Shown: in pieces, positions 1 to 64,000 of the stretch
Layout of the letters: the number at the start of each line of letters is the position of its first letter
Numbering within the stretch: the first letter of the stretch is position 1
Origin: Paludibacteraceae bacterium
Lineage (GTDB): Bacteria > Bacteroidota > Bacteroidia > Bacteroidales > Paludibacteraceae
Assembly (NCBI GenBank): GCA_024401455.1
Contig: JAKSLA010000010.1
Coordinates: forward strand, 1-64,000
Length of the DNA stretch: 64,000 nucleotides
Direction: 5' to 3'
The notes under the pieces: generated by a model
The model's database searches: none
What the model was told of the DNA's origin: nothing
Seen by the model: the letters and a program-made list of their open reading frames with translations, nothing else
Position numbers and translations under genes: made by a program

Positions 1-1215
1 GGAGGAGTAGTATCTCGCACTTGACTTTTTCTTGTAATCTGTGTATAAGTCGGAGTAGAGAGCGTTGGCTGGGAAGTGGAAGAGGAAATCCCCTTTGTCG
101 TAGAACGTGCCTTCTCCGGCCGTAATCATGTCGCCTTCTCTTTTGATGGGCAAAAGCAACTCCTTACGTTCACCTCTGATGGTGAAGGAGATGGAGTCTG
201 AGTTGCCGAAGTCGTCGATCACCACATATTTCATGTTGTAATCTCGCTCTTCATTAACATTTAGAATGCCGGTTGTTCCGTGATAGATGTCCAGCGGGTT
301 GTTTTTGTCATAAAAAGAGCGTATGAAGAATTCGCCCGTATTTTGTTGGTGTTTGTAGTCGATGATGTTGTTGAGGGCACGCGTGTCGGAGAATTTGTAG
401 TTCTCGAGGGTGATGTTTGAGATGATTTTGTCGTCTGCGTAAATTTTCAAGTGACGAGGCGTGTGGGTGAAGTGAGTGCCCGTCATGTAGTCGTTGGCTT
501 TTACGCCGAATCCTATTTCTCCCCAAGCCTTGATGTTGCCCGATGCTTGGAGTCTTCGGCCTTGACCCTTTACCATTGCCGAATTGAACCGTTTTTCCGT
601 CAGACCGTTGATGGAACCACCATTCAGACCGTAAAGTTTAACAGCAAAAATACGAGGGTTTTTGTTGTCTTCAAAATGGAAATATTTGTTGAGTTTCAAT
701 GGATTCAACATGTATTGGTCTTCTACCGTGCGAATTTCGAAATGAAGGTGAGGACCTGCCGAGGCACCCGTGTTTCCTGACAGAGCGAAGAGTTCCCCCT
801 TCGTTACGGGATACTCATTAGGCTCTAACGTGAAGTCTATTTCGTAACTCTGCTTAGCATATTGCTTGGCTTTGACGATAGAGTCCAACTTGGGAACAAA
901 ACCGTTCAGGTGTGCGTATAAGGACATACATCCGTTGGCGTGGGTGATGTAGGCCAATTTTCCGTAACTACGGGCAGAGATGGTGATGCGGGAGACATAT
1001 CCCTTGTCTATGGCGTATATGGGCGTGTTTTCGCCGTTTAGCGTTCTGAAGTCGAGACCGCCGTGGAAGTGGTTTCTACGAAGTTCGGCGTAACTGCCGC
1101 TTAGCGTTGTGTTTGTTTTGAGGGGGGACACAACTTCCCAATTCTCCAATTGGCAGAGACCATTCGTCGTTGCCACTGAAAGAGCAGCCATCAATGCTAT
1201 AATGAACTTTCTCAT
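1..1215 (-). CDS. M23 family metallopeptidase (LytM-like), 3' end outside window
   Basis: Secreted zinc peptidase expected to cut peptidoglycan cross-bridges or to act as a cell-wall scaffold. The first 405 codons are visible and the frame runs off the left edge. A signal peptide (MRKFIIALMAALSVATT) is followed by the M23 core. The first zinc motif is HFHGGLDFR (HxxxD), a GYVSRI strand follows, and the second motif is HLHFEIR. All metal ligands are present, so it is probably active. The remaining ~230 residues look like beta-rich domains I cannot assign. An in-frame ATG nine bases upstream (1224) is an alternative start; I chose 1215 because it begins a typical signal peptide. It is transcribed away from the DUF1573 gene. 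Confidence 0.88.
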   Translation of the reverse strand, partial: MRKFIIALMAALSVATTNGLCQLENWEVVSPLKTNTTLSGSYAELRRNHFHGGLDFRTLNGENTPIYAIDKGYVSRITISARSYGKLAYITHANGCMSLYAHLNGFVPKLDSIVKAKQYAKQSYEIDFTLEPNEYPVTKGELFALSGNTGASAGPHLHFEIRTVEDQYMLNPLKLNKYFHFEDNKNPRIFAVKLYGLNGGSINGLTEKRFNSAMVKGQGRRLQASGNIKAWGEIGFGVKANDYMTGTHFTHTPRHLKIYADDKIISNITLENYKFSDTRALNNIIDYKHQQNTGEFFIRSFYDKNNPLDIYHGTTGILNVNEERDYNMKYVVIDDFGNSDSISFTIRGERKELLLPIKREGDMITAGEGTFYDKGDFLFHFPANALYSDLYTDYKKKSSARYYSS

Positions 1216-1424
1216 CTTTCCCATTTGTTTATGATGCGTTGTAATGATGGTTCAACCATACCTTGCATCGTCATCCGTTTTAATCTCATCAAAATTCTCT
1301 CCAAAAATACAAAAAATGGCTGGCTTTAGTTGCTTTTCTTCCCTTGATAGATTAAAAACACGTAAAATTTTAATTTTGTTAAGTTTTATTTTCATATATA
1401 AACTCGTTTTTGGTAGTTTATTTA

Positions 1425-1432
1425 TAATTTTG
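1425..1432 (+). promoter_or_regulatory. Putative Bacteroidota -7 box upstream of DUF1573 gene
   Basis: TAATTTTG matches the TAnnTTTG -7 element. No TTTG lies at the expected 19-21 base distance upstream, so this is a partial match. A start just downstream would give an A-rich leader of about 75 bases. The rest of 1216-1514 is AT-rich and shows nothing else; a second TAATTTTG at 1371-1378 is a weaker alternative. Confidence 0.4.
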
Positions 1433-1514
1433 CATTCCGAAAGGGGCGGAGAGGTTTCCGCAACACTTTTAAGAGAGAAAAAGAAACAAATAAAAATTAA
1501 TAAAAAAAAGAATC

Positions 1515-2612
1515 ATGAAAAAGTTGCTTTTATTCTTTTTGGCTGCTGTGTCGTATGTAGTATCGACTTCGGCTGCTGACAACGTTGGAGCAAAGGCTCC
1601 TGAAATTTCTTTCGACACTTTGGTTCACAACTTCGGAACATTCCCTGAAGAGACTGGAAAGGTGTCTTGTACTTTTACCTTTAAGAATACAGGTGCTGCA
1701 GACTTGGTTTTGCAAAAGGTGAAGGCTTCTTGTGGTTGTACTACTCCAGAGTGGACAAAGACTCCAGTTGCACCAGGTGAGACAGGTACTGTGATTGCTA
1801 CATATAACGCAAGTGGTCGTCCAGGCGCATTTACAAAGACAATTACTGTAACCTCTAATGCAGGTGACAAGAGATTGACTATCAAGGGTGAGGTTATCCC
1901 TAAGGCTCAAAAGATCGAGGATCAATATCCTATTGATTTCGGTAGTTTGCGTTTGAAGAAGAAGCATGTATATATGAACAATGTTAACTACAATGACGGT
2001 AAGACAGAGCGTGTTCAAGTGGTTAATAATTCAAATGCAGATATGGCTATCTCATTCAAGAATGTTCCAAGTTACATCGAAATCAAGTCGGCTCCTGAAA
2101 AGTTGAAGGCTGGCGAGAAGGGTACAATCGACGTGACAATCAAAAAGGATGCTGGCGAATGGGGTTCTATCTCTGACGACATTGAGGTGCTTGTTAATGG
2201 CAAGAATGTTGTCAAGGAGGGTAAGAATGCAGTTCTTTCTGTTCACGGTAATATCCAAGAGAATTTCTCTTCAATGACAGCAGAGGAGAAGGCTAACGCT
2301 CCAGTTGTTAAGGTGGGTAACGTTATCAAGTTGGGCGAGTTGAAGGCTGACACTAAGAAGACATTCAAGTTCACTGTAGCAAACGACGGTAAGAGCGACT
2401 TGATCATCCGCAAGGCAACGGCTGATAGCAAGGCTATCGTATTGTCTGCCCCTTCTAAGGGCATCAAGCCAGGTAAGAAGGCTGACATCAAGTTGACTAT
2501 CGATACTAAGGGATTTGCAGCAGGTGACTTTACTAACCGTGTCACTTTGATTACAAACGATCCTAACAACAAGGGTATTTCTGTATTGCAAATCAATGGT
2601 CAAGTTAAGTAA
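1515..2612 (+). CDS. DUF1573 domain-containing secreted protein
   Basis: Exported protein of 365 residues; the molecular function of DUF1573 is not established. A signal peptide (MKKLLLFFLAAVSYVVSTSA) leads into a DUF1573 Ig-like domain at roughly residues 30-125, with the family's cysteine motif KASCGCTTPEW and the VAPGETGTV turn. A middle beta domain follows. A C-terminal domain (about 265-365) repeats the same fold pattern (VIKLGELKADTKKTFKF...) without cysteines, so the protein looks like tandem ASH/Ig modules. It precedes a TlpA-like gene, a CcdA-like transporter and a second DUF1573 gene, which suggests envelope redox or assembly work. A terminator separates it from them. Confidence 0.85.
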   Translation: MKKLLLFFLAAVSYVVSTSAADNVGAKAPEISFDTLVHNFGTFPEETGKVSCTFTFKNTGAADLVLQKVKASCGCTTPEWTKTPVAPGETGTVIATYNASGRPGAFTKTITVTSNAGDKRLTIKGEVIPKAQKIEDQYPIDFGSLRLKKKHVYMNNVNYNDGKTERVQVVNNSNADMAISFKNVPSYIEIKSAPEKLKAGEKGTIDVTIKKDAGEWGSISDDIEVLVNGKNVVKEGKNAVLSVHGNIQENFSSMTAEEKANAPVVKVGNVIKLGELKADTKKTFKFTVANDGKSDLIIRKATADSKAIVLSAPSKGIKPGKKADIKLTIDTKGFAAGDFTNRVTLITNDPNNKGISVLQINGQVK

Positions 2613-2638
2613 TCTTTGGCTTGATTAAATAAATACTT

Positions 2639-2675
2639 GAAGGGCGGTCGTCGTGTGCGATTGCCCTTCTTTTTC
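2639..2675 (+). terminator. Rho-independent terminator after DUF1573 gene
   Basis: GAAGGGC (2639-2645) pairs with GCCCTTC (2663-2669) and is followed by a T-rich run. Confidence 0.75.
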
Positions 2676-2734
2676 ATTTGTCGATTCTCTGAGATGTCAA
2701 TGACGGCATCTTGTTAATCAATCCCCTTTGTAAT

Positions 2735-3832
2735 ATGAATAGGCTTCGTTTTCTTTCTTTGCTACTCCTTGTTTTTCTCGTTTCCTGTTCGCGAAATGAG
2801 TCGTATGTTATTCATGGAGACTTGCGTTTCGTGAATGCTTCTCGTGCTTATTTGTTGGAACAGGATGAGTTGGGCGAGTTGGTTGTCCGTGATAGTACCT
2901 CCATACGAGGGGGCGTGTTCTATTTCCGTGGACGTGTTAAGTCGCCTACGATGATGTATGTGCAAGTGGGAAAGAGGCATCCGATTGATGTGCTTGTTGA
3001 GAATACGAAGATTAAGATGACGGGTTCTATTCTTTTGCCCGATGAAATCAAGGTGAAGGGTTCGCGTTCGCATAACGAGTTTGTTGTGCTGCAAAAGGAG
3101 ATGATGAAATTGAAGGACGAACATAGTCTTTTGCTGATAGAACTGACGAACGCCAAGAAGCAAAATAACGTCAATCGAGTGAAGACGTTGACCAAACAGT
3201 ACAATGAGGCTTCGGAAAAGCTATTGGCCTATACGCAGCGTTTTGTGGCTGGCAATCCGACGTCGGTTGGTGCAGCCTATTTCGTCTGTATGTTGATGCA
3301 GTATTTCGATGTCTCTAAATTGAAAGATATTATTCTTTCCTTTGATTCCTCTATCGCCGATAACCAATACGTCCGGTTTTTGAATGAGGAGTTGGCTTTG
3401 AATCAGAAGTTGAGCGTTGCCTCTGAAGCCCCGGAATTCTTTTTGCCCACGTTGGACGGAGATACGGTTTCGTTGGCCAATTATCAAGGACAATATGTTT
3501 TTATTGATTTTTGGGCGTCGTGGTGCGAACGGAGTGCAGAGCGCCGTGATCGTATAGCAAAGTCGTACGAAAAGTATAAGGGAATGGGATTCAACGTGTT
3601 GGCGGTCTCTTTGGATAGGGAAGAGGAAGCATGGAGCAAAGCGGTTGAGCAGAAGGTGTATGGCTGGAAAGAGGCTTCTGATCTGTTGTATTGGGAAAGC
3701 CCTATTTCGAAAGTATATCGTGTCCACCAAATCCCTTATGGTGTTTTGATAGGTCCTGATGGAAGAATCATATCTATTAATCCACGTCGATACATGTTGG
3801 AGGCGAAATTGTCCAATATATTTGGATATTGA
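2735..3832 (+). CDS. TlpA/AhpC-type thioredoxin-fold lipoprotein with a single active-site Cys
   Basis: Outer-envelope lipoprotein of 365 residues with lipobox LVSCS after a hydrophobic leader. The N-terminal ~200 residues look like the DUF4369-type domain that often precedes TlpA thioredoxins in this phylum. The C-terminal thioredoxin-like domain (about 240-365) contains FIDFWASWCERS and the cis-proline region QIPYGVLIGPDG. The usual WCxxC is WCERS (codons TGC GAA CGG AGT), so the resolving cysteine is serine. It may act as a monothiol or non-redox binding protein rather than a dithiol reductase. The start at 2735 (ATG) puts the lipobox at the normal position; an upstream TTG at 2711 would lengthen the leader. 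The CcdA-like gene follows. Confidence 0.82.
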   Translation: MNRLRFLSLLLLVFLVSCSRNESYVIHGDLRFVNASRAYLLEQDELGELVVRDSTSIRGGVFYFRGRVKSPTMMYVQVGKRHPIDVLVENTKIKMTGSILLPDEIKVKGSRSHNEFVVLQKEMMKLKDEHSLLLIELTNAKKQNNVNRVKTLTKQYNEASEKLLAYTQRFVAGNPTSVGAAYFVCMLMQYFDVSKLKDIILSFDSSIADNQYVRFLNEELALNQKLSVASEAPEFFLPTLDGDTVSLANYQGQYVFIDFWASWCERSAERRDRIAKSYEKYKGMGFNVLAVSLDREEEAWSKAVEQKVYGWKEASDLLYWESPISKVYRVHQIPYGVLIGPDGRIISINPRRYMLEAKLSNIFGY

Positions 3833-3905
3833 ATTTATAGAGGCCCCCTTTTTTTGTGTTTTGAAGATTAAAGGTTAATTTTGTTGTAAATATTGGAATT
3901 TTTAG

Positions 3906-4619
3906 ATGGATGAAGTCATAAACATACTGATGGGAAAGGACTTCCCGATGTTGGCCTCTTTGTTGATGGGGTTAGTGGTCTCGATTAGTCCTTGTACGTT
4001 GGCTGCCAATGTCTCGGCTGTCTCCTTTTTGACCAAGGAGGGTTCGTCGGAGCAGAACGCGGTTCGGCTTTTCCTTCGAGGTCTCATTTACACGTTGGGA
4101 AGGACGGCGGCGTATGCTTTGTTGGGTATTCTGCTTTTCTATTTCACCAGTGGTACCGATTTCGGTGCAGAGGTGCAATATTGGGTAGGACTCTTGGCTG
4201 GTCCTCTATTCATCTTGATTGGATTGGTTATGTTGGATGTCATTCATGTCCATGGTTTTGCCGATAAGTGCATTGCCCGTTTCAACTTGAAAAAGCGTGT
4301 GCCTACTTGGCGAAGCGCTTTCTTGGTGGGCTTTCTTTTGGCATTTGCCTTTTGTCCATATTGTGCGTCGGTCTATTTCGGCTTGATGTTGCCGTTGGCG
4401 CTTTCACTTCCTAAGGTGGGCTTGTTTTTGCCCATTCTATTTGCGATAGGAGCAGCCGTCCCAGTGCTTTTCATGTCGTGGATTTTGGCGTACAGCATAA
4501 AAAGTTTATCCAGTTGGTATGATAAATTCTCCAAGTTTGAATTGTGGTTCAGACGAGGGTTGGGATTGCTTTTCGTGGTCTCTGGATTGCTTTTCATTTT
4601 TGAATATTTCTTTGATTAA
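3906..4619 (+). CDS. CcdA/DsbD-type transmembrane thiol transporter (ArsG-like family)
   Basis: Inner-membrane protein of 237 residues with about six helices. It resembles the electron-carrying transmembrane part of DsbD and CcdA. The family's proline-flanked cysteines are visible: SISPCTLAANVSA in the first helix and AFAFCPYCASVYFG in the fourth. Such proteins pass reducing equivalents from cytoplasmic thioredoxin to periplasmic thiol proteins. In Bacteroidota, close relatives are often auto-named as ArsG-type arsenical permeases, a label I would not trust for function. Its neighbours (TlpA-like protein before, DUF1573 after) favour envelope thiol delivery. It is probably co-transcribed with 4640-5014 and 5026-5982. 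Confidence 0.8.
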   Translation: MDEVINILMGKDFPMLASLLMGLVVSISPCTLAANVSAVSFLTKEGSSEQNAVRLFLRGLIYTLGRTAAYALLGILLFYFTSGTDFGAEVQYWVGLLAGPLFILIGLVMLDVIHVHGFADKCIARFNLKKRVPTWRSAFLVGFLLAFAFCPYCASVYFGLMLPLALSLPKVGLFLPILFAIGAAVPVLFMSWILAYSIKSLSSWYDKFSKFELWFRRGLGLLFVVSGLLFIFEYFFD

Positions 4620-4639
4620 CAAATAAAAAAGTATAAGAT

Positions 4640-5014
4640 ATGAGATTGTCATTAGTAATGCTTTTTTCTTTCGTCTCCTTGCTGGCTTCTGCCAAAGGAA
4701 CGATGACTTGGGAAGAGTCCACGGAGTATGATTTCGGAAAAGTGGAGTTTGGGTCAGGTCCGGTATATCACCGTTTTGTTTTCAGAAACGATGGTAAGGA
4801 ACCTCTTTTGATTAGAGATGTTGTCGCTTCATGTGGTTGCGTTTCAGCAGGTTGGACAAAGGCGCCTGTTGCCGTTGGCGATACGGGTTCCGTTTTTGTC
4901 AGATATAAGAACAATGTGAGCGGTGTGTTTCATAAGACGGTCAAGGTGGTTTCTACCGCTAAAGGCGCCAAGAAAACATCGTTGGTTATCAAGGGTGAGT
5001 CTGTCAAAAAGTAA
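4640..5014 (+). CDS. Small DUF1573 protein
   Basis: Secreted single-domain protein of 124 residues: signal peptide (MRLSLVMLFSFVSLLASA) plus one DUF1573 Ig-like domain. The motif VVASCGCVSAGWTKAPVAVG closely matches the CGC region of the larger DUF1573 protein at 1515-2612, so the two are paralogues and this is the minimal version. It begins 20 bases after the CcdA-like gene and ends 11 bases before the UbiA gene, which implies one transcript. The function is unknown; the conserved CGC pair next to a thiol transporter is suggestive of a thiol client. Confidence 0.85.
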   Translation: MRLSLVMLFSFVSLLASAKGTMTWEESTEYDFGKVEFGSGPVYHRFVFRNDGKEPLLIRDVVASCGCVSAGWTKAPVAVGDTGSVFVRYKNNVSGVFHKTVKVVSTAKGAKKTSLVIKGESVKK

Positions 5015-5025
5015 CGGTTTGACCT

Positions 5026-5982
5026 ATGGAGACAATAAAGGAGTATATGAAGTTGATGCGTTTGCCTAATGTGCTGCTTATCGCATCGGTTCAGATGATG
5101 ATCTATTTTTTCGTGTTGAGACCCGTCTTGTCTCAATATACCTTGGAGCCTGCCATGCCCGTGGCCGACTTCTATTTGTTGGTGCTTTCCATTGCCTTTA
5201 TTTCGGCGGGCGGTTATGTCATCAACGACTATTTCGATATGCGCATCGATGAACTGAATAAGCCATTGACGCGTGTTGTGGGCCGAACGTTGACGAAGCG
5301 ACAAGCTATGGTCTGCTACCAAGTGGTGTCGGCAATCGGTATGTTGTTGGGTACTCTATTGTGTTTCAAAACGCATTCGTTTACCTATTTCTTCGTCTAT
5401 GTGATGTTCCTGGGGTTGCTTTGGTTCTATTCCTCTTCGTATAAGAGGCAGTTCGTCTTGGGCAATTTTATCGTTGCATTCTTGATGGCCATGGTGCCGT
5501 TCATTGTCGGCTTGTTCGAGTTGCGTTATATGACGGTAGTGTACGAGCCATCGGACGATGGTAATTTCATAGCCTACTTGGTATTATCATGGACAGGCGC
5601 CTTTGCGGCTGTTGCCTTCTTATGGACGTTCGTTTATGAAGTGGTGAAAGATATGGATACAGAAAAGGGCGATAGGGAATTGGAATGTCATACATTTGCC
5701 GTCGTTTGGGGATTTGAGCGGACGAAGATATTGTTGTATGCCTGCCTTGTCGTGGCGTTGACCGTATGCGCATATTTTGTGCTTTGCCTTTCTCCGTTGG
5801 AAGGATCTTTGGGCTGGCGCTATTTCCTTTGTGCCATTGTCGTCACTTCGGGTTATTTCGTCTATTCGTTGGCCAAAGCAAATTCAAGGATGGATTATCG
5901 CTTTACGGCAAGTTTGGCCAAAGCAATCCTCTTCTTGTCGATGGCTTTTGCATTTATTGTTTATTACGAATGCCAAGTTTGA
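5026..5982 (+). CDS. UbiA-family prenyltransferase (geranylgeranylglycerol-phosphate synthase-like)
   Basis: Integral membrane prenyltransferase of 318 residues that transfers a polyprenyl group to an acceptor. The first Asp-rich motif NDYFDMRIDELNKP (about residue 67) and the second, KDMDTEKGDRE (about 210), bind the Mg2+-diphosphate of the prenyl donor. Around nine hydrophobic segments are visible, as expected for the fold. Bacteroidota relatives are usually called geranylgeranylglycerol-phosphate geranylgeranyltransferase, but the acceptor cannot be told from sequence. It is last in the TlpA-CcdA-DUF1573 group and is followed by a strong terminator. Confidence 0.85.
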   Translation: METIKEYMKLMRLPNVLLIASVQMMIYFFVLRPVLSQYTLEPAMPVADFYLLVLSIAFISAGGYVINDYFDMRIDELNKPLTRVVGRTLTKRQAMVCYQVVSAIGMLLGTLLCFKTHSFTYFFVYVMFLGLLWFYSSSYKRQFVLGNFIVAFLMAMVPFIVGLFELRYMTVVYEPSDDGNFIAYLVLSWTGAFAAVAFLWTFVYEVVKDMDTEKGDRELECHTFAVVWGFERTKILLYACLVVALTVCAYFVLCLSPLEGSLGWRYFLCAIVVTSGYFVYSLAKANSRMDYRFTASLAKAILFLSMAFAFIVYYECQV

Positions 5983-6016
5983 TGCAGTTCGGAAAGTTTT
6001 GATGCAATAAAACGAT

Positions 6017-6058
6017 GCCTCTGTCTGTCGAAAAGACTTGCAGAGGCTTCTTTTTTTT
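6017..6058 (+). terminator. Rho-independent terminator after UbiA gene
   Basis: GCCTCTG (6017-6023) pairs with CAGAGGC (6041-6047), with extra internal pairing, followed by a run of T. Confidence 0.88.
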
Positions 6059-6180
6059 ATTTTGTATTGAATAAGCGGGAAAAAATTTGTGCTTTATTGA
6101 AATATTGTATAAATTGCAAGAGAATTAGAGTGAATTATGCTCGATTCTATGGTAATGTGTAATTAAGAATAGATTTTGAA

Positions 6181-6978
6181 ATGAAAATAGGATATTATTT
6201 AGTTCTTTCGTTGCTTTGTCTCTTTTCTTTGGCGGATATGAGTGCTAAGGAGAAGGACAAGCCTACACTTTTTTCAAGGGAGTATAGATCAAAGGGCGAT
6301 ACTCTTCGTTATCGTATTCTTTACCCGGAAGGATATAATAAGGATGATAAGAAGACGAAGTATCCGCTTGTTGTCTTTTTGCATGCTGAGACGGAGAATG
6401 GATCGGATAATCAATCCCAATTAAAGTATGGATCGTCTCTGTTTTTGAATCCGGAAATGCGTCACTTCTATAAGGCTATTGTGATTTTCCCACAATGTCC
6501 GGTAGGCGACCAGTGGGCTGAATTTAAGAAAGATGAGATGACAGGCAAATATAGTGTGCCTATTGATCCTTTCCAGACGAAATCGGCAACGGTGTTGTCT
6601 CGTATGATAGATCATTATTCGAAGAAGTCGATAGTGGATTCTGACAAGATATATTTGGTCGGTATTTCAGCGGGAGGAATGGGTGTGTTGGATTTGGCTG
6701 CTCGCGACCCAAAGAATTTTGCGGCGGTTGTCTCTATAGGCGGTGCAATCCATTCAGAAAGGATGAAGTCGTTGAAGAAAACGCCGATTCGTCTTTACCA
6801 CGGAGCCGCAGACTCTACAGTGTCCGTGTCATATTCGAGAGATGCCTACTATGAGTTGAAGGCGAACGGATCGAAAGATGCCGAAATCATTGAATATTCG
6901 GACAAAGGCCACTCTTGTTGGCGAGAGGCAATGAGTTCTTCCGATTTCTTGAAATGGATTTTTGCTCAAAGTAAGTAA
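6181..6978 (+). CDS. Secreted alpha/beta-hydrolase (esterase/PHB-depolymerase-like)
   Basis: Exported serine hydrolase of 265 residues, probably an esterase acting on carbohydrate-linked or small esters. A signal peptide (MKIGYYLVLSLLCLFSLADMSA) is followed by an alpha/beta fold. The nucleophile elbow is VGISAGGMG (Ser near residue 161), the acid is probably in YHGAADSTVS, and the histidine is in DKGHSCW. The catalytic triad is therefore complete. It stands alone between two terminators. The substrate is unknown; feruloyl or acetyl-xylan esterase roles are possible given the glycosidases elsewhere in the window. Confidence 0.82.
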   Translation: MKIGYYLVLSLLCLFSLADMSAKEKDKPTLFSREYRSKGDTLRYRILYPEGYNKDDKKTKYPLVVFLHAETENGSDNQSQLKYGSSLFLNPEMRHFYKAIVIFPQCPVGDQWAEFKKDEMTGKYSVPIDPFQTKSATVLSRMIDHYSKKSIVDSDKIYLVGISAGGMGVLDLAARDPKNFAAVVSIGGAIHSERMKSLKKTPIRLYHGAADSTVSVSYSRDAYYELKANGSKDAEIIEYSDKGHSCWREAMSSSDFLKWIFAQSK

Positions 6979-7053
6979 AGGGGAAGTTTGTAACTGATTT
7001 ATAGGAACTTCTAATTTGAGGAACCCCCTATAGATAAATGTAACTATTCATAT

Positions 7054-7088
7054 AGCCATGTCTTCGGTTGGAGGCATGGCTTTTTTTT
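7054..7088 (+). terminator. Rho-independent terminator after esterase gene
   Basis: AGCCATG (7054-7060) pairs with CATGGCT (7075-7081) and runs into eight T residues. The following 7089-7293 is strongly AT-rich with no gene or RNA that I can recognise. Confidence 0.85.
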
Positions 7089-7293
7089 AGGGTTGGTGTC
7101 AATGTTGGCAATCGTAACTTTATAGGCCTTTTTGAGAAGCATAGTAGATGATAAACTTCGACTCGAATTTCAATTTGTAATTGGTTCTCTGAAATCTAAC
7201 AGGAGGAAAAAAATAGGTAATTATATACTATATTATACCCGGAACCATAACAATACCTTATAGTGTATAGTCTTCTATATTATTCAGTAAACA

Positions 7294-7818
7294 TTAAATA
7301 GAATTCTTTAATTCATTTAGAAAACGATTCCAATATTCAAGAGACTTTTGAATTGGTTCAAAACCATAAGAATGTCTGTCTCCTTTTATTTTGATATAAT
7401 ATGCATTCGTAATTACATCCATAAACATTCTTCCCGATAACTTTGCCCCATTCTTCATGAATATTGTTCCACAAACAGTGAATTTTGAGTTTGTTTGAAT
7501 CATGTCTTCAACCCAAAATTCTATGACAACATCTACCCCTTGGTAATTGATTACAAAAGAGAAAGGTTTGTTCTTGAATGCACTTAGCATCATATAAAGT
7601 GATTGTGCGTCCATTTCTGCTACTTGTTTTAATGTTGGTTCTGTCGGTCTACCAGAAGGTATTGTTGGATTGCCCATGACACTTGATTTTGCGGAATCTC
7701 TTCCATGCTTAACAATAATGTTTCTTTGTTTGCCTGTTACTTCGTCAATAGCCTCTGTTATGACCTGTTTTACTATTCTATTTAAAACACTTTCTGTTAA
7801 TCTTACTATCTGTTTCAT
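7294..7818 (-). CDS. Orphan protein with N-terminal RLTE helix tag (A)
   Basis: Unrecognised protein of 174 residues without signal peptide or membrane helix. The first ~25 residues (MKQIVRLTESVLNRIVKQVI...) form a predicted amphipathic helix that closely matches the start of the divergent gene at 7934-8467. The rest is unrelated to that neighbour. It holds a basic linker (about 30-60) and a C-terminal alpha/beta region with FVINYQGVDVVIEFWVEDM. Base composition is clearly lower in GC than flanking genes (12 of 60 G/C in 7261-7320 just beyond its 3' end, by my count), which fits acquired DNA. The neighbour gives no functional clue. Confidence 0.68.
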   Translation of the reverse strand: MKQIVRLTESVLNRIVKQVITEAIDEVTGKQRNIIVKHGRDSAKSSVMGNPTIPSGRPTEPTLKQVAEMDAQSLYMMLSAFKNKPFSFVINYQGVDVVIEFWVEDMIQTNSKFTVCGTIFMKNGAKLSGRMFMDVITNAYYIKIKGDRHSYGFEPIQKSLEYWNRFLNELKNSI

Positions 7819-7857
7819 TCTTGAATCAATATTTGTCTATAAATATCAATCCAAAGG

Positions 7858-7865
7858 CAAAAGTA
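7858..7865 (-). promoter_or_regulatory. Putative -7 box for orphan gene A
   Basis: On the minus strand this reads TACTTTTG (TAnnTTTG), about 40 bases upstream of the 7818 start. No -33 TTTG at the expected distance. Confidence 0.45.
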
Positions 7866-7933
7866 TAAGAACTTTTTTAATCTCTATGCTATTTATATGT
7901 GTAAATAACTAAAACAAAAACATTTTTTAGAAT

Positions 7934-8467
7934 ATGAAACAAAGAATTAGACTCACAGAGGGCCAACTCAATAGGGTGATTAAGGAATCTGTAAAAAGAG
8001 TTTTGAATGAGATAAGTGTAGATACAGCAATTTCTGCACATAAAAGAGCACAACGTGATATGGATAATGCTGAATTTCGTTGGGATGATTATGATGCTGC
8101 TGATAAATATGAGAAACGTCAAAGACAAGCAGATACATTTGCTAAATACGCACAAGATAATGGAGCACAATACTATCCATACGGACTAATTGGATGGTAT
8201 CAAGATGATAGTGATGGTGTTTTTGACCATTCTGAGGTTGTATTTAGCGATTCTATTGATGATGTGCCTGATGATGGCTATGGTATATACGCATTAACAA
8301 GAGAAGGAAAAGATACATATGAGCAATGGAAGGAAGATGCTTCTGCCGGATACGATTTATGTAATGGTAGAGCAAAAGGCCTTGCTCGTAGTATAGGTTC
8401 TTCAGAATGGAAAATATGGGATTATCTGACATCAGACAGTTCACTTGCGAGAAAAATACAATATTAA
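7934..8467 (+). CDS. Orphan protein with N-terminal RLTE helix tag (B)
   Basis: Unrecognised hydrophilic protein of 177 residues. The N-terminus MKQRIRLTEGQLNRVIKESV is the second copy of the tag found in the divergent gene A: MKQ, RLTE, then LNR followed by hydrophobic/basic alternation. A charged, helix-prone segment rich in Asp, Lys and Arg spans about residues 30-80. A Tyr/Asp-rich region (YYPYGLIGWYQDDSDG) follows. It ends near the hairpin at 8531. The 115-base gap between genes A and B implies shared control. No homologous family is known to me. Low GC again suggests transfer. Confidence 0.68.
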   Translation: MKQRIRLTEGQLNRVIKESVKRVLNEISVDTAISAHKRAQRDMDNAEFRWDDYDAADKYEKRQRQADTFAKYAQDNGAQYYPYGLIGWYQDDSDGVFDHSEVVFSDSIDDVPDDGYGIYALTREGKDTYEQWKEDASAGYDLCNGRAKGLARSIGSSEWKIWDYLTSDSSLARKIQY

Positions 8468-8530
8468 GCAGCATAGCACAACACAAACTCCCTATTAGGT
8501 TTAACCAACCCGATAGAGGAATGGAACATT

Positions 8531-8562
8531 TGGCTGAATCGTTCTGATTCAGCCATTTTTCT
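8531..8562 (+). terminator. Strong rho-independent terminator after orphan gene B
   Basis: Perfect 10-bp stem TGGCTGAATC/GATTCAGCCA (8531-8540 and 8546-8555) with a 5-base loop, then T5. Confidence 0.92.
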
Positions 8563-8668
8563 TGTATTCCATTGTGGTCTAAATGTATATAATTACCAAA
8601 AAATAAAAAGAATGCAAAGTTTCTCAACTTTACATCAGAAATTGCCTTATCCCTATTGTTTTTTTATT

Positions 8669-8676
8669 TAACTTTG
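8669..8676 (+). promoter_or_regulatory. -7 box of the DUF4199-to-transketolase operon
   Basis: TAACTTTG matches TAnnTTTG, 17 bases upstream of the ATG at 8694. The expected leader is about 12 bases, so the GTG at 8688 is an unlikely start. Confidence 0.55.
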
Positions 8677-8693
8677 TAGCAAAATATGTGCTA

Positions 8694-9266
8694 ATGGAAG
8701 CAGAAAAAGAGGGTAATGTAATGACGTATGCAATGTGGGGAGGCCTCTATTTAGGAGGTTGGTACATTGTTCGTGACCTGATTGAACTTGGCATATATAC
8801 AAATCTTGTCTCGTTTTCAGGACTTTGCTTGCTCTCGTTGCTTACGATGGTTTCGTTGGCGGTGACTTTGTACCTCTTGATGAGGAGTACGAATGTTTAC
8901 AAAAGCGAATGCTTGAAAGCGGATGTGTCGTATTTCAAGGTTTTGAACTATGGCTTTTGTTTTTTCTTTTTCGCTTCCATGATTTATGCTGTGTATATTT
9001 TTCTGGTTCTGGCTTTCTTCAAACCCGATTTGATAGCGTGTCAGAAAGATTTTATAGATGTGGTACTTCAACAGGTGCCAGCAGAAGACGAAGCGTCACA
9101 AAATATGATGATATCGGTAAAGGATATCTTCGACAAGCAATTTGCTTTGTTGATGGGAATCACGCCGAAAGATTTTGCGATGAATGCTTTGTTTGACGGA
9201 ACAACACTGGGCTTTTTCTTGTGTCTTGTTACGTCTATCTTTTTAAGTAAAAAAACAAAAGAATAG
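8694..9266 (+). CDS. DUF4199 domain-containing membrane protein
   Basis: Inner-membrane protein of 190 residues with four predicted hydrophobic segments (about 10-30, 35-60, 80-105 and 165-185). Length and helix layout fit DUF4199, a Bacteroidota family of unknown function. Adjacency to a dolichyl-phosphate-mannose-synthase-like glycosyltransferase, as here, is in my experience common in the order and suggests a lipid-linked sugar role, but that is inference. The start at 8694 (ATG) is preferred over the GTG two codons earlier because of the close -7 box. It is the first gene of a co-directional run to 14783. Confidence 0.75.
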   Translation: MEAEKEGNVMTYAMWGGLYLGGWYIVRDLIELGIYTNLVSFSGLCLLSLLTMVSLAVTLYLLMRSTNVYKSECLKADVSYFKVLNYGFCFFFFASMIYAVYIFLVLAFFKPDLIACQKDFIDVVLQQVPAEDEASQNMMISVKDIFDKQFALLMGITPKDFAMNALFDGTTLGFFLCLVTSIFLSKKTKE

Positions 9267-9302
9267 GTTGCGCTCAGGCGTGGACTTAGAAAAGAATATA
9301 AC

Positions 9303-10259
9303 ATGGATATATCAGTTATCGTTCCATTATATAATGAAGAGGAATCGTTGCCCGAACTATACGCGTGGATTAGTAGGGTGATGGCAGCCAACAACTTTTC
9401 GTATGAAGTCATCTTTGTGGATGATGGAAGTGTTGATGGCTCATGGAAGATCATTTCAGATTTGTCTGCAGAACATCCGGAAGCGAAGGGAATTAAGTTC
9501 CGTCGCAATTATGGTAAATCGGCTGCGTTGTATTGTGGCTTTGATAGGGCAGAAGGTGACGTAGTCATTACTATGGATGCTGATTTGCAGGATAGTCCTG
9601 ACGAAATACCTGAACTTTACAAGATGATTATGACCGATGGTTATGATTTGGTATCAGGTTGGAAGAAAGTGCGTTACGACTCCAAATTGGCGAAGAACTT
9701 ACCGTCTAAATTGTTCAATGCTACCACAAGGGCTATTTCTGGCATTAAATTGCATGATTTCAACTGTGGTTTGAAGGCTTACCGTAGAAATGTGGTTAAG
9801 AGCATTGAAGTTTACGGAGAGATGCACAGATATATTCCTTATTTGGCCAAGAATGCAGGTTTCAAGAAGATAGGAGAGAAGGTGGTTATTCACCAAGCAA
9901 GAAAATATGGTACATCAAAGTTCGGTTTGAACCGATTCTTCAATGGCTATTTGGATTTGCTCACATTATGGTTCCTCTCAACTTTCGGCAAAAAACCGAT
10001 GCATTTTTTCGGTTTTGTCGGTAGTTTGATTTTCTTTTTGGGATTGATCTCTGTATGTACCGTTGGGGGCATTAAACTTTATCATTTGGTAAATGGTATG
10101 CCTGCTCCGTTGGTGACGGATAGCCCATATTTCTATTTGGCTCTTACGTCTATGGTTATTGGTACGCAGTTGTTCTTGTCAGGATTTGTGGCGGAGTTGG
10201 TTTCCCGCAACGCATCAGAAAGGAATGATTATAAACTGGAGGAAACAAAGAATTTGTAA
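9303..10259 (+). CDS. GT2 family glycosyltransferase, polyprenyl-phosphate type (DPM1/GtrB-like)
   Basis: Glycosyltransferase of 318 residues that probably loads a sugar from a nucleotide donor onto polyprenyl phosphate. The GT-A domain (about 1-225) begins ISVIVPLYNEEESLPEL, contains VIFVDDGSVDGS, and carries the DxD motif in ITMDADLQDSPDEIPEL. Two hydrophobic segments near the C-terminus (about 233-260 and 275-300) anchor it, as in GtrB/ArnC-type enzymes. The sugar is unknown. It sits 36 bases after DUF4199 and 12 bases before the next gene. Confidence 0.87.
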   Translation: MDISVIVPLYNEEESLPELYAWISRVMAANNFSYEVIFVDDGSVDGSWKIISDLSAEHPEAKGIKFRRNYGKSAALYCGFDRAEGDVVITMDADLQDSPDEIPELYKMIMTDGYDLVSGWKKVRYDSKLAKNLPSKLFNATTRAISGIKLHDFNCGLKAYRRNVVKSIEVYGEMHRYIPYLAKNAGFKKIGEKVVIHQARKYGTSKFGLNRFFNGYLDLLTLWFLSTFGKKPMHFFGFVGSLIFFLGLISVCTVGGIKLYHLVNGMPAPLVTDSPYFYLALTSMVIGTQLFLSGFVAELVSRNASERNDYKLEETKNL

Positions 10260-10271
10260 TAAGATAAGAGT

Positions 10272-10790
10272 ATGCAAACATTTCTTGAAATATTGAAGAT
10301 TACCATCCCGGGGTTGTTGGTCTTGTTGGCCGCTTATTATGTCTTGGATGGAATGTTGAAGAATGAGGAGAGACGTCGTTTCTATGAAACGAAACTTGCC
10401 GCTTCAAAGGTCTTGAGCCCAATACGATTGACGGCATACGAGCGTTTTGCTCTCTTTTTGGAGAGAATCAACCCTGAATCTTTGGTTATCAGAGTAAGCC
10501 AGCCTGGCATGACGGCGGTTGATTTGCATGTCGCATTGCTTGCTACTATTCGCGAGGAGTTTGAACATAATGTCTCTCAGCAGATATATATCACTCCCGA
10601 GTTGTGGATGGTCATCAAGAATGCCAAAGAAAGTTTAATTCAATTTATCAATACATATTCGGCAAAGGTGCCTGATGGCGTGCCTTCTATTGAGTTGTCA
10701 AAGGTCTTGATAGAATCTTATAATTCAATGGAGAGTTCTCCTATTGATATGGCATTAAGCCTTTTGAAGAAAGAAGTCAAAGCGTTTTAA
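10272..10790 (+). CDS. Conserved membrane-anchored protein of unknown function
   Basis: Protein of 172 residues with one N-terminal membrane helix (ITIPGLLVLLAAYYVLDGML, about 8-28) and a cytoplasmic helical body. The segment SPIRLTAYERFALFLERINP is typical of a conserved Bacteroidota family that I recognise but cannot assign a function. Its stop overlaps the next start (TAATG), so translation of the nitroreductase may be coupled to it. No catalytic motif is seen. Confidence 0.75.
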   Translation: MQTFLEILKITIPGLLVLLAAYYVLDGMLKNEERRRFYETKLAASKVLSPIRLTAYERFALFLERINPESLVIRVSQPGMTAVDLHVALLATIREEFEHNVSQQIYITPELWMVIKNAKESLIQFINTYSAKVPDGVPSIELSKVLIESYNSMESSPIDMALSLLKKEVKAF

Positions 10791-11320
10791 TGTGGTATAG
10801 GATGGAGACGATGAAGGTGATTGAAAAGCGTTGTTCGGTGAGAAGTTATTCTGCTGAACCCGTGGAACAGTTTAAGGTGGACGCCATGTTAGAGGCTTTG
10901 CGTCTTGCGCCTTCTGCTGTCAACCGTCAGCCATGGCAAGTGTTTGTCGTGCAGAACGAAGAGGGCCGAACCGGCATTCAAGCGTCGTATGACAGAGATT
11001 GGTTTCGTAGCGCACCCTTGTATTTTGTCTTGTGTGGCAACCATGCAGAGTCGTGGAAACGTGCAGACGGGAAGGATCATTGCGATATAGATGTTGCCAT
11101 TGCCGCCGAGCATTTGATTCTGGAGGCGACAGAGTTGGGATTGGGCTCTTGTTGGGTGTGCAATTTCAAGGCTGATGTTTGTCGTGAGACGCTTAAACTC
11201 ACAGATGATAATTTGGAGCCGGTCGTCATTATTCCTGTAGGTTATCCTTCGGATGTCCAAGTTTGGGACACGAACGAGAAGAAGCGTAAACCTATGTCGG
11301 ATATTGTCAGTTATTTGTAA
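10790..11320 (+). CDS. Nitroreductase family flavoprotein
   Basis: FMN-dependent NAD(P)H oxidoreductase of the nitroreductase fold, 176 residues. Family marks are the N-terminal EKRCSVRSYSAEPV (phosphate-binding Arg), LAPSAVNRQPWQVFVV and the C-terminal GLGSCWVCNF/PVGYPSD. It is at the short end of the family. The true substrate of such enzymes is rarely known from sequence. The TAATG overlap with the upstream gene supports a start at 10790; in-frame ATGs at 10802 and 10811 are possible, and the last gives the more usual MKVIEKR beginning. Confidence 0.85.
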   Translation: MWYRMETMKVIEKRCSVRSYSAEPVEQFKVDAMLEALRLAPSAVNRQPWQVFVVQNEEGRTGIQASYDRDWFRSAPLYFVLCGNHAESWKRADGKDHCDIDVAIAAEHLILEATELGLGSCWVCNFKADVCRETLKLTDDNLEPVVIIPVGYPSDVQVWDTNEKKRKPMSDIVSYL

Positions 11321-11338
11321 TTCGAAAAATAGAAAGAG

Positions 11339-12016
11339 ATGCGTATAGCAAAGGTGAAACATAGGTTGTGCGGTGTCATAGGAGCATTGCTTTTAGGGGC
11401 TTCATTCCTTTTTGCAGGCTCTGTCTTAACCTCATGTGACAATCAACACTGTGACGAGCCAATGTATTCTCCGATAGGTATTTCTTGCCGATCAGAGATG
11501 GATAGGTTGTCGAAATATACCCTTTTGCGATTGTCGCTTGTCCCTCTTGGTACGGATACAATTTTAACGGATATCGGTAGCGAGCAATTTTATCTTCCGT
11601 TGAATTCAAGCGCTACGCAGACGAAATATGTCTGGTGTATGTTGCCAAGGGAGTATGATGCGGTGGAGGTCTCTACAGATACGGTCTGGCAAGACGATGA
11701 AATATTGGAAGTCAAATACAATATTGGAGGCGAGTCTTTGTCGCTTTTGAAGGCTCAGGCAGATTTGCTTCTTTTCTCGGATAGTTCACTTTATTACAAT
11801 TATGGTGGAGTTTTGGCCAAACCGATAGTAGATACATTGAATATCTCTTATGAGGCTATCCATGAATTCGTTTCTGGAGAGTGCGGTTATCGTACGGCTT
11901 ATGAATTGAAGAGTGTTGACTTCACTCACGGAGTGGGCGAGGTGGTTGTAGAACGCGATTTGGTAACGAACAAGTATAAAGAAAATCATGTTAACATATA
12001 TATGTCGATTTATTAG
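11339..12016 (+). CDS. DUF6452-like lipoprotein
   Basis: Probable lipoprotein of 225 residues: hydrophobic leader and lipobox VLTSC near residue 33. The body is beta-rich and resembles the Bacteroidota family DUF6452, which is regularly paired with DUF6048 as here. The 3' end overlaps the next gene by 29 bases, so the two are translationally coupled. The function is unknown; pairing with a beta-barrel-like partner suggests an outer-membrane pair. Confidence 0.7.
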   Translation: MRIAKVKHRLCGVIGALLLGASFLFAGSVLTSCDNQHCDEPMYSPIGISCRSEMDRLSKYTLLRLSLVPLGTDTILTDIGSEQFYLPLNSSATQTKYVWCMLPREYDAVEVSTDTVWQDDEILEVKYNIGGESLSLLKAQADLLLFSDSSLYYNYGGVLAKPIVDTLNISYEAIHEFVSGECGYRTAYELKSVDFTHGVGEVVVERDLVTNKYKENHVNIYMSIY

Positions 12017-12728
12017 TCTGGTGATGCTTTTGCTTGTATCTACTCCCGTTTTTTTTTTTTTTTTTTGCAAGGCAAAGAAGGTCGATGAGAACAAGCGGCT
12101 CTTCTATGGCGTCTATGTGGATTATGATTTGGGTGACCTTCTCATGACTGCTGTTGAGACTCAACGTTTCGGCATGAATTCATCGGTTATCGTGGATCTT
12201 CAGCACTTCATTTATCCGGCTTTTGAGTTAGGATATGCTACTTATGATGCTGCGCCTGACTATTCGTATGATAATACGGGCACAGGTGTGCAGACCTCCG
12301 GAGTGAAGTATGATTTGAAGGGAATGTATTATAAGATTGGTGCCAACATAAATCTCTTGGAGAAGGACTATTCAAAGAAGTTGACTCCATATGGGTTTGT
12401 GGGTGTGCGCTATGCCATCGCTCCAAGTTACGAGTACGAGATTTCGGGCTTCAAGACCGATGCTTCTATGTGGGCGGGCGATTCGGAGTATGTACCGGCA
12501 CAGAAGGGTAATACCACGGCTCAATGGGCAGAATTTGTCGCTGGCGTGAATACACCAATCTTTAAGGGGTTCTGCATGGGTGCAGAATTACGATACAAAG
12601 GCTTTCTTTACATAAAGAAGGTAAGGGATGGAAATCACATCATTAATCAGTCTTACGCGCCCGGTTATGGGGATTCGGAAGATGGTTCGTGGGGTTTCAG
12701 ATATACGATTAGTTATTTTTTCCATTAA
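11988..12728 (+). CDS. DUF6048-like predicted outer-membrane beta protein with poly-T signal region
   Basis: Protein of 246 residues with a signal-like leader and alternating aromatic/polar strands ending in aromatic residues (WGFRYTISYFFH), consistent with an outer-membrane beta-barrel. It matches the DUF6048 family pattern in my memory (GVYVDYDLG...). The leader contains five consecutive Phe encoded by an 18-T homopolymer (12049-12066), followed by CKAKK. Slippage by one base would shift the frame near codon 25 and abolish the product. It overlaps the DUF6452 gene at its start and ends 18 bases before transketolase. Confidence 0.7.
   Translation: MLTYICRFISLVMLLLVSTPVFFFFFCKAKKVDENKRLFYGVYVDYDLGDLLMTAVETQRFGMNSSVIVDLQHFIYPAFELGYATYDAAPDYSYDNTGTGVQTSGVKYDLKGMYYKIGANINLLEKDYSKKLTPYGFVGVRYAIAPSYEYEISGFKTDASMWAGDSEYVPAQKGNTTAQWAEFVAGVNTPIFKGFCMGAELRYKGFLYIKKVRDGNHIINQSYAPGYGDSEDGSWGFRYTISYFFH
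12049..12066 (+). repeat. 18-base poly-T homopolymer inside a coding region
   Basis: Eighteen consecutive T residues within the signal-peptide region of the DUF6048-like gene. As given, the frame is open. Tracts of this length are prone to replication slippage and also to sequencing error. Confidence 0.95.
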
Positions 12729-12746
12729 TATAAATTGCATATAACA

Positions 12747-14783
12747 ATGGTTGATATGAAGACGCTAGATCGTGCTGCTGACAATATTAGAATATTGACT
12801 GCGGCGATGGTCGAGAAAGCAAAATCCGGACACCCAGGTGGAGCTATGGGTGGTGCCGATTTCATCAACGTACTTTATTCTCAGTTCTTAACGTATGATC
12901 CAGCCGATCCAAAGTGGATTAACAGAGACCGCTTCTTTTTGGATCCTGGACACATGTCTCCAATGCTTTATTCTGTCCTTTCTTTGGCTGGAAAGTTTGG
13001 CATGGAGGATATCAAGCAATTCCGTCAGTGGGGTAGTATTACTCCTGGACACCCAGAAGTTGACTTTGAAAGAGGTATTGAAAATACATCAGGACCATTA
13101 GGTCAAGGTCATACAATGGCTGTCGGTGCTGCTATCGCAGAGCGTTTCCTTTGCGCTCGCTTTGGCGAATGGATGAGCCATAAGACGTATGCCTTCATTT
13201 CTGATGGAGGTATCCAAGAGGAAATTTCTCAAGGCGCTGGACGTATTGCAGGCACATTGGGTTTGAGCAACCTGATCATGTTCTATGACTCAAACAACAT
13301 TCAGCTTTCTACGAAAGTGGACGAGGTCTCCAACGAGGACATCGCAATGAAGTACAAGGCATGGAACTGGAATGTGATTTCAATTAATGGTAATGATGCT
13401 TCTCAAATCATTGATGCTTTGAAGAAGGCTAACGAGGAGACCAAGCGCCCTACTATCATTATAGGTAACACATTGATGGGTAAGGGCTGTTTGAAGACGG
13501 ATGGCACAAGCGGCGAAAATTTGGTTTCTACGCACGGCCAACCATTGTCTAAGGCGGGTATCGATATTCCTGCCACAATCAAGAACTTGGGCGGTAATCC
13601 TGATGATCCGTTCCAAATCTTCCCAGACGTGGCTGCCCTTTATGAACAACGCAAGGCTGAGTTGGCTAAGATCGTTGCAGAGAAGAAGGCGGCTCAAGCA
13701 GAATGGGCTAAGAAAAATCCAGAGTTGGCGAAAAAGTTGGAGATGTTCTTCAGCGGTAAAGCTCCTGAAATTGACTACTCTAAGATTGAACAAAAGGCTG
13801 ATCAGGCTACTCGTGTAGGTTCGGCTACTGTTTTGAAGACGCTTGCTAAAGAGGTGGAGAATATGATTGTCGCTTCTGCCGACTTGTCTAACTCAGACAA
13901 AACAGACGGATTCTTGGCAAATACTCACCCATTGAAAAGCGGTGACTTTACGGGCGCATTCCTCAATGCCGGCGTTTCTGAGTTGACGATGGCTTGTATC
14001 ATGAACGGTATCGCTCTTCACGGAGGAGTTTACGCTGCGTGTGGTACATTCTTCGTATTCTCGGATTATATGAAGCCTGCTTATCGTATGTCCGCCTTGA
14101 TGCGTCTTCCTGTCAAGTATATTTGGACGCACGATGCATTCCGCGTAGGTGAGGATGGCCCTACACACCAACCTATCGAGCAAGAATTCCAAGTTCGCTT
14201 GTTAGAGCACGTCAAGAACCATAAGGGTAAGAATAGTATGTTGGTACTTCGCCCTGCTGATGTCGAGGAGACTACTGTTGCATGGAAGATGGCCATGGAG
14301 AATGTTGACACTCCAACTGCATTGATTCTTTCTCGTCAGAATGTAAAGAACTTGCCTTCTGAGGGTAAGCGCTATGAGGACGCCCTTCAAGCACAGAAGG
14401 GAGCATATATTGTGAAAAAGGCAAAGGGAACTCCTGATGTCGTTTTGGTGGCAAGCGGTTCTGAGGTTTCGACTTTGTTCGAGGCAGCAGCTTTGTTGGA
14501 AGAACGTCAAAAACTTAATATTCAAATCGTTTCTGCTCCGTCAGAAGGTTTGTTCCGTACACAATCAGTTGCATATCAACAAGAGGTGTTGCCTGATGCT
14601 GCGCCTAAATTTGGTTTGACGGCTGGTATGCCATTGACGCTTATCGGTTTGGTGGGCGTAAATGGTCGCACTCATGGTTTGAACCATTTTGGTAGTTCTG
14701 CTCCATACACAGTTCTCGATGAGAAGTTCGGTTTCAATGCCGAGGCTGTTTATGCACAAGTGTGTGATATGTTGAAGCTCTAA
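12747..14783 (+). CDS. tkt: Transketolase
   Basis: Thiamine-diphosphate enzyme of the pentose phosphate pathway, 678 residues, moving two-carbon units between ketoses and aldoses. Seen in sequence: HPGGAMGGADF near the N-terminus, the ThDP-binding region ISDGGIQEEISQGAGRIAG, the pyrimidine-binding domain with NAGVSELTM and DGPTHQPIEQ, and a C-terminal transketolase domain (VVLVASGSEVSTL). The length is normal. I start at the ATG at 12747 (MVDMKTLDRAADNIR); the TTG at 12735 would add four unlikely residues. It is last in the operon that begins with DUF4199, and a hairpin follows. Confidence 0.95.
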   Translation: MVDMKTLDRAADNIRILTAAMVEKAKSGHPGGAMGGADFINVLYSQFLTYDPADPKWINRDRFFLDPGHMSPMLYSVLSLAGKFGMEDIKQFRQWGSITPGHPEVDFERGIENTSGPLGQGHTMAVGAAIAERFLCARFGEWMSHKTYAFISDGGIQEEISQGAGRIAGTLGLSNLIMFYDSNNIQLSTKVDEVSNEDIAMKYKAWNWNVISINGNDASQIIDALKKANEETKRPTIIIGNTLMGKGCLKTDGTSGENLVSTHGQPLSKAGIDIPATIKNLGGNPDDPFQIFPDVAALYEQRKAELAKIVAEKKAAQAEWAKKNPELAKKLEMFFSGKAPEIDYSKIEQKADQATRVGSATVLKTLAKEVENMIVASADLSNSDKTDGFLANTHPLKSGDFTGAFLNAGVSELTMACIMNGIALHGGVYAACGTFFVFSDYMKPAYRMSALMRLPVKYIWTHDAFRVGEDGPTHQPIEQEFQVRLLEHVKNHKGKNSMLVLRPADVEETTVAWKMAMENVDTPTALILSRQNVKNLPSEGKRYEDALQAQKGAYIVKKAKGTPDVVLVASGSEVSTLFEAAALLEERQKLNIQIVSAPSEGLFRTQSVAYQQEVLPDAAPKFGLTAGMPLTLIGLVGVNGRTHGLNHFGSSAPYTVLDEKFGFNAEAVYAQVCDMLKL

Positions 14784-14806
14784 TTGATGCTTTGATTTGA
14801 TATAGG

Positions 14807-14850
14807 AGGCCCATGACTGTATGCTCTCAGTTATGGGCTTTCAATTTTTC
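14807..14850 (+). terminator. Terminator after transketolase
   Basis: GCCCATGACTG (14809-14819) pairs with CAGTTATGGGC (14828-14838) with one G-U pair, then a T-rich stretch. It argues against translation of mtaB starting at 14813. Confidence 0.8.
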
Positions 14851-14869
14851 GTTTTCAATAGAAGAAGTT

Positions 14870-16180
14870 ATGATCGACCAAACGATTTTTAAGGATAAGA
14901 AAGTGGCGTATAAGACCCTGGGCTGCAAGTTGAATTTCGCTGAGACTTCAACCATTGCACGTTCGTTGGAGGACGTGGGTTTTCGTACGGCCAAACCAGG
15001 CGAAGTGGCTGATGTTTGTATTATCAATACCTGTTCGGTGACGGAGGTGGCAGATAGGAAAGATCGTCAGGCAATAAAACAGATGCGTTCGCAGCATCCC
15101 GGTGCTTATATCGTCGTCATTGGTTGCTATGCGCAGTTGAAACCAGAGGAGATCGCCAAAATTGAGGATGTCGATTTGGTGTTGGGTATGCAACATAAAT
15201 TTGAGGTGGTCAAACATCTTCTTTCTTTGGAGAAGGAGCAGGAGACAAAGATGTACCATACAGAACGAAAGGACATTAGTGTCTTCTTCCCCTCATGTAC
15301 ACAAGGCGATCGTACACGCTTTTTCTTGAAGGTGCAGGATGGTTGTGATAACTTCTGTTCTTATTGTACCGTGCCGATTGCGCGCGGCCGAAGCCGTAAT
15401 GGCTCGATAGCCGATACTGTTGCACAGGCTACACAGGCAGCCGCATCTGGAGCCAAGGAGATTGTCATTTCTGGAGTTAATATTGGTGATTTTGGAAAAT
15501 CTACGGGAGAGACCTTCTTTGATTTGGTCAAAGCGCTGGATACGGTGGAAGGCATTGAACGCTATCGCATCTCTTCCATTGAGCCAGATTTGCTCACGGA
15601 CGAAATTATTGAATTTTGTGCTCGGTCAAAGAAATTTGTGCCGCATTTCCATATCCCATTGCAGTCGGGTTGTGATGAGGTGCTTGCCTTGATGAAGCGT
15701 CACTATAAGCGTCAACTCTTCGCCGATAAGGTGAATGCTGTGAAGCGGTTGATGCCAGAGGCATTTATTGGGGTGGATGTAATCGTCGGAACGAACGGAG
15801 AAACGGAGGCGTATTTTCAAGATGCCGTGTCGTTCTTGGAATCGTTGGATGTTTCGCAACTTCATGTGTTCTCCTATTCAGAACGACCTAATACGCAGGC
15901 TTTGAAAATAGCGGGTAGGGTGCCGGCTCAAAAGAAGAAGGAGCGGAGTGACCTCTTGCATGCCCTTTCAGAGAAAAAGCGTTTAGCGTTTTATGAATCT
16001 CAGCAAGGCAAGATGATGACTGTCCTTTGGGAGGACAAACGTTCGGGCGGTAAAATGCATGGTTTCACGGAGAATTATATTCGTGTCGAGGCCGATTTTG
16101 ACAAAAGCAAGGTCAATACGATAACAGAAGTTCGTTTGGGAAGATTCACGGAAGACCGTTCCGCTTTGGTGGCAGAATAA
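14870..16180 (+). CDS. mtaB: tRNA t6A37 methylthiotransferase MtaB
   Basis: Radical-SAM enzyme that converts t6A to ms2t6A at position 37 of ANN-decoding tRNAs. The N-terminal domain has the three cysteines for the auxiliary 4Fe-4S cluster (YKTLGCKLNFAE, IINTCSVTEVA, VVIGCYAQ). The radical-SAM motif is CDNFCSYCTVP, and a C-terminal TRAM-like region binds tRNA. The KTLGCKLN start separates MtaB from MiaB and RimO. The start at 14870 (MIDQTIFKDKKVAYKTLG) is favoured because the upstream ATG at 14813 lies inside the transketolase terminator and would add 19 atypical residues; GAAGAAG precedes the chosen ATG. Confidence 0.92.
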   Translation: MIDQTIFKDKKVAYKTLGCKLNFAETSTIARSLEDVGFRTAKPGEVADVCIINTCSVTEVADRKDRQAIKQMRSQHPGAYIVVIGCYAQLKPEEIAKIEDVDLVLGMQHKFEVVKHLLSLEKEQETKMYHTERKDISVFFPSCTQGDRTRFFLKVQDGCDNFCSYCTVPIARGRSRNGSIADTVAQATQAAASGAKEIVISGVNIGDFGKSTGETFFDLVKALDTVEGIERYRISSIEPDLLTDEIIEFCARSKKFVPHFHIPLQSGCDEVLALMKRHYKRQLFADKVNAVKRLMPEAFIGVDVIVGTNGETEAYFQDAVSFLESLDVSQLHVFSYSERPNTQALKIAGRVPAQKKKERSDLLHALSEKKRLAFYESQQGKMMTVLWEDKRSGGKMHGFTENYIRVEADFDKSKVNTITEVRLGRFTEDRSALVAE

Positions 16181-16219
16181 TCCGGGATGAAATAAGGCAG
16201 ATCAAGTCTCAAAGAGTTA

Positions 16220-16266
16220 AAAAGAGGGTGTATCGCAACTTTATTAGTTTTGATACACCCTCTTTT
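16220..16266. terminator. Bidirectional terminator between convergent genes
   Basis: Perfect 15-bp stem AAAAGAGGGTGTATC/GATACACCCTCTTTT (16220-16234 and 16252-16266), A-rich on one side and T-rich on the other. It serves mtaB (+) and the Spy-like gene (-). Confidence 0.92.
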
Positions 16267-16281
16267 CTGATCGTTGTTAAT

Positions 16282-16749
16282 TTATTTGTTTGTAGTTGTA
16301 GTTCTGTCAGAGTTTGCACCTTTGTTTTGTACTAACTTTAAGAGTTCGAATTTGAAATCCCTTTCAGCCATTTGCATTTTGTATATTTTGCTTTCAGGGA
16401 TTATTTCTCTGAACATTTCGTAGTACCATTTGGTGGCAAGCGCACGATTGACTCTTCCGTTGACGAAATTATCGTTTATTTTTTTGTATTCCTCTTCCGT
16501 CATTTTGCTTTTTGCCTTATAGTCGAAGTCGTTGAATGGGCTCTCTTCGAAAGTGTAATATCGTTCCGTAATATATTTCTTATATATAGGAACGAATTTC
16601 TCGGCTTCCTCTGGCGTTAGATCCATTTTTTCGATAATAAAAGTTGCCTTCTTTTCGATAGAAGCTTTGACTTTTTCGTCGTCCGGCTTTTCAGCGTATG
16701 AAGCAATGCTGGCAAAAGCGAATGTTAGCAATAAAATGACTCTTTTCAT
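16282..16749 (-). CDS. Spy/LTxxQ-like periplasmic protein
   Basis: Exported helical protein of 155 residues with a cleavable signal (MKRVILLLTFAFASIASYA). The mature part is highly charged and helical; MDLTPEEAEKFVPIYKKY resembles the LTxxQ repeats of Spy/CpxP-type stress chaperones and the sensors found next to ECF sigma factors in Bacteroidota. It is third in a sigma factor, membrane protein, Spy-like operon and overlaps the preceding gene by four bases (ATGA). A role in envelope-stress sensing is inferred from context. Confidence 0.72.
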   Translation of the reverse strand: MKRVILLLTFAFASIASYAEKPDDEKVKASIEKKATFIIEKMDLTPEEAEKFVPIYKKYITERYYTFEESPFNDFDYKAKSKMTEEEYKKINDNFVNGRVNRALATKWYYEMFREIIPESKIYKMQMAERDFKFELLKLVQNKGANSDRTTTTNK

Positions 16750-17093
16750 TCTTCTTCTGAAAATAAGTAATCAATAATAGACTCGTCCTCCAAGTGAGAG
16801 TAGAGCACTTTTGTTTCAACGCCATTGATCTCTTCAGGAACTTGCTCGGCGGCTAATGCCAAATTGTTCTTGCTGACGAAGACGGTTTGGATGGCACAAA
16901 CTAAGACTGCAACCGAAGCGGCGGTGTAGAGTAATGGTCTGATCATCGACCTGAAAGATACGACTTTGGCTTCTTCTTTCTCCTCGATTACTTTTTGTAC
17001 CGAAGAGTCGAGACTCTCAAAGTAGCCTTCAGGAACTTTGAAAGGACTCTTTTGCCCTTTCAATGAATCTAATATGTTGCTTTTAGTTTCCAT
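16746..17093 (-). CDS. Single-pass membrane protein, putative anti-sigma factor
   Basis: Protein of 115 residues with a cytoplasmic N-terminus carrying SPFKVPEGYFESL, a motif characteristic of Bacteroidota proteins encoded beside ECF sigma factors. One membrane helix (about 52-73) and a short acidic periplasmic tail ending in YLFSEEE follow. It lies between the sigma factor and the Spy-like gene. Its topology and position suggest an anti-sigma factor, but no ZAS zinc motif (HxxxCxxC) is present, so the mechanism is unproven. Confidence 0.7.
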   Translation of the reverse strand: METKSNILDSLKGQKSPFKVPEGYFESLDSSVQKVIEEKEEAKVVSFRSMIRPLLYTAASVAVLVCAIQTVFVSKNNLALAAEQVPEEINGVETKVLYSHLEDESIIDYLFSEEE

Positions 17094-17158
17094 TGCCTTA
17101 AAACTTTAAAGTAATACGATTATGGTTTTACTATATGACTACTTTTTTGGGAAAAGGT

Positions 17159-17701
17159 TTAATCCTCCATTAAAATAAAATTCTCAATTTTTTTCACGGC
17201 GTGATGGTAGGAGGCTTTTAGCGCGCCGACAGACGTGCCGAGTATCTCTTCCATCTCTTCGTATTTCTTGTCTTCGAAGTATTTCATATTGAACACCATA
17301 CGTTGTTTGGGTGGCAAGGAAAGTATTGCTTTTTGGAGTTTGATTTGAGCTTCGTCGCCTTCGAAATATTCGTCGCTGGCAAGATTTTGCACCATTGTGT
17401 CTTCCAGATCCGTCATGTTGTTGGCGTTTTTTAACTCGGCGCGCGCCAAAAAGGAGAATGTTTCGTTGATGGCAATTCGGTATATCCATGTGGAAAACTT
17501 AGAATCGCCACGAAAATTCTTTAACCCGTTCCATGCGTTTAGGAGGGTGTTTTGGAGGATGTCGTTGGCATCGTCGTGAGACAATACCATTTTACGAATC
17601 AGCCAGTAAATTTGTTCCTGATGTTTTTTTATCAGTAGCGAAAATGCCTGAGCCTTTGTCGATTCGTCTTTCAGTTGTTTGATTAAGTCAGATTCTTGCA
17701 T
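17159..17701 (-). CDS. ECF RNA polymerase sigma factor
   Basis: Extracytoplasmic-function sigma factor of 180 residues. Region 2 includes HDDANDILQNTLLNAWNGL and FSTWIYRIAINE. Region 4 includes LPPKQRMVFNMKYFEDKKY and the helix-turn-helix EEILGTSVGALKASYHHAVK. I start at the ATG at 17701 (MQESDLIKQL), preceded by GAAGG; longer readings begin with an implausible 25-residue stretch. It probably drives its own operon together with the putative anti-sigma and Spy-like proteins. Upstream, 17702-18026 holds only AT-rich sequence and the aspartate kinase promoter. Confidence 0.9.
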   Translation of the reverse strand: MQESDLIKQLKDESTKAQAFSLLIKKHQEQIYWLIRKMVLSHDDANDILQNTLLNAWNGLKNFRGDSKFSTWIYRIAINETFSFLARAELKNANNMTDLEDTMVQNLASDEYFEGDEAQIKLQKAILSLPPKQRMVFNMKYFEDKKYEEMEEILGTSVGALKASYHHAVKKIENFILMED

Positions 17702-17956
17702 CCTTCGTTTGTTGTAATTTTTAGGTAAATGTAAGCAAAAATGTAATGAAATGCAAGTGTGTGCTATAAAAATCAATGAACTCTTCGTTTTTTTTCTATT
17801 GGATTCTTTCTTTTTGTTTGACCGGAAATCGTCGAAGAAGTAAGAAACAATGTGGGTTGTGTTTCCAAAATGGTCGTAAGTCGGGAGAAAAATGACAAAA
17901 TGGAAACTACCTGCGAAAAAATCTTGTAAAGATGTATCAATTAATTCCCGTTTGCT

Positions 17957-17987
17957 TTTATTATGTTGTTTAACTTTTTTATCTTTG
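17957..17987 (+). promoter_or_regulatory. Promoter of aspartate kinase gene
   Basis: TTTA (17957-17960), 19 bases, then TATCTTTG (17980-17987). One mismatch in the -33 box. Leader of about 33 bases. Confidence 0.6.
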
Positions 17988-18026
17988 TGTGATATTTTAG
18001 GTATTCTTGATATAGATTAAAATAGT

Positions 18027-19433
18027 ATGCTTACAGTAGAGAAGATTGGCGGGACTTCCATGTCTCAGTTTAAAGATGTACTAAATAACATTATTATCGG
18101 CAAGAGAAAGCTTGGGTCTTTCACTTCGGATGAAATGTACAACCGTATTTTTGTCGTTTCTGCTTACAATAATGTTACAAACTGGTTGTTGGAACACAAG
18201 AAGACTGGCGAGCCAGGAATTTATGTAAAGTTCTTGAATGATGAGGATTATGCAGGGGCTTTGGATGATTTGGCTCAAAAACTTATTGAAATAAACCGCA
18301 CATTCGAAGATATCAAGTTGGACCAGAGATTGGCTGATGAATTTGTGTATGACAGAATCGCAAAGGCCAAGAATTATCTCTTCTCCATGCACAGTGTAGT
18401 CGCTTCTGGCTATGTTGACAAAAAGGATTTGTATTTGGCTGCTCGTGAGATCCTATCTTCTATCGGAGAGGCTCATTCTGCATTCAATTCAGTGAATATC
18501 ATCCAAAATCATGGCATTAATGCTACATTCGTTGACCTTTGTGGATTCGATGATTCTGAATCGTTGACAATTGACCAACGTATTCATAAGGCATTCAAGG
18601 GCATTGATTTCGCAGATACACTTTGTGTTGCTACGGGATATACGAAGGGAACAGAGGGTATTATGAGAGCTTTTGACCGCGGTTATTCTGAGGTTACATT
18701 CTCTAAGATCGCCGTTGAGGTGAAGGCTGACGAGGCTGTTATCCACAAGGAGTTCCACTTGTCTTCTGCAGACCCTAAGTTGGTGGGTGCAGACAAGTCT
18801 ATTCCTGTTGGCCGCACAAACTTTATGGTGGCAGACCAGTTGGCTGATGTAGGTATGGAGGCTATCCACCCTAAGGCATCTAAGCCGCTTGAATTGGCTG
18901 GAATCAACATCCGTATCAAGAATACATTTGAGCCAGAACACCCTGGAACATTGATCTCTAAGGATTATGTGGCAGAGAAGTCACGCATTGAAATCGTTTC
19001 TGGTACAGAAAAGGTTTTGGCGGTAGAGGTTCACGATCCAATGATGGTGGGTGAGGTCGGTTATGACTTGCGTGTGATGCAGGTGTTTAAAAAGCACGGC
19101 GTCAGCTACATTCTTAAGTCAACCAATGCAAACAGCATCACAATGGTTATCTGGGACAAGGCAAATGCCGAAGCGTTGTTGCAAGAGTTGAAGGAGACGT
19201 TCTATCAGGTGACGGTGAAGAAGGTGGCCATCGTATGTTGTATGGGTACAAACATTGCTCATCCTGGATTCTTGTGTAAGGCAGCAAAGGCATTGTTTGA
19301 TAACCATATTAATATTGAGTGTTTCGCACAATCACTCCGTCAAGTGAATATGCAGTTCGTTATCGAGCGTAAAGATTATGCGGCTGCTATCGTTAGTTTG
19401 AATGAGGCTTTGTGTGTCAATAGTGACAAATAA
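18027..19433 (+). CDS. lysC: Aspartate kinase
   Basis: Phosphorylates aspartate, the first step toward lysine, threonine, methionine and diaminopimelate. 468 residues. The N-terminal amino-acid kinase domain starts VEKIGGTSMSQF, a variant of the KFGGTS signature, and contains VATGYTKGTEGIMRAFDRGYSEVT, matching the substrate loop. The C-terminal region (about 310-460) holds two ACT-like domains (IEIVSGTEKVLAVEV; VAIVCCMG) expected to bind feedback inhibitors. No homoserine dehydrogenase domain is fused. The gene is monocistronic with its own promoter and terminator. Confidence 0.85.
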   Translation: MLTVEKIGGTSMSQFKDVLNNIIIGKRKLGSFTSDEMYNRIFVVSAYNNVTNWLLEHKKTGEPGIYVKFLNDEDYAGALDDLAQKLIEINRTFEDIKLDQRLADEFVYDRIAKAKNYLFSMHSVVASGYVDKKDLYLAAREILSSIGEAHSAFNSVNIIQNHGINATFVDLCGFDDSESLTIDQRIHKAFKGIDFADTLCVATGYTKGTEGIMRAFDRGYSEVTFSKIAVEVKADEAVIHKEFHLSSADPKLVGADKSIPVGRTNFMVADQLADVGMEAIHPKASKPLELAGINIRIKNTFEPEHPGTLISKDYVAEKSRIEIVSGTEKVLAVEVHDPMMVGEVGYDLRVMQVFKKHGVSYILKSTNANSITMVIWDKANAEALLQELKETFYQVTVKKVAIVCCMGTNIAHPGFLCKAAKALFDNHINIECFAQSLRQVNMQFVIERKDYAAAIVSLNEALCVNSDK

Positions 19434-19453
19434 GGACTAATATCTATACAGAT

Positions 19454-19492
19454 AAGCAGTCTTCCTCTGCAAAAATGGAAGACTGCTTTTTT
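19454..19492 (+). terminator. Terminator after aspartate kinase
   Basis: 12-bp stem AAGCAGTCTTCC/GGAAGACTGCTT (19454-19465 and 19477-19488), then T residues. Confidence 0.92.
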
Positions 19493-19609
19493 GGCTTGAT
19501 AATGGTAATTGAGGCGAGAAATCCTTGATGATTGCATTCTGTGGATTGATAGACTTGAATTCCAGAATGTTAGGTTCGTACAAATTTAAAATAAAATAAT
19601 AATTTAATT

Positions 19610-20968
19610 ATGGCTGAGTTAATTAGAATTAAGCGAGGCTTGGATATAAAGTTGATGGGTAAGGCCGATATGAATTTCGGTAAGGCTGAACTTGCTACTT
19701 TGTTTTCCATTAGGCCCGATGATTTTCATGGAGTTAAGCCAAAAGTTGTAGTAAAGGAGGGCGATGCCGTTAAGGTGGGTACGGTCCTTTTCCACGACAA
19801 GGAAAATCCTGAAATGAAATTTGTCTCTCCTGCCAGTGGTACAGTTTTGGCTGTAAACAGAGGTGATAGACGAAAAGTGTTGGACATCCAAATCCAGTCA
19901 GACGGTGCATTTGCTTCTGAACCTTTCCAAAAGGTCGATCCAAGCACTTTGTCCGCTGATAAGGTGAAGGAGATTATGTTGGCTTCTGGCTTTTGGCCAT
20001 TTATGAAGCAACGTCCTTATGATGTGGTTGCAGATCCTCGTTTTGCACCGAAGGCTATTTTCATCTCAGGTTTTGACACGGCACCTTTGGCTCCTGAATA
20101 TGACTACATTTTGGAGGGAAAAGGTGAAGAGTTCCAATTGGGTGTTAATGCTTTGAAGAAGCTTACTACAGGTGCAGTTCACATTGGCATCAACATTGAG
20201 AATGCTTCAAAAGTGTACAAGGGAACAAAGGGCGTTGTGTTGCATGAGTTTGAAGGTCCTCACCCAACTGGTAACGTGGGCGTTCAAATCAACCACATTG
20301 ATCCTATCAACAAGGGCGAGATCGTATGGTGCATCAACCCTCAGGATGTGGTTACTATCGGTACTGCATTCAAGAAAGGTGTGTATGACTTCTCTAAGAT
20401 CGTCGTGTTGTGCGGCAGTCGTGTAAAGAAGCCTGCTTATTTCAGAACAACTTATTTCACTCAATTGTCAAGCATATTCGAAGGAAATGTAAACGAAGAA
20501 AGTGGAGCAGTGAGATATATCTCTGGTAACGTATTGACGGGCAGACAAATCGCTAAGGACGGATTCTTGGGCGCTTATGATTCTCAAGTGACTGTCATTC
20601 CGGAGGGTAACCAGTCTGAGTTCTTGGGTTGGATCATGCCTCGTATGAAGAAGTTCAGTGTCAATCGTTCTTACTTCTCTTGGTTGTTGGGCAGCAAAAA
20701 GGAGTATGATTTGGATACGAATATCAACGGTGGAGAGCGTGCTTTCATCATGTCGGGCGAGTATGAAAAAGTGTTCCCTATGGACATTTTGCCTGAGTCC
20801 TTGGTGAAGGCAATCATCGCTAAAGATATTGACAAGATGGAGCAATTGGGTATCTATGAGGTGGCGCCAGAAGACTTCGCGCTTTGCGAATTCGTATGTA
20901 CATCTAAGATAGAGACTCAGCGTATTGTCCGCGAAGGTTTGGACTTCTTGCGTAAAGAGATGGCCTAA
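19610..20968 (+). CDS. nqrA: Na+-translocating NADH:quinone reductase subunit A
   Basis: Cytoplasmic subunit of the six-subunit Na+-NQR, which oxidises NADH, reduces quinone and exports Na+. 452 residues, with the RnfC/NqrA-type N-terminal domain (KRGLDIKLMGKADM; VKVGTVLFHDKENPEMKFVSPASGTVLAV, a biotinyl-like fold) and the central HIGINIEN/GPHPTGNVGVQINHIDPINKGE region typical of NqrA. NqrA together with NqrF identifies this as NQR rather than RNF. It is first of six adjacent genes. A weak TAGGTTCG at 19571-19578 may be its -7 box. Confidence 0.95.
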   Translation: MAELIRIKRGLDIKLMGKADMNFGKAELATLFSIRPDDFHGVKPKVVVKEGDAVKVGTVLFHDKENPEMKFVSPASGTVLAVNRGDRRKVLDIQIQSDGAFASEPFQKVDPSTLSADKVKEIMLASGFWPFMKQRPYDVVADPRFAPKAIFISGFDTAPLAPEYDYILEGKGEEFQLGVNALKKLTTGAVHIGINIENASKVYKGTKGVVLHEFEGPHPTGNVGVQINHIDPINKGEIVWCINPQDVVTIGTAFKKGVYDFSKIVVLCGSRVKKPAYFRTTYFTQLSSIFEGNVNEESGAVRYISGNVLTGRQIAKDGFLGAYDSQVTVIPEGNQSEFLGWIMPRMKKFSVNRSYFSWLLGSKKEYDLDTNINGGERAFIMSGEYEKVFPMDILPESLVKAIIAKDIDKMEQLGIYEVAPEDFALCEFVCTSKIETQRIVREGLDFLRKEMA

Positions 20969-21000
20969 ATAGAATTAGTAATATTTAAAACAGAAATAAA

Positions 21001-22209
21001 TTGAAAGCGTTAAGGAATTTTCTCGACAAAGTGAAGCCGAACTTCGAGGAGGGCGGCAAGCTGGCGATGTTCCGTTCCGTCTTTGATGGTTTTGAGACAT
21101 TCTTGTTTGTCCCAGGCACAACGGCGAAAACAGGAACACACATCCACGACTGCATTGATTCAAAGCGTGTGATGTCGATGGTCGTTATAGCTTTGATACC
21201 AGCATTGTTGTTTGGTATTTATAATGTTGGTTACCAACACAATTTGGTGACTGGTCAGGATATGACAGATTATGTCGGTATGGTGGTTTATGGTTTGGCT
21301 GCCGTATTGCCAAAGATTGTCGTTGCTTATGTAGTAGGTTTGGGTATTGAGTTCATCGTGGCTCAATGGAAGAAAGAGGAGATTCAAGAAGGATTCTTGG
21401 TTTCTGGTCTTCTTATCCCGATGATTGTCCCTGTCAACTGTCCATTGTGGATGTTGGCAGTTGCCACTGCATTTGCTGTTATCTTTGCCAAGGAGGTGTT
21501 TGGTGGTACAGGTATGAACATCTTCAACGTGGCTTTGATGACGCGTGCATTCTTGTTCTTCTCATATCCTACAGCCATGTCTGGTGATGCTGTTTGGATT
21601 GCAACTGACCCTATCTTGGGTATTGGTGGAGATGTAACGAATCTTGTTGATGGTATGACTGGTGCTACTGTTCTCGGCCAAGTTGCTGTGGCAGAGTCAG
21701 CTTTGCCTGTTTTGACAGATGCCGTTGGTAATCAGTTGTCCACTATGGATATGTTCATTGGTCTAATTCCAGGTTCAATCGGTGAGACAAGCAAGTTGGC
21801 AATCCTTATTGGTGCCGTTCTTCTATTGTACACGGGTATTGCAAGTTGGAAGACTATGCTTTCTGTGTTTGTCGGTGGTGGCGTTGTCGCTTATCTGTTC
21901 AACTTGTGTGGAGCTACTCCAATTATGAATTTGCCTTGGTATGAGCATCTTTTGTTGGGTGGTTTCTGCTTCGGTGCTGTCTTCATGGCGACCGATCCTG
22001 TAACATCTGCGCGTACGGAGTGTGGTAAGTATATATTCGGATTTTTGGTCGGTGCGGTAGCTGTTGTCATTCGTGTGTTGAACCCAGGCTTCCCAGAAGG
22101 TATGATGTTGGCCATCTTGTTGATGAACCTCTTCGCTCCACTTATCGACCACTTCATAGAACAATCTAACATCAGCCGTAGAATGAAGCGTGCAAACAAG
22201 GTGAATTAA
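21001..22209 (+). CDS. nqrB: Na+-NQR subunit B (TTG start)
   Basis: Membrane subunit of 402 residues with about ten hydrophobic segments, carrying covalent FMN and participating in Na+ movement. DGMTGATVLG (about residue 218) corresponds to the Thr flavinylation site region. The family N-terminus (MKALRNFLDKVKPNFEEGGK) is encoded from a TTG: no ATG lies between it and the in-frame TAA at 20986-20988, and the first internal ATG would remove 22 conserved residues. A TTG start is therefore forced by the sequence. There is no clear Shine-Dalgarno site. Confidence 0.93.
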   Translation: MKALRNFLDKVKPNFEEGGKLAMFRSVFDGFETFLFVPGTTAKTGTHIHDCIDSKRVMSMVVIALIPALLFGIYNVGYQHNLVTGQDMTDYVGMVVYGLAAVLPKIVVAYVVGLGIEFIVAQWKKEEIQEGFLVSGLLIPMIVPVNCPLWMLAVATAFAVIFAKEVFGGTGMNIFNVALMTRAFLFFSYPTAMSGDAVWIATDPILGIGGDVTNLVDGMTGATVLGQVAVAESALPVLTDAVGNQLSTMDMFIGLIPGSIGETSKLAILIGAVLLLYTGIASWKTMLSVFVGGGVVAYLFNLCGATPIMNLPWYEHLLLGGFCFGAVFMATDPVTSARTECGKYIFGFLVGAVAVVIRVLNPGFPEGMMLAILLMNLFAPLIDHFIEQSNISRRMKRANKVN

Positions 22210-22228
22210 CTATTAAAGTAGAAGGAAT

Positions 22229-22891
22229 ATGAATACAAATAGTAATAGCTATACTGTAATATATGCAGCGGTGATGGTGGTCGTCGTGGCATTCCTCCTC
22301 GCTTTTGTCGCTTCTTCTTTGAAGGAGCAGCAAGATAAAAACGTTGAGTTGGATAAGATGAAGCAGATTTTGTGTGCTTTGAACATTACTGATGTTGAAG
22401 ATGCCGAGGAAGCATTCAATCAATATGTAAAGGAAGACCAAATCTTGGATTTGAACTGTAATGTGAAGTCTCATAATGGCGGTTTCAAAGTCTCTTCAAA
22501 GTCAGCAGATGAGTTGCCTCTTTATGTATGTAATGTAAAAGGTGAGACAAAGTACGTTGTTCCTGTGAGCGGTGCTGGTCTATGGGGTCCAATTTGGGGT
22601 TATGTAGGCTTGAACGAGGACAAGAATACTGTTTATGGTGTGTATTTCTCACACGAGGGCGAAACGCCAGGCCTTGGTGCGGAGATTGCTACAGAGAAGT
22701 TCCAAGGTCAATTCCCAGGTAAGAAGGTCCTCGAGAACGGTAATGTTGCTCTTGGTGTAGAGAAGAACGGTAAGGTTACCAAGCCAGAGTTCCAAGTTGA
22801 TGGTATTTCTGGAGGTACAATCACTTCAAAAGGTGTTGATGCAATGTTGAAGGGTTGCCTTACTCGCTATAAGAATTTTTTAAATAAATAA
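22229..22891 (+). CDS. nqrC: Na+-NQR subunit C
   Basis: Subunit with one N-terminal membrane helix (about 8-28) and a periplasmic FMN-binding domain, 220 residues. The flavinylation motif is GISGGTITSKGVD near residue 198, where the family usually reads SGATxT; here the alanine is glycine but the acceptor threonine is kept. Flavin attachment needs ApbE, which is not encoded in this window. It sits 19 bases after nqrB. Confidence 0.94.
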   Translation: MNTNSNSYTVIYAAVMVVVVAFLLAFVASSLKEQQDKNVELDKMKQILCALNITDVEDAEEAFNQYVKEDQILDLNCNVKSHNGGFKVSSKSADELPLYVCNVKGETKYVVPVSGAGLWGPIWGYVGLNEDKNTVYGVYFSHEGETPGLGAEIATEKFQGQFPGKKVLENGNVALGVEKNGKVTKPEFQVDGISGGTITSKGVDAMLKGCLTRYKNFLNK

Positions 22892-22899
22892 AGGGAGGA
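22891..22899 (+). promoter_or_regulatory. Shine-Dalgarno site deciding the nqrD start
   Basis: AAGGGAGGA lies directly after the nqrC stop and six bases before ATG 22906. Such a strong site is unusual in this window and favours 22906 over the TTG at 22900. Confidence 0.7.
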
Positions 22900-22905
22900 T
22901 TGAAT

Positions 22906-23529
22906 ATGTTTTCTAAAAAGAATAAAGAGGTATTCGTAAATCCGTTAAGTGCGAACAACCCCGTAACAGTTCAGATCCTTGGTATCTGTTCTGCATTGGC
23001 GGTAACAGCACAGTTGAAGCCAGCGATTGTTATGGGCTTGTCTGTAACGGCAATCTTGGCTGTAGCGAATGTAGTTATGTCTTTGTTGCGTAAGACAGTG
23101 CCAAATCGTATCCGTATCATCGTTCAATTGGTGGTAGTGGCTGCGTTGGTAACTATCGTAAGTAATGTTTTGAAAGCGTTCGTTTATGATGTGAGCGTGC
23201 AACTTTCTGTATATGTTGGACTTATCATTACAAACTGTATATTGATGGGTCGTTTGGAGGCGTTCGCTTTGCAAAACAAACCTTGGGATTCATTCTTGGA
23301 TGGAGTAGGCAACGGCTTGGGTTATGCTATTATTCTCGTAGTGATTGCGTTCTTCCGTGAGTTGTTTGGCTCTGGTTGCCTTTTCGGTTACCAAATTATC
23401 CCTCAATGTGTCTATGATTGTGGATATTCTAATAATGGTTTGATGTTGTTGGCTCCAATGGCATTGATCATCGTTGGCTGTATCATCTGGGCACAAAGAG
23501 CTTTCAACAAGGATTTGCAAGAAAAATAA
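22906..23529 (+). CDS. nqrD: Na+-NQR subunit D
   Basis: Integral membrane subunit of 207 residues with six hydrophobic segments, paralogous to NqrE; the pair forms the Na+ channel region and holds an intramembrane iron centre. Conserved pieces are IVQLVVVAALVTIVSNVLKA, YVGLIITNCILMGRLEAFA (with the conserved Cys) and AFFRELFGSGCLFGYQI. It follows nqrC at an unusually clear ribosome binding site. Confidence 0.94.
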   Translation: MFSKKNKEVFVNPLSANNPVTVQILGICSALAVTAQLKPAIVMGLSVTAILAVANVVMSLLRKTVPNRIRIIVQLVVVAALVTIVSNVLKAFVYDVSVQLSVYVGLIITNCILMGRLEAFALQNKPWDSFLDGVGNGLGYAIILVVIAFFRELFGSGCLFGYQIIPQCVYDCGYSNNGLMLLAPMALIIVGCIIWAQRAFNKDLQEK

Positions 23530-23556
23530 TTACATACCAATAAATAGTTTTAAAAC

Positions 23557-24189
23557 ATGGAATGGGGACATTTTTTTAGTTTATTGATCCGCTCTATTTT
23601 TGTGGATAATATGATTTTCGCATTCTTCCTTGGTATGTGTTCATATTTGGCAGTATCAAAGAATGTGAAGACGGCGTTCGGTTTGGGCGTGGCAGTTACA
23701 TTTGTACTTCTCATAACATTGCCTGTCAACTACTTGTTGCAGACAAAAGTGTTGGGTGACGGATGTTTGGTTGAGGGCGTTGACTTGAGTTTCTTGAGTT
23801 TCATCCTCTTCATTGCGGTTATTGCAGGTATCGTACAGTTGGTTGAGATGATTGTCGAGAGATTCTCTCCAAGCCTTTACGCATCATTGGGTATTTTCTT
23901 GCCTTTGATTGCCGTAAACTGTGCTATCATGGGTGCGTCATTGTTCATGCAACAACGTATCACGATGGATCCATCAAGCACACAATACATCGGTGGTGTC
24001 GCTGATGCTGTGGCTTATGCTTTGGGTTCTGGTATTGGTTGGATGTTGGCTATCGTAGGTTTGGCTGCTATCCGTGAGAAGTTGGCATACTCAAACGTAC
24101 CTGCACCATTGAGAGGCCTCGGTATCACTTTCATTACTGTAGGTCTTATGGCAATGGCGTTTATGTGTTTCTCTGGTTTGAAGATTTAA
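23557..24189 (+). CDS. nqrE: Na+-NQR subunit E
   Basis: Integral membrane subunit of 210 residues and partner of NqrD. Conserved motifs: [21 protein letters not shown] (first helix with Cys), [20 protein letters not shown] (second Cys) and [17 protein letters not shown]. Normal length. It lies between nqrD and nqrF with short gaps on both sides. Confidence 0.95.
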
Positions 24190-24205
24190 AAGGAAAGGAT
24201 AGACA

Positions 24206-25501
24206 ATGGATATGAATTTAGTATTGGCGAGTATAGGAGTGTTCCTTACGGTTATACTTCTTCTCGTTATCATTTTGCTGGTTGCCAAGAATTACTTGGT
24301 GCCATCTGGTAAGGTAAAGATTACCATGAATGGAGAGGCTCCACTTCAAGTAGAGTCTGGTTCTTCATTGCTTAACACCCTTTCGGCACAAGGCGTCTAT
24401 TTGCCATCTGCTTGTGGTGGTAAAGGTGCATGTGGTCAATGCAAATGTCAAGTAGTTGAAGGAGGTGGTGAAATCCTTCCTTCTGAGAAGGGATTTTTCT
24501 CTCGCAAGGAGCAAAAAGACCACTGGCGTTTGGGTTGTCAGGTTAAGGTTAAAGGCGATATGTCCCTCAAGGTTCCTGAGTCTGTATTGGGCGTGAAAGA
24601 GTGGGAGTGCGAGGTTATTGAAAACCGCAACGTCGCTTCGTTCATCAAAGTTTTCAAAGTTAAGTTGCCTGCTGGCGAGCACATGAACTTTGTTCCGGGT
24701 TCTTATGCACAGATTAAGATTCCTGCATATGATATTGATTTCAAGAATTTGGACCGTGACCTAATCGGTGATTTGTATGTGCCAACTTGGGAGCGTTACG
24801 AGTTCTTCGATATCAAGTGTAAGAATGAGGAGCCAACGATTCGTGCATACTCAATGGCCAACTACCCAGACGAGGGTGATATCATTACTTTGACGGTGCG
24901 TATTGCTACTCCTCCGTTTGTTCCACAAACTCCAGAAGAGAAGGCCGCTCGCGCTTTGCCGAAGTGGGATAGAAACATCAAGCCAGGTATATCTTCAACT
25001 TATATCTTCAGCTTGAAGCCAGGTGATAAGGTGATAATGTCAGGTCCTTATGGAGATTTCCACCCTGTATTCGACTCTAAGAGAGAGATGATTTGGGTCG
25101 GTGGTGGTGCCGGTATGGCTCCGCTTCGTGCGCAAATCATGCACATGCTTAAGACATTGAATACTCGTGACCGTGAAATGCATTACTTCTATGGTGCCCG
25201 TGCTATTGACGAGGTATTCTTCATGGAAGACTTCCTCGCATTGGAGAAGGAGTTCCCTAACTTCCATTTCCACTTGGCGCTTGACCGTCCAGACCCTAAG
25301 GCTGATTCGTTGGGCGTTAAATATACTGCAGGATTCATTGCACCGGTTATGGGTGATACTTACCTCAAGCAACACGATGCTCCAGAAGATGTTGAATACT
25401 ACCTCTGTGGACCTCCGATGATGGCTAAGACCGTTCTCGATTTGCTCCACAGTTTGGGCGTTGAAGACGATATGATTCGCTTTGATAATTTCGGCGGATA
25501 G
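24206..25501 (+). CDS. nqrF: Na+-NQR subunit F (NADH dehydrogenase subunit)
   Basis: Electron-entry subunit of 431 residues. One N-terminal membrane helix is followed by a plant-type 2Fe-2S domain (SACGGKGACGQCKCQV, fourth Cys in RLGCQV), then an FAD domain (RAYSMANYPDEGD), then an NADH-binding domain (VGGGAGMAPLRAQI, YYLCGPPMM). It ends FDNFGG as expected. It closes the operon, and a strong terminator follows at once. Confidence 0.96.
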   Translation: MDMNLVLASIGVFLTVILLLVIILLVAKNYLVPSGKVKITMNGEAPLQVESGSSLLNTLSAQGVYLPSACGGKGACGQCKCQVVEGGGEILPSEKGFFSRKEQKDHWRLGCQVKVKGDMSLKVPESVLGVKEWECEVIENRNVASFIKVFKVKLPAGEHMNFVPGSYAQIKIPAYDIDFKNLDRDLIGDLYVPTWERYEFFDIKCKNEEPTIRAYSMANYPDEGDIITLTVRIATPPFVPQTPEEKAARALPKWDRNIKPGISSTYIFSLKPGDKVIMSGPYGDFHPVFDSKREMIWVGGGAGMAPLRAQIMHMLKTLNTRDREMHYFYGARAIDEVFFMEDFLALEKEFPNFHFHLALDRPDPKADSLGVKYTAGFIAPVMGDTYLKQHDAPEDVEYYLCGPPMMAKTVLDLLHSLGVEDDMIRFDNFGG

Positions 25502-25510
25502 TCAATCAAA

Positions 25511-25543
25511 AAAAGGTTCTCTTATTTGGAGAACCTTTTTTTT
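25511..25543 (+). terminator. Terminator of the nqr operon
   Basis: AAAAGGTTCTC (25511-25521) pairs with GAGAACCTTTT (25529-25539), followed by further T residues. Confidence 0.92.
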
Positions 25544-25550
25544 ACCCTAT

Positions 25551-25581
25551 TTTGAATAATTGTTGAAAATGCTTACTTTTG
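25551..25581 (+). promoter_or_regulatory. Exact Bacteroidota promoter for the phosphatase gene
   Basis: TTTG (25551-25554), 19 bases, TACTTTTG (25574-25581): a perfect TTTG-N19-TAnnTTTG. The initiation point falls near 25587, so translation must start downstream, at 25637. Confidence 0.85.
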
Positions 25582-25636
25582 TGTGCGATTTAGTAAGGTT
25601 TCGCATGTTTCCAATTCACTGAGTGATGAGAGAGTT

Positions 25637-26911
25637 ATGAAGAGATTAATTTTAATTACATACGCTATCCTTTCCTCTTTGTTTTTTGTTGATGCACAAA
25701 CAACAAAGGAGGCGGTTATGGAAGATTTGAATAAGGCAGGAAGTAATTATTGCGTTTATTCAAAACAATCAGACGAACGTACGCCTGTTCCAAAAGGTTA
25801 TAAACCATTCTATATAAGCCATTATGGACGTCATGGTTCTAGGTATTACATCTCGGACAATGAGGTTAGGAGAATGTATGAATTGCTCAACACCGCATCA
25901 AAAGCCAATGCACTTACGCAGTTGGGAAGCGATGTTAAGATGCGATTTTTTGCGTTGTGGCAGGATATTCAGGATAGGGCAAGTGATCTTACCTCTTTGG
26001 GCATGAGTCAGCATGCTGGCATAGCGGAGAGAATGTACCAAGATTATCCGACGGTTTTCACCAAGAACGCCTTTATTGAGGCAAGGTCAACGCCTCGGTC
26101 TCGATGTGTTTTGAGTATGTCGTCGTTTGTTATGCGACTGAAGGAACTCAATCCGAAGATGAACGTCTCTATGAATGCCAGTAACTTTGATGCCAAATAT
26201 CTTTCCCCTGAAGATGAGCGGGCGCGTGATGCTCGCATGAAAGATTCTTTGTGGAACAAATCTTTTGGCCAGTTCCATTATGAGCATATCCATCCGGAGC
26301 GTTTGGTGGCATCTATCTTTTCGGACAACGAATACGTCTCTAAGAATATCGATAAAGTCTCGTTTATGCGCAAACTTTATGATATTTCGTGTAGTCTTCA
26401 GGGCTTGGAGCATCTGGATATTACGCTGAATGATTTGTTCACGCCGGAAGAGTTGTTTGAGAATTGGCAGGTTCAAAATGCGTGGTGGTATGCTTTTGCA
26501 GGCCCATGTCCGTTGAATGGAAAGGATACCCCCTATGAGGAGGTCCCACTTCTGAAGAAGATGATGGAAGACGCACAGGCAGCCATCAACGGCGGAGTGC
26601 CTCAGGCCCATTTGCGTTTCGGCCATGATATTCCATTGATGGGCTTGTTGGCGTTGATGCATATTGAGAATTGCTATGTGGAAGAGACTGATTTGAATAA
26701 GCTTTATACTAAATGGTGCGATTTTAAGATTATACCGATGGCATCCAATATTCAAATCGTCTTTTACAAGAAGAAAAGTTCCGATCCAATTTTGGTGAAG
26801 TTCCTTTTGAATGAAAAGGAGGTCTCCATCCCTTGTCAGACAAATACGTTCCCTTATTACGTTTGGGACGATGTGGTGAACTATTTTTCTGCTGTAATGG
26901 ATAGAAAATGA
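25637..26911 (+). CDS. Histidine-type acid phosphatase, MINPP/phytase-like
   Basis: Exported phosphatase of 424 residues, probably attacking inositol polyphosphates or other phosphomonoesters. The signal peptide is MKRLILITYAILSSLFFVDA. The catalytic RHGxR appears as SHYGRHGSRYY (about 67), and the proton-donor region is RFGHDIPLMGLLA, HD rather than the HAE seen in MINPP enzymes. Length and order fit the Bacteroidota MINPP-like family. The 25637 ATG is required by the upstream promoter; an upstream reading from 25583 would begin at or before the transcript start. Confidence 0.85.
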   Translation: MKRLILITYAILSSLFFVDAQTTKEAVMEDLNKAGSNYCVYSKQSDERTPVPKGYKPFYISHYGRHGSRYYISDNEVRRMYELLNTASKANALTQLGSDVKMRFFALWQDIQDRASDLTSLGMSQHAGIAERMYQDYPTVFTKNAFIEARSTPRSRCVLSMSSFVMRLKELNPKMNVSMNASNFDAKYLSPEDERARDARMKDSLWNKSFGQFHYEHIHPERLVASIFSDNEYVSKNIDKVSFMRKLYDISCSLQGLEHLDITLNDLFTPEELFENWQVQNAWWYAFAGPCPLNGKDTPYEEVPLLKKMMEDAQAAINGGVPQAHLRFGHDIPLMGLLALMHIENCYVEETDLNKLYTKWCDFKIIPMASNIQIVFYKKKSSDPILVKFLLNEKEVSIPCQTNTFPYYVWDDVVNYFSAVMDRK

Positions 26912-27073
26912 TGTGGTTTGGGGCCAAATTCCTTTTTGTGGCTTGCACTGAAGCACTTTTTGCCCGTTAGTTATAAGTAGATAGAAAAAATATTCCTACC
27001 TTTACAAGTCGGAAATATGGGCCATCGATGAGCCCGTCCGTTTTGTATCGAGTATTAATAATTAAATACAATA

Positions 27074-28348
27074 ATGAAAGTAGATGTTTTATTAGGATTG
27101 CAGTGGGGTGACGAAGGTAAGGGCAAGGTAGTAGATGTTCTTACTCCTAACTACGATGTCGTAACTCGTTTCCAAGGTGGACCAAATGCAGGTCATACTC
27201 TTGAGTTTGAGGGACAGAAGTATGTGCTTCGTTCAATTCCTTCTGGAATTTTCCAAGGTGGAAAGGTTAATGTAATCGGTAATGGTGTCGTTCTTGATCC
27301 TGCATTGTTCAAGCAAGAAGTTGAACAACTTGAGGCTTCAGGTCACGACCTTACAAAGAGACTTTATATTTCAAAGAAGGCTCACCTTATCCTCCCTACA
27401 CACCGTATCCTTGACGCTGCTTATGAGAGTGCTAAGGGTGCAGGCAAGATCGGAACAACAGGAAAGGGTATCGGCCCTACATATACAGATAAGACTTCAA
27501 GAAATGGACTCCGTGTAGGTGATTTGCTTGTTAATTTCGAAGAGAAATATGCAAAGGCTATTGGTCGCCACAAGGAGATTCTTTCTCACTACGACTATAA
27601 ATATGATTTGGAACCAATCGAAAAGGCTTGGTTTGAGGGCGTAGAGAAGTTGAAGCAATATACATTCATCGACAGTGAGTATGAGTTGAACGGACTCTTG
27701 AAGGAGGGTAAGACCATCCTTGCAGAGGGTGCCCAAGGTACAATGCTTGATGTGGACTTCGGTTCTTATCCATTCGTTACCTCTTCTAATACCATCTGTG
27801 CTGGTGCTTGTACTGGTCTTGGTGTTGCTCCAGGTAAGATTGGTGATGTATTTGGTATTTTCAAGGCTTATTGTACTCGTGTTGGTAGCGGTCCTTTCCC
27901 AACTGAACTTTTTGATGAGGTTGGCAAGACGATTCGTGACCTTGGCCATGAGTATGGCGCTGTTACTGGCCGCGAGAGAAGATGTGGTTGGATTGACCTC
28001 GTTGCATTGAAGTATGCGGTTATGATTAATGGCGTGACTCAACTTATCATGATGAAGAGCGACGTGCTCGACGGATTTGATACAATCAAGGCTTGTGTGG
28101 CATATAACTTGAATGGTCAAGAAACGGACGAGTTCCCATTTGATGTTACAGAAGGTGAGGTTACCCCAATCTATAAGGAATTTAAGGGTTGGAAAAAGGA
28201 TATGACCAAGACCAAGAGCGAGTCTGAATTCCCTGCTGAATTCAATGACTATATCGATTTCTTGGAGGATTACTTGGAAGTGCCAATCAAGATTGTTTCA
28301 GTAGGTCCAGACCGCGAGCAAACGATTGTACGTTATGTGAATCAATAA
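27074..28348 (+). CDS. purA: Adenylosuccinate synthase
   Basis: Joins IMP and aspartate with GTP to form adenylosuccinate, the committed step to AMP. 424 residues, full length. N-terminal GLQWGDEGKGKVVDVL is the GTP/IMP loop; GPNAGHTL, TTGKGIGPTYTDK and AEGAQGTMLDVDFGSYP are IMP-binding signatures; TGRERRCGWIDLVAL is the C-terminal signature. In the upstream gap (26912-27073) TACCTTTA at 26997-27004 could be a degenerate -7 box; nothing else is evident there. Confidence 0.97.
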   Translation: MKVDVLLGLQWGDEGKGKVVDVLTPNYDVVTRFQGGPNAGHTLEFEGQKYVLRSIPSGIFQGGKVNVIGNGVVLDPALFKQEVEQLEASGHDLTKRLYISKKAHLILPTHRILDAAYESAKGAGKIGTTGKGIGPTYTDKTSRNGLRVGDLLVNFEEKYAKAIGRHKEILSHYDYKYDLEPIEKAWFEGVEKLKQYTFIDSEYELNGLLKEGKTILAEGAQGTMLDVDFGSYPFVTSSNTICAGACTGLGVAPGKIGDVFGIFKAYCTRVGSGPFPTELFDEVGKTIRDLGHEYGAVTGRERRCGWIDLVALKYAVMINGVTQLIMMKSDVLDGFDTIKACVAYNLNGQETDEFPFDVTEGEVTPIYKEFKGWKKDMTKTKSESEFPAEFNDYIDFLEDYLEVPIKIVSVGPDREQTIVRYVNQ

Positions 28349-28373
28349 GAATTTCAGATAATATTATGATAGA

Positions 28374-28410
28374 GGTCCATTCTCTAAAAAGGGAATGGGC
28401 CTTATTTCTT
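28374..28410 (+). terminator. Terminator after purA
   Basis: GGTCCATTC (28374-28382) pairs with GAATGGGCC (28393-28401) with one G-U pair, then a T-rich tail. Confidence 0.75.
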
Positions 28411-28476
28411 ATAACGGCTTTTTGTCTATTTTGGTGAATTAACAAAAGGGGTTTGCACTTATATGTTCCGATTACT

Positions 28477-28758
28477 ATGTTAAGGGTGGTTGTTTATTTT
28501 ACTATCGAAAACGGTATGAGTAATGCATTTATCAATGCTATTGAAAAGGCGCAGATAGTTCAACAGGGTAGAAAAGAACAAGGAAATATCCAATATGATT
28601 TCTTCCAATCTCTTTCTTGTGTAAATCTTGTTCTCTTAATGCAATGTTGGAATACAGAAGAAGACTATAGACGTTATATGGAAAGTGGCTATAAGCAACT
28701 GTTCGAAATAGAGCGAGGATTTGTTGTGGCTGTAAAGATTGAAAAGTACGTAGAGTGA
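28477..28758 (+). CDS. Small ABM-like (dimeric alpha+beta barrel) protein
   Basis: Protein of 93 residues with the beta-alpha-beta-beta-alpha-beta pattern of antibiotic-biosynthesis-monooxygenase domains (start MLRVVVYFTIENGMSNAFIN; middle QGNIQYDFFQS; then WNTEEDYRRYMES). Such proteins can be quinol monooxygenases, heme-degrading enzymes or structural orphans. The usual catalytic residues cannot be judged from sequence alone. The ATG at 28477 is preferred to the TTG at 28453. Confidence 0.6.
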   Translation: MLRVVVYFTIENGMSNAFINAIEKAQIVQQGRKEQGNIQYDFFQSLSCVNLVLLMQCWNTEEDYRRYMESGYKQLFEIERGFVVAVKIEKYVE

Positions 28759-28911
28759 ATTAAGTAGGAAAATCAAATTTATTGTGCCTAAAAAGTTTGG
28801 TTTTATGTCTGTTCGTTTTGTGGGTATTTTAATCTCTTGCGAATGGACGTTGTCTTCTACTTTTGTCTCGATAGGAAAACAAAATGATTTATTAACTTAT
28901 AATAGCAAAAT

Positions 28912-29631
28912 ATGAAAAAGATCAGGAATGTAGTAGTAAGTTTAGTTGTTGCCTTCATTGGCGTTGCATGTAACTCAACAGAAAAACCTTCTGCAAACAA
29001 TACCTCAAAACAACAGCAGCAAGAAGAAATAGGTAGCGCCGACTGTATAGACTTAGGCTTGCCAAGTGGTAAAAAATGGGCAGCCTGTAATTTGGGCGCC
29101 AGTACACCCGAAGAGTACGGTGCCTACTTCGCATGGGGCGAAATCGAACCTAAGCAGACGTTCGAATGGAACAACTATAAGTTGGGCAACGGAGAGACAG
29201 ACTCAAAGATAAAGATGACAAAGTATTGCTCGCAAAGTAAAAGGGGGGAAGTGGATAACAGACAGTTGCTTGAAGCTGCCGACGACGCTGCCATTGTCTT
29301 GTCGGCAGGAAAATGGAGAATTCCGACTAAGGAAGAATGGGAAGAACTGCTGAATGGTTGCACCTGGGAGTGGGTGAAGAACTACAACGGCAAAGGCTTC
29401 GACATGAAGGTGGGAACTTCTAAAACCAATGGCAACACCATCTTATTCCCTTTCTCGGGCTATTACAATGGCACTGCCTTTATAAAGGACGAGATGGAAT
29501 TTTGGACGGCTAACCAGAAGGTTGACAATGGTTTGGATGCCTACTATGTGAGAATGATGACGCACAATCAAAGTGTGAAAAACGGTCCAAGAAAACAAGG
29601 TATGCCAATTAGGGCTATTGCCGGCAAGTAA
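28912..29631 (+). CDS. Lipoprotein with FISUMP-like domain
   Basis: Surface or periplasmic lipoprotein of 239 residues: leader and lipobox GVACN, a Ser/Gln-rich linker, then a repeat-family domain beginning IDLGLPSGKKWAACNLGAS and continuing EEYGAYFAWGE and WRIPTKEEWEELL. This LPSGxxWAxxN pattern marks a widespread Fibrobacter/Bacteroidota family (FISUMP/major paralogous domain) of unknown function. It is convergent with the GH2 gene, with a shared hairpin between them. Confidence 0.75.
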   Translation: MKKIRNVVVSLVVAFIGVACNSTEKPSANNTSKQQQQEEIGSADCIDLGLPSGKKWAACNLGASTPEEYGAYFAWGEIEPKQTFEWNNYKLGNGETDSKIKMTKYCSQSKRGEVDNRQLLEAADDAAIVLSAGKWRIPTKEEWEELLNGCTWEWVKNYNGKGFDMKVGTSKTNGNTILFPFSGYYNGTAFIKDEMEFWTANQKVDNGLDAYYVRMMTHNQSVKNGPRKQGMPIRAIAGK

Positions 29632-29655
29632 AGCACGGTTGCCTGTAATAACATT

Positions 29656-29692
29656 AGAGCGGAATGCCATCATTACGATGACATTCCGCTCT
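29656..29692. terminator. Hairpin between convergent genes
   Basis: 11-bp stem AGAGCGGAATG/CATTCCGCTCT (29656-29666 and 29682-29692) with extra pairing in the loop. The flanking T tract is poor, so termination strength is uncertain. Confidence 0.65.
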
Positions 29693-29711
29693 GATAATCT
29701 TCTATAAACAC

Positions 29712-33188
<3,477 letters not shown>

Positions 33189-35825
33189 TTATTTGTTTTT
33201 TACGCACTTGATGACATCCCCGTCCTCTTTTTTCAAGAAGTAGATGCCTTGGGGCAAATTTGCTCCTTTAAGAGCCTCTTGAATGGTTACGGATGTAACT
33301 GTCATCTCTTGGGTTTGCCCTATGAACATACCGCTTATGTTATAGATGGCCAATCTTTGAGGGGTTGGATTTGCTATGTTTGTGGCGACATTGGTGAATT
33401 CGCTTTCTGGTGTGACGAAGTTGATCCAGTCGAGGTTTCCGTAACTGCCCGTGATGGCTACCCGAAGTACGTGTTCGCCTTCGTTGATTTCGCTTGTCTT
33501 TCCGTCGATAGTCGTGTAGGTGTCCCAGTCTTCGCCTTGTGGAATTTCAATGGTGTCTGAAATAGCCGTTCCGTCTATGAAAAGGCGGAATCCTGAGTGC
33601 TCCAATCCTGAGGAAACTCTTGCGCGGAACTTGTAGGCACTTGTTTCTGCCACGTTGAGCGTATATTCCATCCATTCTCCACGGGCCGTGTAGCCAATGG
33701 CATAGCCGCTTGGTGCGATGGAGTCGCCTAAGTGAACGATGTCCACGCCGTCTTCTCTGTATCTTCCCCCTTCGTTAATGAAATCTGAATCGTAGAAAGA
33801 AACATATTGTCCACCTAAGTCGTAATCTTCGAATTGGAGAACGCCTGGAATCGTATTCTCGCTGTAGGGCTCTTGTGGAACAATCTCAGAGAAGTCAGGC
33901 AAAGGGATATCTTTGGACTTGATTTCTTTATAGTGCGATTCGATGCCGGCTCTGTTTACAACGCCTTGGTCAAATCCGTCGTTGTCGTGTGCATAGTTTT
34001 GGCCGCAGACGTTGCAGGCTGTTCCTTTGGGAGCGTTTACGGCTACGTTGTAGGCGATTTCAAAACCGCTTGTGCCCTCATCTTGGTAGATAGGGCAGGT
34101 CCAATAGTCTGCCCAGTTCGAACCGTTGATGTCGTGGCTGTAGTTGTACATGATTTGACCGTTGCTGCCTTGATTGGAAAGTGTGTAGATGGCAGCACCA
34201 TCACATAAAAGGCGAGCAATATGGTGAATCTCGTTGTAGTTGATCTTGTTCTCGGTCATGGCCGTCTCCTTTTTAGTCCAACCGAAGCCTACGGAGATAC
34301 CGCTATAGTTTGCGTAGGAAATCTCATTGTGCTCAATGACAATATAGCGAGGATATCCGCCAAGGATTGGCACTCCACCTTGGATTTCGTTGGTCGTGTT
34401 ATGTACATAGTTGTTCTTGACGGTGTCTCGTGTACAGATTTCGTCCTTGTCGGTAGGATTATATCCTTCGTGAATTTCGGTGAGCGAGTCAGGGGCGAAC
34501 TTGCCGATGGAAATGCTTGAGCCACCGATTTCGGTAAATACATTTCCTTCTATGCGTGTGTCGTTCGTGCCAGAAGTGAAATCAATACCCGTGGCTGCTA
34601 ATTGGGTGAATATGTTCTCTTCGAAAAGGACTCTGCTTGCGTTAGTTACCTCAACGCCTGCATGTGGGTGCCAAAGCATGAACTCGTTTGATTTGAGTAG
34701 TCCACGCCAGTCTTCCTTCACGTTAACGGCAAATTGACCTGCTTGAAGGTTGAGAAATCCTTCTTGGCTTGGACGCATATAGTTTGTGTGGGCAAATGTA
34801 ATGCCTTTGAAAGCAATGTTTTGGACTTTGTTTTTGGTGCTTGTTCCCTTGATTTCAATTAAAGTCTCGATGTTGGGAGCGACGACATTGGCCGTTGCCA
34901 TGTTCTCGCCCGAACGTGGTTTGTAATAGATGGTGTTGGTGTTTTCGTCCAAGAACCATTCTCCCTCCATATCCAACAAGGTGTAGTCGTTTTCGAGGTA
35001 GTAGCATTGTTGTTTGGGCGGGTTGCTCATGAAAGCCGTACCCAACATGGGATAAGCACGGCGGAACAAGCGTGTGCGTTCAGGATCTTTCGGAATCACC
35101 TTGCAAGTGTTTCCGTGGTATTCGATGTCTTCGATGCGGAGAACTTGGTCGGCCCAAGCCACCATGACGTGAATCTCCGCCTTCTTTACGTCTTTTAGTT
35201 GGACGATTTGATCCGTGTAAACGTCAAAGGCACGACCGAAGGTGTCCACTTTGGCAAGACGGTTGAAGTAGTGGTCGCCGTTAGGTTTGACATTGGGGTG
35301 GCGGGCACGGATAGCCTTTTTGCCATTGACGTATAGTTGTCTGAATCTTGATTCTACTCCTTTGGCACACCAGATATTTTTCTCGGTGTCATAAAGTTCC
35401 CAATTTTGGATAGGAATACCTCCCGTCACCAATGGAGACTCTCCAGGATAGGCTTGGTAGCGTACGAAGTGACCATTGCTTCCTCCGTCGGCGTTGTTGA
35501 GTTGCAGGGTGCTTCTCAATTGGTAGGTTCCGCCGCGTAGGCATACGACGATATCCCCACTCATTGAGCCGTTGATGCCTCTGACGGCTTTTTGTGCTTG
35601 GGTAAGCGTTTTGAAAGGTGCGTCAAATGTTCCCTCGTTCGTGTCACTTCCAGAAGGAGCGACGTAGAATGTTTTTTGGTTGCGAGACTCATCGTATTGA
35701 TTTGCCTCTCCTTGAGCAAAAATAACAGTTGGCATTGCGAGGGCTACTCCCCACAAGGCTTTACTTGTGATTTTTTTTAGGGTTGACAACGTTTGTACCC
35801 ATCCTGATTTTATTTGGCATTTCAT
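33189..35825 (-). CDS. Parallel beta-helix glycan-active enzyme with CBM6-like module and T9SS tail
   Basis: Secreted protein of 878 residues. The opening TFYVAPSGSDTNEGTFDAPF is the DUF1565-type start of right-handed parallel beta-helix carbohydrate enzymes. FRQLYVNGKKAIRARHPN recalls GH141-like or GH120-like proteins. The beta-helix covers about 60-640 with N/G/V-rich turns. A CBM6-like module (FEDYDLGGQYVSFYD... to GNLDWINFV, about 665-815) and a T9SS type A tail (IYNISGMFIGQT...LPQGIYFLKK) follow. Enzyme class is not certain. It is the first gene of the pair with GH2, so the two probably degrade the same polysaccharide. Confidence 0.8.
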   Translation of the reverse strand: MKCQIKSGWVQTLSTLKKITSKALWGVALAMPTVIFAQGEANQYDESRNQKTFYVAPSGSDTNEGTFDAPFKTLTQAQKAVRGINGSMSGDIVVCLRGGTYQLRSTLQLNNADGGSNGHFVRYQAYPGESPLVTGGIPIQNWELYDTEKNIWCAKGVESRFRQLYVNGKKAIRARHPNVKPNGDHYFNRLAKVDTFGRAFDVYTDQIVQLKDVKKAEIHVMVAWADQVLRIEDIEYHGNTCKVIPKDPERTRLFRRAYPMLGTAFMSNPPKQQCYYLENDYTLLDMEGEWFLDENTNTIYYKPRSGENMATANVVAPNIETLIEIKGTSTKNKVQNIAFKGITFAHTNYMRPSQEGFLNLQAGQFAVNVKEDWRGLLKSNEFMLWHPHAGVEVTNASRVLFEENIFTQLAATGIDFTSGTNDTRIEGNVFTEIGGSSISIGKFAPDSLTEIHEGYNPTDKDEICTRDTVKNNYVHNTTNEIQGGVPILGGYPRYIVIEHNEISYANYSGISVGFGWTKKETAMTENKINYNEIHHIARLLCDGAAIYTLSNQGSNGQIMYNYSHDINGSNWADYWTCPIYQDEGTSGFEIAYNVAVNAPKGTACNVCGQNYAHDNDGFDQGVVNRAGIESHYKEIKSKDIPLPDFSEIVPQEPYSENTIPGVLQFEDYDLGGQYVSFYDSDFINEGGRYREDGVDIVHLGDSIAPSGYAIGYTARGEWMEYTLNVAETSAYKFRARVSSGLEHSGFRLFIDGTAISDTIEIPQGEDWDTYTTIDGKTSEINEGEHVLRVAITGSYGNLDWINFVTPESEFTNVATNIANPTPQRLAIYNISGMFIGQTQEMTVTSVTIQEALKGANLPQGIYFLKKEDGDVIKCVKNK

Positions 35826-35861
35826 GGCTATAGTGCTTTATAGTTCATTCTTAATTTAGTT

Positions 35862-35869
35862 CAAACCTA
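35862..35869 (-). promoter_or_regulatory. -7 box of the glycosidase pair
   Basis: Minus strand TAGGTTTG, 37 bases upstream of the 35825 start. No correctly spaced -33 box. The remaining gap to 36111 is AT-rich with no other feature. Confidence 0.5.
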
Positions 35870-36111
35870 AACAGACGAAACAGGAATGCATGAGCAAATT
35901 GTTCCGTCCTATCGACTTCTCTGCCTCAAAATTTATGTTAGAAAATGAGGCGAATGTATCGGAAAAACAATCTTCTTCTCTTTGCAAATATAGAAGTCTC
36001 TGGTAAAAATAAAAGTTCAATAACTATGATTTTTGTTGCAAAATAAGCATAGAAGGTGTGTTATTTTTGTTGCAGAAAAGTAGAAATAGATTGGTTAAGT
36101 TGTTGATTGAT

Positions 36112-36155
36112 AGTGATGAGTGATTTCTTTCGGCCGGAATTTATCACTCATCACT
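36112..36155 (-). terminator. Long hairpin after flavin reductase gene
   Basis: Perfect 13-bp stem AGTGATGAGTGAT/ATCACTCATCACT (36112-36124 and 36143-36155) just past the stop. No T run follows on the minus strand, so it may act in mRNA stabilisation as well as termination. Confidence 0.6.
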
Positions 36156-36163
36156 AACTGTTT

Positions 36164-36673
36164 TTATCTCTTGTAGGTGTTTACGATTTCGGCTACATAA
36201 ACTTTATGGTAGTCACCTGCTGCAAACCATTTTTGGATTAGTTCTTTGTCAAGGAAATTTTCTGCCTTGAAGTCTTCTTTGTATAAAGTTTTACACTCTA
36301 ATACAAAGTTTGCTTCGTTGAATGTAATGTTTCCATTCTCTGTTTCGATAGGAGAAATGCCTGCTTTCTCTACTTTGTTGCAATCCCTTCCAGAGGTGCT
36401 TCCGCAAATCTTCAAAGCCTCCTTGTTTTCGTCAGGGAAGAAGGAAAGGGTGAATTCTGTGTTCTTCTCCATAAACTCAAAAGTGTATCTTTGAGGGCGG
36501 ATGAAGACGTAAACGACAGGTTTGCCCCAAAGGAATCCCATAGTTCCCCAACTTGCCGTCATTGTGTTGAAACTATCCTTGTTGCCTGCGGTGACAAGCA
36601 TCCAACGTTCGCTTATGAGTTTGATGGCGTTTTCGGCTACATCTTTAATGTCTATCTTGCTAAAATTGTTCAT
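36164..36673 (-). CDS. Flavin reductase family protein
   Basis: FMN-binding split-barrel protein of 169 residues related to NAD(P)H:flavin reductases. Family pieces are ISERWMLVTAGNKDSFNTMT, ASWGTMGFLWGKPVVYVFIR and a CNKVEKAGISP segment. The partner is unknown. The start MNNFSKIDIKDVAENAI agrees with relatives. The -7 box lies only five bases upstream of the start codon, so the transcript may be leaderless. Confidence 0.85.
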   Translation of the reverse strand: MNNFSKIDIKDVAENAIKLISERWMLVTAGNKDSFNTMTASWGTMGFLWGKPVVYVFIRPQRYTFEFMEKNTEFTLSFFPDENKEALKICGSTSGRDCNKVEKAGISPIETENGNITFNEANFVLECKTLYKEDFKAENFLDKELIQKWFAAGDYHKVYVAEIVNTYKR

Positions 36674-36677
36674 TGTG

Positions 36678-36708
36678 CAAAATTAAGTTTGGTGGTATTG
36701 AAAAAAAA
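36678..36708 (-). promoter_or_regulatory. Promoter of flavin reductase gene, possibly leaderless
   Basis: Minus strand TAATTTTG at 36685-36678; TTTT at the -33 position after 19 bases. Transcription would begin at or within a few bases of the ATG (36673). The upstream T run also serves the glyA terminator. Confidence 0.5.
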
Positions 36709-36729
36709 GACTGCCCAAATTGAGCAGCC
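36701..36729 (-). terminator. Terminator of glyA
   Basis: GGCTGCTC/GGGCAGTC stem with two G-U pairs (minus strand 36729-36722 and 36716-36709), followed by eight T residues on the minus strand. Confidence 0.8.
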
Positions 36730-36758
36730 TTTTTGAATATTGATTTGGCTCGCTATGA

Positions 36759-38039
36759 TTACCAAGCGAACAAAGGATAATCCTTCATGATTGCGTTAAC
36801 CTTCTCACGAACAGAAGTGATGGTCTTGTCGCACTCAGGGTTGCTAAGTACGGTGTCGATCATTTCAACAATCTCACCCATCAAAGGCTCCTTTGCACCA
36901 CGAGTAGTGATGGCAGGAGTACCGAAACGAAGACCAGAAGTCAAGAATGGAGAACGGCTATCGAAAGGAACCATGTTCTTGTTGGTTGTGATGTCAGCAG
37001 CAACCAAAGCCTTCTCAGCCAACTTACCAGTCAATTCAGGGAACTTGGTGCGGAGGTCAACCAACATAGAGTGGTTGTCAGTACCGTTAGAGATGATCTT
37101 GTAACCCTTGTCCATGAATGCTTGAGCCATAGCGGCAGCATTGGTCTTAACTTGTTGTTGGTAAGTCTTGTATTCAGGTTGAAGAGCCTCTTCGAAAGCA
37201 ACAGCCTTAGCAGCGATTACGTGTTCCAATGGACCACCTTGGATACCAGGGAATACGGCTGAGTCGAGTAGGGCAGACATCTTCTTGATTTCTCCCTTAG
37301 GAGTCTTCTTGCCCCAAGGGTTATCGAAGTCCTTACCCATCATGATAACACCACCACGAGGGCCACGAAGTGTCTTGTGAGTAGTAGTAGTTACGATGTG
37401 TGCATATTTAACTGGGTTTTCGAGCAAACCAGCAGCGATCAAACCAGCAGGGTGAGCCATATCTACCATGAAGATAGCACCGATTTCGTCAGCGACCTTA
37501 CGGATACGAGCATAATCCCATTCACGAGAATAAGCAGAAGCACCAGCGATGATCAACTTTGGCTTTTCAGTGCGAGCTACGCTTTCCAATTGCTCATAGT
37601 CAACGCGACCAGTTTCCTCCTTTACGTTGTATGCCAAAGCTTGGAATACGATACCGGAGAAGTTAACCAATGATCCGTGAGAAAGGTGACCTCCGTGAGA
37701 AAGGTTCAAACCGAGGAATTTGTCACCAGGGTTCATACATGCCAAAAATACGGCAGCGTTTGCTTGTGCGCCAGAGTGAGGCTGAACGTTAGCCCATTCT
37801 GCGTTGAATATTTTCTTAAGACGGTCGATGGCAAGTTGTTCGCTTAGGTCAACGACTTCGCAGCCTCCATAGTAACGCTTGCCAGGATAACCCTCAGCGT
37901 ACTTGTTTGTCAAGCAAGAACCCATGGCTTGCATAACTTGTTCGCTTACAAAGTTCTCTGATGCGATCAACTCAATGCCTTTGAGCTGGCGTTGACGCTC
38001 TTTTTCAATGATGTCGAATATTGCCGAATCTCTCTTCAT
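36759..38039 (-). CDS. glyA: Serine hydroxymethyltransferase
   Basis: PLP enzyme that interconverts serine and glycine and charges tetrahydrofolate with a one-carbon unit. 426 residues, full length. Clear motifs are [36 protein letters not shown], the PLP-lysine signature [17 protein letters not shown] and [10 protein letters not shown]. It is monocistronic, with its own -7 box and terminator, on the ATP synthase strand. Confidence 0.97.
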
Positions 38040-38064
38040 ATTATTTGTGTTTTGAAATTTACTG

Positions 38065-38072
38065 CAAATTTA
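38065..38072 (-). promoter_or_regulatory. -7 box of glyA
   Basis: Minus strand TAAATTTG, 26 bases upstream of the start codon. The -33 box is not recognisable. Confidence 0.5.
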
Positions 38073-38176
38073 ATTCTTTTTTCTTGATTGATAATTTTTT
38101 TGGACTTAAAAGATGAAGGCATTTTAATATATTTTGTCTCTTAGCCAGCCTTTTTGGTCGTGTTGGAAAAGAAAAT

Positions 38177-38212
38177 AAAGAGGGTGGAACCCATTTGGAA
38201 TCCACCCTCTTT
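38177..38212 (-). terminator. Terminator of the ATP synthase operon
   Basis: 12-bp stem AAAGAGGGTGGA/TCCACCCTCTTT (38177-38188 and 38201-38212) just after atpG, with T-rich sequence on the minus strand. Confidence 0.9.
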
Positions 38213-38238
38213 TATAGGGAACGAAAGTTGTCCTCTTT

Positions 38239-39117
38239 TTACTTGGCAAGAGCCACCGCACCACCAACGATATCCAACAACTCGCTTGTGATAGCTTGCT
38301 GTCTGGTCTTGTTGTAAAGGATGGTGAGCTCATTAATCAAGGTGTCTGCATTATCAGTCGCGGTTTGCATTGCTACAACGCGCGCTCCATGCTCAGAAGC
38401 ATTAGAGTCGAGTAGGCAAGCGTAGAGTTTAGTCCTCAACGCCTTTGGCAAAAGTGTTTGAAGCACTTCGGCCTTGCTTGGCTCGACGATATAGTCGCAG
38501 GACGATGCATTTTTGTTCTTCTCCTTTTTCTTGTCGAAAGTGATAGGCAAGAAGTTTTCAGTGTAGAGTTTCTGCACTGATGTGTTCTTCAAGTGGTGGT
38601 AAATGATAACCACTTTGTCGAATTCCTTGGCCACGAATTTCTCCATGATCTCGTTCGTAAGATTAGACATCTCGGAAAAGTTCGGTTTGTCCGCCAAACG
38701 GTGGAATTCGCCACCTACCTTAACGGGAAGCTTAGCTACTGCATCTGCTACTTTTTTACCGATAGGGTAAACAGTAATGTTTTCCGTACCGATTTCTTTA
38801 TGCTCTGCAATCACCTCGTTCAACCTCTTGATGACATTTGAGTTAAATGCACCACAAAGGCTGGAGTTAGAAGAAAAGACCACGATCGCCAATTTTTTCA
38901 ATGACCTGACATCAGCATACGCAGATTGGAAGTCTGTCTCGCTCTCCAAGAAATTGTCCAAAATGGCATTAAGCCTTTCTTGGTAAGGAGACATGCTTTC
39001 AATGGCATATTGAGCTTTTTTGAGCTTGGCCGATGAGACCATCTTCATTGCTCCGGTAATCTTCTTAGTGGAGTTTACCGACCCGATTCTTGCTTTAACT
39101 TCTTTTAATGATGCCAT
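38239..39117 (-). CDS. atpG: ATP synthase subunit gamma
   Basis: Central stalk subunit of F1, 292 residues. N-terminal SLKEVKARIGSVNSTKKITGAMKMVSSAKL and C-terminal AMQTATDNADTLINELTILYNKTRQQAITSELLDIVGGA are the two coiled-coil arms that rotate inside the alpha-beta ring. Last gene of the operon, three bases after atpA. Confidence 0.95.
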   Translation of the reverse strand: MASLKEVKARIGSVNSTKKITGAMKMVSSAKLKKAQYAIESMSPYQERLNAILDNFLESETDFQSAYADVRSLKKLAIVVFSSNSSLCGAFNSNVIKRLNEVIAEHKEIGTENITVYPIGKKVADAVAKLPVKVGGEFHRLADKPNFSEMSNLTNEIMEKFVAKEFDKVVIIYHHLKNTSVQKLYTENFLPITFDKKKEKNKNASSCDYIVEPSKAEVLQTLLPKALRTKLYACLLDSNASEHGARVVAMQTATDNADTLINELTILYNKTRQQAITSELLDIVGGAVALAK

Positions 39118-39120
39118 CTG

Positions 39121-40707
39121 TTATAGTGTTTTTTTAATCTGATTGATAATTACCTCGGCCTCGCTCTTAAGGATAGCCTTAATGTTATCATCGATTTTTC
39201 CAACTTTCAAGTTGTCCAAAACATCCTCTTGGTGGAGGTGATCCAATCTTTCGATGTACAATTTCTCGAATTCGTGAACCTTCTCAACTGGCAATACGTT
39301 CAAGATACCATTGGTACCGCAGTAGATAACCGCAATCTGGTGTTCAACCTTGTATGGCGTATATTGAGGTTGCTTAAGCAACTCAGTATTACGAACACCC
39401 TTGTCGATTGTCATCTTTGTAACGGCATCCATATCACCACCGAACTTAGTAAATGACTCCAACTCACGATATTGAGCTTGGTCTGTCTTCAAAGTTCCGG
39501 CGATTTGCTTCATGGCCTTAACCTGAGCACTACCACCCACACGAGATACGGAGATACCTACGTTGATGGCAGGACGGATACCGGCGTTGAACATGTTTGT
39601 CTCCAAGAAGATCTGACCGTCGGTGATTGAGATTACGTTTGTTGGGATGTATGCTGACACGTCACCTGCTTGCGTCTCGATGATAGGGAGGGCAGTCAAC
39701 GAACCTCCACCTTTCACCTTACCCTTCAAGGATGCAGGAAGGTCGTTCATTTGGGCTGCCACATTATCATTACCGATAATCTTTGCAGCACGCTCCAAAA
39801 GACGAGAGTGCAAATAGAACACATCACCTGGGTAAGCCTCACGACCAGAAGGACGCTTCAAAATCAAGGATACCTCACGGTAGGCAACGGCTTGCTTTGA
39901 CAAGTCATCGTAAACTACCAATGCGTGCATACCTTGGTCACGGAAATACTCTCCGATAGCAGCACCAGCAAAAGGAGCAAAGTATTGCATAGCGGCAGGG
40001 TCAGAAGCAGTAGCCGATACGATGATCGTATAGTCCATAGCTCCGTGTGCCTTGAGCGTATTTACGATATTTGCTACAGTTGAACCCTTTTGACCTACGG
40101 CAACGTAGATACAATATACAGGCTCGCCTGCGAGATAAGCGTCTTTTTGGTTGATGATGGTATCGATTGCAATGGCAGTCTTACCTGTCTGACGGTCACC
40201 GATAATCAACTCACGTTGTCCACGACCGATAGGAATCATGGCGTCAATAGCCTTCAATCCAGTCTGAAGTGGGCGTTTTACAGGCTCACGATAGATAACA
40301 CCTGGAGCCTTACGTTCCAATGGCATCTCTAACAATTCGCCCTTAATAGGACCCATACCATCGATAGGTTCACCGATGGTGTTTACAACTCTACCAACCA
40401 TGCCTTTACCAGTCATGATAGAGGCAATTCTCTTGGTACGCTTTACTGTGTCGCCTTCTTTAATCTGGTCTGTAGGACCGAGCAACACAGCACCCACGTT
40501 ATCCTCTTCCAAGTTCATCACAACGGCTTTCATTCCGTTATCGAACTGCAAAAGTTCTCCTGCTTCAGCATTCTGCAATCCGTAGATACGAACCACACCA
40601 TCGCTTACTTGCAGCACGGTACCAACTTCCTCGAACTTGACCTTAGTGTCAATGTCTTGGAGCTGCATTTTTAGCACGTCGGATACTTCACTTGCTTTTA
40701 TAGCCAT
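39121..40707 (-). CDS. atpA: ATP synthase subunit alpha
   Basis: Non-catalytic nucleotide-binding F1 subunit, 528 residues. The P-loop is [14 protein letters not shown], and the signature [17 protein letters not shown] is present. Length is normal. It separates atpH from atpG, giving the Bacteroidales gene order. Confidence 0.97.
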
Positions 40708-40739
40708 AATTAATTTCTTTGTTAGTTTTAGAATACTGA

Positions 40740-41300
40740 TTACTGCTTGGCAATCTCAGAGTTGCGAGAAGCAAACGTGTTGCGTATTACCCTCAACTGA
40801 CTCTTGATGCTGGCGTCCAATTGGTATGTTTCCACATTCAAGATGAAACCACCGATCAAGTCTGGATCGACCGTCTTCTTAAATTCGACGGTGCCAGTAA
40901 CCTTCGCCTTGACGGCCGCTTTCAGTCGAGCCTCTTCGGCTTCATCGACTGGGGTGGCGGTGATCAATTCGCTGGTGATGATGTTCATCTTTTTGCGGTA
41001 CATGTCTTGAAAAACCAGACTTATGCCTTGGAAGTATTCCTCTCGTTTGTGCTCGATGACAAGATCAACGAATTTGTTGTATTCGTCGGATACTTTGGTA
41101 CCTGCAGCAGTGATAAGCAATTGCTTCTTCTTCTCTTTGGAGATTGTCGGGTTCTTGAGAGTGTCACGAAGTTCAGGAACGTTGAAAAAACTCTCTGCAA
41201 CGATCTTCATCTCTTCGTAAACCACGCTGTCCTTACCATTCTCCTCAGCGAAAAGTAAGAGTGCTTTAGCATATCTTGCTGAAATTTTACCTGTATTCAT
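40740..41300 (-). CDS. atpH: ATP synthase subunit delta
   Basis: Peripheral-stalk subunit (OSCP family) of 186 residues linking F1 to the b subunits. Starts [22 protein letters not shown] and ends with the [25 protein letters not shown] region typical of the family. Seven bases after atpF. Confidence 0.92.
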
Positions 41301-41306
41301 CGGCTA

Positions 41307-41807
41307 TTACGATTTAGCGACATTAATTTCATCCAAAAGTTTGTTGATCATGTCGGTTTGGCTTTCTCCGCCCTTCAATTCGCCTCTGATGATTCTCTCG
41401 GCGATCTCTACTGACAATTCAGCAACTTGAGAGCGAATTTCCTTCACGACAGTATCTTTCTCCAATTGGATGCTTTCCTTTGCATTTTCGATGATCTTGT
41501 TTGCCTCGGCTGTAGCTTGAGTCTTGGCTTCTGCGATCATCTTGTCTTTCAATCTTGTAGCTTCCTTCAACATCTCAAGACGCTCGTTTTTAGCCTCGGC
41601 GAGAAGTTTTTCATTCTCTGCCTTGAGGTTGGCCAATGCGGCGTTTGCCTCGTCAGCTTTCTTAAGCGACTCTTCGATGTAGTTACTCCTGTCTTCTATC
41701 ATTCCGACGATAGCGGGCCAAGCCCACTTACCAAGAATGGTGGCAAGAAGGAGGAAGCAAAGAAGCATCCAGAATAAAAGACCAAAATCTGGTGTCAGTA
41801 ATGACAT
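41307..41807 (-). CDS. atpF: ATP synthase subunit b
   Basis: Peripheral-stalk subunit of 166 residues with one N-terminal membrane helix (FGLLFWMLLCFLLLATILGKWAW) and a long charged coiled coil (about 40-150). No second b' subunit is present, so the stalk is probably a homodimer. Confidence 0.94.
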   Translation of the reverse strand: MSLLTPDFGLLFWMLLCFLLLATILGKWAWPAIVGMIEDRSNYIEESLKKADEANAALANLKAENEKLLAEAKNERLEMLKEATRLKDKMIAEAKTQATAEANKIIENAKESIQLEKDTVVKEIRSQVAELSVEIAERIIRGELKGGESQTDMINKLLDEINVAKS

Positions 41808-41830
41808 AATGATATTTTTTTATGTGTTAA

Positions 41831-42103
<273 letters not shown>

Positions 42104-42144
42104 TTATTTTTAATAAATTGTTACTTCTTTTTTTTGTGTTTCAT

Positions 42145-43275
42145 TTATTCCTCGTGTCCCTCATGCTCTGCTTGACCCATTCCGATTAAGATGCCCGATA
42201 GCCTAGTGAATACGTACGCTTGGATGAAACAAACCAAGCATTCCAAAAGTGACATGAATGTAATCAATAGCACAGAAAGAACTGAAATGGCTCCTCCGGC
42301 TGCAACACTCATTTGTCCGAAGATGAAAATCAATCCGATCAAGATCAATACCATTGTGTGACCTGCGAACATGTTCGCGAATAGACGGACACATAGGGCG
42401 ATAGGCTTGATAAATATTCCTAACACCTCGATGAATTGCATGATTGGAATTGGGGCCTTCAACCACAATGGAACATCAGGCCAGAAAATCTCTTTCCAAT
42501 ACTCCTTTGTACCTCTCACGTTTGTCAAGATGAATGTAAGCGTTGCCAATACCATCGTTACGGCAATGTTACCCGTCAAGTTGGCTCCTCCTGGGAAGAT
42601 TGGAATGATACCAAGGATGTTGTTCAAGAAAATGAAGAAGAATGCTGTTAGCAAATAAGTTGAGAACTTCTTATAGTTCTTACCTACGCTTGGCTTGATG
42701 ATGTCATCGTGCAAAGCTACGACAAGAGGTTCCAAAAGGGCTTGGATGCCAGTTGGCTTGCTGCGAGGATTCTCTTTGTATTTCTTGGCAATGGAAAGGA
42801 AAATGACCAATAGAAGTGTGCAACTGATAAACAAAGACAAGACGTTCTTTGTGATGGAGAAGTCCCAAGGACGCTCACCAGTCGATACTTCGATAATCTT
42901 TCCCGCATTCTTTCCTTCGTCTGCGATTGTATAGCCGTTGTATTCAGTACGGTGGCCTTCGTGACCCAATTTGCTTGAGCAGAAGATGTCTAATCCGTTC
43001 TGGCCGTAAACGATACAAAGCAAAGGAATGGAAATGTGCGTTTCTCCAATTGTCGTGATATGCCAATCGTAAGCATCTCCGGTGTGTCCGAAGATTATCT
43101 CCTTCAAGTCAACACCCTCCTTTTCAGAAGCGTGGTGCTCTTCAGCGACTTCCGGTGCGGCTTGTGCTTCTGCGTTGCCTTCTTGGGCATTGGCAGAGAG
43201 GCTCACCATTAGGAAAAGCGCTGCGAAGAATGCTTTTGCGAAGCGGCTTATCGTGTTGTTTTTGGACTGACTCAT
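42145..43275 (-). CDS. atpB: ATP synthase subunit a with extended periplasmic N-terminus
   Basis: Stator channel subunit of 376 residues. The essential arginine is in IALCVRLFANMFAGHT. Before the usual membrane domain there is a signal-like helix (about 10-30, ending SLSANAQ) and ~110 extra residues including an EEHHASEKEG stretch and two cysteines (PLLCIVYG, LDIFCSS). Extended N-termini occur in Bacteroidales AtpB, but the role is unclear. Its start overlaps the preceding gene by four bases (ATGA). Confidence 0.93.
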   Translation of the reverse strand: MSQSKNNTISRFAKAFFAALFLMVSLSANAQEGNAEAQAAPEVAEEHHASEKEGVDLKEIIFGHTGDAYDWHITTIGETHISIPLLCIVYGQNGLDIFCSSKLGHEGHRTEYNGYTIADEGKNAGKIIEVSTGERPWDFSITKNVLSLFISCTLLLVIFLSIAKKYKENPRSKPTGIQALLEPLVVALHDDIIKPSVGKNYKKFSTYLLTAFFFIFLNNILGIIPIFPGGANLTGNIAVTMVLATLTFILTNVRGTKEYWKEIFWPDVPLWLKAPIPIMQFIEVLGIFIKPIALCVRLFANMFAGHTMVLILIGLIFIFGQMSVAAGGAISVLSVLLITFMSLLECLVCFIQAYVFTRLSGILIGMGQAEHEGHEE

Positions 43276-43661
43276 TTTGTTAATCCTTTATTAGGTTTGG
43301 GTGAGGTTAGTACCTCAAATACTAGATAAATCACATAATAGACCAAAAATATGACCAAGAAGGGAACTGCCAGCGCTTTGTTGAAAACCACATAGACCAC
43401 GCAAGCGATCATTGCAGTAAAAAGCTTCATTCCTTTGAGCACCAAGAAGGCTCGCGTGACTGTTTGAGCCTCCTCCCTCAAACTGTCTAAAGACATGATC
43501 GTCCACGTTCCGCAAAGGACAAAGAAGGCTGATACAAATGGAATGACACCCAAAAGCGGAGTCTCATCTCCATACATCCTGCCGATGCAGGATTTTGTAA
43601 TGATGGATACAACCGTCATTACGATTGTAAGAGCACAAATTACCTTTGTCGTAGGTTTCAT
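43272..43661 (-). CDS. Small membrane protein of the atp operon (AtpI-position)
   Basis: Protein of 129 residues with four predicted membrane helices, encoded between epsilon and a. Its place matches that of AtpI-type proteins, which assist c-ring assembly or Mg2+ supply in other bacteria, but the sequence shows no diagnostic motif I can name. Ten bases after atpC, four-base overlap with atpB. Confidence 0.72.
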   Translation of the reverse strand: MKPTTKVICALTIVMTVVSIITKSCIGRMYGDETPLLGVIPFVSAFFVLCGTWTIMSLDSLREEAQTVTRAFLVLKGMKLFTAMIACVVYVVFNKALAVPFLVIFLVYYVIYLVFEVLTSPKPNKGLTK

Positions 43662-43670
43662 ACCGAATCT

Positions 43671-43916
43671 TTATTCAATCACATTTTCGACGCATACGGA
43701 TATCACATCATTCTTGACTTCGGCAAAACCTCCATCAATCTTGATGGAAACAGTACCTTCCTCTTGCTGATAAATGATTTCCCCTGCTTTTAAAGACGAA
43801 ATTAGTGCTGTGTGGCGGGGGAGAACGGTGAAACGTCCGGCTGAACCCGGTAGATTCACAGACTTTACCTCGCCCTGGAATACTAATTTGTCTGGTGATA
43901 TGATCTCTAATTTCAT
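43671..43916 (-). CDS. atpC: ATP synthase subunit epsilon
   Basis: F1 subunit of 81 residues containing only the N-terminal beta-sandwich (KLEIISPDKLVFQGEVKSVNLPGSAGRFTVLPRHTALIS). The C-terminal regulatory helices are absent, which is usual in Bacteroidota, so inhibition of ATP hydrolysis by epsilon is probably lacking or altered. Confidence 0.92.
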   Translation of the reverse strand: MKLEIISPDKLVFQGEVKSVNLPGSAGRFTVLPRHTALISSLKAGEIIYQQEEGTVSIKIDGGFAEVKNDVISVCVENVIE

Positions 43917-43924
43917 GTTGTCTA

Positions 43925-45502
<1,578 letters not shown>

Positions 45503-45592
45503 TTATATTTTTTTGCTTTTGAAGCCTCTGTGATTACTGTTTAATCAGCGTTTTTTAGGTTTCAGTTGCAAACTAATCTAAAAGTCGCTTTG

Positions 45593-45600
45593 CAAATATA
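45593..45600 (-). promoter_or_regulatory. -7 box of the ATP synthase operon
   Basis: Minus strand TATATTTG followed by CAAAG, about 165 bases upstream of atpD. No correctly spaced -33 box. The interval 45431-45869 is otherwise AT-rich and shows no convincing gene. Confidence 0.5.
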
Positions 45601-45869
45601 TATTTTTTTACAAAAAAATACTTCTTTTTGGTGCTCTTTTTTGAGTTGATTTTAAAAGTTTTTATATTTCGCTGATTAATACTTTATTGTGATATATGTC
45701 AATCTTTTCTGTTCGTGCCGATTTTGTGTTGCATAACATATTTTTACGATTGTAGGGGATTTTTTCTTTTCCTGCTCTCGAACGTAGAAGTAGTTTGACG
45801 GCGTTTTTTGAGATGAAAAAAATGTACGACGGGTAGTTTTTTGTGTGAAAATGGGGGAGAAAGAGGTGG

Positions 45870-46337
45870 TCATTTAGGGGCGTTTGACTCTTGTTGCTTG
45901 CATTTGTCGCAAGTTCCATAGACGTATAAGGTGTAGCTTTCGATGGTGGAATCCTTGAGGTGCTTGTTTTGAATGGCTCGTTTGATGTTCGTGTCGGTGA
46001 ACTCTTTCATCGTTCCGCATTTTGTGCAGATGAAATGGTTGTGGATTCCGCTGTTGTAGGACTTCTCGTATTGGGTGGTGTTCCCTCCGAATTGATGGCG
46101 GATTACGAGTTTGCAATCGAGTAGGAGGCCTATGTTGTTGTAGATGGTGGCGCGGCTGACGTGGTAGTTGTCCTCCAATAGCATATTGTATATGGTATCT
46201 ACATCAAAATGCCCCTTGATGGAGTAGATTTTTTCAAGGATGGCAAATCGTTCTGGCGTTTTGCGCATAGAACGTTTTTCTAAATATTCGGTGAATATCT
46301 TTTTGACGGTGTTTTGTGTGCTGCCTGATGATTCCAT
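45870..46337 (-). CDS. Fur-family metal- or peroxide-responsive repressor
   Basis: Winged-helix repressor of 155 residues. The DNA-binding half has TPERFAILEKIYSIKGHFDVDTIYNML and VSRATIYNNIGLL (recognition helix). The dimer half has HNHFICTKCGTMKEF and CDKCK, two CxxC pairs that bind a structural zinc. Ligands alone do not separate Fur, PerR or Zur. An upstream in-frame ATG at 46376 lies before the predicted promoter start, so 46337 (MESSGSTQ) is the better start. Confidence 0.87.
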   Translation of the reverse strand: MESSGSTQNTVKKIFTEYLEKRSMRKTPERFAILEKIYSIKGHFDVDTIYNMLLEDNYHVSRATIYNNIGLLLDCKLVIRHQFGGNTTQYEKSYNSGIHNHFICTKCGTMKEFTDTNIKRAIQNKHLKDSTIESYTLYVYGTCDKCKQQESNAPK

Positions 46338-46357
46338 CTTCTTTATTTTCTTTTTTA

Positions 46358-46389
46358 CAAAGTTATGGTTGTTCATTTACATAAACAAG
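46358..46389 (-). promoter_or_regulatory. Promoter of the Fur-family gene
   Basis: Minus strand CTTG (46389-46386), 20 bases, TAACTTTG (46365-46358). The -33 element overlaps the T tract of the preceding terminator. Leader of about 15 bases to ATG 46337. Confidence 0.65.
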
Positions 46390-46414
46390 AAAAGCACCCG
46401 ATATGGATGCTTTT
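46387..46414 (-). terminator. Terminator after the 46435 lipoprotein gene
   Basis: Minus strand AAAAGCATCC/GGGTGCTTTT stem with one G-U pair, ending in T residues; located at 46414-46405 and 46399-46390. Confidence 0.85.
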
Positions 46415-46434
46415 CTATGCGGATGAGACGGTCT

Positions 46435-47313
46435 TTATATGTCGAGAAGAATCTCTACGATTGTAAAGTCTTCGTCTTCTGCGTAGTTTTTGGATTTATA
46501 GGTCACTTTGTTTCCTTCGTATTGGAAATCAGTGTATGAATAACCCAACGATTTGCCGTTGTAGTATTCTGTTTTCGTCGTTTGGCCGAATGAGTTGTAC
46601 TCGTATAGCGTACGTTCGTACAATTCGCTTTCGTCGTTACTTGTGCCTTTATAAACGGAAAGGCAGGTTACCAATGTGTAATAGACGTTGGCATACTCTA
46701 CCACATATGCTCTTGTGTACCAGTTGTCGAGGGATTTGTATTTTTCGATGAACGTGGATTTTTTATTGTTGTATGAGTAGTTGCCTCTTTGAAGTTTCAA
46801 CTCGCCGTTTTCGTAAGTGCTGACATTTTCGCATAGTCCCGCTTCGTTGTAACGGTAAGTGGTCCTTGATGAATCTTTTTTTCCGATGTGCTTTTCCTCC
46901 AACAAGTTGTTCATTGCTGAGTCCTTATATGTTTTGGTTACCGTCTCGGTCAAATAGGCCGTCTGGTATCCCATGAGGTAAAGCTTTCTTGTGTAACTTT
47001 GTTGGTACAGACCGTTTTCGGCGGTGTAACTATAGTTCATGTTGCGCTCGATGAGCGAACCGTCTTCGAAAAGCTCGTATAGCGTGTCGCGTCTGCTTTT
47101 GTCGTAACTCCAACGCTCTTTGAATTTCTCGGAATGGTCTTCTCCGCGGTAAGTTACCTTTTCCCTGATTTTGGATTTTATGGACATAACGGAGTCAAGC
47201 GATTCTCCTCCCTTCTGGCTTGGTGCGTCTGCCTCGTCTTTGTCGCAAGAGATCGTTGAAATGGTTAGCGTCGCCAAAATGCCCAATACGACTGTTTTTA
47301 TTAAGTGTTTCAT
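46435..47313 (-). CDS. Lipoprotein with YD-like beta repeats, function unknown
   Basis: Probable lipoprotein of 292 residues with lipobox STISC. The mature part is rich in Tyr, Lys and Glu and shows repeated short strands such as RNMNYSYTAENGLYQQ, TTYRYNEAGLCENVSTYENG and TLYEYNSFGQTTKTEYYNG. These recall RHS/YD-repeat or DUF4595-type beta proteins. No catalytic motif is visible. It is monocistronic with a clear terminator; an extra ATG one codon earlier is possible. Confidence 0.65.
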   Translation of the reverse strand: MKHLIKTVVLGILATLTISTISCDKDEADAPSQKGGESLDSVMSIKSKIREKVTYRGEDHSEKFKERWSYDKSRRDTLYELFEDGSLIERNMNYSYTAENGLYQQSYTRKLYLMGYQTAYLTETVTKTYKDSAMNNLLEEKHIGKKDSSRTTYRYNEAGLCENVSTYENGELKLQRGNYSYNNKKSTFIEKYKSLDNWYTRAYVVEYANVYYTLVTCLSVYKGTSNDESELYERTLYEYNSFGQTTKTEYYNGKSLGYSYTDFQYEGNKVTYKSKNYAEDEDFTIVEILLDI

Positions 47314-47406
47314 CAATTCCTATTTAAATATGTCCTATTCGGACATTATTATTGTTATGCGAAAATAGGAATTATTTTCAATCTTTTTTATCCTTTAACT
47401 AAAAAC

Positions 47407-47415
47407 TTATCCACA
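47407..47415 (+). other. Single consensus DnaA box
   Basis: TTATCCACA equals the classical strong DnaA-binding 9-mer. It lies in the AT-rich gap between the lipoprotein and DsrE genes. No second exact copy or origin gene (dnaA, dnaN) is near, so it may be incidental. Confidence 0.4.
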
Positions 47416-47444
47416 ATCAGATGTGCATTAGTTGTTTATAACTT

Positions 47445-47867
47445 TTAGAAGGAGAGTACCACCTTGTTCTTCTTTACCACTTCGTACATGTCTTGGATGC
47501 AGCCTAATTTACATATCTGGTTGGTTGCTTTTCGAGACTGGAAGCAGACTTGGCAACCATATATAGTGCCTTCCAAATCGAGGTATTTTTGGACTTGGTC
47601 GCCGATGTCCTTGTTCGTTTTTGCCAAGCCTTCGATTTCAACGCCTTTACCGAGAAGGAAGATTGAGACTTTGTTGCCCCATTCTATGGAGTAGTTGGCA
47701 AATCGCATCACGTTCCAAATGGTCTCTTCGTCGTTGGTTGAGATAATGATGCCGATGGTGGTCGGCTTGTCCGGGTCGTTGTATTCGGGTTGGTTGTCCA
47801 ACAACTGGGCAAACGAACTTGCGAATGAACTTATTAATAATGATATGATAAAAATGAATCTTTTCAT
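47445..47867 (-). CDS. Exported DsrE-like protein
   Basis: Protein of 140 residues with a signal peptide (MKRFIFIISLLISSFASSFA) and a DsrE/DsrF-like alpha/beta domain (TTIGIIISTNDEETIWNVMRFANYSI). The cysteines lie in IYGCQVCFQSRK and QICKLGCIQD. DsrE proteins handle sulfane sulfur in the cytoplasm; an exported form is less usual. It follows agmatine deiminase by nine bases and is probably co-transcribed. Confidence 0.7.
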   Translation of the reverse strand: MKRFIFIISLLISSFASSFAQLLDNQPEYNDPDKPTTIGIIISTNDEETIWNVMRFANYSIEWGNKVSIFLLGKGVEIEGLAKTNKDIGDQVQKYLDLEGTIYGCQVCFQSRKATNQICKLGCIQDMYEVVKKNKVVLSF

Positions 47868-47876
47868 GCTTTGACT

Positions 47877-48905
47877 TTATTTAAGAATGCCTTCGGGAAA
47901 TTGCATGGTGACGCAGTGGAGCGAACCGTGTTGACGGATGAGCGTGCGGCAATCTATGCCGACTATCTCGCGGTCGGGGAAGGCTGTTTGTAATTGTTCT
48001 TTTGCTTTCTGGTCCAATTCTGCGGAGTTGTAGGTCGGCATTAGAACGGCACCGTTCATGATGAGGAAGTTTGCGTAGGTGGCTGGAAGTCTGAAGTCCT
48101 CTTCGAATGAAATAGGAGCCATGGGCAATGCAATGAGGCGGTAAGGATTTCCTTCTGCTGTGCGGAATGCCTTCAACTCCTCTTCCATGGCTTTTAACGC
48201 TTCGTAGTGCTCGTCTTCCTTGTCTTCGCAAGAAACGTAGGCGATGGTATCCTTGCTGCAGAGTCGGGCGAGTGTGTCAACGTGACTGTCGGTGTCGTCT
48301 CCAGACAAATATCCGTTTTTCAACCATAGAATGCGTTCTGCCCCAAATACACCTTTCAAGAAGTCTTCGATTTCGTCTTTCTCAAAATGGTCGTTTCTAT
48401 TGGCTGAAAGGAGACATTCTTTGGTTGTGAGGATTGTTCCTTCTCCGTCAGATTCGATGCTTCCTCCCTCCAAGACGAAATGCAGCATGTTGTAATAGCC
48501 CACATTGGGGTTGAATGTCTCTTCGACGTAAAGTTCACGCGTGATTTGGTTGTCCAGGTTTGCGGCAAACTTCATGCCCCATCCGTTGAAGGAAAAGTCA
48601 TAGAGGTAGGGTTCTCCATCGACGAAAACGGTAATGGCGCCGTGGTCCCTGGCCCAAGTGTCGTTGCTCGGGATCACCTTGAAGGTGATGTTGGAGTAGT
48701 CGATGTCGCCCAATTGCTTTCTGACCATCTCTTCGGATGGACATACGATGAGGAGCTTTTCCCTTTTGGCAATTTCTTGGGCGATGTTGACGAAGCAGGC
48801 TGTGGCATCGTCGAGAATGTAATTCCAGTCGGTCTCAGCATGAGGCCATGTGAGTTGTACGCCGCTTTGCTTTTCCCATTCGGCAGGGAGTTTTATTGAG
48901 TTCAT
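47877..48905 (-). CDS. aguA: Agmatine deiminase
   Basis: Converts agmatine to N-carbamoylputrescine and ammonia in polyamine synthesis; 342 residues, pentein fold. Motifs: LPAEWEKQSGVQLTWPH, NDTWARDHGAI, FVLEGGSIESDGEGT, DDTDSHVDTLARL and the nucleophilic Cys in GSLHCVTMQFP. The start at 48905 (MNSIKLP) is set by the promoter: the ATG at 48938 overlaps the -7 box. The usual next enzyme, N-carbamoylputrescine amidase, is not adjacent here. Confidence 0.92.
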   Translation of the reverse strand: MNSIKLPAEWEKQSGVQLTWPHAETDWNYILDDATACFVNIAQEIAKREKLLIVCPSEEMVRKQLGDIDYSNITFKVIPSNDTWARDHGAITVFVDGEPYLYDFSFNGWGMKFAANLDNQITRELYVEETFNPNVGYYNMLHFVLEGGSIESDGEGTILTTKECLLSANRNDHFEKDEIEDFLKGVFGAERILWLKNGYLSGDDTDSHVDTLARLCSKDTIAYVSCEDKEDEHYEALKAMEEELKAFRTAEGNPYRLIALPMAPISFEEDFRLPATYANFLIMNGAVLMPTYNSAELDQKAKEQLQTAFPDREIVGIDCRTLIRQHGSLHCVTMQFPEGILK

Positions 48906-48935
48906 TTTAACCTGTTTTTTTTGTGAGTCGTTTTG

Positions 48936-48966
48936 CAAATGTATATATTAAGTATGTAATCGCAAA
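48936..48966 (-). promoter_or_regulatory. Exact Bacteroidota promoter of aguA
   Basis: Minus strand TTTG (48966-48963), 19 bases, TACATTTG (48943-48936). A perfect match that fixes the start codon at 48905. Confidence 0.85.
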
Positions 48967-48987
48967 AGAAAAGCGGAGGGCAAATGG

Positions 48988-49024
48988 ATAAAAAAAGGGG
49001 AGTGGCTTTTCTACCATTCCCCTT
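48988..49024 (-). terminator. Terminator after winged-helix gene
   Basis: Minus strand AAGGGGAATGG/CCACTCCCCTT (49024-49014 and 49005-48995) with one mismatch, then seven T residues. Confidence 0.82.
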
Positions 49025-49046
49025 GGTTCGCTTGCTGAAGTCAAGA

Positions 49047-49253
49047 TTACTTGAGAGAGATCAAAGTCTTCTTGTCTTTATCAATAGTCTCCAACTTGTC
49101 CTCGCGGAACAACCAGCCCATAGCCAAGCAAATATCTTCGCCAGAAGCTTGTTCTTTCAACTCTTTCTTGATTTGTGCCAAAGTGAGGGCTCCTTTTTCA
49201 TTCAAAAGGTTCCAGATTAGGCCCGCATTTTCTCCGATTTCTTTCGTGTTCAT
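49047..49253 (-). CDS. Small winged-helix protein (DUF2582-type)
   Basis: Protein of 68 residues forming a single winged helix-turn-helix: IWNLLNEKGALTLAQIKKEL, then AMGWLFREDKLETIDKD as the wing. It resembles the DUF2582 winged-helix family common in Bacteroidales. DNA binding is plausible; targets are unknown. It has its own -7 box and terminator. Confidence 0.8.
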   Translation of the reverse strand: MNTKEIGENAGLIWNLLNEKGALTLAQIKKELKEQASGEDICLAMGWLFREDKLETIDKDKKTLISLK

Positions 49254-49300
49254 ATCATTTAATAGTTAATTAATATTTTTGTGTTTGAATAATTTTTCTG

Positions 49301-49308
49301 CAAAAATA
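49301..49308 (-). promoter_or_regulatory. -7 box of winged-helix gene
   Basis: Minus strand TATTTTTG, 48 bases upstream of the start; no good -33 box. The divergent gap 49254-49582 holds only this and the lepA promoter. Confidence 0.45.
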
Positions 49309-49530
49309 ACGAATAAATATTTATGTAATATGCTGTTTGAGGGCTTATTGTTGATTTTTTTCAATAAAGAGTGCGTATTTAACAAAAAATAACGGTTGTG
49401 GTACGAAAAAAAATACATTTTTACATAAAAAACGTTTTGGAAAAGCCTTTTGAATTGACCCTTATAATGCGGCATTGAGCCTTTCTTGGCTGTTCTGATG
49501 TGTGGAAATACACTTTCCTCAAAACATAAG

Positions 49531-49561
49531 ATTGCTATTTGGCTGTAATTTATTATCTTCG
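49531..49561 (+). promoter_or_regulatory. Promoter of lepA
   Basis: ATTG (49531-49534), 19 bases, TATCTTCG (49554-49561). One mismatch in each box. Leader about 16 bases. Confidence 0.6.
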
Positions 49562-49582
49562 CAGAAAAATTATAAAATATAA

Positions 49583-51370
49583 ATGAAGAATATACGCAAT
49601 TTCTGTATTATTGCACATATTGACCACGGAAAGAGTACATTGGCCGACCGTCTTTTGGAGTTCACTAAAACGGTGACAGGTAAGGATTTGCAGGCTCAAG
49701 TGCTCGACGATATGGAGTTGGAGAGAGAGAGGGGAATCACCATTAAGAGTCACGCCATTCAGATGGATTACTTTTATAAAGGGGAGAAATATGCCCTCAA
49801 TTTGATTGACACTCCAGGACACGTCGATTTTTCGTATGAAGTTTCTCGTTCGATAGCAGCGTGTGAAGGTGCTTTGTTGGTAGTGGATGCGTCACAAGGT
49901 ATTCAGGCACAGACTATTTCGAATCTGTATATGGCTTTGGAACACGACCTCGAAATCATTCCAGTCTTGAATAAGATAGACTTGCCGGGTGCGATGCCTG
50001 AAGAGGTGGAGGACCAGATTGTTGATCTTTTGGGATGCAATCGTGAGGATATTCTTAGAGCGAGCGGTAAGACGGGAGAAGGCGTTGAAGCCGTTTTGAA
50101 TGCTATTGTCGAGCGTGTGAAACCGCCTGTAGGTGATCCAGAGGCTCCGTTGCAGTGTTTGATTTTCGATTCTGTGTTCAATCCGTTCCGTGGTATCATC
50201 GCCTATTTCAAGGTGTTGAATGGTACGATGTATGCAAGCGACAATGTGAAATTCGTCGCTACGGGTAAAGAGTATATGGCGGATGAAATTGGTGTCTTGC
50301 GTTTGGAGATGGAACCGCGCAAATCGATTTCGGCTGGTAACGTGGGTTATATCATCTCCGGTATCAAAACCTCTCGTGAGGTGAAGGTGGGTGATACCAT
50401 TACGCATGTTGATCGTCCATGTGACGCGGCCATCGAAGGATTTGAAGATGTGAAGCCAATGGTCTTTGCCGGCGTTTATCCGATTGAAACGGAAGATTTT
50501 GAGAATTTGCGTGCTTCTATTGAGAAGTTGCAGTTGAACGATGCTTCACTTACGTTCCAACCTGAATCTTCGTTGGCGTTGGGCTTCGGCTTCCGTTGTG
50601 GCTTCTTGGGAATGTTGCATATGGAGATTATCCAAGAGCGTCTCGACCGTGAGTTCGATATGGATGTCATCACGACTGTGCCGAACGTACAATATAAGGT
50701 ATATACCAAGAAGGGGGATGTTTTGGATGTCCATAACCCATCTGGTTTGCCTGAGCAGACATTGATTGATAAGATTGAAGAACCGTATATCAAGGCGTCT
50801 ATCATTACAAGTACCGATTATATAGGCAACATTATGACGCTGTGCCTGGGCAAGCGTGGCGAGTTGGTGCGCCAAGACTATATTTCGGGCAATCGAGTGG
50901 AACTTATCTATAATATGCCGCTTGCGGAAATCGTGTTCGACTTCTATGATAAGTTGAAGAGTATCTCGAAAGGGTATGCTTCGTTCGACTATCATCCGAA
51001 TGGAATGCGTGAGTCGAAGTTGGTGAAGTTAGATGTCCTTTTGAATGGAGAGTCGGTCGATGCCCTTTCAACATTGACGCACGTTGATAATGCTTATACT
51101 TTGGGTAAGCGTATGTGTGAGAAGTTGAAAGAGTTGATTCCTCGTCAGCAGTTTGATATTGCCATTCAGGCGGCGATCGGTGCTAAGATTATTTCGCGTG
51201 AGACGATCAAGGCCGTTCGTAAGGATGTGACCGCCAAATGTTATGGTGGAGATATCTCTCGTAAACGAAAGTTGTTGGAAAAGCAAAAACGAGGCAAGAA
51301 GAGGATGAAACAGATTGGTACGGTGGAAGTGCCGCAAAAGGCCTTTTTGGAAGTCTTGAAACTTGATTAA
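49583..51370 (+). CDS. lepA: Elongation factor 4 (LepA)
   Basis: Ribosome-dependent GTPase of 595 residues that remodels stalled or back-translocated ribosomes. GTPase motifs: [16 protein letters not shown] (G1), DTPGHVDF (G3), NKIDLP (G4). The domain order and the C-terminal LepA-specific region ([20 protein letters not shown]) are complete. Confidence 0.97.
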
Positions 51371-51377
51371 AAATAGT

Positions 51378-51412
51378 AAAAGTGCCGTCTTTTTTAGATG
51401 GCACTTTTTTTT
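51378..51412 (+). terminator. Terminator of lepA
   Basis: AAAAGTGCCGTCT-type stem pairing 51378-51390 with 51396-51408, followed by T residues. Confidence 0.9.
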
Positions 51413-51502
51413 GAATATTTTTTAATGATTTGCCATAAATTATATCTATTTTAGTCAAACAATTATGGTATAAGTATAAATGTTTTAAATTGTTTATTTT
51501 TT

Positions 51503-53242
51503 ATGAGAGTAGCAAATGTGAAAAAGAGTCTTGGATTGCTTCTTCTGTGTCTGATGATGTTAGGAGGAATGCCGCTTAACGCGCAAAGTAATTTTGTGCG
51601 TGTCAATCAAGTGGGGTATTATGCCCATTCGACAAAGCAGGCCATTTTGGCTAATATGGATGCTACGGAGTTTGAAGTCCGTGAACAAGTCTCTGGCGAT
51701 GTCGTTTATCGTGGTGAATTGAAGGAAGGGAAGCATTGGAAACAGTCTAACGAGACTTTGCAGGTGGCCGACTTCACGAAGGTGACCAAACCTGGTAAAT
51801 ATTATATTCATTGTTTGAATGAGAAGTCGCATCCGTTTGAAATCAAGGAGCAAGATGTTTTTAAGTCACTTTCCGTATGGACGTTAAAGGCTTTCTATTT
51901 GTGGCGTGCCTCTACTGAAATCAAGTCTGAGTATGCTACATTCAACGGATACGACTATTCTCGTCCGAAGGGACATGCTGATGATACCGTTTATATCCAC
52001 GCTTCTGCGGCTACGTCTAAGCGACCAATCGAATCGTTCGTGTCGGCACCCCGTGGTTGGTATGATGCCGGTGACTATAACTTGTATGTGGTGAATGCAG
52101 GTATTTCGTTCCATGCTTTGGCTTTGGCTTACGAGGCTTGTCCTGAATATTATAAGTCGCTGAATTTGAACATTCCTGAAAGTGGAAATGGTCTGCCTGA
52201 CATCTTGAATGAGATGAAATGGGAACTTGATTGGCTTTTCAATATGCAGGATGAGGACGGTGGCGTTTATCACAAGTTGACCTCGTTGCGTTTCTGTTCG
52301 ATGATTATGCCAGAGAAGGATGATTTGGATAGATATATGGTCGGAAAGTCAACGGCAGCGGCTTTGAATTTTTCTGCCATTATGGCTATGGCGTCTCGCC
52401 TTTACAAAGATTATGATACTATTTGTCCTGGATTGTCGGCTCGTGCGTTGGATGCCTCTGTCCGTGCTTGGAAATGGGCGCTCGCCAATCCTAATGTCCA
52501 TTTCAGCAATCCGGAAGGTGTTCGTACGGGTGAGTATGGCGACAGAGATCGTTTGTTCGATGACGAGTTCTTTTGGGCTGCTTCTGAACTTTTCATCACA
52601 ACGGGTGACAAGAAGTATTTTGAGCGACTTGATTTTATGCAAATCTTTGATTCCCCAACATGGGTGACGGTCAATTCGTTGGGATTGATGTCGTTGGCTT
52701 TGCATAAGGAGCAAATCGCCAAATGGGTGGATACGGATCCTATTGACCGTAAATTCAAGGGCTTGTGCGAAGGCTTGTATAATATGTGCCATTATTGTCC
52801 GAACTTGGTGCCCATCAAAAAGTTCGAGTGGGGAAGCAATGGCGTGATTGCCTCTAATGGAATGATTCTCGGTTTGGCTTATCTCGTTTATAATCAGGAT
52901 AAATATAAGGAGGCAATGCTCTCTACTTTCAACTATTTGTTGGGAACAAATCCGACTGACTATTGTTTTGTGACGAGATTCGGAACACGTTATCCTAAGA
53001 ATATGCACGACCGCAGGACGACCGCAATGGGCAAGGATGAGCCTATGCCTGGTTATTTGGTGGGTGGTGCCAATCCGGCTCAGGTGGCTGATTGTGGTAA
53101 GCAGAATTATCCGTCTTCTCAACCTGCGCGTTGCTATTTGGACCGTATGTGTAGTTACTCAACCAATGAGATAGCCATCAACTGGAATGCTCCAATGGCG
53201 GCTTTGTCTGGTATTGTAGAGTATGTCATGGAAAAGAAATGA
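51503..53242 (+). CDS. GH9 family glycoside hydrolase (cellulase-like)
   Basis: Secreted beta-glucan-degrading enzyme of 579 residues. Signal peptide to about residue 28, then a CelD-type N-terminal Ig-like domain (about 30-115), then the GH9 alpha/alpha barrel. The catalytic-base motif is GWYDAGDYNLYVV (Asp pair near 194-197). MHDRRT and the proton-donor region YSTNEIAINWNAPM near the C-terminus complete the family signature. Endo- or exo-action and exact glucan cannot be decided. No T9SS tail, unlike the GH2 and beta-helix enzymes. Confidence 0.92.
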   Translation: MRVANVKKSLGLLLLCLMMLGGMPLNAQSNFVRVNQVGYYAHSTKQAILANMDATEFEVREQVSGDVVYRGELKEGKHWKQSNETLQVADFTKVTKPGKYYIHCLNEKSHPFEIKEQDVFKSLSVWTLKAFYLWRASTEIKSEYATFNGYDYSRPKGHADDTVYIHASAATSKRPIESFVSAPRGWYDAGDYNLYVVNAGISFHALALAYEACPEYYKSLNLNIPESGNGLPDILNEMKWELDWLFNMQDEDGGVYHKLTSLRFCSMIMPEKDDLDRYMVGKSTAAALNFSAIMAMASRLYKDYDTICPGLSARALDASVRAWKWALANPNVHFSNPEGVRTGEYGDRDRLFDDEFFWAASELFITTGDKKYFERLDFMQIFDSPTWVTVNSLGLMSLALHKEQIAKWVDTDPIDRKFKGLCEGLYNMCHYCPNLVPIKKFEWGSNGVIASNGMILGLAYLVYNQDKYKEAMLSTFNYLLGTNPTDYCFVTRFGTRYPKNMHDRRTTAMGKDEPMPGYLVGGANPAQVADCGKQNYPSSQPARCYLDRMCSYSTNEIAINWNAPMAALSGIVEYVMEKK

Positions 53243-53268
53243 TGTGATCCCTTTGCAGATTATAGAAT

Positions 53269-53297
53269 AGGGCGGACGTTAAGTTCGCCCTTTTTTT
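53269..53297 (+). terminator. Terminator of GH9 gene
   Basis: AGGGCGGAC (53269-53277) pairs with GTTCGCCCT (53283-53291), one G-U pair, then T6. Confidence 0.88.
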
Positions 53298-53329
53298 GAG
53301 AAATGATTTTGACCTGCAACGGGTCATTT

Positions 53330-53361
53330 CTTGAAAAAGTCGCCGAAACCAATTATATTTG
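53330..53361 (+). promoter_or_regulatory. Promoter of SpoU methyltransferase gene
   Basis: CTTG (53330-53333), 20 bases, TATATTTG (53354-53361); start codon 59 bases downstream of the box. Confidence 0.6.
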
Positions 53362-53419
53362 TGCCTAAATGTGAAATTAAAAAAATGGGGATTTTATAGA
53401 AGCCCCTTATTATATCAAT

Positions 53420-53950
53420 ATGCGAAAATTAGGAATCGAGGATTTGGGTAGAATATCGGCTGACGAATTTAAGACGGTCGAAAAGATGCCTTTGGTGGTT
53501 GTGTTGGATAATGTGAGAAGTTTGCATAACGTAGGTGCCGTGTTCCGTACCTCAGATGCGTTCTTGGTTGAGTCCATCTATTTGTGTGGTATCACTTCGA
53601 CACCTCCTAATGCAGAGATACATAAGACTGCGTTGGGGGCCGAGTTTTCCGTAGATTGGAAATATTTTGAAAACACGCAGGATGCCATCAAATCGTTACA
53701 GTCGGAAGGTTATTATGTCTATTCCATTGAACAGGTGGAAGGAAGCATTATGTTGCCTGAACTGAAGTTGGAACGTGGAAAAAAGTATGCTGTTGTGATG
53801 GGCAACGAGGTGAAGGGCGTTTTGCAGGAGGTAGTAGATATGAGTGATGCTTGCATCGAATTGCCTCAGTATGGTACAAAACATTCGTTGAATGTCTCGG
53901 TCACGGCTGGTATCGTGATTTGGGATTTCTTTAAGCAGATAGGTCGTTGA
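53420..53950 (+). CDS. SpoU/TrmH-type RNA 2'-O-methyltransferase
   Basis: SPOUT methyltransferase of 176 residues. Motif 1 is NVGAVFRTSDAF, motif 2 is VVMGNEVKGV, motif 3 is IELPQYGTKHSLNVSVTAGIV, together forming the trefoil-knot SAM site. It lacks the N-terminal substrate-binding domain of RlmB, so the target (tRNA or rRNA) is undetermined. It may be transcribed with the M16 peptidase gene 35 bases downstream. Confidence 0.88.
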   Translation: MRKLGIEDLGRISADEFKTVEKMPLVVVLDNVRSLHNVGAVFRTSDAFLVESIYLCGITSTPPNAEIHKTALGAEFSVDWKYFENTQDAIKSLQSEGYYVYSIEQVEGSIMLPELKLERGKKYAVVMGNEVKGVLQEVVDMSDACIELPQYGTKHSLNVSVTAGIVIWDFFKQIGR

Positions 53951-53985
53951 AAGACGAAGGTTGTAATTTGAGTTTTTAGTTTAAG

Positions 53986-55227
53986 ATGTTGAAATATAAT
54001 CGTTTCGTGTTAGGTAATGGATTGCGAGTAATCCATTTGGAGGATAAGAATACACCGATGGTGGTGGTGAATACGCTCTATGACGTAGGAGCGCGCGATG
54101 AATCGCCCGACCGTACGGGTATGGCGCACCTTTTTGAACATTTGATGTTCGGAGGTTCTGCCAATGTTCCGTCGTTTGATGATCCCATCCAGCAAGCAGG
54201 AGGTGAGGACAATGCTTGGACGACCAATGACTATACCAATTATTATGAAGTCCTTCCCTCTCAGAATGCGGAAATCGCCTTCTGGTTGGAGTCTGACCGT
54301 ATGTTAGCATTGGAGTTTAGTCAGCGTTCATTGGACGTACAGAAGCAGGTCGTTTGTGAAGAGTTTAAGCAACGCAATCTGAACCAACCCTACGGAGATG
54401 TCTCTCATTTGATGCGTTCGTTGGTTTTCAAGCAACATCCCTATAGTTGGCCTACGATTGGTTTGGAACTTTCTCACATTGAAAGTGTAGATTTGGAGTT
54501 CGAGAAGCAATCCTTTTATTCGCATTATGCGCCTAACAATGCTATACTTTCGGTGGTGGGCAATATTTCATTGGCGGAGACGAAACGCTTGGTGGAGAAA
54601 TGGTATGCTGACATTCCTCGCCGAGAGGTGGTGAAACGTGATATTCCTCGTGAACCAGAGCAGACAGAGCCTCGTTTTATGGAGGTGGAGCGGAATGTGC
54701 CTGCCGATGCTATTTATAAGGCATTTCGTTCGCCACGCCGTATGGATGAAGACTATTATGTTTCAGACTTGATGTCAGATATTTTGGCTAATGGTCGTTC
54801 TTCGCGCCTTTTTCAGCGAATGGTGTGTGAACGCAAACTATTCTTGTCTGTAGATGCGTGCATCTTGGGCGACATTGAGGAAGGCCTCTTTTATGTGAAC
54901 GGGAAATTGGCCGATGGTGTCTCTTTTGAAGAGGCCGACAAGGCGCTAAACGATGAGTTGCAGGCATTGTGCAACGAATTGCTTGATGAACACGAATTGG
55001 AGAAGGTAAAGAACAAATATGAGTCTAACCGCCTATTCGGTGATATAAGCCTTCTCAACAAGGCCAATAGCCTCTGCTATTATGAATTGTTAGGTGATGT
55101 AGAACTTATCAATACGGAACTCTCTTACTATCAGAAAGTAACCGCCGAAGATGTCCGGTCTTTGGCGAGAAAACTATTCCGTCCGGAAAATTGTTCTACA
55201 ATTTATTATCGGGCGAAGAGAAAGTAG
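53986..55227 (+). CDS. M16 family (insulinase-like) zinc peptidase
   Basis: Peptidase of 413 residues with the inverted zinc motif HLFEHLMFGG (HxxEH, about residue 47) and the third ligand Glu in VVCEEFKQRN. The size is that of a single-chain half (bacterial PMP-beta-like), and no partner M16 gene is adjacent, so a homodimer is likely. There is no signal peptide, which suggests a cytoplasmic role in peptide turnover. Confidence 0.9.
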   Translation: MLKYNRFVLGNGLRVIHLEDKNTPMVVVNTLYDVGARDESPDRTGMAHLFEHLMFGGSANVPSFDDPIQQAGGEDNAWTTNDYTNYYEVLPSQNAEIAFWLESDRMLALEFSQRSLDVQKQVVCEEFKQRNLNQPYGDVSHLMRSLVFKQHPYSWPTIGLELSHIESVDLEFEKQSFYSHYAPNNAILSVVGNISLAETKRLVEKWYADIPRREVVKRDIPREPEQTEPRFMEVERNVPADAIYKAFRSPRRMDEDYYVSDLMSDILANGRSSRLFQRMVCERKLFLSVDACILGDIEEGLFYVNGKLADGVSFEEADKALNDELQALCNELLDEHELEKVKNKYESNRLFGDISLLNKANSLCYYELLGDVELINTELSYYQKVTAEDVRSLARKLFRPENCSTIYYRAKRK

Positions 55228-55272
55228 AGGCTGGAAGTTTTTTTGTTAGCAATGAATATCTAAAAATAAATT

Positions 55273-55539
55273 ATGATAGACGAATTAATCAAAACCATCA
55301 AATATACGATGGAGGAATTAGGAGACGAGGAGATGCTTAACTACATTGAAGAGCATGGGTTGACAGCCGAGACATCGTTTGATGAGGATGGTTTGAATTT
55401 CGACGAGATGTCAGCCATCGAACTGATGACTGCCATCTCTCAGGACTTGCGTATTGAGATTGAAGATGACGTTGAATTTATGGACATCCTTCTCTATGGT
55501 ACAATCGGTGAAGCGGCTGAGTATTTGAAGAGGAACTGA
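55273..55539 (+). CDS. Acyl-carrier-protein-like small acidic protein lacking the Ser site
   Basis: Protein of 88 residues, very acidic and helical. The C-terminal two thirds fit the ACP pattern: LNFDEMSAIELMTAISQDLR, then IEIEDDVEFMDI and TIGEAAEYLK. Where ACPs have DSL with the phosphopantetheinylated Ser, this reads DEM. It therefore probably cannot be loaded by ordinary phosphopantetheinyl transfer. Its role is unknown; it may be a structural or regulatory ACP relative. 45 bases after the M16 gene. Confidence 0.6.
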   Translation: MIDELIKTIKYTMEELGDEEMLNYIEEHGLTAETSFDEDGLNFDEMSAIELMTAISQDLRIEIEDDVEFMDILLYGTIGEAAEYLKRN

Positions 55540-55605
55540 TTAAATTAACGTCAAATACAGAGTCAGTTGCATGGTCAGTATTCTGAAAACCATAATGCAC
55601 TTTTT

Positions 55606-56069
55606 TTGCGTTGTTTGGTACTTTTTTGTCGGAATACTACAAACCGTTTTACCTCTCAATGTTTATTATCTCAATGCCTCTACCTCATCTTTTGTCAGCC
55701 CAGTTGCAGCCACAATCTGTTCAATGGGGACTCCTATGTTTTTAAGGTTGAGGGCGATGGCTGTCTTTTCTTCTTTTCTGCCAATTTCAATACCCTCTAC
55801 CAACCCTTCGTCGTGACCTTCCTTCCTTTCGTTCTTCCAAGAAGAAAGATTGCTTCTATAGGCATCTAAACTGATGTTGTATTTCATCAACTCCTCTTCA
55901 TTCATATTGAATAGCGAGGCAATTGATTCCACTTTTTCGAAAACGGGTTGCTCTTTTTGGAAGGGCAGTTTAGTCTTGATGTTTTCCATATTCGTTAAAT
56001 TATAGAGCCAATATTCAATTTTAGACTTCGGGTATTCCTTGGATTTGCCCTTGAAGTCCTTTTATATTA
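55606..56069. repeat. Direct repeat copy R1 (~464 bp)
   Basis: Near-identical to 56969-57435, same orientation. I count four substitutions and one 3-base indel. It covers a truncated Rpn-type transposase end plus about 60 bases beyond its stop. No terminal inverted repeats or clear target duplication were found. Confidence 0.93.
55666..56061 (-). pseudogene. Rpn/PD-(D/E)XK family transposase, C-terminal remnant 1
   Basis: Open frame of 131 codons after an in-frame TAA at 56064-56062; it reads KDFKGKSKEYPKSKIEYWLY then MENIKTKLPFQKEQPVFEKV and a C-terminal EGIEIGRKEEK...VEALR. This matches the C-terminal helical half of recombination-promoting nuclease (Rpn) or putative PD-(D/E)XK transposases, normally about 280-310 residues. 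The N-terminal nuclease core is missing. A shorter ATG-started product of 107 residues (from 55989) is possible but would lack the catalytic domain. Confidence 0.75.
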
Positions 56070-56166
56070 AATAGCTACGCATGGTAATGAATTTGTTTTT
56101 GACAAATATATTTAAAAACATAATAGAAAAAATACAAAGAAATATAAAAAGTCTGCATTATTTATT

Positions 56167-56174
56167 TACTTTTG
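56167..56174 (+). promoter_or_regulatory. -7 box upstream of small membrane protein
   Basis: TACTTTTG in a very AT-rich stretch, 62 bases before the 56236 start; no clear -33 box. Confidence 0.4.
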
Positions 56175-56235
56175 TATATATGATTAATTATACGTTGTAC
56201 CTAACTAATTTTTTTACATCATAACAACCAACAAA

Positions 56236-56703
56236 ATGTTTAAGAATATGAGTTTTATATCTCCTCTTTGGGTAATACCAGCAATGATCATAATTGCCAT
56301 ATTGGTACTTTTATATTTGGGTTCTTGTTATCGTACTTATTATAGCACTTATTATTACATACAGTTGCCCATTATGTTAGTCTTGGCTGCTATTCCAATT
56401 TTGGGAATTACGGGTTATTTTGTAAATAACATTTTCTTTGCATTAGTTTCGTTAATCTGTGGCTTGATTACTATTGGCCTCGTGATGACGATTGCCAGTC
56501 CCTTGGCGCCTTTGATGGCTATAACCGATATTGTTGCAGGTGTTTTGGCTCTGGGGGTCACTCTTTTATTTACTGGATTCACCTTTAAAGGTTGGCACTC
56601 CCTAGCTCTTTTCTGCAACTTCTTCACCTATTTTCAGGTGTTCTGTACGGGGGCTTTATTGTTAGAGCTACTAAAAAATGGGTTGCATTTTAGTTATAAC
56701 TGA
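56236..56703 (+). CDS. Small four-helix membrane protein, unknown
   Basis: Protein of 155 residues with about four hydrophobic segments and a Tyr-rich loop (YRTYYSTYYYIQL). I recognise no family. It lies between the two direct repeats R1 and R2, is oppositely oriented to the surrounding minus-strand genes and is AT-rich, so it may be cargo of the rearrangement. A strong terminator follows. Confidence 0.65.
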   Translation: MFKNMSFISPLWVIPAMIIIAILVLLYLGSCYRTYYSTYYYIQLPIMLVLAAIPILGITGYFVNNIFFALVSLICGLITIGLVMTIASPLAPLMAITDIVAGVLALGVTLLFTGFTFKGWHSLALFCNFFTYFQVFCTGALLLELLKNGLHFSYN

Positions 56704-56784
56704 TGAATGACTTATTTCGTTCTTTAGCTATGTTATGTGATATCCTCTTTGTATATGAAATAAAAACAATGGTTTCTTAATATC

Positions 56785-56816
56785 AACGGCTGGCACATTG
56801 AGTGTCAGCCGTTTTT
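56785..56816 (+). terminator. Terminator of small membrane protein gene
   Basis: 12-bp stem AACGGCTGGCAC/GTGTCAGCCGTT (56785-56796 and 56802-56813) with one G-U pair, then T residues. Confidence 0.88.
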
Positions 56817-56838
56817 GCGTTGGGTAAACATCTACTTT

Positions 56839-56970
56839 TTAAATGATTCTTTTGGCCTTCAACTCGATATACTTGTTGATTGTGTTCACGTTTAAGTCTT
56901 CTGGGCGAGTGAGCAGAGCATAGATACCATTTTGCTGAAGCCTTTTGATGATAAGTTTCTGCTCAAACTT
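56839..56970 (-). pseudogene. Orphan 3' end of a second DUF58 gene
   Basis: The minus strand encodes 43 codons and a stop reading KFEQKLIIKRLQQNGIYALL then TRPEDLNVNTINKYIELKAK and RII. Aligned to the last 42 residues of the intact DUF58 protein at 57428-58741, I count 29 identities. Its upstream end is abruptly replaced by repeat R2. It is therefore a diverged allele or paralogue tail separated from its body. Confidence 0.85.
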
Positions 56971-57435
56971 GCGTTGTTTGGTACTTTTTTGTCGGAATAC
57001 TACAAATCGTTTTACCTCCTCTCAATGTTTATTATTTCAATGCCTCTACCTCATCTTTTGTCAGCCCAGTTGCAGCCACAATCTGTTCGATGGGGACTCC
57101 TATGTTTTTAAGGTTGAGGGCGATGACTGTCTTTTCTTCTTTTCTGCCAATTTCAATACCCTCTACCAACCCTTCGTCGTGACCTTCCTTCCTTTCGTTC
57201 TTCCAAGAAGAAAGATTGCTTCTATAGGCATCTAAACTGATGTTGTATTTCATCAACTCCTCTTCATTCATATTGAATAGCGAGGCAATTGATTCCACTT
57301 TTTCGAAAACGGGTTGCTCTTTTTGGAAGGGCAGTTTAGTCTTGATGTTTTCCATATTCGTTAAATTATAGAGCCAATATTCAATTTTAGACTTCGGGTA
57401 TTCCTTGGATTTGCCCTTGAAGTCCTTTTATATTA
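56969..57435. repeat. Direct repeat copy R2 (~467 bp)
   Basis: Second copy of R1, three bases longer. One end overlaps the last codons of the intact DUF58 gene and the other abuts the orphan DUF58 tail. Confidence 0.93.
57032..57427 (-). pseudogene. Rpn/PD-(D/E)XK family transposase, C-terminal remnant 2
   Basis: Same remnant as in R1, beginning directly after the DUF58 stop codon and in the same frame. It differs from remnant 1 by one Ala-to-Val (EEKTVIAL) and a final Lys for Arg. No nuclease core. The near identity of the two remnants suggests a recent duplication or gene conversion. Confidence 0.75.
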
Positions 57436-58741
57436 TCCTACGCGCCTTCATTTCCACATATTTGTTGATGGCATTTACGCTGACTTGTTCAGGACGGGAA
57501 AGAAGTGCATAAATGCCACTTTGTTTTAACTTGTTGATGATCAATTTTTTTTCAAAAATAAACTTTTCGGCAATCGTTTGGGTGAAGTAATCGTTGGTGG
57601 TGCGAGGATCTTTTTCGCTTAGGGCTTCCATTTCACTGTCATTAAAGAAGACGACGAGAAGCGTATGTCTTTGCGAAATTAGTTTCAAGAAGGGTAATTG
57701 TTGTTCCATACTCACCATACTGTCGAAGGTCGTGAAAACGATAAAAAGGCTTCGTTTACTGATCTGTTTTTTGCTGTATTCGTATAGGTTGGCAAAGTCT
57801 CCATATTTGAAGTCGGTCTTCTCGTTGTAGAGAGCTTCCATAATTAAATTCAACTGCCTTACATTTTTGCTGGCTGGGACATGGGTGGAAATGTTTTGTT
57901 CAAAGGTGATGAGGCCTGCGTTGTCCTTATGTTGGAGCGCAACGTGAGAGAGGGCAAGTGTGGCATTGATGGAGTAGTCGAGTAGAGTCATGCCGTTGAA
58001 TACTTGTTGCATGCCACGGCCTTTGTCAATGATGCAGTATATCTGTTGGGCTTGTTCGTCGTCATAGACGTTACACATCAGTTGATGTTTGCGGGCACTT
58101 GCTTTCCAGTTGATGGTGCGATAGTCATCTCCCTTGACATACTCCTTTATGTTTTCAAACTCCATGCTTTGTCCTATTTTTCGGACGTTCTTGATGCCCA
58201 ACTCTCTGCTTTTGTTCGTGGGAGAGAGCAGTTGCGTATTACGAATGATGTTGTATGAAGGATAGACCTTGGCCGTGAAAGGAATTTCGAACTTGAATTT
58301 CCTCTCCAAGAGTTTAAACCGAGACTCGACGAAGATATTGACATTTTGAAAAGTATAACTTCCTCGTTTCTTTGGTGTTATGCTGTATGTGATCTCTTTG
58401 GTTGTTCTTGCAGCAAAAGTTTCGACAATTTCAAAATCCCTTATTTGGAACTCGTCTGGCAGTTCATCAACGATCTTTGTGGAGAGGGACTTGTCAGATT
58501 GGTTAGTGATGATAAGAGAAATGGTATTTTTGTCACCGTTGGAAAGTCGGTTGTCACATTTCCTTTGACATTCAAACCCAATGTTTGAGGAGTAAATGCT
58601 GGTCATGTCGAACAAAAAAATGATTATAAAGACGATAAGAAAGATGGCCCCCACCAATGTAAAGATACTTGATATGCTGTTGGCGGCAAATATCGAGGCG
58701 ATGGCTATTAATGCAATTATCGTTTTCTTCGTGATAAACAT
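57428..58741 (-). CDS. DUF58 domain protein, MoxR-associated
   Basis: Membrane-anchored protein of 437 residues with two N-terminal helices (about 6-48), an Ig-like region, and the DUF58/vWA-like domain. The diagnostic segment is SMEFENIKEYVKGDDYRTIN followed by WKASARK. The metal-site motif reads IDKGRGM rather than the usual DxSxS, so metal binding is doubtful. It works with MoxR ATPases in envelope protein maturation in many bacteria. It is last in the SpoIIM-DUF4129-DUF4350-MoxR-DUF58 operon, and its stop lies within repeat R2. Confidence 0.9.
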   Translation of the reverse strand: MFITKKTIIALIAIASIFAANSISSIFTLVGAIFLIVFIIIFLFDMTSIYSSNIGFECQRKCDNRLSNGDKNTISLIITNQSDKSLSTKIVDELPDEFQIRDFEIVETFAARTTKEITYSITPKKRGSYTFQNVNIFVESRFKLLERKFKFEIPFTAKVYPSYNIIRNTQLLSPTNKSRELGIKNVRKIGQSMEFENIKEYVKGDDYRTINWKASARKHQLMCNVYDDEQAQQIYCIIDKGRGMQQVFNGMTLLDYSINATLALSHVALQHKDNAGLITFEQNISTHVPASKNVRQLNLIMEALYNEKTDFKYGDFANLYEYSKKQISKRSLFIVFTTFDSMVSMEQQLPFLKLISQRHTLLVVFFNDSEMEALSEKDPRTTNDYFTQTIAEKFIFEKKLIINKLKQSGIYALLSRPEQVSVNAINKYVEMKARRII

Positions 58742-58769
58742 GCTCTTTGTCCTTTTGTTTTTTGGATGA

Positions 58770-59738
58770 TTATTTAGGAACCTCTACATTTTCGACAATC
58801 TCATCGATGATGGTCTCCACGGCTGTACCTTCCATTTCTGCCTGAGAGGAGAGAATGAGTCTGTGGCAGAGCACTGGTACGGCAAGTATCTTGATGTCGT
58901 CAGGGATGACGAATGATCTGCCTTGTAGGAGGGCAAAAGCTTTTGATGCATTGAGTAGTGCAATGGATGCACGAGGTGATGCTCCCATATAGATGGATGA
59001 GTTGGTGCGGCTCTCTTGAATGATTTGAGCGATGTAGGCGATGAGTTTGGAATCAATGAAGATGCTGTGGGCCTTCTTTCTCAAATCGAGTAGTTCGTCC
59101 TTTGTGATGATGGTGGGCAACTCTTCCAGTTTGGTGAAGTTTTTCTTCTCATTGTGAGCCGTGATGATGCGTACCTCCTCTTCGAGCGTAGGGTATCCCA
59201 TTTTTATTTTAAAGAGGAAACGGTCCAGTTGTGCTTCTGGGAGGCGGTAGGTACCTTCCTGTTCGATAGGGTTTTGGGTGGCAATGATGGTGTAAACGTC
59301 GCCCATGGAATGTTGTGTCCCGTCAATGGTTGTTTGTCGCTCTTCCATCACCTCAAAAAGAGCCGATTGTGTCTTGGCAGGTGCTCTGTTTATCTCGTCC
59401 ACGAGGATGATGTCGCCGAAAGCCGGACCTTTGTGGAAGTTGAACGAGTTGGTGCTCATGTTGAATACGTTGGTACCCAACACGTCTGAGGGCATCAAAT
59501 CGGATGTGAACTGAATACGTGAGAAGTCGGCGTTGATGAGTTTTGAGATGACTCTTGCCGTAAGGGTCTTGGCAATTCCTGGGACGCCCTCTATTAAGAC
59601 GTGGCCGTCGGCAAGGATAGCCGTCAATATCAAGTCAATCATACGATCCTGACCGGCAATGACTTGAGAAATCGTTTTTCTCATCAATTCTATTTTATCG
59701 TTGTACGATGTCTCTTGAAAAAAATCGTTGTTGTCCAT
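58770..59738 (-). CDS. MoxR-family AAA ATPase
   Basis: AAA+ chaperone-like ATPase of 322 residues. Walker A is EGVPGIAKT, Walker B DIILVDEINRAPAKTQSALF, sensor region TIIATQNPIEQEGTY, arginine finger in LDRFLFK. The C-terminal lid contains GASPRASIALL. It probably drives the DUF58/DUF4350 membrane complex. Gaps to neighbours are 20-28 bases. Confidence 0.95.
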   Translation of the reverse strand: MDNNDFFQETSYNDKIELMRKTISQVIAGQDRMIDLILTAILADGHVLIEGVPGIAKTLTARVISKLINADFSRIQFTSDLMPSDVLGTNVFNMSTNSFNFHKGPAFGDIILVDEINRAPAKTQSALFEVMEERQTTIDGTQHSMGDVYTIIATQNPIEQEGTYRLPEAQLDRFLFKIKMGYPTLEEEVRIITAHNEKKNFTKLEELPTIITKDELLDLRKKAHSIFIDSKLIAYIAQIIQESRTNSSIYMGASPRASIALLNASKAFALLQGRSFVIPDDIKILAVPVLCHRLILSSQAEMEGTAVETIIDEIVENVEVPK

Positions 59739-59758
59739 ATCTAAATGTAATTTGTCTG

Positions 59759-60967
59759 TTATTTCTTATTTGAGTTTTGCCTTTTTAGGTTTTTATATAT
59801 TGTGTTGATGATGTTGGATATTTTTATCATCTGCTCCTCTTTTACCGTTATGACAGAATGATTGTGGATGGACATAATCTCTTTTAGGAATTGATATGTC
59901 TTTTTTTCATCCATCTCGGCAAACGAAGCCATTTTCTGGGCATTGGTTTGAAGGATCTCTTTGTTTTGCAAATCGATGTGGAGACGTTCTTTTATGTAGT
60001 CGAAGAAGAAGCCGATTTTCTTCTTGCTGATGTCTTTGTATTCGGAACGTAGGAAATAGACATTGCTGATTTGCTTGATGAAGCCGATTGTCCGGTTGGT
60101 GTCTGGTGCTATCTCGGGAATGATGCGATATTTCCTTTTCCCTAAGAAGAGGAGCAGTAGCGCTATTAGGCACATGGCCAAGAAAGGGAAGAATGATTTT
60201 TTGTCCTCTTCTTCAGAGTAATAAGATGTCCCTATGGATAAATGGGTGATGGTCTCCTCGGGCGACTTTTTAATGCGGTCTATCAAGTGAAAAACCATTT
60301 GGTCATTCTGCTCATAGAGCATATTGTAATTGGTGAAAATCAGTGGCGTGCAGACAACGATGATGGATGCCTGACTTTGTGGGTCGGTAAATTGTATGGC
60401 AATAGGCTGCTGGTCTATTTCCAACAATATTGTCTTGTGGCATTCTTTACCGATGCCTATATCGCTGCTGTTTGAGAATCTGTTCTTACAGAAAATCGAG
60501 GGCAGTTTGTATGATTTTTTTTGAATCGGTGCGTATATCGTACTGGTCTTTTTTAGAGCATTGTTTGTCACTTCTTTTTCATTGTATTGCTTGTGCAAAC
60601 AGATTTGATTGAAATCGCTACAAGCAACAATGGAACTATGTCCCATTGCCATTCGCTCGATGAGGGTGTTCCAAATGGGAGTGTCGTCGATTGTGTAAGG
60701 GACCGTTATTAATAAATGTTGTATCTCTTGCTCGTTGTCCATATCCTCGGCCTCTTCTTCGATATACTCAAGGTCTTCTAAATAGGCGGTCTTAAACGAT
60801 TCACCGTATTTCTTTTTGCACAAATTGTCAAGCAAATAGCAGTTGAGCGGTTCACTTGAGTAGTCATAGAAATTGTCTTCCCAATCCCATATTCTTTCGC
60901 AAGAAGCGAGAAAATAGAGAGAGGAGAATAGAAACAGTAATTTTGATATGTAGTAGAAATGTCTCAT
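59759..60967 (-). CDS. DUF4350-type membrane lipoprotein
   Basis: Protein of 402 residues with lipobox FLASC, an extracytoplasmic GATase-like beta/alpha region (about 35-240) typical of DUF4350, one membrane helix (about 258-275) and a cytoplasmic helical tail. It overlaps the upstream DUF4129 gene by four bases (ATGA), which indicates coupled translation. Function unknown; it is a standing member of this operon in Bacteroidota. Confidence 0.75.
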   Translation of the reverse strand: MRHFYYISKLLFLFSSLYFLASCERIWDWEDNFYDYSSEPLNCYLLDNLCKKKYGESFKTAYLEDLEYIEEEAEDMDNEQEIQHLLITVPYTIDDTPIWNTLIERMAMGHSSIVACSDFNQICLHKQYNEKEVTNNALKKTSTIYAPIQKKSYKLPSIFCKNRFSNSSDIGIGKECHKTILLEIDQQPIAIQFTDPQSQASIIVVCTPLIFTNYNMLYEQNDQMVFHLIDRIKKSPEETITHLSIGTSYYSEEEDKKSFFPFLAMCLIALLLLFLGKRKYRIIPEIAPDTNRTIGFIKQISNVYFLRSEYKDISKKKIGFFFDYIKERLHIDLQNKEILQTNAQKMASFAEMDEKKTYQFLKEIMSIHNHSVITVKEEQMIKISNIINTIYKNLKRQNSNKK

Positions 60968-61593
60968 TTCAATGCTGCTTTAATTTCGTTGAAAAGTCCT
61001 TCTGCTTGAGTATAGTCGTCCAGGGTAGCCTCTACATTTCCGTATCTTACGGAGAGCATCATGGCTGTGAGTTGTTGAAGCGGCCGTTTGATTTTGGCTT
61101 CCCTCACTTCGTAATAGTAGTCGATGGGCGTTTTGGATGGCGACCATATAATCTGTTTGTTGTTGTCCAACCGTTTTAGCGTCAGCACATAAACCATTTT
61201 GATGGATTCGTCGTATCGTTTAGCGTCAAGCAACAATTGCAAGTTGTCTTCAGAAACGGGGGCTTGAATGTTGATTTCTGTGGCTACAGTTGTCGTTTTC
61301 TTCTTTCCCTTCATGGTCTTGGTTGCGACAATGACTAGGCCTGTAATCAGAGCGATGGCCAGCAATCCTATGATGAGTATTGTGGCGTTTTCTACGAGTG
61401 CGTTTAGCCAAGACCAATCAAATGACGTGTCAATCGTCTTTCTCTCCAACTCTTTTACGACATATTGATGATCTTCCTGAAGTTCTGCCTTGTATTGTTC
61501 GTAGGATTGGTTGTTCGTTGTGCATGCTTGAGGTATAACAACGAAAAGTAGGAGAGTCAAAAGTTTGGCAATATGTTTTTTCAAAAGAGTCAT
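60964..61593 (-). CDS. DUF4129-type membrane protein
   Basis: Protein of 209 residues: lipobox-like PQAC after a leader, a membrane helix (about 60-82) and a C-terminal DUF4129-like helical domain (RYDESIKMVYVLTLKRLDNN ... LDDYTQAEGLFNEIKAALK). ATG 61593 overlaps the SpoIIM stop (ATGA), which decides the start over a longer reading from 61704. Confidence 0.75.
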   Translation of the reverse strand: MTLLKKHIAKLLTLLLFVVIPQACTTNNQSYEQYKAELQEDHQYVVKELERKTIDTSFDWSWLNALVENATILIIGLLAIALITGLVIVATKTMKGKKKTTTVATEINIQAPVSEDNLQLLLDAKRYDESIKMVYVLTLKRLDNNKQIIWSPSKTPIDYYYEVREAKIKRPLQQLTAMMLSVRYGNVEATLDDYTQAEGLFNEIKAALK

Positions 61594-62558
61594 TTTTCGT
61601 CTTTGTTTGAATCCCTCATAGAGAAATAGGGAATGTAGATATAATAAAAGATGATGATGCCAAATAGAGAAAGGATGATGGCGAAGCGCAGGAAATCGTT
61701 CCATTCCGAATGGCGTGTGATGTACGATTCGATGAATGCGGCGACGGCCAGAATAGGAGTGGTGGATAGAAGAATTTTGATGCTTCTAAGTCCACTTTTT
61801 TTCAATCCTTCTATACGATTGTAGGAATGGGGCATTAGCCATCCACGCCCCAAGGCCAAACTTGCGGCTCCAGCAATAAGGATGGCGGGAATTTCAAAAG
61901 CACCGTGCATCCAAATGGATAGCATGGATTCGAGTCCGCAATCGTGAAGAAAGAAGAATGTCTGGAACATGCCGAGCATAATGCCGTTGGTGTATAATAT
62001 GTAGCCTGGTCCTATGAATGGAACGACGCCGTAGCCGTAAGTCCTAAACGTAATCAGTATGTTGTTCAGGGCAATTGCCCAAAACATAGGGTTGCTTTCT
62101 TGGTTGTTGTAGATGTCGCAGGGTTTTCCGTTATGTATGTTTTTAAGGGTTTCGTTTACATAGTCGGCCCCCAAAAAGTCGATTACGTTTTTCTCGTCTA
62201 TGATGGCCAGAATGACCCCTAAAAGGCAGCATGCCATGAAGATGGAGAAGGAGAGCGCCATTTCAAATTTGGCGTCTCTGAGGTTTTGGGGAATCTCATT
62301 GGTGAATATGTTGACGATGGCGGAAAAATTGATCTTCTTCTTCTTGTAGATATATTTGTGCGTCTTGGTTACCATGTTTCTAAGAAACTTGGTGATGCGC
62401 GCTTCTCCATATTGACTTTGAGAATAGGCCAGGTCTGCCGAAAGGTTGACATACATGTCTGATAATTCGTCCGTGGACAAATTATCCAACTGGTTTGTCT
62501 TTTTTTCTTGCTCCAGCCATTTCTTTCTGTTTTGGCGAATAAATGTAACCTCTTTCAT
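61590..62558 (-). CDS. SpoIIM-like membrane protein
   Basis: Integral membrane protein of 322 residues with six or more helices, related to stage II sporulation protein M. Conserved block: HGAFEIPAILIAGAASLALG. The organism type does not form spores, so the protein has another, unestablished role with the MoxR cluster. The start at 62558 (MKEVTFIRQN) lies downstream of a -7-like box; an upstream ATG at 62588 precedes it. Confidence 0.88.
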   Translation of the reverse strand: MKEVTFIRQNRKKWLEQEKKTNQLDNLSTDELSDMYVNLSADLAYSQSQYGEARITKFLRNMVTKTHKYIYKKKKINFSAIVNIFTNEIPQNLRDAKFEMALSFSIFMACCLLGVILAIIDEKNVIDFLGADYVNETLKNIHNGKPCDIYNNQESNPMFWAIALNNILITFRTYGYGVVPFIGPGYILYTNGIMLGMFQTFFFLHDCGLESMLSIWMHGAFEIPAILIAGAASLALGRGWLMPHSYNRIEGLKKSGLRSIKILLSTTPILAVAAFIESYITRHSEWNDFLRFAIILSLFGIIIFYYIYIPYFSMRDSNKDEK

Positions 62559-62577
62559 ACTTTTTTGGAATACAGTG

Positions 62578-62585
62578 CTAAAATA
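62578..62585 (-). promoter_or_regulatory. Weak -7 box of the SpoIIM-MoxR operon
   Basis: Minus strand TATTTTAG, one mismatch from TAnnTTTG, with TTTC 19 bases upstream. Leader of about 14 bases to 62558. Confidence 0.4.
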
Positions 62586-62610
62586 CAAAAAAAGGTGGTT
62601 TGATGAAAAT

Positions 62611-62853
62611 TTATCTTGCCACGTTCATTTCTGCTCTATAAATGCGCGATTCAAGTTTGTCCAGCGGCATCTCCTCATACTCTTTGCGGGTTTTGCAAAG
62701 AAGGATCTGGCTGCAAAGCGTCTCTCCCCATATTTCACCTTCTGGAGTCTCGTAGATATGGTAAACTAATCCGATGCTGAGGCTTGTTAGTTTACCTTTC
62801 TTTATTAGCTTACATTTCTTTGTGTCAATTAAACTTTTGGGGTCAATGAGCAT
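62611..62853 (-). CDS. Small hypothetical protein
   Basis: Protein of 80 residues, unknown family, with a basic N-terminus (MLIDPKSLIDTKKCKLIKKG) and an acidic/helical C-terminus (EEMPLDKLESRIYRAEMNVAR). The ATG at 62853 is preferred to an upstream TTG at 62904. A TATCTTTA at 62945-62938 may be its -7 box. It lies between the SpoIIM operon and the membrane gene next to uvrB. Confidence 0.55.
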   Translation of the reverse strand: MLIDPKSLIDTKKCKLIKKGKLTSLSIGLVYHIYETPEGEIWGETLCSQILLCKTRKEYEEMPLDKLESRIYRAEMNVAR

Positions 62854-62926
62854 AGTGATGTTTATTATCGGGTTATATATTTTTATTTGTCTCTTCCTCG
62901 TCAACCGTGACGAATCGGAAAATGTT

Positions 62927-63304
62927 TTAAAGATAAATGTCGTACTTCATAATCACAAACCATATCGAGAGTTCCAATAGAATCGTTGCCAGTGAGAAAA
63001 TGATGGGTGCAGCAATTATCTTCCTCTTGTTCTTTACGGCATCTTCCTGATACATTCTTTCCATCCATTGGAGCACCCCATATATACAAAAACTCGCAAG
63101 TGCATGAAGAAGTAATGTAATGGGCAAGAAAGCAATATATAAGAATAGGATACAAGTTATTGGATTTATTGCGGTTTCCCAAGAAGCAAATATAATGTCA
63201 TATAAATATAGGGTGATTATAACAAGAAGCGGAGGAGCAAATAGAAGTATTAATGCTTTTCCTCCTTTTGAAATTAGTTTTTCCCCTTCCATATTTTCAC
63301 TCAT
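62927..63304 (-). CDS. Small membrane protein coupled to uvrB
   Basis: Protein of 125 residues with about three or four hydrophobic helices; no family recognised. Its ATG overlaps the last eight bases of uvrB, so translation is probably coupled. A link to DNA repair is unproven; the SpoIIM cluster often has an RDD membrane gene nearby, but this sequence lacks an obvious RDD motif. Confidence 0.6.
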   Translation of the reverse strand: MSENMEGEKLISKGGKALILLFAPPLLVIITLYLYDIIFASWETAINPITCILFLYIAFLPITLLLHALASFCIYGVLQWMERMYQEDAVKNKRKIIAAPIIFSLATILLELSIWFVIMKYDIYL

Positions 63305-64000
63305 GTGACATGTTTTTTAGCATTTCTTCCAATTTGACTAATTCGTCACGGTATTGGGCTGCCTCGATAAATTCCAGTTTCTTGGAGGCCTCGAACATGC
63401 GGCGTTTCGTGTTGTCAATTGCCTTTTGTAAATCCTCCTTGTTGAAGAATGCGGCTGCCGGCTCTGCAGCGACAGGGATGTCTCTGCCTGTAAGAATCTT
63501 GTCGTATGTTTTCTGCGGCTTTTTCTCTTCCGGTGCTTCGCTCTTGCTCAAGACAGACTTGACCGCCTTGTTGAGTGCTTTAGGCACAATGTTGTTGGCT
63601 GTGTTATAGGCAATTTGCTTCTCCCTACGGCGATTGGTCTCGTCAATGGTGAGTTGCATGCTTTCCGTGATTTTGTCGGCATACATGATGACCAATCCGT
63701 TGAGGTTTCTTGCCGCACGGCCTGCAGTTTGGGTCAATGCACGGTGGGAACGGAGGAAACCCTCCTTGTCTGCGTCCAATATGGCCACCAATGAGACTTC
63801 TGGCAGGTCTAAGCCCTCTCTCAAAAGGTTGACGCCTACCAACACATCGAAGAGTCCGTTACGGAGGTCTTCCATGATTTTTACACGTTCCAATGTCTCT
63901 ACGTCGGAATGGATGTAGTTGCTTCTTACGCCCATTTTCTGGAGATAAATTTGCAACTCTTCAGCCATACGCTTGGTAAGCGTGGTGACAAGCACGCGCT
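63297..64000 (-). CDS. uvrB: UvrB excinuclease subunit, C-terminal part (5' end outside window)
   Basis: Nucleotide-excision-repair helicase subunit. The visible last ~234 codons include helicase motif V/VI sequence (FDVLVGVNLLREGLDLPEVS, RSHRALTQTAGRAARN) and the C-terminal UVR domain (MFEASKKLEFIEAAQYRDEL) that binds UvrC. The frame runs off the right edge (RVLVTTLTKRMAEEL is the first visible sequence). Confidence 0.95.
   Translation of the reverse strand, partial: RVLVTTLTKRMAEELQIYLQKMGVRSNYIHSDVETLERVKIMEDLRNGLFDVLVGVNLLREGLDLPEVSLVAILDADKEGFLRSHRALTQTAGRAARNLNGLVIMYADKITESMQLTIDETNRRREKQIAYNTANNIVPKALNKAVKSVLSKSEAPEEKKPQKTYDKILTGRDIPVAAEPAAAFFNKEDLQKAIDNTKRRMFEASKKLEFIEAAQYRDELVKLEEMLKNMSHE

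Follow-up and report, generated by a model that had tools for sequence, protein, structure and literature searches.

In the T-even phages, the internal proteins are highly diverse defence proteins whose sole common part is a conserved capsid-targeting sequence (CTS), according to the available text of PMC3012670. The T4 CTS is 10 to 20 residues long, the propeptide of T4 gp23 has 65 residues, and among the head proteins of giant phages (SPN3US, phiKZ) two diverged paralogues have identical first 15 residues, as described in the accessible part of PMC5694885. On the side of mobile DNA, ISApl4, of the IS1595 family, makes an 8-bp AT-rich target duplication, as given in the available excerpt of PMC12561309.

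Here, we analyzed a window (the whole 64-kb stretch of DNA, a section of contig C2 of a 3.27-Mb assembly) in which two genes, P1 and P2, lie head to head with 115 bp between them, an alpha/beta hydrolase gene on one side and a DUF4199 gene on the other (Table 1). The original prediction held that the two encode unrelated bodies behind nearly the same first ~25 residues, within an AT-rich islet. BLASTP agrees, the alignment being confined to residues 1 to 28 (43% identity, E = 6e-7), and the bodies give no BLASTP alignment at E ≤ 10 once the first 27 residues are taken off; the GC content of the islet is 33.5%, compared with 42.9% for the window. “Nearly the same” was a little strong for 12 identities within the first 26 residues, although the shared segment itself stands. 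In a profile search the similarity was strengthened and not lost: an HMM made of viral tags only, with zero window sequence, scores P2 at 38.6 bits and P1 at 22.8 bits, against a top score of 7.6 bits for 2,000 shuffled copies, and matches no other window ORF of at least 40 aa at E ≤ 1 over the 64 kb.

Whole-body relatives of P2 were found neither in 200 genomes of the family, which gave tag matches and weak body matches only, nor in the viral-contig scan, and viral contigs yielded no whole-protein relative of P1. PADLOC returned nothing for either protein. Among the body matches to P2, one in G025 was rejected as a ferritin, and those in G005 and G004 were rejected as weak and as pieces of large proteins. 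P1 matches EutQ in Pfam just at the cut-off (21 bits); this match covers the tag, and we do not believe it.

Table 1. Positions in the window of the tagged pair and of the sequence features that bound it
Feature	Position	Strand	Description
Target-site duplication, left copy	7208..7215	.	AAAAAATA; read directly; identical to 8598-8605
Left terminal inverted repeat	7216..7228	+	GGTAATTATATAC; perfect complement of 8585-8597; outer 13 bp alone fit the family end
P1	7294..7818	-	174-aa ORF, ATG start; tag at residues 1-26, ending AIDE; orphan body
P2	7934..8467	+	177-aa ORF, ATG start; tag at residues 1-26, ending VLNE; orphan body
C-terminal remnant of IS1595-family transposase	8464..8574	-	Last ~36 codons; tblastn with the intact G138 transposase; frame read to stop
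Right terminal inverted repeat	8576..8597	-	GGTAATTATATACATTTAGACC; 1 mismatch versus the end consensus GGNAAYNATATANNNNTTGACC compiled in this analysis
Target-site duplication, right copy	8598..8605	.	AAAAAATA; read directly; congener-conserved DNA begins just outside, at ~8607

The original prediction had overlooked what delimits the pair, namely inverted repeats, a target duplication, and the remnant of a transposase. The islet ends (7216-7228 and 8585-8597) form an inverted repeat over 13 of 13 bp and are flanked by a perfect 8-bp duplication. Among 4,000 simulated sequences of the same composition, 48 had a similarly spaced inverted repeat of 13 bp, and in none did an 8/8 outer repeat accompany it. 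By itself the left-end motif is weak, with 3 window matches at up to 2 mismatches for 1.12 expected; intact IS1595-type elements have ends similar to it. In tblastn, the remnant aligns with the G138 transposase at window positions 8574-8476 on the minus strand (33 aa at 90.9% identity, E = 4e-14). It shares 4 bp with P2 at their stops, an arrangement also seen in intact relatives, and no intact transposase is found within the islet. The G138 transposase belongs to the IS1595 family (PF12762, E = 4e-41; PF12760, E = 7e-9). Its element (L040, 8662-11115) is bounded by similar ends with a perfect 8-bp duplication and holds three genes: the transposase, a convergent gene whose tag is internal, and one more. 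The ends of the transposase and of the convergent gene overlap by 4 bp. Target duplications matching at 8 of 8 positions also flank relatives such as L040, L222, L225, L227, L251, L252, and L265, and some end pairs have none (L039 and L136, for example). A reading of the right end as a terminator or promoter was dropped because the region encodes the transposase tail. Judged from its sequence, the islet is a non-autonomous transposon of the IS1595 family that spans 7216-8597 and has P1 and P2 as its passengers. In this copy the passengers may act in the cell, leave with superinfecting phages, or be dead.

Relatives of the host inform on the insertion site. The same neighbours are present in G036 and G003 with the pair absent between them, and in the congener G062 the pair is absent beside either neighbour, the two lying on different contigs. 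Upstream of the DUF4199 gene, DNA conserved in three congeners begins at window positions 8607, 8616, and 8629, just outside the element; the left flank is conserved only as far as the hydrolase gene, and no base-exact empty site was found among the relatives compared. Elsewhere in the window's genome, a second C-terminal transposase remnant (contig C69, 12444-12509) lies 70 bp downstream from the gene of a 421-aa ATPase-like protein and terminates in an end of the family type. The same genome has a third, weaker tag-like gene of 325 aa (contig C48; L041, 2819-3796), with an end-like motif downstream at 3847 and no pair of transposon ends around the gene. A 273-bp element with family-type ends, an TCAGTTAA duplication, and no notable gene lies on a phage contig of G062 (L030, 7669-7941).

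The pairing of tag and transposase recurs. Scanning 84,980 species genomes for the tag alone yielded 31 stretches (L246-L276, each up to 8 kb), mostly from ruminant Bacteroidales MAGs, with the isolates Segatella baroniae B14 and Prevotella sp. MA2016 also represented. Of these stretches, 16 contain an IS1595 transposase, whole or as a remnant, 8 have an end pair with a perfect 8-bp duplication around the tag, and 27 hold at least one end (up to 2 mismatches) or a transposase or remnant anywhere within the stretch, the end motif at this tolerance occurring 0.0018 times per kb in simulated AT-rich DNA. The stretches with neither end nor transposase are L255, L258 (G062 phage contig), L273 (probably a false tag), and L275. 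A transposase of at least 300 aa adjoins the tagged gene in ten stretches (L246, L248, L249, L251, L252, L262, and L265-L268), one of them from the Prevotella isolate. Tagged genes of this IS1595 clade are mostly convergent with the transposase, and at nine distinct loci they overlap its stop by 4 bp.

Transposase searches blind to the tag covered L221-L231, L277-L306, and four PF12762 matches from the genus (L182-L185); of the 74 places listed in one of these searches, 30 loci were read. A tagged gene lies within 1 kb of the transposase in 8 of 11 close relatives versus 0 of 33 distant ones (p = 9e-7), “close” meaning at least 54% identity, a threshold chosen with the data in view; if L292 (53% over 120 aa), placed here among the distant relatives, is moved to the close ones, the counts become 8 of 12 versus 0 of 32. 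The tagged gene is lacking in three close relatives, L222, L277, and L281, the last of them truncated. In a 51-row transposase tree that includes many rows from tag-selected loci, the 19 tagged rows fall inside one clade of 23, and the tag label requires 2 changes versus 15.6 with shuffled labels. Viral and host rows are interleaved on this tree, and near-identical transposases on viral and bacterial MAG contigs (L226/L248 and L054/L270) point to recent phage-host traffic. On three viral contigs, IS1595-type ends surround a TnpB-like gene with no IS1595 transposase inside (L237, 5003-6440; L238, 9438-11553; L241, 11438-12885), and the first two of these elements have perfect 8-bp duplications; the names TnpB-like, scaffold-like, AAA ATPase, and BspA-like were assigned by eye throughout.

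The tag has a consensus of ~26 residues, M-N-K-K-x-I-R-L-T-E-S-D-L-H-R-I-V-K-E-S-V-x-R-I-L-x-E. A codon-degenerate pattern for 13 tag residues, scanned over IMG/VR, matched at least 120 stretches. The pattern fixed columns 1 to 13 of the tag alignment, and in the 111 non-redundant segments among the matches listed, columns 14 to 21, free in the pattern, are conserved too. Among the matches listed (n = 125), 106 start within 14 residues of the frame's first Met, 14 adjoin a Met further along, and the other 5 are plainly internal. The terminal E is present in 96 of 110 segments among the matches listed, and the information drops right after it from 2.75 to 0.44 bits. The terminus takes the form [LI]-x-E, with L or I at position -2 in 175 of 186 cases and E in 167 of 186. 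Host genomes rarely carry the tag: of 393 genomes surveyed in the order, 4 have it, including one doubtful case; a match in G364, which lies in a frame of 18 aa with stops, was discounted. Searched with the tag peptide, 50,697 phage records gave 3 matches (best E = 3), and plasmids gave 1 (E = 3).

Complete tagged ORFs, from loci mostly fetched for the tag or the element, amount to 199 distinct proteins, the majority encoded on viral contigs whose length reaches 412 kb, and fall into 138 body clusters with 107 singletons. The tag is N-terminal in 163 of them and internal in 36, and 8 proteins carry several. A Pfam scan of 100 tagged representatives matched 18 families at E ≤ 0.01, each through a single member and several of them short of the cut-off. 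The bodies assigned most firmly are DUF2027-Smr, NUDIX, S-adenosylmethionine lyase, and phosphoribosyltransferase. The DUF2027-Smr protein (L273, tag E = 3e-5) probably has a false tag and is still counted within the 31 stretches and the 199 proteins. The tag, weak in places, sits on NUDIX (E = 7e-20), S-adenosylmethionine lyase (E = 1e-11), phosphoribosyltransferase (E = 2e-6), and HNH (E = 2e-5) bodies, so the tag-bearing proteins cannot be one family, as the original prediction had anticipated; its description of the tag as N-terminal applies to most proteins and fails for the internal copies.

Individual loci illustrate this variety. A NUDIX hydrolase on a viral contig bears the tag (L044, 7204-7971). 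On a 252-kb contig of UBA4293, a tag-like start (RLNEREL...) precedes an S-adenosylmethionine lyase domain (L247, 3402-4247; PF23780, E = 1e-11), an activity of anti-restriction type that would fit anti-restriction cargo; the gene's neighbours are chromosomal-looking. A tag or half-tag (VKESVNRILRE type) is internal or close to the protein end in L221 (3131-4249), L242 (1774-2175), and L245 (11463-12620), being a second copy in the first two, as if a putative cleavage site had been added between domains. Consecutive proteins on a phage-type contig of G062 (C217, L036) begin with the diverged tag-like segments KLTESQLRQVIKET, HITENQLKELRKK, and LVNEDQMKLINEA, which suggests phage-specific dialects of the tag. 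In the same congener, a four-row profile gives 14 tag matches, and the contigs read for most of them (C118, C129, C185, C231, C168, C227, C211, and C217) have phage-type genes aboard.

The tag is frequent in viral records, many of which encode an S77 protease. We hand-picked 26 viral records out of the tag-pattern matches, mostly the largest, so that they are tag-bearing by selection. The tag profile matches 24 of them, with 9 to 19 copies in each of nine records above 200 kb; G209 and G214, chosen for looser tag-like starts, have 0 matches. S77 is present in 13 of the 26 and in 11 of the 12 that reach at least 160 kb, and 12 of the 13 records without an S77 match are shorter than 160 kb and could be partial sequences. 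Of the 13 S77 records, 10 place a listed tag no more than 2.5 kb from S77, where random placement predicts 1.46 and none of 200,000 simulations exceeded 8, although these are not ten independent events because several of the phages are closely related. Among the exceptions, the nearest listed tag of G204 and of G208 is more than 10 kb away from their S77 gene, and G209 has S77 with no tag-profile match. The idea that tagged genes might cluster with phage structural genes is thereby borne out for some of them.

The gene order in L206 and L207 is MCP, scaffold-like gene, S77, tagged 132-aa gene, and tagged 110-aa gene, and L208 and L209 have this order with one extra gene inserted. L206 matches the PHROG major head protein (E = 1e-11), and the phage contigs of G062 match Peptidase_S77 (E = 8e-22) and Gp23 (E = 4e-70) in Pfam, with a tail sheath match below cut-off. 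The capsid protein of the G062 phage matched 2,499 phage records, in no case over 80% of its length. Compared by eye, the MCP of the tag phages has HLIYE/AT at the place matching the T4 gp23 cleavage site, which reads SFLTE/AE at residue 65. In the viral stretches, 11 of the 125 tags among the matches listed are enclosed by a convergent end pair, compared with 2.0% of random positions; since no more than these lie within recognizable ends, most viral tags are not seen as transposon genes.

We propose, with a probability of roughly 70%, that the tag is a capsid-targeting sequence of T4-like gut Bacteroidales phages and that P1 and P2 are cargo genes riding a crippled IS1595 transposon. The tag is read as a CTS analogue because of its association with S77 and the head cluster, its [LI]-x-E ending as in gp23, and the precedent of the T4 CTS. 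By analogy, the tag would dock otherwise unrelated proteins onto the prohead core, the S77 prohead protease (gp21 type) would cut after its terminal [LI]-x-E, and the cargo would stay within the head and be delivered along with the DNA. Use of [LI]-x-E by the protease of these phages is suggested by T4 and by the MCP site compared by eye. Most likely, the tag first evolved as a phage head address; phage-resident IS1595 elements would then have picked up tagged genes, some copies would have moved out of phage DNA into chromosomes, and the window copy would later have lost its transposase except for the tail. We infer in the same manner the host range of the phages, this order of events, and any chromosomal function of P1 and P2. 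The original prediction of an undescribed system, a targeting or cargo tag on diverse proteins, is thus retained in part: the short tag and its diverse bodies hold and a cargo-type role is favoured, whereas the pair itself turns out to be the passengers of a crippled IS1595-family transposon, the kind of tag is already known from T4, and targeting is deduced from that likeness.

A variant of this proposal, to which we give slightly less than an even chance, accepts the tag as a CTS and takes the chromosomal pair as dead freight, that is, transposon-copied head-cargo genes that are inactive and decaying. Consistent with it, the transposase is down to ~36 codons, the pair is missing between the G036 and G003 neighbours and beside each neighbour in G062, and no S77 was found in G000, the window's genome, so that the tag has no local partner in this host. 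Against decay, both ORFs are open, ATG-started, and tagged, and 10 of the 31 tag stretches hold a transposase of at least 300 aa beside the tagged gene, Prevotella sp. MA2016 included. It is unlikely, in our view, that the tag belongs to transposon biology, binding the IS1595 transposase or the transposon ends, with phages carrying it since they are full of elements. The 27 of 31 tag-found stretches with a transposase, remnant, or end (up to 2 mismatches), together with the 4-bp overlap of tagged gene and transposase stop at nine distinct loci, would be expected under such a role; yet 11 of the 125 viral tags among the matches listed lie within an end pair (2.0% at random), the tagged 132- and 110-aa genes recur within the head cluster, and the distant IS1595 relatives are without the tag (0 of 33).

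Two further readings concern the tag as a protein segment. The ribbon-helix-helix core is a strand-helix-helix of about 45 residues, and the tag could be half of such a DNA-binding domain (the RLTE strand, then a helix), as in small repressors or antitoxins. P2 does match RHH_6 in Pfam (E = 0.072) and a PHROG “DNA binding protein” (E = 0.02), both weakly; the former match, with 14.2 of the 27 bits of the cut-off, is far under it, conservation stops where the second helix is expected, and the tag can be internal, repeated, or reduced to its C-terminal half and is fused to 138 body clusters, all of which makes this reading very improbable. Scarcely credible is the view that P1 and P2 are diverged duplicates with drifted bodies, in which the tag would be the best preserved part of one family: the genes are adjacent, head to head, and similar in length, but their bodies have no similarity and elsewhere the tag occurs on NUDIX, S-adenosylmethionine lyase, phosphoribosyltransferase, and HNH bodies.

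Returning to the reading of the tag as a head address, we suggest tentatively, as a possibility we hold to be doubtful, that the IS1595 clade is a phage passenger: an accessory protein, encoded beside the transposase and fitted with the head address of the carrier, would be packed in the virion and enter the next cell along with the DNA. There it would benefit the phage or the transposon, or the two together (disarming restriction is one example), and the transposon could hop out of the injected phage DNA into the chromosome. A CTS as such is known from T4; what is new, as far as we can tell, is a long, massively repeated tag in uncultured large phages and its transposon carriers, and the novelty would lie in the combination, transposon passengers with a phage-head address. 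A literature search for a capsid targeting sequence together with a transposon, or for tag-like peptides, found no description within its coverage, which mostly excludes subscription journals. One 26-residue profile would give a handle for predicting the head cargo of a large phage group which, judged by the tag, has no credible match among the 50,697 phage records, and the carriers offer a testable case for transposons exploiting the protein-loading system of a virus.

Compared with described systems, the tag resembles the T4 CTS of the internal proteins and Alt, processed by the gp21 S77 protease, in that one short address is placed on unrelated cargo. It shares its [LI]-x-E terminus with the T4 gp23 and gp24 propeptides, and the tagged genes adjoin the S77/scaffold-like/MCP cluster at roughly the place of gp67, gp68, gp21, gp22, and gp23 in T4. 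Unlike the T4 CTS, it is ~26 residues long, very uniform, present in 9 to 19 copies in the nine large records, and sometimes internal or repeated; compared by eye, the two show no likeness beyond the ending. SPN3US and phiKZ provide propeptides of head proteins cut after a glutamate in a three-residue motif, as is proposed for the tag. They differ, in the available text of PMC5694885, in having several propeptides above 100 residues and eight processed proteins, and the SPN3US motif is A-x-E versus the [LI]-x-E of the tag. The elements, for their part, are like IS1595 (PF12762/PF12760) and its transposase-less derivatives in their transposase domains, 8-bp AT-rich duplications, inverted ends, and passengers. 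Unlike the usual IS1595, the usual passenger of this clade, with members in viral contigs and in host chromosomes, bears a tag that is also found in phage head clusters.
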